From the IMG/VR virus record IMGVR_UViG_3300037516_000329, positions 1-26,311 of that record: 26,311 bases of DNA; one strand, given 5' to 3'. Both the position numbers and the translations under genes were made by a program. The stretch comes from a virus. How positions within the stretch are numbered: position 1 is the first letter of the stretch; the number at the start of each line of letters is the position of its first letter. The notes under the pieces were generated by a model that saw only the letters and a program-made list of their open reading frames with translations, was not told the origin of the DNA and did not search any database. This document shows positions 1 to 26,311 of this stretch, one piece after another.

Positions 1-2
1 AT

Positions 3-485
3 GCGCCCAATCACCTAGTTTACGTTGGTATCGTAGAGCGTGCAAACGCAGGCAATGGCCAACTCTACGTTCGTGTGCAGAATGGCTACGAACTCGACGA
101 GATCCACGACGTGCAGATTACCAGCGCCCCCGCGGCCGGCGCACTGCTGGTTCGTGATGCGACTAACAGTCTCTGGAAGGCGGCGCGGCTTACGGCCGGC
201 ACTGGCGTCAGCATCACGAACGCTGACGCATCGGTAACCGTAGCTGTGGCAGCGTCTGGCGCAACGGCCGGCACATACGGCAGCACCACCACGACACTGA
301 CCATCGTCGTAGACTCTACAGGACGCATTACAAGCGTGACATCTAACACAATTCCAACCTACGTTGGCGACAGCGGATCAGGTGGAACCAAAGGATTCGT
401 CCCAGCCGCGGCTGCTGGAGATGGAACCAATAAAAAAGCACTACTGGCCGACGGAACTTGGGGTTACCCGAAACTAATCCTCTAA
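3..485 (+). CDS. tail fibre-like virion protein, C-terminal part (5' truncated)
   Basis: The frame is open from the left edge and ends at TAA 483-485, so only the last 160 residues are seen. An internal GTG at 75 is not needed, because the frame continues upstream through residues reading HLVYVGIVERANAGNGQLYV, a stretch typical of phage tail-fibre-like proteins. The next part (VQNGYELDEIHDVQI) is of the same type, and is followed by Ala/Thr/Gly-rich beta-type sequence. It ends with ALLADGTWGYPKLIL, a tail-end pattern common in phage fibre proteins. The neighbour 10 bp downstream is another fibre-like gene, which supports a late structural role, probably receptor binding or fibre scaffold. The fibre assignment is good; the exact role is unknown. 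Confidence 0.7.
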   Translation, partial: APNHLVYVGIVERANAGNGQLYVRVQNGYELDEIHDVQITSAPAAGALLVRDATNSLWKAARLTAGTGVSITNADASVTVAVAASGATAGTYGSTTTTLTIVVDSTGRITSVTSNTIPTYVGDSGSGGTKGFVPAAAAGDGTNKKALLADGTWGYPKLIL

Positions 486-495
486 ACCTACTCAC

Positions 496-2382
496 ATGGC
501 ACAAATTCAAAAAGGCACGACCTACAGCACCGGCGATCAAGTTACCGCTGCAAACCTCAACGCATTGGCCGATGCGGCAATCCTGCTGCCTGGTGCCATC
601 ACCGATCAAACTGCAAAGACTGTACCGCTTGCTGCGGATACGATTCTGTTGCACAGCGCCGCAGACACCGCTCTGCGCAAATCGACGCTGACACAGTTGT
701 TTTCAAATGCTACTGGCATTCCGCTTACCACAGGTGTTACTGGCGTGCTTCCATCCGCTAATGGCGGCACAGGCGTAAACAACGGCGCGAACACTCTCAC
801 GATTGCTGGCAACGTGACGCACGCTGGCGCGTTCACGCAGACGTTTACGGCTACGGCTAACACTTCGCTGACTCTGCCCACAACGGGCACGCTGGCGACC
901 TTGGCTGGCTCGGAGGCGTTGAGCAATAAGACGATTACGGCGTCGCCTATTAGCGGAAGCACAGGCGCGTTTACGACGTTGAGCGCGAGCGGCACAGCAA
1001 CCGTAGGCCCAAACAATGCTGGCACCGGACTTGCATTGCTTCAGCTATTCGGTGGCAGCGGTACTAATGGTGGTGCAAGTGTCCGTTTTGGAACTAACGG
1101 AACATCCTATTCAGAAATTGGACAAGCATCAGGCATACTTGGTGGCACATCGACAGATTTATTATTTTACGCAAATAATGGAAGTCAGAACATAAAGTTC
1201 TATGCTGGTGGTGCTGGTGGTGTCGCTACCATCTCCTCCACCGGACTCGCTGTTACAGGCGCGTTGAGCGCGACGGGTAACATTACTAGCACGGCAACAA
1301 ATACGTATTTTGCTGGCAGTTCATCAACGGCTGGAAACATTTATTATGGCAGCACAGGCGCAGCAAGTCCGGTACAAACTCTTGTAAATAACACGCCAAT
1401 TACAACGGTATCATCCAGCGGACTTGCGGTGACAGGAGGATTGAGCACGACTGGTTCTGTTATAGCAACCGCTGGTTTTATTATAGGAAACGATAATTCG
1501 TTTTTATACGATTCAGGAACGGCAGCCGTGACGCTTCGACTCGGAGCCTCTGGCCCATACGGTTCGTTCTTAACAAACTCCGGCGACTTCATGGTGGATG
1601 GAGCTGGCGGCACATTGGCGCTTGGTGCGGGAGGCAGCAGGGTTGCAACCATCTCCTCCACCGGCCTCGCCGTGACGGGAAATCTTAGTGCTTCATCTGC
1701 GCTAAATGATTTCTATATGACTTCAACGACTGGCACCAATCGTTGTAATTTGCGCTTCATCAATACTGGCGGAATTTATTTATTTGGCGCAGAGGATTCT
1801 GTTGGCGGTGGTTTTGGTGCTACGGCTTACGACGGTGCAATTTCTATTCCATCTGGAAGGGGCTTTGCAGTTGTTATAAATGGAACAGGAGTTGTTCAAC
1901 GCACGACTTCCACCGGACTCGCGGTGACGGGTGCGCTCTCTTGCACGGGCGCACTTTCCAAAGGTTCCGGCTCTTTCCGCATCGAGCATCCGTTGCCCGA
2001 GAAATCGGCCACGCACGAACTCGTCCACAGCTTCATTGAAGGCCCGCAAGCTGATTTGATCTATCGCGGCAAGGTTGTGCTGGTTGATGGAAAAGCCTCG
2101 GTGAACATCGACGCTGCGGCTACAATGACGGAAGGCACGTTTGAAGTGCTGTGCCGCGAAGTGCAATGCTTCACGACCAACGAAAACGGCTGGACGGCAG
2201 TTCGCGGCAAGGTCACTGGCAACATCCTCACCATCGAGGCCAAGGATGCCGATTGCTCCGATGAGATTTCGTGGATGGTCATCGGCGAACGTCAAGATCC
2301 GCACATGATCGAAACCGACTGGACAGACGACAACGGCAAGGTCATCGTCGAGCCGCTAAAGCCTAGCGTCGAATCCAACTAA
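496..2382 (+). CDS. tail fibre / receptor-binding-like protein with repeated GLAVTG modules
   Basis: This 628-aa protein is Gly/Ser/Thr/Ala-rich, as phage fibres are. It has the fibre-like motifs LPSANGGTGVNN near residue 84 and GTLATLAGSEALSNKTIT near residue 130. The motif S(S/T)-GLAVTG-xLS recurs four times (about residues 245, 305, 385 and 471), separated by unrelated inserts of 45-75 residues. From about residue 494 (FRIEHPLPE) a conserved C-terminal domain begins that is found at the end of many phage fibre or hypothetical proteins; it includes YRGKVVLVDGKASVNID and a terminal DP...W.DDNGKVIVE segment. It presumably acts outside the cell as an adhesin or fibre. ATG 496 follows the previous stop by 10 bp with no SD. 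Confidence in fibre class is high; the receptor is unknown. Confidence 0.8.
   Translation: MAQIQKGTTYSTGDQVTAANLNALADAAILLPGAITDQTAKTVPLAADTILLHSAADTALRKSTLTQLFSNATGIPLTTGVTGVLPSANGGTGVNNGANTLTIAGNVTHAGAFTQTFTATANTSLTLPTTGTLATLAGSEALSNKTITASPISGSTGAFTTLSASGTATVGPNNAGTGLALLQLFGGSGTNGGASVRFGTNGTSYSEIGQASGILGGTSTDLLFYANNGSQNIKFYAGGAGGVATISSTGLAVTGALSATGNITSTATNTYFAGSSSTAGNIYYGSTGAASPVQTLVNNTPITTVSSSGLAVTGGLSTTGSVIATAGFIIGNDNSFLYDSGTAAVTLRLGASGPYGSFLTNSGDFMVDGAGGTLALGAGGSRVATISSTGLAVTGNLSASSALNDFYMTSTTGTNRCNLRFINTGGIYLFGAEDSVGGGFGATAYDGAISIPSGRGFAVVINGTGVVQRTTSTGLAVTGALSCTGALSKGSGSFRIEHPLPEKSATHELVHSFIEGPQADLIYRGKVVLVDGKASVNIDAAATMTEGTFEVLCREVQCFTTNENGWTAVRGKVTGNILTIEAKDADCSDEISWMVIGERQDPHMIETDWTDDNGKVIVEPLKPSVESN
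1228..1935 (+). repeat. four degenerate direct repeats encoding S(T/S)GLAVTG within the tail fibre gene
   Basis: Near-identical DNA occurs at 1228-1260, about 1402-1440, 1648-1680 and about 1904-1935, with the shared core tccaccggactcgc then gtgac-like. The first and third copies are almost identical over 33 bp. The repeats are GC-rich while the sequences between them (for example 1080-1200, 1290-1400, 1455-1530 and 1690-1890) are visibly more AT-rich. They translate to ISSTGLAVTG-like hinges. Confidence 0.75.
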
Positions 2383-2387
2383 AACAC

Positions 2388-2531
2388 ATGAATACCGAAC
2401 AAGCCCTCAATAACCTATACGCCGCCGCCCGCCTAGCTCCTCTGCCAGCCGAGCAACACGACATCATCCGCAAGAGTGCGGAAGTGCTCGTCGAAGCTCT
2501 GAAGCCAAAAGAAGAGAAGAAAGCTGAGTAA
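2388..2531 (+). CDS. small hypothetical protein, 47 aa
   Basis: ATG 2388 lies 5 bp after the fibre gene stop and the frame ends at TAA 2529-2531, one base before the next ATG. The product is MNTEQALNNLYAAARLAPLP and onward, mostly helix-forming, with an acidic/basic end (ALKPKEEKKAE). Small helical proteins of this kind often sit between fibre and tail genes in phages. The tight packing between two certain genes, and the absence of any better use for these 150 bp, support it as real. No function can be assigned; a minor virion component or chaperone for the fibre is a guess from position only. Confidence 0.65.
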   Translation: MNTEQALNNLYAAARLAPLPAEQHDIIRKSAEVLVEALKPKEEKKAE

Positions 2532-2532
2532 C

Positions 2533-4341
2533 ATGGCACTGAGTAACCAGTACATGGTCGAAGCCGAAAACGGTTTCATCGGCATGCAAAGCCGATTGAA
2601 TCCGCTCCAGCTTGAGCCTGGATATGTCCAGCTCTCGCAGAATATGCGGCTTGACCTTGGTATTGCTATTACTCGCAAAGGCCAGAAGCGCCTGACCACC
2701 GTAGATATTGCCGGGTTACCGATCTACGGCTCAGGCGTCTTTTCAACCGCGGCCGGCGTCGAGTACATCATCATGGCGATGGCCGGCGCACTTTATATTT
2801 ACAACACCGCCACGCTAACCGTTGGCAGCGCGATCAACTATCCCACGGGTCGCACCATCGCAGTGACCGACAAGGTCGATATCGTGCAGGCCAACAACGT
2901 GGCCTACATCTTCCGCGGTCAGGGCAGCGATCCTGTTTCAGTTACCAGCATCACACGCTCAGGATCTACCGCCACCGTCACGATCACCTCGCACGGTTTT
3001 TCAAATGGTGACGAGGTCATCATCTCGGGCGCAACCCAGACCGAATACAACGGCTCATTCGTAATTTCCAACGTCGCTACGAACACGTTCGACTACACGG
3101 TGACCGGCACGCCTGCCACGCCGGCAACTGGCACGATTGTCTGCAAGAAAGGTAAGGCGCCGCTCGTCTGGGATGGCGCATCCACGGTGAGCGTAGTCCC
3201 CCAGGGCGTGACTACTGGCGCATCGGCCAACATGCCATGCAGCGATTTTGGTCTTTATTTCAAGAATCGTCTGGTAGTGAAAACGGCGCGTGACCGTATC
3301 GCCGCGTCAGACTACCTCGACTACAACACTTGGGACGTGGACTTCGCGCAGTTCGTGATCAACCTCGGATCCAACGACGCCATCGTCGGATTCCAGCCGT
3401 GGCAGGAAGACAAGTTCATCATCTTTGAGCGCAACTCGATCTACTACGCCTACATTGATCCCAATGGCTACACGTCTGGCGCCGCCCCCGGTGGCACTTC
3501 TTTTATTCAATCCTTGACCGCAGAATTTGGATGCTCGGCTCGGCGCACCGTAGTGAATGCCGGCGAGTACATCTTCTTTCTTTCGGACAACGGCGTGTAT
3601 CTCCTCAACCCTTCGCTTGATTTAAAGCTACTCGGGAACACGACGCCGCTGTCCGATCCTATCTCGGATATCATCGCCAGAATTAACGCCACTGCGGTCT
3701 CTGGTGCCGTTGGGCGCATGTTCAACAACCGCTACTATCTGGCCGTCCCCATCGATGGCGCCACGCGCAACAATGCGGTGCTGGTCTACTCGATGCTCAA
3801 CAAGGCGTGGGAGTCCATCGACACATTCCCCACCGGAATGTACGTCGATAATTTTGTCGTATCACTCTACGGGCAGGCCAAGCGCATGTACGCCATTAAC
3901 CGCGAGAATGGCATCTTCCTATGCGAAGAACTCAACTACGACGAGTTTGATAATCTGACCGGCACGCCCACGCTGCCATTCCAGATCCCCGCGTACATCA
4001 CGAACAATTTCCGTCAGTACCAAGTCGCCGGCCAGATTCTTTCGCGTCGGTATTTTTACAATACCTTTACCTCAAAACGATTCGCATCCGGTGAGGTCGA
4101 CATCCTGTCCAACGCAAACGACACGCTGGTCATCACGGCCATCGCTAAGAATCCCGACAACTCGTCCGAGGTCTTCACGTTCTCGTCAGGATCTAACCAA
4201 GATTACACGGTGCGCTTCCCAATCGCAAAGCGTGGTTTTGGTCTGGATCTCAAGTTCGAGTCCACCTTTGGCCGGCCAACGATTCGTGGTCTGCGCGTCA
4301 ACGCTACCGTGCCAGGCCGCAATCTGGTATCTGAGCAGTAA
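2533..4341 (+). CDS. virion stabilisation / tail-tube-like structural protein, 602 aa
   Basis: The N-terminal region with LEPGYVQLSQNMRLDLGIAI followed by TRKGQKRL matches the pattern (few-residue insertions around QN-x-RLD-x-G...R-x-G-x-KRL) seen in podovirus packaged-DNA stabilisation or tail-tubular-B-like proteins. Long beta-rich stretches follow, as expected for a beta-propeller-like tail component. Residues about 133-205 (DPVSVTSITRSGSTATVT and onward, ending GTIVCKKG) look like an inserted Ig/FCCH-type domain, commonly swapped between phage proteins. It is Ser/Tyr/Asn-rich, as virion proteins often are. The stop overlaps the next ATG (TAATG), indicating coupled translation. Structural identity is confident; assignment to one named family is not, since both the gp10-stabilisation and T7 gp12-like groups share this look. 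Confidence 0.65.
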   Translation: MALSNQYMVEAENGFIGMQSRLNPLQLEPGYVQLSQNMRLDLGIAITRKGQKRLTTVDIAGLPIYGSGVFSTAAGVEYIIMAMAGALYIYNTATLTVGSAINYPTGRTIAVTDKVDIVQANNVAYIFRGQGSDPVSVTSITRSGSTATVTITSHGFSNGDEVIISGATQTEYNGSFVISNVATNTFDYTVTGTPATPATGTIVCKKGKAPLVWDGASTVSVVPQGVTTGASANMPCSDFGLYFKNRLVVKTARDRIAASDYLDYNTWDVDFAQFVINLGSNDAIVGFQPWQEDKFIIFERNSIYYAYIDPNGYTSGAAPGGTSFIQSLTAEFGCSARRTVVNAGEYIFFLSDNGVYLLNPSLDLKLLGNTTPLSDPISDIIARINATAVSGAVGRMFNNRYYLAVPIDGATRNNAVLVYSMLNKAWESIDTFPTGMYVDNFVVSLYGQAKRMYAINRENGIFLCEELNYDEFDNLTGTPTLPFQIPAYITNNFRQYQVAGQILSRRYFYNTFTSKRFASGEVDILSNANDTLVITAIAKNPDNSSEVFTFSSGSNQDYTVRFPIAKRGFGLDLKFESTFGRPTIRGLRVNATVPGRNLVSEQ

Positions 4342-4769
4342 TGAATGCTGATGCTCAACAGACCGACTGGCTCGAGCACATTACCGACTTTGCCGTCAAC
4401 AACGGTGGCGCCGGCTGCTTCATTAACTGGCCAAGAGAAAACGTCCGTCAGTACCTCGCATTCCACGCCGGCCAAAACACTCTTGCCTTGGTAAAAGATA
4501 AGGGTCAGATCGTTGCACTCGGCACCGCGATCCAATGCAATCCCGAGGAGATCACGGCAAAGTGGGAGTGGCGCGGCACCAATCCATTCGGCAAGATTCT
4601 GGTGATCCTTGATGTCGTAAATACCCGCAAGGGCGGGCTTACTCTACTCTTCTTAGAAATGTTCAAACGCTGGCCGGCTGGATCCGTTGAGCGCGTCGTT
4701 GCGCTCCGTCCCAACAAGGTCATCGAACTCACTCCAAAATACATTCAACTCGCAGCTTTAAAGGGATAA
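4341..4769 (+). CDS. small virion-region protein, 142 aa, possibly GNAT-fold-like
   Basis: The start codon shares a base with the previous stop (TAATG at 4339-4343), so expression is probably coupled to the stabilisation-like gene. The protein has alternating strands and helices: LALVKDKGQIVALGTAIQ, then KILVILDVVNTRKGGLTLLF, then a helix and GSVERVVALRPNKVIELTPK. A strand-rich core with a helix after V-hydrophobic-VVNTRKGG is reminiscent of acetyltransferase-like or T7 gp13-like proteins encoded at this position in short-tailed phages. I see no unambiguous acetyl-CoA binding loop, so enzymatic function is not claimed. A role in virion morphogenesis follows from position only. Confidence 0.5.
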   Translation: MNADAQQTDWLEHITDFAVNNGGAGCFINWPRENVRQYLAFHAGQNTLALVKDKGQIVALGTAIQCNPEEITAKWEWRGTNPFGKILVILDVVNTRKGGLTLLFLEMFKRWPAGSVERVVALRPNKVIELTPKYIQLAALKG

Positions 4770-4773
4770 AAAC

Positions 4774-7107
4774 ATGGGATCTACAACTGTTCAGACAGCT
4801 CCGCAACGTAATTACGCACAAGAAACTCAGGACACACTGGCCACGCAGATCGCGTTGGCGCCAGAGTTGTATGCATCCGAGGCTCAGTACCAGCCGCAAT
4901 ACAATCAGCTTCAACTTAAGCTGGCCGAGCAGGCGATGTTTGGCACCGAAGGCCAAGCCGGTCTGTTGGATCAATACAGACGTTCATCGGAACAATTTCA
5001 AGGCATCCAGCAGGGCTTAAACACTCAGCAACGCTTGGCCGACATTCAAGATGTCACTAATTTAGCGCCAGCCGCTCAGGCTGCATTTAAGGCCGCAAAT
5101 CCTGAGCTGTTTGCTCAGATGGAGCAGGCAAAAGCACTTCAAGCGAGCAACAATCAGCCGTTCAATCGTCTGAATGCTTTCTTGTCGGTGCCACCAAGTC
5201 AGCAGGACATCGCCGCGCAGCAAATCACCGGCCCTAACATCAACGCGCAGATGGTTGGCCGTGAGAATACCTCGTTTGGTAATATCAACACGATGGATGT
5301 CGCCGCGCAGCAGATGGCGTCGCCGGGATCCGTGCAAGCTCAACAACTCGCCGCAGCTCAGGTCGCCGCACCTGGCACCGTAGGCGCCGAGCGCGTGGGC
5401 GCTGCGCTCATTGAGACGCCGGCTCAAGTTCAAGCTCGCAATGTGCGCACTCAAGCACTGCAGGCCCAACAGGTCGCCGCCCCGCAACAAGTGCAGGCCG
5501 GTCTGATTCAGCCAGGCACGCTCGGCGCCAGTCTCTACGGTCAGGCACTCAACGCTGGCCCATCAAGGATCTCGAGCGCACTCGAGAGCGCCGTACTTGG
5601 CAATCTTACCGCGGATGGCAGTCTCAGCCCCGCCGAGCAACGTCAGGCCGAGCAGCAAGTGCGTGCATCCTACGCCGCTCGCGGCATGGCGATGTCACCA
5701 CAAGCGATCAGTGCCGAAGTGCAGAATCGTTTGGTTAACCAACGCCAACGCGCCATTGAGAACCTCGGTCTGGCCGGCCAAGTGAACCAGCAGTTGCAAG
5801 CAGAGCAGGCCGCGAATCGTGGCTTTGCCGGCAATGTCTTTGGCGCTGATGTTGGCATGCAGCAGCAGAACATCGGTAATCAGCTCGCTGCTGGTCAATT
5901 CAATGCTCAGACTGGTCTACAGGCTGCCTTGGCCAATCAGGCTGCGGGTAACCAGATGGCGCAACAAAATGCCGCGAACCAACTCCAGGCTCAGTTGGCG
6001 AATCAGCAAGCCGGTCTGCAAGCCGGTCAATTCAACGCCAGCACCTCGATCCAAGCCCAACAAGCCAATCAGGACGCTCTTCTCCGCGCTCAATTGGCAA
6101 ACCAACAGGCTGGCATTCAGACTGGTCAATTTAACGCGCAGACTGGTCTGCAAGCGGATCTGGCTAATCAGCAGGCCGCAAATCAGATCGCTCTGGCTAA
6201 TCAGCAAGCTGGTCTGCAAGCCGGTCAATTTAACGTCAACACGCAGGCTCAACTGCAGGCTCAGAATCAGGATGCCGCTCTACGCGCTGCTCTGGCCAAC
6301 CAGCAGGTCAATCTGCAGGGTCAGCAATTCAATGCGTTAAATCAATCTCAGGTCGCTCAGGCTAATCGTGATGCTGCCCAACAAGCCGGCCTTGCAAATC
6401 AGGCCGCGAATCTGCAGCAGCAGCAGTTGATGGCTCAGTACGGCTACCAGACTCAGGCTGCGAATCAGCAGGCCAATCTCGGCACCGCTGAGAGCAATCG
6501 TGCGTTTCAAGCTCAACAGCTTCAGAACTACTACCAGAATCTCGGCCAAGCTGGGCAACTCTACAACCAAGGTCTGGGTGCAGATCGCGCCTACGCTGCG
6601 CAGTTGGTGGGTCTGCAGCAGGCCACGATGTCGGATCCGTATGCTGCGATCCTCGGCCGGTCTTCTACTGCTGGCAATGTTGCGCAGAACACGACCAACC
6701 AAGGCATGAACCTGTCGAACATGGCTGGCCCTGCGCTGTTCAATCCAGAGTCGAGCTACGCCAACAATATCTACGGTGGCAATCAACAGTCCACAAACGC
6801 TGCGAACATCGCCACGGCTCAATCCAACGCCGCGGTGCTTGGTGGCGCCATGCAGGGTCTTGGATCTCTTGCCGGCGGTCAATTGGGAGCGGCTATTTAC
6901 AAATGTTGGGTCGCCCGCGAGGTCTACGGCGCCAACAATCCAAAATGGAAACGCTTCCGCACCTGGTTGCTCACTCGCGCTCCAAAATGGTTCCACGACT
7001 TCTACTGCAAATATGGCGCACAGTTCGCTGAGTTTATCAGCGACAAACCACGCACCAAGAGTCTCATTCGTCGGTGGATGGACTCGCGCATCGCAACTCT
7101 CAAATAA
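4774..7107 (+). CDS. Q/N/A-rich internal virion-like protein with hendecad repeats and conserved CWVARE C-terminus
   Basis: This 777-aa protein starts 4 bp after the upstream stop with an A-rich leader. The N-terminus (residues 5-60) resembles many environmental phage virion proteins: YAQETQDTL, then LYASEAQYQPQYNQLQL. Residues about 125-245 carry short beta-type repeats (VAAPGTVGAERV, VAAPQQVQAGL). Residues about 366-620 are almost wholly 11-residue units rich in A, N and Q, with an exact 33-residue period from residue 409. The last 67 residues, from C711 (CWVAREVYG, then NPKW, APKWFHDFY, IRRWMD), form a separate basic/aromatic domain found at the C-terminus of many phage proteins. By position and size it is a candidate DNA-ejection or internal virion protein; no enzyme motif is visible. 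Confidence 0.65.
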   Translation: MGSTTVQTAPQRNYAQETQDTLATQIALAPELYASEAQYQPQYNQLQLKLAEQAMFGTEGQAGLLDQYRRSSEQFQGIQQGLNTQQRLADIQDVTNLAPAAQAAFKAANPELFAQMEQAKALQASNNQPFNRLNAFLSVPPSQQDIAAQQITGPNINAQMVGRENTSFGNINTMDVAAQQMASPGSVQAQQLAAAQVAAPGTVGAERVGAALIETPAQVQARNVRTQALQAQQVAAPQQVQAGLIQPGTLGASLYGQALNAGPSRISSALESAVLGNLTADGSLSPAEQRQAEQQVRASYAARGMAMSPQAISAEVQNRLVNQRQRAIENLGLAGQVNQQLQAEQAANRGFAGNVFGADVGMQQQNIGNQLAAGQFNAQTGLQAALANQAAGNQMAQQNAANQLQAQLANQQAGLQAGQFNASTSIQAQQANQDALLRAQLANQQAGIQTGQFNAQTGLQADLANQQAANQIALANQQAGLQAGQFNVNTQAQLQAQNQDAALRAALANQQVNLQGQQFNALNQSQVAQANRDAAQQAGLANQAANLQQQQLMAQYGYQTQAANQQANLGTAESNRAFQAQQLQNYYQNLGQAGQLYNQGLGADRAYAAQLVGLQQATMSDPYAAILGRSSTAGNVAQNTTNQGMNLSNMAGPALFNPESSYANNIYGGNQQSTNAANIATAQSNAAVLGGAMQGLGSLAGGQLGAAIYKCWVAREVYGANNPKWKRFRTWLLTRAPKWFHDFYCKYGAQFAEFISDKPRTKSLIRRWMDSRIATLK
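5998..6492 (+). repeat. five tandem 99-bp units (33-residue, 3 x 11) inside the internal virion gene
   Basis: Units begin at 5998, 6097, 6196, 6295 and 6394, exactly 99 bp apart, each opening with codons for ANQ(Q/A). The first four contain a (Q)FNA-type second block. DNA identity is highest between the units at 5998 and 6196 and falls in the last two. Each unit is three 11-residue blocks, for example ANQQAGLQAGQ, FNASTSIQAQQ and ANQDALLRAQL. Further 11-residue blocks precede (from about 5870) and follow it. Confidence 0.85.
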
Positions 7108-7113
7108 TTCACC

Positions 7114-8406
7114 ATGCAAAAAGGCCCATACTTTCAACCAGTCCAGTACATCAGCCCTGTTCCAGAGGGCTATGCTCAGGCCGGCGCCAACATTGGTCGA
7201 TCCATTGGTGGCGGTCTTGCTGCGCTTGGTGCAGGCGTTTCCGAGGGTATTGATAAATACTACAAGTCAGAGGAAGAGCGCCAGGCACTTGGTGGCACCA
7301 TCAGCAGATATTTCAAAAGCGATCCGAAATTGGCTGAGACGGTCGATCCAAAATTGCTAGAAAAATACACGTCTGGTAAAGCTACGCTTGCTGATCACAA
7401 AGCTCTCTTTGCCGATATCAGCACCGAGCAAATGCTCCAGCAAAAGAAGCTCCAAGCCGAAACCGCACGCTTGGCCAATGAGCGCAGCAATGCAGAGCTA
7501 AATTATCTTAAATCAAAAGATAATGATAACAAAATAATGCAGCAAGCAATAGCATTTAATATAGATACGAATGGAGATCTTGATATACCTTCTGCGTTGC
7601 AGACGTTTTCTGAAATGGGTGGAAATATCGCTAACAACGATGTTATTGCAGGTCTTAAAAATGTTCAGAACATTACTTTTGGCACTGAACCAAAGATTAA
7701 GACGCTTACTGGTGAAAGCGGTCAATCTGTTGACGTATTACAAACCGGCCCAGGCAGCGCTACTGTTATTCAAAGAGAAAAACCAGCAGCAACACCTATG
7801 CCGCAAAGTGAGCTAGGTAAAAAACAATTTGATCGAGATCAGGCATTGCGCTCTGGAAATGAAAAAGATGCTGCAGACATTCAAAAAGAAATTGATGCTC
7901 AGGTTAAAAAAGATGCTGAATCTAATGGAGCAAAACCGTTAACCGCAGATCAATCTAATGCTCTTAATTTCTCTCTTCGTTTGATCCAGAACGAAGATTT
8001 TCTTAATAAAAATAAATACGACGCAACGGCATTTTTTAACCAGTCGTTTACTCCAGAACGGTTAACGAGTGATGATAAAAAAGCATATGATGCAGCCAAA
8101 AATAATTGGATTGCTGCTGCTCTTCGTAAAGAATCGGGCGCAGCTATTGGCCCAGATGAATACAATAAATACGATAAACAATATTTCCCACAAGGTGGAG
8201 ATGGAAAAACCGTAATAGAGCAAAAGCAATTGATGCGTAATCAATTGATTCAAGGCATGACCGCTGGCATTGGCCCAAGTGCTGCAGATTATCTTTCTCG
8301 GTTACAAGTTAAGCCAACACCACCACCCGTAGTCGCACCTGTAACGGTTAAAGCTCCAAGCGGACTTAACTACACGGTAACCCGCGAGCCTGCAAAAAAG
8401 CGTTAA
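7114..8406 (+). CDS. internal virion / structural protein, 430 aa, function unknown
   Basis: It begins MQKGPYFQPVQYISPVPEGY and continues with a Gly/Ala-rich, possibly membrane-active segment (residues about 25-48: NIGRSIGGGLAALGAGVSEG). A long helical coiled-coil-like region follows (about residues 105-140, LQQKKLQAETARLANERSN). The C-terminal third holds RKESGAAIGPDEYNKY, then YFPQGGD and a helix with KQLMRNQLIQG, a motif set I have seen in uncharacterised virion-region proteins of phages. Between about 7490 and 8310 the DNA is much richer in A and T than on either side. The neighbours are both large virion-like genes, which makes a DNA-ejection role likely by position. No catalytic motif is seen. 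Confidence 0.55.
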   Translation: MQKGPYFQPVQYISPVPEGYAQAGANIGRSIGGGLAALGAGVSEGIDKYYKSEEERQALGGTISRYFKSDPKLAETVDPKLLEKYTSGKATLADHKALFADISTEQMLQQKKLQAETARLANERSNAELNYLKSKDNDNKIMQQAIAFNIDTNGDLDIPSALQTFSEMGGNIANNDVIAGLKNVQNITFGTEPKIKTLTGESGQSVDVLQTGPGSATVIQREKPAATPMPQSELGKKQFDRDQALRSGNEKDAADIQKEIDAQVKKDAESNGAKPLTADQSNALNFSLRLIQNEDFLNKNKYDATAFFNQSFTPERLTSDDKKAYDAAKNNWIAAALRKESGAAIGPDEYNKYDKQYFPQGGDGKTVIEQKQLMRNQLIQGMTAGIGPSAADYLSRLQVKPTPPPVVAPVTVKAPSGLNYTVTREPAKKR

Positions 8407-8410
8407 TAAT

Positions 8411-11400
8411 ATGCCAACAACCGTAAACGTACCCGGCAGAGGAACGCTCACTTTTGACGATAATGTTTCTGATGCAGAAATTCAGCAGATCGTTCAGAAG
8501 GAATTTCCTGTAAACGGTGAGGACGTAGTTCGATCAATTGCGGAGGATCCATCCTATGCGCAGCGCATGAGTCGTGATGACTTCATGGAGATGCGCAGAT
8601 ACAAGGATGATAATCCTATCGCGTTTTCGACTAAGTTGGCCGAGGCGTTTGGCGGCATTGGAGAACTGGTAAGTAATGCGTTTACCACTGCTCCCAAATT
8701 TGATCCACAGGCCGGCCCAATTGAAAAAGGCGTGTCGCTTGTCGCTAACATTGGCCAAGGTGCGATGGTTGGCGCCGGCGACTTTGCCAATATGTTTTTG
8801 GGTATGGTCGAGGGCTATTCCAACGACAACAACAGCTACACCCGATACCGTCTATCAAACGATCTGAAGGACACGCCAGAAAACAAGGCCGCATACGACC
8901 AGATCATCGACAAAGATTTTGAGAATTTTAAGGCGTTGCAGACTTGGCAACAAACCAGAAAAGATATCTTAGGCCAATCTTCAATGCCAGCAATGGCAGA
9001 AACGATCAGTCTTGTTGCTCAACCTCCGTTGCCTGGTGCCGCTTTGCTTGAGGCCGCGGGCGTTGGTGAACGCATCGGTATGATGGGCGCCAGGGCTGCA
9101 CAAATGGGCGGCAAGGGCATTCAAGCCGTTGGTGAAGCCACTAGTGCTGTCGCTAAGGTGCCACAACAAGTTGCCGGCGCCGCAGCACAGGCACTCACAG
9201 GCAGCGAAAAAGTTGGCGGCATGGTCGAGAAGGCCGTTGCCACAGGCTCCACAGGGCTTGCTGCTGGCCAATTGGGCGGCTTTGCCATCCCAGGACTTAG
9301 TACCGCTGCCACAAGCATTGCCGGCGCTAAAGCGATTGGTAAGGGTCTAGAGGTCGCGGGCGAGGTCACGCAAAAGCTCGCAGAGCATGCTGGCAAGAAA
9401 GCCGGCCGACTTGGCGTATACGAGTCACTGGCCAACGATCTGTCCGCATCTACGGCTGCTCGAGCAATTGGTCGTATTGGATCTGTTGCCGGCGCTGACG
9501 TTGTGGCGCCCTACGTTGCTGCAGCCGCTCGAGGTGCCGTTGAAGGTGCTGCTATTGGTGGCGCTCTCGGATTTATCACAGACGGCGAGGAAGGTGCTGC
9601 TGGTGGCATGGGCGCCGGTCTCGCGCTCGGCGGCGCAGGTGGTCTTGCTGGCCGCGGCTACGCTCAGGGATCTGGCATGCTTCGTAATAACAAGATCCAG
9701 AATGATGCCGTGCGCGGCATTGCCAGCCTTGAGCCAGAGAGCCGGGCTAACGCATCGCGCCTATTTGACCAGTTTATCAAGGACGGAAACCATGAGGCCG
9801 TGGCCGAGATGGTCGATGCCAAGAACTGGTTGAGCAGTGACGTTTACTTTTCTTTTATCAATAATGAGCAGGCCAAGGCGATGCCTGCGGCTAAAGGCAC
9901 ATCGTTTGAGGGCATTACGGTATTTCCATCTGCCGTTACTGGCGGCAAGCCGGCGATCTACATTAACGTCGATACCGTCAAGCCTGGCACTGGATTCCAC
10001 GAATCATTCCACGGCGCCATGCGCACGGCGCTTGGTGAGACATTTGGCAAGAAATTCACCGACGTAATTGATCAGACGTTCACGCCAGAGCAGAAAACTC
10101 AATTTGCTGAGGACTACATCAAACGCGGCGGCACCGAGGAAGGTAAGCAAAAGCTGCGCGACTACTTGGCTGAAAAACAAAATCTGCCCGAGGAGATTGG
10201 CGCCGAATACTTCCGCGACTTCCTGCAACGTCGAGAGAATCGTGACTACCTGCTGCGTGGCCAACGCAATACGGATGGATCGCTGATTGCAGCCGCCAAG
10301 GGCGCCATCGATTACACGTTGAGCAAGCTCGGCATCGATTACGATGCTACCGGCACAGGCTACAAGGGCATGGATGCGCTGGCATCAGAACTGATCAAGG
10401 CTCGCACCGACATCAACAAATCCATCGCGCAGAATGGTAAGCCACTCGCGCCGGTTCCGCTTGATAAGATGCCGACGCCAAAGCTGGCAGATTGGGCCAA
10501 ACAACACGGTCAATCTGATGTGCTGCTAAAGGATCCGACAACGGGCGATGTTGTCGGTGTTAAGACCGAGGAGCAGGTTAACATTGGCCGCGAGGCTGCA
10601 TACGCACGCGCCGCTGAAGAGATCGCCAATGTGCCGCGTGGCACGAATGCTCCAAACGATGCCGAGTTGGCCATCTACCAGAAGCATCTCACGCCAGAGC
10701 AATTTGCCAAACTCACGTTTGCAAGCGAGGCGATCAAGAGCGGCAACGTGCTCAATGCAGATCATTTTCCAGCCAGTGCAAAGAAGGGCGAGACATCAGT
10801 CTATGCCAGCCGCGGCATGACCAATCTTGATTTTGTTCCGTACAAGATCCGCACGACTAAGAAAAACGTGATTGTGGTCGATTACGTTGATCTTACGCAA
10901 TTGAAGGCTCGGTTTGACGACATGATGTCGCGCTCCAAGATATCGGAACAGTGGGGCGGCGATAAGGACGCAGCCTGGCAAGATGTCATGGCCTACACTA
11001 AGAATCTAAGCCTTGGTGAAGGCGCCGCAAAACCGAGTGCTCAACTGTTTGGGCCGATCAAGCGGGACATCATCAACAAAATCTACGGATTTGTTCCGAC
11101 CAAGGCCCAGATCTCTGAGGGCGCCATCAAAAACATTTCGTCGCTAGGTACAAATATCGCTGCTGAATCTGGCACCGGAAAAGGTCAGATCGGCAAGCCA
11201 GCCTACGAAGGATCTAAGGATACTCGAGTCGTCAGCACCATGCGGCTGGATCGTCTCGGTCGAGTTGCCGACACCGGCCGTCAATTCTCATTCAATGAGA
11301 ACGGCACCTACGGTCTATCTCAGGTCAATTTCAAGCCGGCTGAAAACCTTGGCAGCGCGAAGGTCAACAACTCGGATGAGGGTTTCCGCATTATCACCAA

Positions 11401-13060
11401 GGGCAACAAGCACAGTCTGTACGCGCCGACTGGCGAGCGGATTGGGATCTACGACACGCCAGACAAGGCTGAAGCAAAGGCAAATTCTATTGAAAAAGCA
11501 TCTCTCAATAAAGATTGGGGAATGAACATTGATACATACAATTCTCTCAAAGAATCTGCACCAAAATACAATTTTCTTCCAGCAGAGCAACAACCAGAAA
11601 ATGTTTCACAAGTAGGTCGTCTTACAACTGGTCAAAAAAATTCGATTCAAGAATTAAGCAGTTATTATAACAGCGTAACTCCAAATCGTATACCAGTGCT
11701 TGAGCGCGATGCGGTTGAATCATTGGCCACTCGCTTGATCAATAAAGGTGTCCCTGTTGCAGAAGCTCAAAAATTATCTGCTGACACATTTAATCGTATC
11801 AAAGGACATGTTGAGGAGTCCGCTCAAGTAATCAGCGGACTGGGCGCATCAGATCTGGCTCGCATGGCCGGCACTGGTCGTCCAACTGCAGAAACACGCA
11901 AAGAAGTGAATCCTGTCTGGCTCACGTCAGCATTTGAGGCATTTCGTAACGATAACGATTTGGCTATGATGAAGGCGCAGCAAGTCGCCACACAGCTAAA
12001 TAAAAAACAGCAAGCCGAGGCAATGTCAGGCAAGCTAGTTAAAGATGCCGTTGCTAGTTCAAAGCGTGCTTCAACTATTGAACAAGGCACTGGATTTCTC
12101 ATTGGTGAAACCAACGCAGACAAGAAAGCATTTGGATCCAGTCTTCGTGAAGACAAGGATTCCGTACCTCGCGTTTATGCTTCAGTTATTGAAGGACAAA
12201 AATTTGGATCTCAAGGAAACTACAATGTTTTCTTTGAATGGAATAAAGAAACACCAATGGTTGTTACAAGCCACCACCATTATGGCGTTGGAAATGGACT
12301 TACCGATATCCATGCATCTGCAAACGTAGGCGATAAAAACGCTCGGTCGTTTGGAAATGTTACCAACGAAAAATATACCACATTACCAAGTGGAAAAAAG
12401 ATTTTGGATACGCACCTGTTAGTTGGTAATGCTGGCATCCCATCAATTCGTGCTCATCAATTGATGGTAAGCATTCCAGAATCAGCGATTCATGATGTTA
12501 AAAAATTCGCTAAAAATGGAGACATGTCTGCAATTGCTGATACGCTTGAATCCGTGGCTTATGGACAATTGGTTGGATCCAATAGCCAAGGTAAAACGCA
12601 AGCATTCACATCATCTGAAGGTGTTGCTCCTAAAGTAGCAATTCAGCGCAATCGCACCGAGGCGTATGTTCTCAATCCAGATCTGGCCAATGTTAAAAGC
12701 GTAACAATCGTCAGCAACAAACCAGAAGAAATCAGAATTTTAAGAAACAATCTGAAAAAGGCATTTGATAATAATGGAATTGAACTTCCAGAAATCAAAG
12801 TGGTGTCTGCTGAAAGTGGGCCAAGTGCTAATCCAGGTCGTGCTGAAATTACTAAAAATTATCTAAGATTGACTGGTGAAGTTGCATTTATGCCCGCCGA
12901 GAAACTCCCCAACGGCCAAGCCTGGAGCGCCGACAACAACTACCGGGTAATCCAGAAGGAAGGCGGCAAATACCGCGTCTACGCTCCCACCGGTGCCATG
13001 ATTGGCGTTGCGGATACCTTGGACAAATCAAAGAAGCTCATTGAAAAGAGGTCACGTTAA
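8411..13060 (+). CDS. giant virion protein, 1549 aa, with HExxH metallopeptidase-like motif and YAPTG repeats
   Basis: The N-terminus (GRGTLTFDDNVSDAEIQQIV, residues 9-28) is a short motif common at the start of phage internal proteins. Residues about 95-130 and 195-430 are Gly/Ala-rich and hydrophobic, possibly membrane-inserting. At residues 530-534 is HESFH, preceded by a strand (PAIYINVDTV) and followed about 60 residues later by EEIGAEYFRDF (594-604); this suits a zincin-type peptidase with E595 or E599 as third ligand. Two copies of a repeat, (F/Y)R(I/V)I...YAPTG..IG..DT..K, lie near residues 987-1030 and 1509-1545, each preceded by a V-x-F-x-PAE element (972 and 1491); a third PAE element is at 1053. 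Size and position suggest a T7 gp16-like ejected protein or polyvalent phage protein. The peptidase call is motif-based and unproven. Confidence 0.65.
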   Translation: MPTTVNVPGRGTLTFDDNVSDAEIQQIVQKEFPVNGEDVVRSIAEDPSYAQRMSRDDFMEMRRYKDDNPIAFSTKLAEAFGGIGELVSNAFTTAPKFDPQAGPIEKGVSLVANIGQGAMVGAGDFANMFLGMVEGYSNDNNSYTRYRLSNDLKDTPENKAAYDQIIDKDFENFKALQTWQQTRKDILGQSSMPAMAETISLVAQPPLPGAALLEAAGVGERIGMMGARAAQMGGKGIQAVGEATSAVAKVPQQVAGAAAQALTGSEKVGGMVEKAVATGSTGLAAGQLGGFAIPGLSTAATSIAGAKAIGKGLEVAGEVTQKLAEHAGKKAGRLGVYESLANDLSASTAARAIGRIGSVAGADVVAPYVAAAARGAVEGAAIGGALGFITDGEEGAAGGMGAGLALGGAGGLAGRGYAQGSGMLRNNKIQNDAVRGIASLEPESRANASRLFDQFIKDGNHEAVAEMVDAKNWLSSDVYFSFINNEQAKAMPAAKGTSFEGITVFPSAVTGGKPAIYINVDTVKPGTGFHESFHGAMRTALGETFGKKFTDVIDQTFTPEQKTQFAEDYIKRGGTEEGKQKLRDYLAEKQNLPEEIGAEYFRDFLQRRENRDYLLRGQRNTDGSLIAAAKGAIDYTLSKLGIDYDATGTGYKGMDALASELIKARTDINKSIAQNGKPLAPVPLDKMPTPKLADWAKQHGQSDVLLKDPTTGDVVGVKTEEQVNIGREAAYARAAEEIANVPRGTNAPNDAELAIYQKHLTPEQFAKLTFASEAIKSGNVLNADHFPASAKKGETSVYASRGMTNLDFVPYKIRTTKKNVIVVDYVDLTQLKARFDDMMSRSKISEQWGGDKDAAWQDVMAYTKNLSLGEGAAKPSAQLFGPIKRDIINKIYGFVPTKAQISEGAIKNISSLGTNIAAESGTGKGQIGKPAYEGSKDTRVVSTMRLDRLGRVADTGRQFSFNENGTYGLSQVNFKPAENLGSAKVNNSDEGFRIITKGNKHSLYAPTGERIGIYDTPDKAEAKANSIEKASLNKDWGMNIDTYNSLKESAPKYNFLPAEQQPENVSQVGRLTTGQKNSIQELSSYYNSVTPNRIPVLERDAVESLATRLINKGVPVAEAQKLSADTFNRIKGHVEESAQVISGLGASDLARMAGTGRPTAETRKEVNPVWLTSAFEAFRNDNDLAMMKAQQVATQLNKKQQAEAMSGKLVKDAVASSKRASTIEQGTGFLIGETNADKKAFGSSLREDKDSVPRVYASVIEGQKFGSQGNYNVFFEWNKETPMVVTSHHHYGVGNGLTDIHASANVGDKNARSFGNVTNEKYTTLPSGKKILDTHLLVGNAGIPSIRAHQLMVSIPESAIHDVKKFAKNGDMSAIADTLESVAYGQLVGSNSQGKTQAFTSSEGVAPKVAIQRNRTEAYVLNPDLANVKSVTIVSNKPEEIRILRNNLKKAFDNNGIELPEIKVVSAESGPSANPGRAEITKNYLRLTGEVAFMPAEKLPNGQAWSADNNYRVIQKEGGKYRVYAPTGAMIGVADTLDKSKKLIEKRSR

Positions 13061-13062
13061 CC

Positions 13063-13476
13063 ATGTTTCCACTCGCTGAAATTCTTGGGATCGGCACAAA
13101 GTTGATCGACAAATTGATACCTGACCCAGAGGCAAAGGCCAAGGCTCAGTTGGAACTTGCGACGCTGGCGCAGAACGGCGAGCTGGCCAAAATGAACGCG
13201 GACTTGGAAGCGTACAAAGTTGAACAGAACAATCTGACTCAACGGTTGCAAGCTGACATGGCTAGTGACTCATGGTGGTCAAAGAACATCAGACCCATGA
13301 CTTTGGCGGCGATCCTAGCGGGCTATTTCGTGTTCGCTGGCATGAGTGCTTTCGGCTATAATGCCAACGAGTCCTACGTCGCTCTCCTTGGCCAATGGGG
13401 CATGCTAATCATGTCGTTTTATTTTGGTGGCAGAACGCTTGAAAAAATCATGGAAATGAGGAGCAAATCAAAATGA
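13063..13476 (+). CDS. holin (GTA-type 3TM holin-like)
   Basis: This 137-aa protein has an N-terminal short hydrophobic stretch (PLAEILGIGTKLIDKLIPD), then a charged helix (PEAKAKAQLELATLA and onward), then a WW-SKNIRPMTLA motif leading into two clear hydrophobic segments (residues about 80-98 and 107-126) and a basic tail. The order amphipathic helix, helix with KAQLE, then RP-x-T before membrane segments is that of the GTA_holin_3TM family. It would form the inner-membrane lesion that frees or triggers the lysin. It starts 2 bp after the giant virion gene and overlaps the next small membrane-protein gene by ATGA, consistent with a lysis cassette. Confidence 0.8.
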   Translation: MFPLAEILGIGTKLIDKLIPDPEAKAKAQLELATLAQNGELAKMNADLEAYKVEQNNLTQRLQADMASDSWWSKNIRPMTLAAILAGYFVFAGMSAFGYNANESYVALLGQWGMLIMSFYFGGRTLEKIMEMRSKSK

Positions 13477-13700
13477 GCGATGACTACAATCCCAACAGCA
13501 CTGATTCAATGTTTGCCCGCGTGCTGCAGCGCATGGACGCTCAAGATCAGATCCTCGAGGAGATCCGCAGCCAGGTCACCAAGACAAATGGCCGCGTCAC
13601 CGTGCTCGAGCATGAGAAGTGGCACCAGCGGGGCATCATGGCAACGATCACGGCCGGCGTAATGATGCTCTGGGAGGCGATTAAGTTTTCGAACAAGTAA
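13473..13700 (+). CDS. XhlA-like small membrane protein of the lysis cassette, 75 aa
   Basis: The protein has an acidic N-terminus, a central coiled-coil (FARVLQRMDAQDQILEEI, then VTKTNGRVTVLEHE), the HQRG turn and one C-terminal hydrophobic segment (IMATITAGVMMLWEAI). This layout matches haemolysin XhlA-like phage proteins that assist holin function from the membrane. It overlaps the holin by four bases (ATGA) and is one of the few plus-strand genes with a clear SD (AGGAG about 9 bp upstream of ATG 13473). Its stop overlaps the next start (TAATG). An accessory holin or antiholin role is inferred from this arrangement. Confidence 0.65.
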   Translation: MSDDYNPNSTDSMFARVLQRMDAQDQILEEIRSQVTKTNGRVTVLEHEKWHQRGIMATITAGVMMLWEAIKFSNK

Positions 13701-14449
13701 TGTCACAAAAAGGCCAACGCTTTATTGTCGTAAGCGATAATCACGGCGACATGGCCGACGCTGCTAGTGTGGGTGCGCTCTGGTCTTTCATGCGCGACTG
13801 GAAACCCGAGATCAGGATCCACGCCGGCGACAATTACGATTTTCGCAATCTGCGCAAAGGCGCAAGCGACGACGAGAAGGCGGCGAGCCTGGCAGAAGAT
13901 TGGGAGATGGGCAGCGACTTCCTGCGTAAATTTTTCGAGGGTGGTAAATCAAACCATTTTCTTCGCGGCAATCACGACGAACGCATCTACGACTTCCGCG
14001 GATCTGCCACCGGCGTGATGCGCGACTATGCCAACGACGGCATCAAGCAACTCGAGGCCACGGTCAAACGATGCAAAGCGAAGATGCTTCCGTATGACAG
14101 CGATCTCGGAGTGCTCAATCTCGGAAAACTATCAGTGCTGCACGGATTCCACGCAGGAGTTAGCGCGTGTCGAACGCACGCGGCGATCTATGGCAATTGT
14201 CTGCACGGCCATATTCACAGTATCGAAACGGCATCCGTGGCAGCGCGTGAACCTACCGAAGCTCGGAGCATTGGATGCCTCTGCAAGCGCGACATGGACT
14301 ATTGTAATAAAAAAACTGGAAAGCTAAAGTGGTCGCAAGGTTGGGCCTACGGTATTTTGTTTCCAGACGGCACCTATCAGCTTTTTCAAACTAGAAATAT
14401 TAACGGTCAATTTTATGCCGCGAGCGAAGTCAAAATCTACAGCGCCTAA
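13700..14449 (+). CDS. calcineurin-like metallophosphoesterase, 249 aa
   Basis: All metal-binding blocks of the metallophosphatase fold are visible in order: VVSDNHGD (residues about 10-17, a D-x-H variant), HAGDNYD (about 41-47, GD-x-x-D), LRGNHDE (about 91-97, GNHD), HGFHAG (about 150-155) and HGHIH (about 170-174). Such enzymes use two metal ions to hydrolyse phosphomonoesters or diesters; the substrate here cannot be read from sequence. It lies between the holin-type genes and the lysin gene, an uncommon but known position in phages. Possible roles include DNA, nucleotide or cyclic-nucleotide phosphodiesterase. The start shares one base with the previous stop and has no SD. Confidence 0.85.
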   Translation: MSQKGQRFIVVSDNHGDMADAASVGALWSFMRDWKPEIRIHAGDNYDFRNLRKGASDDEKAASLAEDWEMGSDFLRKFFEGGKSNHFLRGNHDERIYDFRGSATGVMRDYANDGIKQLEATVKRCKAKMLPYDSDLGVLNLGKLSVLHGFHAGVSACRTHAAIYGNCLHGHIHSIETASVAAREPTEARSIGCLCKRDMDYCNKKTGKLKWSQGWAYGILFPDGTYQLFQTRNINGQFYAASEVKIYSA

Positions 14450-14681
14450 TTGGGCGCACGAACTGCGCGAGGTGCTGTCTGCTAAGACGCGCGAGCCAAA
14501 AGGCGAAGGCTGGATGACGACCGAGGACTTTGCCGAGTCGCTAGAGATAGCCATCGGCACCGCGCATAAATACCTGCGGCGCGGACTCGCTTCTGGACAT
14601 CTGGAAAAGTTTACCGGCACCGCAATTTCTACTGCTGGCATTCGTATTCAGACGTGGCATCGTCCCATCACAAAAAAATAA
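14415..14681 (+). CDS. small winged-helix-like DNA-binding protein, 88 aa
   Basis: It starts inside the phosphoesterase gene (35-bp overlap, different frame). It has a basic N-terminus (MPRAKSKSTAPNW), then a helix-turn-helix-like segment (WMTTEDFAESLEIAIGTAHK, residues about 33-52) followed by YLRRGLASGHLEKF and a beta-hairpin-like wing (TGTAISTAGIRIQTW). This is the layout of small winged-HTH proteins that discriminate DNA sites. A transcriptional switch for late/lysis genes is possible but only inferred. Another reading is a small structural protein; the HTH pattern makes that less likely. Confidence 0.6.
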   Translation: MPRAKSKSTAPNWAHELREVLSAKTREPKGEGWMTTEDFAESLEIAIGTAHKYLRRGLASGHLEKFTGTAISTAGIRIQTWHRPITKK

Positions 14682-14711
14682 CTTGACGTTGGGTTTCACG
14701 GCGCTCAAGTT
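14680..14711 (+). promoter_or_regulatory. inverted repeat in the leader of the lysin gene
   Basis: A perfect 7-bp inverted repeat, AACTTGA (14680-14686) and TCAAGTT (14705-14711), with an 18-bp interior that can add a CG/CG pair, ends 9 bp before ATG 14721. As RNA it would sequester the region just upstream of the start, so it could tune lysin translation; as DNA it could be an operator. There is no T-run, so it is not a typical terminator. Confidence 0.35.
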
Positions 14712-14720
14712 GGCGGCTCA

Positions 14721-15077
14721 ATGAAATACCTCGTACTCCTCGTCGCTCTGGCGGCGCCATTAAAAGCCGATCTCTGGCAGGCCATCTGCAAGGTCGAAAG
14801 CAACAACAACCCAAGGGCAATCGGTGATGGCGGGAAGGCAGTTGGAATTGCTCAGATCTGGCCTATCACCGTGATCGACTGCAACAGGATCTCCAAAAAG
14901 AATTACACTTTAAACGACCGATTTGATCCGATTAAATCACGCGAGATGTTTGTGATCTACACCGAGCACTACGGCAAAGGTAAGTCTGATGGATTTAAGG
15001 CCCGCATATGGAATGCCGGCCCCAAGCGCGCTCATCTGGCCGACAAATATTGGGCGAAAGTAAAGGCGGCGTTATGA
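14721..15077 (+). CDS. secreted SLT-type lytic transglycosylase (endolysin)
   Basis: The first 16 residues, MKYLVLLVALAAPLKA, are a typical Sec-type signal peptide. The mature part begins DLWQAICKVESNNNPRAIGD: E26 in the ICKVESNNNP motif is the likely catalytic Glu of SLT/goose-lysozyme-type enzymes. AVGIAQIWP (about 40-48) is the matching G-x-AQ motif, and RIWNAGPKR (about 94-102) the conserved N-G core. At 118 aa it is a minimal catalytic domain without a cell-wall-binding module, typical of phages of diderm bacteria. It cleaves peptidoglycan glycan strands in the periplasm, with the holin 1.6 kb upstream. It overlaps the next gene by ATGA. Confidence 0.85.
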   Translation: MKYLVLLVALAAPLKADLWQAICKVESNNNPRAIGDGGKAVGIAQIWPITVIDCNRISKKNYTLNDRFDPIKSREMFVIYTEHYGKGKSDGFKARIWNAGPKRAHLADKYWAKVKAAL

Positions 15078-15541
15078 GCAATCTTATCATTGCAGTCGAT
15101 CCCGGTGCATCTGGCGGCATTGCATGGGACAATCATGGCGTCATCGGTGCTGCTGGCATGCCGGCCAGCGTCTGCGATGTCATCGATCTGATGCGCGGCC
15201 TAGTCGTCGGCAATCCACACCCAGAGATCTGGATTGAAGACATCCCAAAATTTGTCGGTAAGGCGATTCCTTCATCGTCGGCTGCAGTGCTTTTCCGTAA
15301 TTTTGGTTACATTGAGGGAGCCGCCACCGCGCTCGGAATCCGCGTCGTGCTTGTCAAACCGCACGACTGGCAAAAACATTTTAAGCTCGGCACCAAAAAA
15401 GATTGCTCTGGCACCACCGAGTGGAAAAACAAGTTAAAGTCAGAGGCAGTGCGACGTTTTCCAACGCTCGACGTTACGCTCAAGACCGCAGATGCGCTGC
15501 TGATCTTGGATTACGCCAAGTCAGTCAATCCAACCAAATAA
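15074..15541 (+). CDS. RuvC-like Holliday junction resolvase / RNase H-fold nuclease, 155 aa
   Basis: ATG 15074 overlaps the lysin stop (ATGA) and places the conserved first strand at the N-terminus: IIAVDPGASGGIAW (residues about 4-17), with D8 as first acidic ligand. IWIEDIPKF (E about 55) and KTADALLILDYA (D about 140) supply the other acidic positions of the RuvC/RNase H fold. An upstream ATG at 15008 would add 22 unrelated residues and disrupt this, so it is rejected. In phages such enzymes resolve branched DNA before packaging. The genes that follow are recombination genes, which fits. Confidence 0.75.
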   Translation: MSNLIIAVDPGASGGIAWDNHGVIGAAGMPASVCDVIDLMRGLVVGNPHPEIWIEDIPKFVGKAIPSSSAAVLFRNFGYIEGAATALGIRVVLVKPHDWQKHFKLGTKKDCSGTTEWKNKLKSEAVRRFPTLDVTLKTADALLILDYAKSVNPTK

Positions 15542-15545
15542 GAAA

Positions 15546-15574
15546 GGCGGCGCCAGCTTTACGCCAACGCCGCC
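15546..15574 (+). promoter_or_regulatory. GC-rich hairpin between resolvase and recombination operon
   Basis: GGCGGCG (15546-15552) pairs perfectly with CGCCGCC (15568-15574), with a 15-base loop that can itself fold. It begins 5 bp after the resolvase stop. No T-run follows, so a factor-independent terminator is unlikely; an mRNA 3' stability element or rho-assisted pause is possible. The rest of the gap to 15624 shows no clear promoter. Confidence 0.4.
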
Positions 15575-15623
15575 CCCAATGAATCCCCGCTCGCACTAGA
15601 GCACATCACTTTTTCTCAGTCCA

Positions 15624-16418
15624 ATGAATAACCCAACATACACAATCGCCACCTCTGGTGGCCCATCGCAACACATCGCGCTCGGTGAGCAAGATGTCTA
15701 TAACCGCATGAGCGATCCGCTCGCTGCCGTTGAAAGGCTGGGCGAGATCATCGCATCCAGCGGCATGTTTGGCTGCACTAAAGTGGAGCAGGGCCAGGTG
15801 CTCGCGCTCCAGTGCATCAGCGAAAAGAAGCCACCGCTCGAGCTGGCCAAGACCTACCACATGATCGAGGGCAAGTTGAGCATGCGTGCCGACGCCATGC
15901 TGGCCAAATTCCAGCTCTCTGGCGGCACCGTTAAGTGGACGAAGCGCGACGACAAGGTCGTCGAGGCTACGTTTACGCTCCGCGGCAACTCGCTGCCATT
16001 CTCAGCCAAGCTCGAGGACTTCGTGACGAACGGCGTGGCCGTCAACCGCGATGGCAAGATGAGGGACAACTGGCGCAAATTTCCACGCCAGATGCTCACC
16101 GCCCGCGTCATTTCTGAGGCCGTGCGTCTTCTGGCGCCCGAGGTCGTATTCGGCGTCTACACGCCCGAGGAGATCCAAGACAGCAACAACTCGGCGCCGG
16201 CTCAGGATCCCATTAAAGTCGAGCCAATCGTAGAGTCCTACGCTGACCAGCTTTCTCCGATCTTGATCGACCACGAACAGAGCGTTAATGCCTACCTGAT
16301 CGCCAAAAAACAGATCAGCGAGGGTCAGACCTTCCGCGATGTGTCGTCTGATTTTGCTAAGAAGATTCTCAGTAATTCTAAAATGTTTCTCGAAGCCGTA
16401 AACTCTCAAACCAAATAA
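15624..16418 (+). CDS. RecT-like single-strand annealing recombinase, 264 aa
   Basis: The central part reads GQVLALQCISEKKPPLELAK, TYHMIEGKLSMRADAMLAKF, then strands (TVKWTKRDDKVVEATFTLRG), then WRKFPRQMLTARVISEAVRL followed by LAPEVVFGVYTPEE. The RQML-x-ARVISE-x-R...P-x-V..G-x-YT-x-EE block is characteristic of RecT-type annealing proteins. It would coat and anneal ssDNA during phage recombination and repair. The C-terminal 70 residues are less conserved. An exonuclease-VIII-like gene and an ssDNA-binding protein lie just downstream, the usual partners of RecT. No SD is visible before ATG 15624. Confidence 0.7.
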   Translation: MNNPTYTIATSGGPSQHIALGEQDVYNRMSDPLAAVERLGEIIASSGMFGCTKVEQGQVLALQCISEKKPPLELAKTYHMIEGKLSMRADAMLAKFQLSGGTVKWTKRDDKVVEATFTLRGNSLPFSAKLEDFVTNGVAVNRDGKMRDNWRKFPRQMLTARVISEAVRLLAPEVVFGVYTPEEIQDSNNSAPAQDPIKVEPIVESYADQLSPILIDHEQSVNAYLIAKKQISEGQTFRDVSSDFAKKILSNSKMFLEAVNSQTK

Positions 16419-16421
16419 ACC

Positions 16422-16814
16422 ATGCACCAATTAGCTGTCACCCTATTAACCGCCAAACTATATGCCTGCAACGCCTATGTCACCAACGACGAAGACGCCT
16501 ACGAAGAAGGCTGCAAAGAGTACGGCGAACACTTCGAGCATGTCATTGAACGAATTATGTTCGATGGCGAAAAGCCAGACATCCAAGCAATCTTCAAAGA
16601 AGCGAGCACAGAAGTCGCTTCCTACGCCTCCGATTCTTACGAAAATAGCGCAATTTGTGCTACTGTTCTGCTTGGCCTTGAGCAGGCCATCATGGCGCTT
16701 CTCGAAGCCGAGTACGAAGCCGCACCGCTCGGCTGGCAAAGTCGTCTGATGCACATGGCAAAGTGCAGCGACGAACGTGTCGCTGAGTACGTTGAAATCC
16801 AAAACGAAGAATAA
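16422..16814 (+). CDS. acidic hypothetical protein, 130 aa
   Basis: The gene sits 3 bp after the RecT-like stop and 9 bp before the nuclease gene, so it belongs to the recombination operon. The product is acidic and helical (EDAYEEGCKEYGEHFEHVIE; EASTEVASYASDSYENSA), with no recognisable motif. Acidic proteins between annealing and nuclease genes could be inhibitors or adaptors of host nuclease or of the partner proteins; nothing in the sequence proves this. Length and codon use resemble its neighbours. Confidence 0.6.
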   Translation: MHQLAVTLLTAKLYACNAYVTNDEDAYEEGCKEYGEHFEHVIERIMFDGEKPDIQAIFKEASTEVASYASDSYENSAICATVLLGLEQAIMALLEAEYEAAPLGWQSRLMHMAKCSDERVAEYVEIQNEE

Positions 16815-16823
16815 TCCCATACA

Positions 16824-17624
16824 ATGAATCCCAACATCTACTACAATCTGTCCGCAGAAAATTATCACAAGTCTGACGGCATCTCAAAGTCTGGTCTTGA
16901 TCAGTTCCGTAAATCGCCGGCGCACTACAAGCACTGGCTTACTGCAGAACGCGAGGAGACGCCGGCCATGCGCCTCGGCACGCTTACTCACATGAGCGTG
17001 TTCCAGCCCGAGCTGTACGCTGACCGCGTCGTCATTGCTCCCATCGTGGATCGTCGCACCAAGGAGGGCAAATCTATCTGGGAGCAGTTCAAGGCCGAGA
17101 ACGAGGGCAAGGACATCATCACGCACGACGAGGCATCGCAGATCCACGCGATGACTCAGAGCGTGCGTCAGCATCCGGTGGTCAAGAAGCTACTCAACAC
17201 CGGCGCCGCGGAGGTTTCCTTGTTCGCCAAGATCGATGGCATCCTGATGAAGGGCCGGCTCGACTACGTTACCAACGAGACGATCCTTGACCTCAAGACT
17301 ACCGAGGATGCAACGCCAGGAGGCTTTGCACGCAGCGTGGCCAACTACCGCTACCATGTGCAGGCGGCGCACTACTTGGCACTCGGAAAGGAACTCGGCA
17401 TGAACCTGACACGATTTTTATTCGTGGCTGTAGAGAAAGAGGCTCCGTATGCCGTTGCCGTTTATGAACTGGATACCGCGGATCTGATGCTGGCCGAGGC
17501 CGAGCGTCAGAAACAGATTGCCATGCTCGGCAACTGCATCGCGTTCGATTCCTGGCCATCGTACCCATCTGAGGTCAAAACACTTTCGCTCCCAAAATGG
17601 GCGACTTCAAACAACAACCAATAA
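16824..17624 (+). CDS. RecE/exonuclease VIII-like PD-(D/E)XK nuclease, 266 aa
   Basis: The N-terminal block (SAENYHKSDGISKSGLDQFR, then KSPAHYKHW) and MRLGTLTHMSVFQPE are classic for the exodeoxyribonuclease-VIII-like family. The catalytic core is visible: FAKIDGILMKGRLDYVTNE (D in GRLDY, about residue 145), then ILDLKTTEDA (D-x-K, about 155-160), then YRYHVQAAHYLA, the Q-x-x-x-Y motif of RecB/AddB-type nucleases. It resects dsDNA 5' to 3' to feed the RecT-like protein encoded 0.4 kb upstream. It is much shorter than full E. coli RecE, as expected for phage versions consisting of the catalytic domain only. Confidence 0.85.
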   Translation: MNPNIYYNLSAENYHKSDGISKSGLDQFRKSPAHYKHWLTAEREETPAMRLGTLTHMSVFQPELYADRVVIAPIVDRRTKEGKSIWEQFKAENEGKDIITHDEASQIHAMTQSVRQHPVVKKLLNTGAAEVSLFAKIDGILMKGRLDYVTNETILDLKTTEDATPGGFARSVANYRYHVQAAHYLALGKELGMNLTRFLFVAVEKEAPYAVAVYELDTADLMLAEAERQKQIAMLGNCIAFDSWPSYPSEVKTLSLPKWATSNNNQ

Positions 17625-17645
17625 TCCCAAACCAACTAAAAAATC

Positions 17646-18062
17646 ATGGCACTATTCAAAGTAGACCGTTCGTCCGCTTCCACAAAATCGTTTGATGCTC
17701 CCGGCATCTACTCGACCGAAATCGTGAAGGCCGAGGCATCACTCACCACGAAAGGTGAAGACCTCGTTAAGCTGATCTTTCGCGGCGAAGACGGCAGCGT
17801 GGCGTCTGACAATTTCCTTAACCGTGAGTCCGTCTGGTGGCGCGTTAATTCGCTGCTGGCCGCGCTTCCGTTGATCAAGATCAGCGAAGGCCAGGAACTC
17901 GACTTCTCCAAAGCCAAGGTCTTTCAGGACTTCGTGAGCCAGTTCGTTGGCCAGAAGGTGAAGATCAAGCTCGAGGAAGAGACCTGGGTCAAAGAGGACA
18001 CCAAGGAAGAAAAGAAGACGCTGAAGATTAAGAAATACCTGCCAGAAACCAACCCGTTTTAA
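17646..18062 (+). CDS. DUF669-like single-stranded DNA-binding protein, 138 aa
   Basis: The pattern FDAPGIYSTEIVKAEASLT, GEDLVKLIFRGEDGS, then FLNRESVWWRVNSLLAAL and KVKIKLEEETWVKED matches the DUF669/OB-fold-like ssDNA-associated proteins encoded next to phage nucleases and recombinases. The C-terminus LPETNPF resembles the aromatic/proline end many ssDNA-binding proteins use to recruit partners. Placement after the annealing protein and exonuclease and before the helicase supports a role in protecting or presenting ssDNA. The exact family needs a profile search; another OB-fold protein is the main alternative. Confidence 0.65.
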   Translation: MALFKVDRSSASTKSFDAPGIYSTEIVKAEASLTTKGEDLVKLIFRGEDGSVASDNFLNRESVWWRVNSLLAALPLIKISEGQELDFSKAKVFQDFVSQFVGQKVKIKLEEETWVKEDTKEEKKTLKIKKYLPETNPF

Positions 18063-18070
18063 CGAATACA

Positions 18071-18102
18071 GGGGCGCGACTGTTCAACGCGCAATCCCTT
18101 TT
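18071..18102 (+). terminator. possible intrinsic terminator or attenuator before the helicase gene
   Basis: GGG-GCGCG (18071-18078) can pair with CGCGC-(AAT)-CCC (18088-18098), with a 9-base loop and a 3-base bulge, and TTTT follows at 18099-18102. ATG 18105 comes two bases later. Such a position could reduce read-through into the helicase gene or fold over its start. The stem is short and bulged, so strength is uncertain. Confidence 0.4.
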
Positions 18103-18104
18103 AA

Positions 18105-19202
18105 ATGAATCTCCGACCCTACCAACAAGCAGCCGTTGAATTTTTGCAGCGGAAAAATCGAGGCTTTGTCATCGCTCCCGCCGGCGCCGGCAAGACCTTC
18201 ATCGCTGCGGCTGCGCTACGCCGCAGCATGCAGTCAGACTCTCCCGCGCTATTTACGAACCAGGCTCGCATTGTCTGGCTGGCCAACACTCGAGAGCAGG
18301 TGCAGCAGGCTCTGGACGCGGCTGAAAAGTTTGGAGTCAAGATCGAGGCGCACTGCGTGGCGGCACAACCCGACTGTACATCTGCTCACGTCATCATCGT
18401 TGACGAGGCCCACCACATGCCGGCCGTCACCTGGGCGTCTACAATAGGCCGGTGCAAGGGCATCATCTGGGGTTTCTCGGCGACGCCTTGGTCAGATCCC
18501 GAGCGAGATCTGCAACTCAAAAATTTCTTCCGCGAATTTTATACGGTTCCGAGATCCGAGGTCATGGCGACTGGCAGCATCACTCAGGGTGCAGTCGTGG
18601 CGCATAACTTAGATCTGCCGAGTCAGTTTGATGCTGAGATCGAATCTAGCACCGTTGCCGAGACCGCACGCCGGTGCCGGCGCTTTCCATTTATTGATCC
18701 AAGTGAACACGAACGTCGGGCAAGATGGCAGGCCACCGCTGATGTCGTGAAAACAAACGCAAAACGTAACGCCAAGATCATCGACCTGGCGACAAGCGAA
18801 CCAGGCAGCATTCTGATCTTGGTCTCAACCGTTGAACACGGTGAGCGACTGCAGGCCGACATTGCCGACTCCGTTGTCGTCCACGCAAAGATCGGCAAGA
18901 AACGCCGCACCGAGGCCATTGAAAATTTTCGCAGTGGCGCACTGCGCTGCATGATCGCAACCAGCTTGGCCGACGAGGGACTCGATGTGCCGCGGGCCAG
19001 TGTGTTGATCTTGGCTGCAGGAGGTAGATCCGCGGGTAAGCTCGAGCAACGTGCAGGCCGCGTCATGCGAGCACATGAAGGCAAGGAATTTGGAATCGTC
19101 CACGACTTTGTTGATGCCGGCGCCGCGCTGGCTCACGCTCAATTTTTCGCCCGAGTCAGAACCTATAAAAAGCTAGGATACAAAATTTCACGACCACTAT
19201 GA
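18105..19202 (+). CDS. superfamily 2 DNA/RNA helicase, 365 aa
   Basis: The full set of SF2 motifs is present. RPYQQAAVEF (residues 4-13) is the Q-like motif; APAGAGKT (24-31) is Walker A; VDEAHH (99-104) is motif II; FSATPW (124-129) is motif III; SLADEGLDVPRAS (287-299) is motif V; and QRAGRVMRAHEGK (315-327) is motif VI with its arginine finger. It therefore couples ATP hydrolysis to unwinding or translocation on nucleic acid. It is compact (two RecA-like domains, no extra modules), as phage helicases of this type are. Its place between the ssDNA-binding protein and the primase-helicase points to replication or recombination. Confidence 0.9.
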   Translation: MNLRPYQQAAVEFLQRKNRGFVIAPAGAGKTFIAAAALRRSMQSDSPALFTNQARIVWLANTREQVQQALDAAEKFGVKIEAHCVAAQPDCTSAHVIIVDEAHHMPAVTWASTIGRCKGIIWGFSATPWSDPERDLQLKNFFREFYTVPRSEVMATGSITQGAVVAHNLDLPSQFDAEIESSTVAETARRCRRFPFIDPSEHERRARWQATADVVKTNAKRNAKIIDLATSEPGSILILVSTVEHGERLQADIADSVVVHAKIGKKRRTEAIENFRSGALRCMIATSLADEGLDVPRASVLILAAGGRSAGKLEQRAGRVMRAHEGKEFGIVHDFVDAGAALAHAQFFARVRTYKKLGYKISRPL

Positions 19203-19327
19203 ATTGTCCCCACTGTCACAAACCCATCAACGCTGCGGCGCTCTTGGGATCCATTAAAACTCCACGCAAGGCGCAGAGCGCACGCATCAACGGCAAAAAG
19301 GGTGGCCGGCCAAAAAAGAAAAAATGA
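19199..19327 (+). CDS. tiny CxxC protein with basic GGRPKKKK tail, 42 aa
   Basis: ATG 19199 overlaps the helicase stop (ATGA) and its own stop overlaps the next start (ATGA at 19324), so it is translationally coupled on both sides. The product is MNCPHCHKPINAAALLGSIK and then a run of KTPRKAQSARINGKKGGRPK type ending KKKK. The CPHC knuckle plus the NGKKGGRPK motif recurs in small phage proteins, and GRP-K resembles an AT-hook. Only one CxxC pair (plus a histidine) is present, so a metal site would need a dimer or partner. Nucleic-acid binding is the most likely role. Confidence 0.65.
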   Translation: MNCPHCHKPINAAALLGSIKTPRKAQSARINGKKGGRPKKKK

Positions 19328-19608
19328 ACAGCCCAAGTGAAACCCTGCGGAACATTGAGTTTATCCTGCGCAAGCATGCCGATAAATTTAACCACGGCCC
19401 CAACATTGAAGGCATGAAACCTCGAGTTGAGCGCGATCAGATCATCACGCGGCGTGACTTTCTCACAAAAGAAGAACACGACAAGATCCTCGAGCTGCAT
19501 CACTCAGGCATGAAGGCCAGCCTGATCTGCGAGCGCATGTCGCGTTCGCCGGCCTGCGTGTCTCGAGTCCTAAACGGTAAGCACATCACTTTTTCCAAAA
19601 AACCATGA
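19324..19608 (+). CDS. small helix-turn-helix protein, 94 aa
   Basis: The C-terminal half is a clear HTH of the resolvase/homeodomain-like kind: TKEEHDKILELHHSGMKASL, then ICERMSRSPACVSRVLNG, where the second helix (SPACVSRVLNG) would read DNA. The N-terminal half is basic and helical. It overlaps its neighbours on both sides by ATGA. Because it lies in the middle of the replication region, it may regulate the early operon or mark an origin; this is inference from position. Confidence 0.7.
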   Translation: MNSPSETLRNIEFILRKHADKFNHGPNIEGMKPRVERDQIITRRDFLTKEEHDKILELHHSGMKASLICERMSRSPACVSRVLNGKHITFSKKP

Positions 19609-20150
19609 GCGATAAAAACTACAAAAGCTACGCCGACGAACAAAACGTCGTGATCCAGAACGATACCATCGATGCGCCCAACCCCGAGAACTACGACGAC
19701 ATCCTAAAGCTGTCGCACGTCGAGGGCGCCAACATTAACAACTGCATCATCAATCCGTCCGGTGGCAACCGCGAGGACGGCATTGATATCATGCGATTCT
19801 GCCGCTCGATCTACATCGGCAACTGCCAGGTGGGCGCCGGCAAGCTCTACGCATTCACGATCAAGGGCGGATCCTCGCAGATCGATCTGTCCAACGTGAC
19901 GATCATTCGCGGCGGCGGCAGCATCGAGAAGGTCGACATTGATATCGGAAACTACTCGGACAACGCGAAGGGCAAGACGACCGACGTGCGCATCGTGAAC
20001 TGCAAGCGCAGCGATGGCCTGCCGGTTCGTGTGCGCGTGGGCTGGGCTGATCGGCCAGTGGTGATCGGTGGCAACGTGAAGATCCTTTTCTGGCAGTCGT
20101 TGCTTCTCAAAATTTACGTCTACATCAAAAATCTTTTTACCAAAAAATGA
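19605..20150 (+). CDS. right-handed beta-helix-like conserved phage protein, 181 aa
   Basis: Residues about 30-160 show short beta-helix rungs: VEGANINNCIINPSGGNRED, IDIMRFCRSIYIGNCQVGAG, YAFTIKGGSSQIDLSNVTI, VDIDIGNYSDN, TDVRIVNCKRSDGLPVRVRV. This resembles an uncharacterised phage family with a GGNREDGID...IKGG...VDI-x-G pattern. The last 25 residues are hydrophobic and basic (LFWQSLLLKIYVYIKNLFTK), a likely membrane or lipid-contacting tail. Beta-helix folds are usual in tail spikes but here the gene sits among replication genes, coupled by ATGA to neighbours. The function is unknown; a virion component expressed from the early region or a membrane-associated protein are both possible. Confidence 0.6.
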   Translation: MSDKNYKSYADEQNVVIQNDTIDAPNPENYDDILKLSHVEGANINNCIINPSGGNREDGIDIMRFCRSIYIGNCQVGAGKLYAFTIKGGSSQIDLSNVTIIRGGGSIEKVDIDIGNYSDNAKGKTTDVRIVNCKRSDGLPVRVRVGWADRPVVIGGNVKILFWQSLLLKIYVYIKNLFTKK

Positions 20151-20341
20151 ACAACGGCAAGGGCGACTCACCGCGGAACTGTTTCTCGCAGCACTACCGC
20201 GACAACTACGACAACATTTTTAATACCATCACAGGTGAAGACTGGCGCCGAGAGATTCAACGCGGACGGAAAACCAAGAACAAAATCAAGGAGCGCATCC
20301 GCGAAGAATTTGATGAAAGATATCTTAAAGGAAAAAAATGA
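20147..20341 (+). CDS. small basic phage protein with GKGDSPRNCFS motif, 64 aa
   Basis: It starts in the stop of the beta-helix gene (ATGA). The N-terminus MNNGKGDSPRNCFSQHYRDN with YDNIF is a motif I recognise from small uncharacterised phage proteins. The rest is strongly basic helix (RREIQRGRKTKNKIKERIRE). Nucleic-acid or protein contact is plausible, but no function is known. The next gene begins inside its 3' end. Confidence 0.6.
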   Translation: MNNGKGDSPRNCFSQHYRDNYDNIFNTITGEDWRREIQRGRKTKNKIKERIREEFDERYLKGKK

Positions 20342-20477
20342 TCTGGTGCAGGCGCAGCGCGAATTGCTAGGCCAGTGTCTCACCGCGTTTGAATTGTTAG
20401 AATTACCCATCACCCCCCAGACAATTGTATTCGTAGAAACACTACGCATCGCGCTTCGTCAGCACTGCACACAATAA
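20313..20477 (+). CDS. small hypothetical helical protein, 54 aa
   Basis: ATG 20313 overlaps the previous gene by 29 bp in another frame and gives MKDILKEKNDLVQAQRELLG, then QCLTAFELLELPITPQTIV and a helical end. A longer frame from ATG 20235 would overlap the previous gene by over 100 bp with low-quality sequence, so 20313 is preferred. The pattern is of a two-helix protein. No family recognised; it lies directly upstream of the primase-helicase gene. Confidence 0.5.
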   Translation: MKDILKEKNDLVQAQRELLGQCLTAFELLELPITPQTIVFVETLRIALRQHCTQ

Positions 20478-20493
20478 TTCCAATTACATTCCA

Positions 20494-22299
20494 ATGAATC
20501 CCATATTAGAACGTGCTCGAGCGTACCTCGCGCACTGCCCACCCGCCATCTCTGGATCGGGCGGTCACTCCACAACCTACACCGTCGCCGTCGCGCTGGT
20601 GCATGGTTTTTCACTTAACAAAATCGATGCGCTCTGGCTGCTCGGCGAGTACAACGCAAAGTGCGTTCCACCGTGGAGCACTCGAGAACTCGAGCACAAG
20701 ATCGATGAGGCCATCAAGAAGCCACACGACAAGCCGGCCGGCCATCTGATCGGTGATGTCAGCGTGCGTCGGCCATCGTGCGTGTCGCCCACCGGCAAGT
20801 TCATCGTGCGCTCATTGCCGGCACCGGCGGCGCCCAGCACCGAGCTGACCGGCTACGAGGCCACCAAGCGATTCCTCCAGACGGTCTTCCTGCCCACCGA
20901 CTGGATCTGTATCACCAACGAGGCCCGGCACGACGAGGAGCGCGGCAAGTGGTTCCCATCGGCCAGTGGCACATTTATGACTCAGGTGCGCTGGCTCGAG
21001 CGATTCCCCGACGCCATCTGGGACGGCAAGGAAGCCGGCGCCTGGATCCGCATCAACCCGACAAAGCCCGACCAATATGTCGGATCCGACGCCAACGTGG
21101 CCGACTACCGGCATGTGCTGATCGAGTTTGATGAGAAACCAAAGGAGGAGCAGATGCAGATCATTCAGCAGTGCCAGCTCCCCATCGCCGCGGTGATCGA
21201 CTCTGGTGGGCGCAGTCTGCACGCCTGGGTGCGCGTCGACGCCACCGACAAGGCCGAGTTTGATGAGCGCCGGGACATCGTGTACGACTATCTGTCCGAC
21301 TACGATCCATGCGAGGCCAACAAGAATCCATCGCGGTTCAGCCGGCTTCCTGGCATCATGCGTGGTGACATCGAGCAGAAGCTGGTGGCGCTCAACATTG
21401 GCCTGTCGACCTGGCAGGAGTGGATCGACTGGCGTGACCAGTCCGAGATCGCAGATCCCACCACACCGCAGGAGTTGCTTGAGTACGACACCGAGAATGA
21501 TCCTAACAACGTGCTCGGCAAGCGTTGGCTATGCCGCGGCGGGTCTTTGACCATCGTAGGCCAGTCTGGCGTCGGTAAGTCTTCGTTTGCCATGCAGCTC
21601 GGTCTGACCTTTGGCCTCGGGAGGCACTTCTTTGGCATCAAACCCGTCAAACCCCTGCGCGTGGCCTTCATCCAAGCCGAGAATGACATGGGAGACATGG
21701 CCGAGGCATTCCGCGGCGTCGTCGATGCGATGCGGTTCAGCGGCCAGGATATCGAGACGCTCAACACCAACATCCGATTCTACGACGAGACGGTCAAGAC
21801 CGGCACCGACTTCATTCGGCTGGCCAGATCCATCATCGTGAAGCACAAGGCCGACCTGATGATTGCGGATCCGCTCTTGTCTTATGCCGGCGACGACATA
21901 TCGGAGCAGAAGTTCATGAGCAAATTCCTGCGCAACCACCTCAATCCGGTGCTTAAGGAGACCGGATGCGTCTGGATCTGGCTCCACCACATGCCAAAAC
22001 CACCCAAGGGCGACCAGTCCAAGGGCACGGTGTCCGATCTGGCCTACGCCGGCGCCGGCTCCGCGGATCTCACCAACTGGTCTCGAGAGGTTGGCGTGCT
22101 GCAACGCCAGGGTGACGATCCGACCTTCACCTTTACCCTGACCAAGCGTGGCAAGCGCAGCGGCATGGTGGATCTCATGGGTAACCCGGCATCAGCCATC
22201 CGTCTACGCCACTCACAGGCCGGGATCTGCTGGGAGTACGCGCCCTCGGTGATGTTCAAGCCTAAGCCGGCCACCGCTCCCGCCACCATTAAGTTATGA
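20494..22299 (+). CDS. primase-helicase: PriCT-like, AEP-like and RepA/AAA_25-type ATPase domains, 601 aa
   Basis: The N-terminal segment (residues about 5-75, ending VPPWSTRELEHKIDEAIKK) is the helical PriCT-type domain found near phage primases. A primase-like core follows: RHVLIEFDE (206-214, acidic metal site), IDSGGRSLHAWVRVD (235-249) and PSRFSRLPG (279-287). The C-terminal half is a RecA-fold ATPase: IVGQSGVGKSS (344-354, Walker A), FIQAEND (402-408), LMIADPLLSY (465-474, Walker B) and VWIWLHHM (533-540), as in the RepA/AAA_25 helicases. One protein could therefore prime and unwind DNA at the fork. The region before it contains most small regulators, and a winged-helix gene overlaps its stop. 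Confidence 0.8.
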   Translation: MNPILERARAYLAHCPPAISGSGGHSTTYTVAVALVHGFSLNKIDALWLLGEYNAKCVPPWSTRELEHKIDEAIKKPHDKPAGHLIGDVSVRRPSCVSPTGKFIVRSLPAPAAPSTELTGYEATKRFLQTVFLPTDWICITNEARHDEERGKWFPSASGTFMTQVRWLERFPDAIWDGKEAGAWIRINPTKPDQYVGSDANVADYRHVLIEFDEKPKEEQMQIIQQCQLPIAAVIDSGGRSLHAWVRVDATDKAEFDERRDIVYDYLSDYDPCEANKNPSRFSRLPGIMRGDIEQKLVALNIGLSTWQEWIDWRDQSEIADPTTPQELLEYDTENDPNNVLGKRWLCRGGSLTIVGQSGVGKSSFAMQLGLTFGLGRHFFGIKPVKPLRVAFIQAENDMGDMAEAFRGVVDAMRFSGQDIETLNTNIRFYDETVKTGTDFIRLARSIIVKHKADLMIADPLLSYAGDDISEQKFMSKFLRNHLNPVLKETGCVWIWLHHMPKPPKGDQSKGTVSDLAYAGAGSADLTNWSREVGVLQRQGDDPTFTFTLTKRGKRSGMVDLMGNPASAIRLRHSQAGICWEYAPSVMFKPKPATAPATIKL

Positions 22300-22664
22300 C
22301 ATGTGACCTCTTCCGCAGGATGGAGCCGCGCCGGCATGATCGCATACCGGAACGCAGTGCCGTGCTTGCTTTTATCGCATCAGAGGCAGGCTGCGACTTG
22401 CCTACGGCGCAGCGCACCTTCCACTACCTGCGCAACAAGGGGCATGTCGTGTTTCAGCAACGTGGCCGCATCTGGCAGGGAGCCGAGCATGTGCCGTTCG
22501 AGTCCGAGGATGATCGGAGGATGAGGATCGCCGGCGAGATGGCCGACTTGAGGCGCCAGGTGCGCGAGTCGTTGGCCAAGGTTAAGCATCTGCAAGGCGT
22601 ACTGAGTCAGGTAGTTGAGCAGCATAATGCCCTCGCCAAGATCGTCCATGACCTCAGAGGATGA
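22296..22664 (+). CDS. winged-helix plus coiled-coil protein, 122 aa
   Basis: It is coupled to the primase-helicase by ATGA. Residues about 20-62 (AVLAFIASEAGCDLPTAQRT, FHYLRNKGHVVFQQRGRIW) form a winged-HTH pattern with a beta wing ending at W. Residues about 70-120 are a coiled coil (DDRRMRIAGEMADLRRQVRE, then heptads to HDLRG). A DNA-binding head with a dimerising tail, next to a replicative helicase, suggests an initiator, helicase loader or repressor. It ends within an 11-bp direct-repeat array, which makes site binding there an obvious idea, untested. Confidence 0.6.
   Translation: MTCDLFRRMEPRRHDRIPERSAVLAFIASEAGCDLPTAQRTFHYLRNKGHVVFQQRGRIWQGAEHVPFESEDDRRMRIAGEMADLRRQVRESLAKVKHLQGVLSQVVEQHNALAKIVHDLRG
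22506..22527 (+). repeat. two 11-bp direct repeats (GAGGATGA core) inside the winged-helix gene
   Basis: GAGGATGATCG (22506-22516) and GAGGATGAGGA (22517-22527) are adjacent, exactly one helical turn apart. They encode acidic/basic residues (EDDRRM), so a purely coding explanation remains possible. Confidence 0.5.
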
Positions 22665-22689
22665 TTGGAGGATGACGAAAGGATGATTT
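22657..22689 (+). repeat. three phased 11-bp direct repeats at the end of the replication module (iteron-like)
   Basis: GAGGATGATTG (22657-22667), GAGGATGACGA (22668-22678) and AAGGATGATTT (22679-22689) are contiguous with an 11-bp period. They start over the stop codon of the winged-helix gene and run into non-coding DNA. A single further copy, TGGGATGATTT, is at 22780-22790. Iteron-like binding sites or an origin are possible. Confidence 0.5.
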
Positions 22690-22708
22690 TGGGGGCTATG
22701 TGAGGGGG

Positions 22709-22748
22709 CTGCTTCTACTAAAGCAGAGGGGCGCTTATTGCCCCCTCT
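22709..22748 (+). terminator. tandem hairpins in the convergent intergenic region
   Basis: CTGCTT (22709-22714) pairs with AAGCAG (22721-22726), and the overlapping alternative AGAGGGG (22725-22731) pairs with CCCCTCT (22742-22748). The second stem is strong but has no T-run after it. They follow the last plus-strand gene by about 50 bp, so they may help end rightward transcription, possibly with Rho. Confidence 0.4.
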
Positions 22749-22795
22749 CGCTCCTGACGGGCGAAGGGGCAACGCGCCCTGGGATGATTTGTTAC

Positions 22796-22838
22796 CATTA
22801 AATCAAAAAAGAACCCCATAATGTGAGTTATGGGGGTC
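22796..22838 (-). terminator. intrinsic terminator for the minus-strand operon
   Basis: CCCCATAA (22814-22821) pairs with TTATGGGG (22828-22835) around a short TGTGAG loop, with two extra pairs beyond one mismatch. Read leftward (minus strand), the stem is followed by TTCTTTTTTGATTT, a classic U-tract (complement of the A-run at 22800-22812). It lies about 50 bp past the last minus-strand gene and also faces the incoming plus-strand transcript, so it sits where convergent operons meet. Confidence 0.75.
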
Positions 22839-22888
22839 TTGAGCCAGATCGGGCTGGAAATGGCGGGAAATCAAATCGGCTGGCCTGC

Positions 22889-23023
22889 CTAGGGGTCGTT
22901 ATCCTTGTCCTCGATCTTGAAAAAGTACGCCAGCACAGGCCAGAGCATCAAAATCAGTGAAGAAAACGCCAGTGTAAGCAGCAGGGTGATGATTTTGTCT
23001 TTCATAACGTAGGTTGTTAACAT
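22889..23023 (-). CDS. tiny membrane protein, 44 aa (or 38 aa from ATG 23005)
   Basis: Reading the minus strand, ATG 23023 shares a base with the upstream stop (TAATG) and gives MLTTYV before MKDKIITLLLTLAF, then SSLILMLWPVLAYFF and an acidic end KIEDKDNDP. The second ATG at 23005 gives 38 aa and is an equally reasonable start; neither has an SD. There is one transmembrane segment (about 22 residues) after a basic N-terminus and an acidic C-terminus. It is the last gene before the operon terminator. No homology claimed. Possible roles are membrane stress, superinfection exclusion or lysis control, all inference. Confidence 0.55.
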   Translation of the reverse strand: MLTTYVMKDKIITLLLTLAFSSLILMLWPVLAYFFKIEDKDNDP

Positions 23024-23319
23024 TAGGGTTGAGATCGCGTGTTCAGTATTTGAAGCGCAGACTCGGCTTTCTCGGCGCGGGCTTGCCAGTGATCAATAAC
23101 CTCAAGCGATTTCTTGAAACTGTTCCACTCGGGTTCGTACATCTTGGAGCCGATCCAATGGCCCATGTCTAAATTGTCTTTCTTTAACCGCTCCATTTCG
23201 TCGTTGAGGTGTGCGAGTTCGGTTTCGAGTTGGCGGGCAAATGATGCGTGAACCAATTCACTGCCGTCCTCGGTACGGTAAGCCAAAATTTGTTCGTCGG
23301 TTCGTGGCGTAGTGCTCAT
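23023..23319 (-). CDS. small TPRTD-type phage protein with coiled coil, 98 aa
   Basis: The frame begins upstream at 23337 (MEGGQQ), but the second ATG (23319) follows a perfect GGAGG by 7 bases and overlaps the stop of the previous gene by ATGA, so it is the real start: MSTTPRTDEQILAYRTEDGS. The TPRTDEQI N-terminus with a later FARQLETELAHLN coiled coil is a pattern seen in many small phage proteins of unknown function. The rest is helical (ERLKKDNLDMGHW; DHWQARAEKAESALQ). It is coupled at both ends to small membrane proteins. No activity known. Confidence 0.7.
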   Translation of the reverse strand: MSTTPRTDEQILAYRTEDGSELVHASFARQLETELAHLNDEMERLKKDNLDMGHWIGSKMYEPEWNSFKKSLEVIDHWQARAEKAESALQILNTRSQP

Positions 23320-23519
23320 TTGCTGGCCTCCTTCCATTGAAAAGTAGATTTTCCGTCTTTGTCAGCCACCCAAATTGCGTGGCCTTTAACAACGGCTTCT
23401 TTTTCTTTTTCCCTAATCGCATGGCTTTCTCCATATGAACAGCCCACTATGAAAATGACAAATGCGAGAAGAAAAATCATGAAAACCGTCGCTAAATCGA
23501 AATCGTTATTGTCGCTCAT
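23316..23519 (-). CDS. small membrane protein, 67 aa, EAV-KGHA-W family copy 1
   Basis: One transmembrane segment (LATVFMIFLLAFVIFIVGCS, residues about 9-28) is followed by a charged linker and a conserved soluble end, KEAVVKGHAIWVADKDGKST followed by FQWKEASK. The end is shared with the gene at 23850-24047, showing duplication or repeated acquisition. A C-terminal G-HA-x-W...G...F-x-W module on a membrane anchor is common in small phage proteins of unknown role. The last five codons (KEASK) contain the SD of the next gene. The topology is probably N-in with the module on one side of the inner membrane, but direction is uncertain. Confidence 0.7.
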   Translation of the reverse strand: MSDNNDFDLATVFMIFLLAFVIFIVGCSYGESHAIREKEKEAVVKGHAIWVADKDGKSTFQWKEASK

Positions 23520-23671
23520 TTGATTTTATTTGATTTAGGTTCAATCTTGGAATTGTTGATTCTCATTTTAATTGCGTAACCCTCGGCGTCTAATTTAGCA
23601 ATCTCAGCGGCTGTTCTCAGGTTGCGCTTATATTCTTTAAGATCGCGTTTTTCGTTAGATTCTGAGCTCAT
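23516..23671 (-). CDS. small basic protein, 51 aa
   Basis: ATG 23671 lies in the shared junction (stop overlap ATGA with the upstream gene; only a partial SD, AAAGG). The product is MSSESNEKRDLKEYKRNLRT, then AAEIAKLDAEGYAIKMRINN and a basic end SKIEPKSNKIK. It is charged, helical at first, then strand-like (EGYAIKMRI). No motif recognised. It is too tightly fitted between coupled genes to be chance; function unknown. Confidence 0.6.
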   Translation of the reverse strand: MSSESNEKRDLKEYKRNLRTAAEIAKLDAEGYAIKMRINNSKIEPKSNKIK

Positions 23672-23853
23672 TTGCTGGCCTTTCGTTTGCTCTGGTTCTC
23701 TAGTGCGTCAATCGCTGCTGCTGCGTCGCGCATGAGCCGCACGGTAAATAGGTCAACTACTGTCCAGAACGGCATTCTTTTTTCGCAGCCATCGGCGATG
23801 TTGTTCAGGTGTCGCTTAATCTCTTTTCTGCGCTTAACCGTGATCGTGCTCAT
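23668..23853 (-). CDS. small helical protein, 61 aa
   Basis: A longer frame starts at 23871 (MEGVLQ), but ATG 23853 follows GGAG at SD distance and overlaps the upstream stop (ATGA), giving MSTITVKRRKEIKRHLNNIA, DGCEKRMPFWTVVDLFTVRL, then MRDAAAAIDALENQSKRKASK. The N-terminus is basic, the middle hydrophobic/aromatic and the end helical. The final KRKASK is a variant of the recurrent KEASK tail. No family recognised. Confidence 0.6.
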   Translation of the reverse strand: MSTITVKRRKEIKRHLNNIADGCEKRMPFWTVVDLFTVRLMRDAAAAIDALENQSKRKASK

Positions 23854-24047
23854 TTGCAGGACTCCTTCCATTTAAATACAGGGTATCCGTTTTCGTTTGT
23901 ACTCCATACAGCGTGACCTTTTTTAACGGCTTCTCGTTGAAAGTTTTCGCCAAACTGCGAACTACCAAAACCGGTTCCAACCGCAAAACCCAATGACGCG
24001 AATAATAAAGAAATCACGATAAGAGGAACGATAGAATCTTTGCTCAT
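23850..24047 (-). CDS. small membrane protein, 65 aa, EAV-KGHA-W family copy 2
   Basis: The transmembrane segment (IVPLIVISLLFASLGFAVG, residues about 6-24) is followed by GSSQFGENFQREAVKKGHAV and the end WSTNENGYPVFKWKESCK. It aligns with the gene at 23316-23519 over the last 28 residues (EAV-x-KGHA-x-W ... G ... F-x-WKE). The SD AAGGAGG precedes ATG 24047 by 7 bases, from within the upstream gene's last codons. Two paralogues in one operon suggest they form a hetero-pair or that both are swappable cassettes. Confidence 0.7.
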   Translation of the reverse strand: MSKDSIVPLIVISLLFASLGFAVGTGFGSSQFGENFQREAVKKGHAVWSTNENGYPVFKWKESCK

Positions 24048-24295
24048 TTGCTGACCTCCTTGCGTGCTGCAAGACGCGCATCCACCATCTTCTGAATCTG
24101 TTCTTCAAACGCAGCGATTAACAGCTTCGCCGTTTGTTGCGTTGCTTCCTCCGTGGACAAGCCTTCGCCGCAAATCATACGAGCATCGTGCGTGATGCGA
24201 AAGATTTCGCGGTTTTGGTGATTAAAACTCAGCAAATATTCTGGTGTGCTCATTCCGTTTTCTGGAAATCGGTAAACGTCGTCAGTTGGTTTCAT
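24044..24295 (-). CDS. small protein with EIFRITHDAR-type motif, 83 aa
   Basis: The start is ATG 24295 (not the longer frame from 24439), because GGGAGG precedes it at 7 bases and it overlaps the upstream stop (ATGA). The product begins MKPTDDVYRFPENGMSTPEY, then REIFRITHDARMICGEGLST and EEATQQTAKLLIAAFEEQI, ending RLAARKEVSK. The strand-turn-strand FRITHDARMICGEGLSTEEA followed by a helix recalls small phage proteins with a (hydrophobic)-x-I-T-x-D-G-R pattern. No function known. Confidence 0.65.
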   Translation of the reverse strand: MKPTDDVYRFPENGMSTPEYLLSFNHQNREIFRITHDARMICGEGLSTEEATQQTAKLLIAAFEEQIQKMVDARLAARKEVSK

Positions 24296-24489
24296 TTTGT
24301 AACCTCCCACACGGTGCGTTCCATCGCGATCAGCTCGTCCCAGATCTCGCGGCCGGTCTTGGCGCCGTCCATCAGGCGGGAGATCATCTGCTCCTTGGTC
24401 AGCAGCTCGAGATCGTAGTCGAGCGTGCGCGTTATGCATAGCAGGCGTCCGAGATACTCGGCGCGTTTTAGGTCGTTGGAATGATACAT
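24292..24489 (-). CDS. small helical protein, 65 aa
   Basis: The product is MYHSNDLKRAEYLGRLLCIT, then LELLTKEQMISRLMDGAKTG and REIWDELIAMERTVWEVTK. It is nearly all helical with mixed charge, and no known motif. Its start overlaps the previous gene by 22 bp and its last codons (TGG GAG GTT ACA AAA) carry the SD for the next gene. The GC content is higher than in the genes downstream of it. Confidence 0.65.
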   Translation of the reverse strand: MYHSNDLKRAEYLGRLLCITRTLDYDLELLTKEQMISRLMDGAKTGREIWDELIAMERTVWEVTK

Positions 24490-24905
24490 TGGTTATCTGG
24501 TTTTGTGGGTTGGATTGATTTGTTCTCTAACTGAAATTGTTCACGATCCCATGCTATGGCCCGCTCCATCGCCGCAGCGTACTGGCGCTCCCACTCGGCA
24601 CGAAACTCCTCAGAGCTGTGCTCCTTCACGTTGAACGGATAATCAATATCAGACTGACGGGAAATCAGTTTGCTGAAGTAGTCGCGCTTGCAGCGGCCAT
24701 TATGCATGTACCGAATCCATCCGCTACTGTGAACCACCTTAAGCTCGCTTCCGTCATCGTCGCGGTGGTACTTAGTCCAGTGGTTGAACTCCTCTTTCTT
24801 GATCAGAAAGCCACGCTCATCGTACTGGTAGGTCGCCCAGTGCCAGTTGGCGTAACGATAGACCAGCGGCTTGCCGTGCCGACCTAGAATTTTGATGTCA
24901 CTCAT
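24468..24905 (-). CDS. protein with three 20-residue YD-like repeats, 145 aa
   Basis: Residues 22-61 contain two 20-residue units, HWATYQYDERGFLIKKEEFN and HWTKYHRDDDGSELKVVHSS, with a third start GWIRYMHNGRC at 62. The (H/G)W-x-x-Y...D-x-G rhythm resembles YD/RHS-type strands and the repeated GxWxxYxYDxxG motif in small phage proteins. A helical, charged second half (SSEEFRAEWERQYAAAMERA) follows. Its start overlaps the HTH gene's stop by 8 bp. Carbohydrate or surface binding is common for such beta-repeats but is not shown here. Confidence 0.65.
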   Translation of the reverse strand: MSDIKILGRHGKPLVYRYANWHWATYQYDERGFLIKKEEFNHWTKYHRDDDGSELKVVHSSGWIRYMHNGRCKRDYFSKLISRQSDIDYPFNVKEHSSEEFRAEWERQYAAAMERAIAWDREQFQLENKSIQPTKPDNQCIIPTT

Positions 24906-25167
24906 GGTGCTGTGCTTTCTTCAACTGGCGCCACACCGACACCTGCGAGCAGCCAATCTCATTGGCGATCTCTCGCGTGCTCTTGCCTGCGGCACTCAGA
25001 CGCACCATTCTCCGCACCTCATGCGGCTCGAACGTCACACGCTTTGGCCTACGCTCTGTCACCTCAAATGCACCCTCGCGCATCAGCCTCGGCGCGTGCT
25101 TCTGGATCAGGTGCACCATGCGGTGATAGGGTGTGTCGGTGCTGGTGTGCATTGGTGCATTTATCAT
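24898..25167 (-). CDS. HTH DNA-binding protein (Hin-type HTH), 89 aa
   Basis: Residues 48-80, VTFEPHEVRRMVRLSAAGKS followed by TREIANEIGCSQVSVWRQL, are a clear helix-turn-helix of the resolvase/Hin type, with the recognition helix CSQVSVWRQL. A basic region precedes it (VTERRPKRV). It is the second gene of the minus-strand operon, right after the divergent promoter region, a common place for a regulator that controls its own operon and the divergent packaging genes. Direct targets are not visible. Confidence 0.75.
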   Translation of the reverse strand: MINAPMHTSTDTPYHRMVHLIQKHAPRLMREGAFEVTERRPKRVTFEPHEVRRMVRLSAAGKSTREIANEIGCSQVSVWRQLKKAQHHE

Positions 25168-25355
25168 TCTGCAATGCGAGAGTAATCAAACCATTCACCA
25201 AATCCGCGGAACGTGTAACCTTCGCGCTCATTCCATAAATCAACAGTTTTAAAGGCTTCGTCTAAATTAACTTTGCCATCAAATTCGCTTAAAATTTCAG
25301 CGGATTGCGTGCGCGTATTCCATTTTTTTAGGACGAGAACGTAATTGTTTTTCAT
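25164..25355 (-). CDS. small hypothetical protein, 63 aa (first gene of minus operon)
   Basis: ATG 25355 gives MKNNYVLVLKKWNTRTQSAE, then ILSEFDGKVNLDEAFKTVDL and WNEREGYTFRGFGEWFDYSR, ending IAE. A longer GTG frame from 25412 adds residues without a phage-like pattern, so the ATG is preferred although no SD is visible. The beta-strand start (YVLVLKKW) and a helix (LDEAFKTVDLWNER) suggest a compact alpha/beta protein. The stop overlaps the HTH gene start (ATGA). Unknown function. Confidence 0.55.
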   Translation of the reverse strand: MKNNYVLVLKKWNTRTQSAEILSEFDGKVNLDEAFKTVDLWNEREGYTFRGFGEWFDYSRIAE

Positions 25356-25432
25356 AGGGAGGATTGGGTTGATGCGCTCTACAATGCATAACCCATCGCT
25401 CGGTTCAAGCACTATTTTCAGAAATCTTTTGT

Positions 25433-25450
25433 CTCGGGAAGAACCCCGAG
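25433..25450 (+). promoter_or_regulatory. inverted repeat between divergent operons
   Basis: CTCGGG (25433-25438) and CCCGAG (25445-25450) form a perfect 6-bp inverted repeat with a 6-base spacer, 13 bp before ATG 25464. It lies in the 108-bp region where the minus-strand operon and the packaging genes diverge, so an operator for the HTH protein or a 5' hairpin of the packaging mRNA are both possible. No T-run on either strand. Confidence 0.4.
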
Positions 25451-25463
25451 TTACAACAGAAAG

Positions 25464-26018
25464 ATGGATGATCAGAGCATAACCGAGGAGAAGGTGGGTG
25501 GAGTTGATGATTCCTCGCTGCTGACCCTATCCGAGAAACTTGCCAGGGGAAAGGATCAGGCTCGGTTTAGCGGCAATCAGCTAGATCCAGAAAAACGTAA
25601 GCTGATCGAAGATCTGATCAAGAAGGGCATCGCACTCACTCGGATCGCAGTCGATACGCACTCAAGTAACTCCACCGTTCGCATCATCCGTGATCAATTG
25701 CTTGAACGCGAGCCTGGCCTATTTAAAGCCCACATGTCAGGCGCACTTCAACGCATAGCCAACAAGGCGGCACATACCATTGAACGTGGCCTAGACAGCC
25801 TCGAGAACCAAGAGATCAAGGCAGGACAGCTTACAGGGTTATCCGTCGCGCTAGGAATCTTGCTCGACAAACAGGCAATTATGAGCGGCGACGTTCCAAC
25901 AACCGTCGTCGAGCATCGCCTAACTATAGACACCGCAGCGGTTAATGAATTGATCGCTAATTCCAAACGTTCAGATGGCGACGTAATTGACGTAACCCAC
26001 TCCATGTCCGCCGCTTAG
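25464..26018 (+). CDS. terminase small subunit-like protein, 184 aa
   Basis: The N-terminal half contains an HTH-type segment (KLIEDLIKKGIALTRIAVDT, then HSSNSTVRIIRDQL), followed by a helical domain (KAAHTIERGLDSLENQEIKA) and LTGLSVALGILLDKQAIMSG. The ALGILLDK-x-A-x-x-SG motif is characteristic of phage small terminase-like proteins. It would bind the packaging site and hand DNA to the large subunit. The gene starts a new plus-strand operon after the divergent region, and a G-tract typical of unusual packaging-end sequences lies 55 bp past its stop. A large-subunit gene is expected beyond the window edge. Replication initiator is the main alternative. Confidence 0.7.
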   Translation: MDDQSITEEKVGGVDDSSLLTLSEKLARGKDQARFSGNQLDPEKRKLIEDLIKKGIALTRIAVDTHSSNSTVRIIRDQLLEREPGLFKAHMSGALQRIANKAAHTIERGLDSLENQEIKAGQLTGLSVALGILLDKQAIMSGDVPTTVVEHRLTIDTAAVNELIANSKRSDGDVIDVTHSMSAA

Positions 26019-26028
26019 GTCACCGACG

Positions 26029-26311
26029 ATGGACATATTAAACATAATGAAGATTGTGCGTCGACCAAAAGGGGGGCGGGGGGGGTACCCCTGGCGCTGG
26101 AGCGACGACAATGCGACGGGTTACGCTGCGGAAAAATTTTTCACAAAAAGCCCCATGATTTTCCGTCTAATGCGTAGCATCAGCGGTTGCCGATATGTTC
26201 AAAAGCATATGATTCGAGAGGTGCCATCTGGACGCGGATGGGCCAAATCTCGCAGTGTAGGTTGGAGTCCTACTATCGGAGGGCGTGCGCGGATGCTGGA
26301 AATGTCCGGTG
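26029..26311 (+). CDS. open frame downstream of small terminase, truncated by window end
   Basis: From ATG 26029, 11 bp after the terminase-like stop, the frame is open to the right edge (94 codons so far). It begins MDILNIMKIVRRPKGGRGGY, then PWRWSDDNATGYAAEKFF, then basic residues. The Gly-Arg run is encoded by the G-tract at 26071-26085. It shows no terminase large subunit motif yet, so it may be a small basic protein, the start of a packaging gene, or non-coding DNA that happens to stay open. Confidence 0.3.
   Translation, partial: MDILNIMKIVRRPKGGRGGYPWRWSDDNATGYAAEKFFTKSPMIFRLMRSISGCRYVQKHMIREVPSGRGWAKSRSVGWSPTIGGRARMLEMSG
26071..26094 (+). other. G-tract with KpnI-like palindrome, candidate packaging-site element
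   Basis: GGGGGG-C-GGGGGGGG followed by TACCCCTGG occupies 26071-26094, an extreme G-run in a genome that otherwise lacks such runs. GGGGTACCCC within it is a perfect 10-bp palindrome. It lies between a terminase-like gene and an unexplained frame. Phage cos or pac sites are often near the small-terminase gene, so this is a candidate, but nothing in the sequence proves cleavage. Confidence 0.35.

Follow-up and report, generated by a model that had tools for sequence, protein, structure and literature searches.

Work on how a short-tailed phage builds a channel through an envelope much thicker than its tail is long is still under way, chiefly in T7 and P22. The question raised here by a virus record of IMG/VR is what a long array of 11-residue blocks does in a protein encoded at the position of an ejection protein. 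The window, i.e. the whole stretch of DNA analysed (26.3 kb), contains this array protein (P0001), whose gene and parts are located as follows:

4774..7107, + strand: gene of the array protein P0001, an ATG-started open frame of 777 aa; same layout in the close relatives L002-L004, L006 and L009
5188..5523, + strand: another repetitive stretch, residues 139-250, of the APxxVxAxxV type (identity at lag 11 reaches 0.25 near residues 166-232)
5605..5808, + strand: conserved core motif before the array (LSPAEQRQAEQQVRASYAARGMAMSPQAISAEVQNRL...), kept in array-less relatives (alignments A3, A4 and A6)
5791..6522 (approximate), + strand: module, residues 340-583, missing from the syntenic orthologue L011 (alignment A3)
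5866..6591, + strand: 22 in-phase 11-residue blocks, residues 365-606 (phase table and lag statistics)
5998..6492, + strand: five 33-residue units singled out by the initial annotation, with starts at 5998, 6097, 6196, 6295 and 6394, all in frame
6829..6885, + strand: hydrophobic stretch rich in Gly and Ala, residues 686-704, resembling a membrane-insertion segment, though weak here (mean KD 0.96)
6904..7104, + strand: C-terminal domain CWVAREVYG..., 67 aa, common to HMO-2011 and bacterial proteins

The array keeps a strict register. The five units described in the initial annotation are confirmed, each opening with ANQ and lying 99 bp (33 codons) from the next, and the 11-residue blocks do reach past them, as had been claimed, to a total of 22 with a consensus of about (A/F)-N-Q-Q-A-x-L-Q-A-x-(Q/L). 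Over residues 361-620, the ten strongest autocorrelation lags (33, 66, 55, 22, 44, 99, 88, 77, 11 and 110) are all multiples of 11, and lag 33 leads with 44.1% identity (z 12.3 versus 2000 shuffles, where the maximum over all lags is z 5.0). In the window array, Asn occupies block position 2 in 19 of the 22 blocks, Gln position 8 in 17 and one of LIVMFYW position 7 in 14. The 256-residue stretch from anchor to anchor is made of Q (27%), A (23%), N (13%) and L (10%), with 4% charged residues and no proline. At the DNA level the five units are only 45-70% identical, and this divergence explains why Tandem Repeats Finder, run over the window, reports no array.

Relatives were drawn from IMG/VR with queries that comprised the full-length protein, an alignment of it, its C-terminal domain and the core motif, and array length was measured from a fixed motif preceding the array to one following it. 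In all 39 distinct arrays, which cover three clades and 17 lengths, this anchor-to-anchor length is constant modulo 11 inside each clade. Clade 1, to which the window belongs, has nine of nine distinct arrays at 3 mod 11, with five lengths (124, 168, 256, 366 and 454) reckoned as 10, 14, 22, 32 and 40 blocks. Clade 2 has 25 of 25 in a single class (1 mod 11) over 10 lengths, and clade 3 has five of five in a single class, with lengths 140 and 151. Two seeming exceptions (L143 and L148) left clade 2 at 22/24 under a looser right anchor, which had matched a preceding copy of the motif. Anchored properly, they have lengths of 210 and 199 and so belong to the 1 mod 11 class of their clade. The variable stretch upstream of the core served as a control in clades 1 and 2, where 6 lengths fall into 5 modulo-11 classes and 11 lengths into 8, respectively. 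Selection on register is suggested, because 39 arrays are free of any other net indel while the adjoining stretch tolerates such indels; whole-unit length change is also expected from unequal recombination between repeats, which counts against this reading.

The true quantum is 11 residues, and 33 is a super-period that is not universal. The period of 3 x 11 residues put forward in the initial annotation is thus the strongest in the window but does not hold throughout the relatives, where the best lag lies at 22, 33, 44 or 55 (33 in the window, 44 in L006). Among 77 non-redundant proteins with the C-terminal domain (80 loci), the best lag exceeds z 5 in 30, the other 47 having no lag above z 5 or being unscored; it is a multiple of 11 in 21 of the 30 (33 in 11 proteins, 44 and 22 in four each, 11 and 55 in one each). 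The repeat phase, on which the initial annotation had staked its proposal, is conserved in homologues of the three clades, all of which have an N/Q fraction of 0.69-0.78, mostly Asn, at one block position.

The array is an optional module, and one that is still changing. Two syntenic orthologues, L011 (426 aa) and L108 (419 aa), are without it; in L011 the flanks are joined where the window has residues 340-583. The downstream gene is of similar size in both, and L011 additionally retains a 1409-aa gene after it. Block number among relatives runs from 0 to 40, and in L006 a 132-bp (44-residue) unit has recently expanded to 3.5 copies, adjacent copies being 89-97% identical. The initial annotation had supposed that copy number could change; this is seen between relatives and in the duplications of L006, but in three close relatives of the window (L002, L003 and L004) array length is fixed at 256 aa. 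The idea that the protein in the gp15 slot offsets array length was dropped, its size (419-597 aa across 0-40 blocks) neither shrinking nor growing with the array.

Other parts of the protein are less regular. The APxxVxAxxV-type stretch is missing in L011 and has an AlphaFold2 pLDDT of 25-43. A hydrophobic stretch is found in 11 short relatives with a mean KD of 1.17-1.96, its position not being constant in all of them; the best 19-residue hydrophobicity is 0.96 in P0001 and 1.73-1.96 in L012-L016. The C-terminal domain is predicted with pLDDT 80-93, in blocks from residue 711, and resembles CFI-box-CTERM (NCBIfam NF041770) below the cut-off (19.1 bits versus 40, E 8.6e-4); no account of the CFI-box was found in the open-access literature. 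A 'secretin-like' name, given to 36 of the 80 carriers of this domain by a regular expression, was abandoned, Pfam on two of them having returned VWA/TPR.

What shape the array takes can be approached from composition, periodicity and modelling. Composition and proline content favour a helix: arrays of the three clades have 0-0.9 prolines per 1000 residues and a mean Pace-Scholtz value of 0.36-0.39, and Chou-Fasman alpha exceeds beta in every clade. AlphaFold2 (20 sequences) draws helices at residues 309-456 and 484-566, with pLDDT of about 40-64 in the array blocks; mean pLDDT is 45.1 for the window protein and 55.2 for a second model, that of an array-less relative, both poor. The helical propensity anticipated by the initial annotation is thus present in the prediction, but at low confidence. 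Its long amphipathic helix or right-handed coiled coil, as worded, is not borne out. On the Fauchere-Pliska scale, power at 3.67 residues is 0.71, 0.78 and 0.83 in clades 1-3, versus 99% nulls of 1.46-2.06. On the LIVMFYW scale it passes the null in clade 1 only (2.07 versus 1.92), and on the LIVMFYWA scale in clades 1 (1.84 versus 1.81) and 2 (2.47 versus 1.60). Among single arrays, that of CHOED alone reached a shuffle p of 0.022 at 3.67 residues. The dominant hydrophobic power lies at 2.2-2.75 residues; at 2.2 it amounts to 6.3-14.5 on these scales, several-fold stronger than at 3.67. Judged from these sequence periodicities, a single hydrophobic stripe is missing and the array is not a textbook amphipathic hendecad. 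It resembles a classical hendecad coiled coil in the exact 11-residue register that survives length changes in 39/39 distinct arrays, and differs from it in the weak or absent hydrophobicity at 3.67 residues per turn. On a 3.67-residue wheel (our own reckoning), the apolar positions gather on opposite sides, 1/5/9 on one and 7/11 on the other, and are separated by polar ones. Helices packed laterally into a wall or barrel are expected to show such an arrangement, which here looks the same as a strand-like alternation.

The gene neighbourhood gives the protein its context:

2533..4341, + strand: virion structural / head-closure Hc3-like protein, 602 aa, at the tail nozzle position (PHROG 3287, E 2.2e-11; PHROG 578, E 1.4e-5)
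4341..4769, + strand: 142-aa protein at the T7 gp13 position, open frame with no family, conserved in L003, L006 and L011
7114..8406, + strand: 430-aa protein at the gp15 / P22 gp20 position, open frame with no family
8411..13060, + strand: 1549-aa protein at the gp16 position, open frame with no family

The P22 record labels gp10 'head closure Hc3', the function of PHROG 578 matched by the 602-aa neighbour, and a holin follows the 1549-aa gene (PHROG 3427, E 6e-24). Gene order in the window equals 12-13-14-15-16 of T7 and is similar to 10-26-14-7-20-16 of P22. Judged by ORF order and size alone, the succession of a nozzle-like protein, a small protein, the array protein, a protein of ~420-600 aa and a very large one recurs in 10 of 13 loci, several of which end at a contig edge; the ORFs of L013, L028 and L130 differ or include additional ones. 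A terminase was found in four of six related records.

The array gene resembles that of T7 gp14 in lying between gp13-like and gp15/gp16-like genes in these 10 of 13 loci, and the array protein is, like T7 gp14 and P22 gp7, mostly helical by prediction. The 'internal virion protein' of the initial annotation accordingly agrees with gene order, but no sequence profile supports it. P0001 has no match in Pfam, PHROG, NCBIfam or PDB sequences. With its relatives it has none in PHROG except one chance-level row (E 0.034), whereas T7 gp14 itself matches PHROG 805 at 1.2e-63. A 30-sequence profile finds nothing in the PDB other than two chance rows (E 0.19 and 0.59), and hhalign against gp14 gives a probability of 0.2-0.3%, or 0.1% or less with the core alone. 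Neither gp14 nor gp7 came first when HMMs of the core and of the frame were ranked over 406 ORFs of T7, P22 and P-SSP7, the top rows being at chance level; with the frame profile, the ORF in the gp14 slot of P-SSP7 comes fifth (E 1.6). A profile of the 1549-aa family (2 sequences) places P22 gp20 and T7 gp16 first and second, at a non-significant E of 0.42-0.44.

In one AlphaFold2 model the core region (residues 238-362) aligns with a helical hairpin in two T7 chains, 8e4g_a (Z 7.0, rmsd 5.6, 116 residues) and, from the particle after DNA ejection, 9jz0_0 (Z 7.0, rmsd 5.8, 111 residues), both scores being tied with those of unrelated helical proteins. From residue ranges and PMC11784390, we infer that both chains are gp14. 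According to that paper, six copies of gp14 (residues 25-143) in ejected T7, each a pair of antiparallel helices, make up a channel in the nozzle together with gp6.7. Neither is in the fold-match lists for the model of the array-less relative, which in a fold search against the PDB gave nothing at E<=0.001. Size differs as well: gp14-like proteins have 181-240 aa according to PMC8954989, versus 276-1071 aa for the array protein among relatives (777 here, 426 and 419 when array-less). By combined score, none of nine ejection proteins of T7, P22 and P-SSP7 has an 11-periodic array (highest 3.6). The resemblance to gp14 is a lead, not family membership.

Starting from the regular 11-residue register, we infer each further step, function included. 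In the reading that we tentatively prefer, at somewhat less than an even chance, the protein belongs to the podoviral ejection apparatus as an ejection-protein-like component and bears a helical wall module that is optional, rich in Asn and Gln, and quantised in length. It would sit in the slot of gp14 (T7) or gp7 (P22), the module lying between the conserved core and the C-terminal part. Each block would make three turns of alpha-helix, so that whole blocks could lengthen a rod while leaving unchanged the facing of the parts downstream. Helices would pack side by side via the two opposite seams (1/5/9 and 7/11), with amides on the exposed faces, and after ejection several copies may form or line part of the trans-envelope DNA passage, in the manner of the phiX174 H tube.

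The DNA-ejection conduit envisaged in the initial annotation is plausible. Like the array protein, phiX174 H combines 11-residue blocks, an amide-rich make-up and, in its case, a function in DNA delivery; according to PMC7354561, N, Q or R make up 18 of its 23 lumen residues, and a part played by glutamines in drag is supported by mutants. H differs in that its 121 residues comprise three hendecads, then a transition and eleven heptads, and in its hydrophobic spacing. Its phage, phiX174, is an ssDNA microvirus. By sequence, H was compared through the search of P0001 against PDB sequences at E 1, which returned no match. A conduit bridging a single set distance is hard to square with 0-40 blocks beside a downstream gene that does not change. 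The range could still fit the preferred reading if hosts differ or if the array acts on drag and not on length.

The same range, found among syntenic relatives, is what a flexible entropic or low-complexity Q/N-rich tether inside the virion would allow, for instance one that runs from a core-bound domain to the C-terminal one, with length nearly irrelevant. Low pLDDT and the lack of a single hydrophobic face agree with such a tether. However, it needs no fixed Asn phase, yet one of 11 positions is enriched in N/Q throughout the three clades, and it should permit the out-of-register net indels that are absent from the 39 arrays and present in the neighbouring stretch; we consider it unlikely. 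A regular beta-structure, stacked like a solenoid with an Asn ladder and 11 residues per edge or half-coil, would account for the one conserved Asn per 11 residues, for the tendency of odd positions to be apolar and even ones polar, and for the power at 2.2 (and 2.75) residues, which is present in the three clades and most cultured relatives. Against it stand the Chou-Fasman preference for alpha in each clade, the near or complete lack of proline and the helix drawn by AlphaFold2. Bulky hydrophobics of clade 1, clade 3 and HMO-type arrays also avoid i+2 spacing, an observation on which known coiled-coil and beta-helix controls, giving no signal, are uninformative. On this evidence a beta-structure is quite improbable.

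Location of the gene in an ejection-protein cluster and an amide-rich array would equally suit a virion-internal packing protein that interacts with the packaged genome or occupies the core space over the portal, its amides in contact with DNA and no conduit being formed; in mature T7, gp14 bridges the portal and gp15 (PMC11784390). DNA packing would lead one to expect basic residues, and the array is just 4% charged; this explanation is also given a small probability. A tape-measure-like ruler of tail length would likewise be long, repeat-built, apparently helical and variable by whole units, but the head-closure/nozzle-like neighbour and the podoviral gene order contradict it, as does absence of the array in syntenic orthologues; it is very improbable.

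The preferred reading, a helical wall module in an ejection-like protein, invites a broader and rather unlikely proposal. In dsDNA phages with short tails, the abundant HMO-2011 type among them, the ejection passage would consist in part of a length-adjustable, Asn/Gln-rich, 11-residue helical wall, convergent with the phiX174 H tube, whose length evolves in whole three-turn steps and yields a modular, tunable DNA conduit or drag element. In the open-access literature, no description of such arrays in dsDNA phages was found, the hendecads reported there being those of phiX174 H; neither 'hendecad' nor 'coiled' occurs in the main text of PMC8954989. An amide-rich array that occupies this same slot, changes in exact 11-residue steps and is absent from some orthologues provides a natural length series for tests of whether conduit length or drag depends on it.

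Cultured carriers exist, among them HMO-2011, Vibrio phage CHOED and the Sinorhizobium meliloti 1021 phage phiM6, in which the array genes are annotated only as 'hypothetical protein'. The search with the C-terminal domain, which HMO-2011 gp25 has in common with the window protein, led to HMO-2011, and the HMO-2011 protein in turn to 27 phage records. Six proteins of cultured phages were tested (HMO-2011 gp25, CRP-1 gp35, HTVC115P gp47, phiM6_25, Slicky01 and CHOED_013). In gp25 and its relatives, all of them hypothetical proteins by annotation, the arrays are more diverged and the blocks weaker than in the window. All six have a periodicity that is a multiple of 11 (combined z 6.1-14.5), and in all six Asn is concentrated in one of the 11 phases, with a share of 0.37-0.50 versus 0.61 in the window. 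This phased Asn usually has Phe or Ala before it and Ala after it.

The array protein shares its C-terminal end with bacterial proteins, which likewise terminate in the CWVAREVYG domain (window 6904-7107; loci L180, L250 and others). Counts for this domain refer to 80 loci kept of 99 found. Among them, 75 name Planctomycetota in their record titles, by our own count, and 28 match a polysaccharide-export pattern; in both of the two pattern-matching proteins tested, Pfam confirmed Poly_export. Comparison of the domain with CFI-box-CTERM gave a score under the cut-off.

Ahead of the conserved core, a further repetitive stretch of the APxxVxAxxV type occupies window 5188-5523, and its clade-2 counterpart, found in relatives such as L112 and L137, is of the type AAPTVxAQGY. 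The length of this stretch varies freely, and L011, a syntenic orthologue devoid of the array, lacks it. A second repeat lies 5′ of the core in the array-bearing relative L006 (L006:5860-6083), with 3.7 copies of a 60-bp unit at 90% matches; the unit encodes 20 residues of the GRENTGFNNISARDIDAS type.

The 1549-aa protein at the gp16 position (window 8411-13060) has no match in Pfam, PHROG or NCBIfam; its start (MPTTVNVPGRGTLTFDD...) is similar to a motif of very large internal virion proteins. In HTVC115P, the small gene adjoining the array protein (L252:3392-3841), in a gp13-like neighbourhood, is annotated as a toxin-activating lysine-acyltransferase, and the gp13-position gene of another T7-like record as ‘internal virion protein A / acetyltransferase’. 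Downstream of an array-protein relative, two ORFs (L013:7479-8682) may, judging by their motifs, encode proteins of the SET-domain and PAPS-reductase-like kinds. The window itself carries a recombination cluster, assigned by PHROG matches:

Window 15008-18059: Holliday junction resolvase, RecT-like annealing protein, exonuclease VIII-like protein and SSB.

Follow-up and report, generated by a model that had tools for sequence, protein, structure and literature searches.

Integron gene cassettes are interchangeable small genes that occur in variable order. Among phages, the ninR region of lambda was reportedly described by Kroger and Hobom in 1982 as a set of interlinked genes. Short conserved boundary sequences have been described in lambdoid phages (Clark et al. 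2001, for HK620, and Susskind and Botstein 1978, both as cited in PMC2327257, PMC3029335 and PMC3233612). Two of these papers leave undecided whether the mosaicism of phages is directed to gene borders by common short sequences, or arises at random and is afterwards filtered by selection (PMC3029335, PMC3233612). Additionally, the cluster K mycobacteriophages carry the SAS element, which, as far as the excerpted description goes, has the consensus GGGATAGGAGCCC, lies 3-7 bp upstream of start codons and is accompanied by inverted repeats in about half of the cases (PMC3203893).

The locus presented here belongs to an uncultured phage. The window, meaning the whole stretch of DNA that was analysed, comprises positions 1 to 26,311 of the IMG/VR record IMGVR_UViG_3300037516_000329. 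Its minus strand bears a chain of micro-genes, named B, C, D, E, F, G and H, linked by 4-bp ATGA overlaps from B/C through G/H. Gene B (24292-24489) is an open reading frame of 65 aa whose product ends in WEVTK, and is the upstream neighbour of gene C (24044-24295; 83 aa, from MKPTDDV to KEVSK). These are followed by D (23850-24047; 65 aa), E (23668-23853; 61 aa, a cassette), F (23516-23671; 51 aa), G (23316-23519; 67 aa) and H (23023-23319; 98 aa, beginning MSTTPRTDEQ), all on the minus strand. The products of D and G are apparently membrane-anchored micro-proteins. Pfam and PHROG scans of the micro-proteins returned no usable family, annotated phage DNA contained no match to the region, tblastn of C and H against annotated phages gave no match, and a protein search with H retrieved one contig only. 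The primase has distant matches only. On the plus strand, a RecT-like single-strand annealing protein is encoded at 15624-16418 (PHROG 561, E 4.4e-23; Pfam RecT above its cut-off). A GKGD-type small gene beginning MNNGKGDSPRNCF is also present on the plus strand at 20147-20341, and similar genes stand behind the joint in three comparison contigs (L028, L029, L263).

The initial annotation had drawn attention to four near-identical junctions of 20 bp on the minus strand, and all four are indeed found. They lie at G/H (23314-23333), E/F (23666-23685), D/E (23848-23867) and C/D (24042-24061), have GCAAATGAGC in common, and read AAGGAGGCCAGCAAATGAGC, which is the consensus form, CGAAAGGCCAGCAAATGAGC, AAGGAGTCCTGCAAATGAGC and AAGGAGGTCAGCAAATGAGC, respectively. 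When up to three mismatches are allowed, the consensus occurs three times in the window and in none of 100 dinucleotide shuffles. The upstream genes translate the joint as KEASK, KRKASK, KESCK or KEVSK, exactly as had been read. The same bases were also said to supply the next gene with its Shine-Dalgarno (SD) site and its ATGA start; this is true of the start, since an ATG sits within the 4-bp overlap at each joint, and needs qualification for the SD, which is weak at 23666. The F/G junction (23516-23519) consists of CAAATGAGC only and has no SD. Apart from these two places, the gene pairs have the arrangement of ATGA termination-reinitiation pairs, with a 4-bp overlap and an SD inside the upstream gene. 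The looser joint noticed at B/C (24292-24309, minus strand) is present and reads TGGGAGGTTACAAAATGA. It represents a second recurrent form (EVTK), and the sequence of this junction, GGAGGTTACAAAATGA, differs from that of the other joints.

One- or two-gene cassettes of this chain are gained, lost or exchanged between phages, and homology often starts or stops at the joints. It had been proposed that the joint would be kept while different genes came to fill the same slots, and this is what comparison with other contigs reveals, for E, F with G, and H each occur elsewhere at 92-95% identity. Genes F and G move as a two-gene cassette in L027, where positions 23316-23681 are matched at 92% and both ends fall within joints. 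Gene E is found in L249 from joint to joint (192 of 202 nt, 95%) with two other genes as neighbours. Gene H is matched in L026 at 95% identity from the joint (23334) inward, with a different gene in front, and this 22-kb record has only 404 nt in common with the window. In close relatives, which have 16-19 kb of DNA in common with the window, these slots are filled differently. C is followed by other genes in L006 and L008, and L003 (18.7 kb in common) lacks E-F-G and joins D straight to H, the switch lying within about 10 nt of joint sequence in common. This arrangement is what a crossover between the D/E and G/H joints would give, or else the window gained E-F-G. Relatives that keep the same gene order without any swapping were not seen. 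As with a lambdoid-type boundary, a short border sequence is kept between phages and its flanking genes differ. The joint itself served to retrieve many of the comparison contigs. The same arrangements are seen in more than one assembly (L006 and L007; L177 and L208; L169 and L205), and misassembly is therefore unlikely as the main cause.

The ends of mosaic homology coincide with the boundary sequence, in that 20 of 29 hand-compiled block ends, a partly joint-ascertained set, are no more than 6 nt away from a joint, a zone that makes up 9.9% of the region. Among contigs found by the primase, the proportion is 4 of 8 ends (P 0.005). Some homology ends away from joints, near 23060 and 23213, so other sites and the exchange of C-terminal parts contribute as well. 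As a separate observation, proteins of the C and H families look modular, with constant N-terminal parts and exchangeable C-terminal segments such as YVDDALAATKEASK (window, L005, L023, L026, L044), and the C and H genes contain extra breakpoints near 23060, 23213 and 24066.

The homologues of gene C allow the joint to be compared with its flanks in 12 sequences, the window included, which were found by protein or primase search and not via the joint. Leaving out the outlier L268, which has no joint, the 14-nt joint itself has a mean pairwise identity of 0.90, the 60 nt before it 0.47 and the downstream side 0.32. The downstream value falls to 0.27, that is, random, when only the 61 pairs whose downstream genes are non-homologous are taken. 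The expectation that the joint is more conserved than the genes it links is thereby upheld in the gene C set (90% against 47% upstream and 27% downstream). From the protein search, 11 C homologues were inspected and ten of them have a joint form at their end, the exception being L268 and L267 not being counted separately. The relatives of gene C differ in their C-terminal part and in the gene that follows, about seven gene families standing in the downstream position, and the joint is kept. Homologues of C are also preceded by a joint form behind several different genes (L023, L215, L026), and the EVTK form recurs in this position behind different genes.

We think it likely that the joint is an interchangeable boundary that translational coupling preserves and that serves as homology when genes are exchanged, the recombinase step being conjectural. 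The 18-20 bp unite the final five codons of the upstream gene, the Shine-Dalgarno site and the 4-bp ATGA stop/start overlap. Any micro-gene that starts after one joint and ends with another would then fit the chain, leaving stop, ribosome site and start intact. The joint would persist thanks to strong translational coupling, and could offer a short homology patch for phage recombination, carried out for example by the RecT-like protein at 15624-16418 or by host functions. Joint copies may share CCAGC, which is not needed for translation, through descent from one another by exchange. The joint itself may be the substrate of recombination, or only a boundary kept by selection. The RecT-like protein is a candidate recombinase with a putative role; Pfam RecT occurs in only 6 of 18 joint-bearing records, some of which are fragments, and the ERF annealing protein in none of the 18. 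The minimal homology for Red and RecA is about 30 bp, though blocks of identity far shorter than this could accommodate crossovers (PMC2327257). As 18-20 bp is below that minimum, the joint alone may recombine poorly and flanking similarity may be needed.

Of the other explanations, the one that survives best, though unlikely, appeals to translation only. It regards the joint as an optimal termination-reinitiation element under selection, with illegitimate recombination occurring anywhere and survivors restoring the SD and ATGA, so that breakpoints only seem bound to joints. Termination-reinitiation at ATGA overlaps is well documented (PMC6728339). An SD with an ATGA overlap yields K-E-x-x-K-stop in all sorts of viruses, because AAGGAGG at this distance from the overlap forces this ending, and the K-E-x-x-K outline is therefore ordinary. 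A conserved tail peptide was considered and rejected, for among distinct single-base variants one is synonymous and seven are not, against 6 and 33 possible, the numbers being small. Nothing indicates selection on the tail peptide, and the idea that the proteins share a tail for its own sake finds no support.

Against translation as the only cause stands the spacer. A scan for AAGGAGG-N4-CAAATGAGC, with the four spacer bases free, found at least 117 sites in IMG/VR, among which no fewer than 60 spacers are represented, yet the swapping sites share one. In a scan with the 20-mer, all 24 stretches had the CCAGC form and none the equally allowed TCAGC form. Additionally, identity covers the entire joint in non-homologous contexts. 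The bacterial and archaeal collection held seven stretches with the 20-mer, and the exact 20-bp joint was seen in genomes of tubeworm (Lamellibrachia) endosymbionts (L270, L273, L275). A change of gene partners is far more frequent at sites with the CCAGC spacer than at the remaining sites. When a gene-swap pair is defined as two contexts that agree in one flanking gene, upstream or downstream, and differ in the other, such pairs make up 18 of 153 among the 18 distinct CCAG contexts, 3 of 31 among contexts with the same other spacer and none of 2819 with different non-CCAG spacers. Further joints of the locus's own variant are present in the same contig at 8 of 19 CCAG loci, as against 7 of 96 others (Fisher P 4e-4). 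The contigs are partly one gene pool, so these spacer counts show swapping with the joint kept and not its cause.

Improbable, and more so than translation alone, is a regulatory role comparable to that of the SAS in cluster K mycobacteriophages, in which an RNA or protein would bind the joint and swapping would be incidental. As for SAS in the available part of its description (PMC3203893), one conserved sequence precedes many unrelated small genes and bases beyond SD pairing are conserved. However, a single operon contains degenerate forms of the sequence (TCCTGC, CGAAAGG) and, at F/G, lacks it altogether, and another viral set behaves in the same manner with another spacer. For this second joint, AAGGAGGTAAACAAATGA (KEVNK), 88 viral stretches were retrieved; the records of the set are L054, L069, L144, L153 and L289-L363. 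A fixed leader gene of 43-46 aa comes first, and more than 20 gene families follow at the joint, as cassettes in permuted orders such as 0-7-3, 0-7-1, 0-3-1, 0-5-8-6 and 0-5-14-1. All 10 homologues of cassette 3, gathered by protein search alone, have the joint with at most one mismatch, behind four unrelated genes. The second joint thus behaves like the first in another viral set. Gene 2 of that set is a counter-example to joint-only exchange, as it sits behind several different genes without an exact joint at its 5' side; the single 5' junction looked at in detail, that of L303, reads AGGAGGTAAACAAGTAATG and is a changed joint, and L306 and L317 have no joint there.

Within the window, D (ending at 23850) and G (ending at 23316) are paralogues (36% identity, E 2e-14), and an 89-nt repeat contains the joints D/E and G/H, so that the tails of D and G are not independent. 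The earlier statement that unrelated proteins carry the same tail is accordingly right in part: several non-homologous families bear it, and two of the four bearers are paralogues. Distant homologues of D and G in L014, L017 and L018 end at another shared junction, TGGGGGGCGAAGCCATGAG (WGAKP), with different downstream genes. Plain duplication and descent, by which similar ends would come from gene duplication and homologous C-terminal parts and no general cassette exchange would exist, can account for these two joints and fits the recurrence of tails such as YVDDALAATKEASK on C and H family proteins, but is very improbable as a whole, since the tail is on several non-homologous families and the joint-to-joint matches of E, F with G, and H in other phages with other neighbours largely refute it.

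The interchangeable boundary may tentatively be extended to a wider picture, in which we place less confidence than in the boundary itself. Several unrelated phage lineages could have settled independently on a lineage-specific joint that combines tail, ribosome site and start. The operon would then be a domino-like array whose micro-genes come, go and change places through joint annealing, as a counterpart of gene-cassette arrays that works without a dedicated integrase. In practical terms, the joint predicts cassette borders, and helps to delimit tiny genes with no annotated function in uncultured phages. The joints also present one border sequence reused at many slots, which would allow a direct comparison of recoded variants.

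Compared with the known systems, the likeness to integron cassettes is one of outcome and serves as an analogy only; the second viral set resembles them also in its fixed leader gene, and the joint differs in being short and coding. The lambda ninR region is likewise a chain of small genes with several ATGA-type overlaps. Unlike the window, it has no joint common to its junctions, as the nin junctions tested contain no common 14-mer (1-9 of 14 matches, against 8-13 of 14 among the four window joints). The SAS, in the portion of its description at hand, resembles the joint as one conserved SD-containing sequence before many small non-structural genes of different families; its consensus differs, the joint sequence does not show GGGATAGGAGCCC at 3-7 bp before the start, and that portion describes neither an upstream-tail role nor cassette exchange (PMC3203893). 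The boundary sequences of lambdoid phages, going by the citing papers, are also short and conserved at gene borders and are proposed as homology for module exchange. Unlike them, the joint recurs at several slots of one operon, so that the order and number of cassettes can change, and it lies inside coding sequence, where it is SD and start codon at once. The nearest known idea is thus that of the lambdoid boundary sequence, of which the joint represents a variant.
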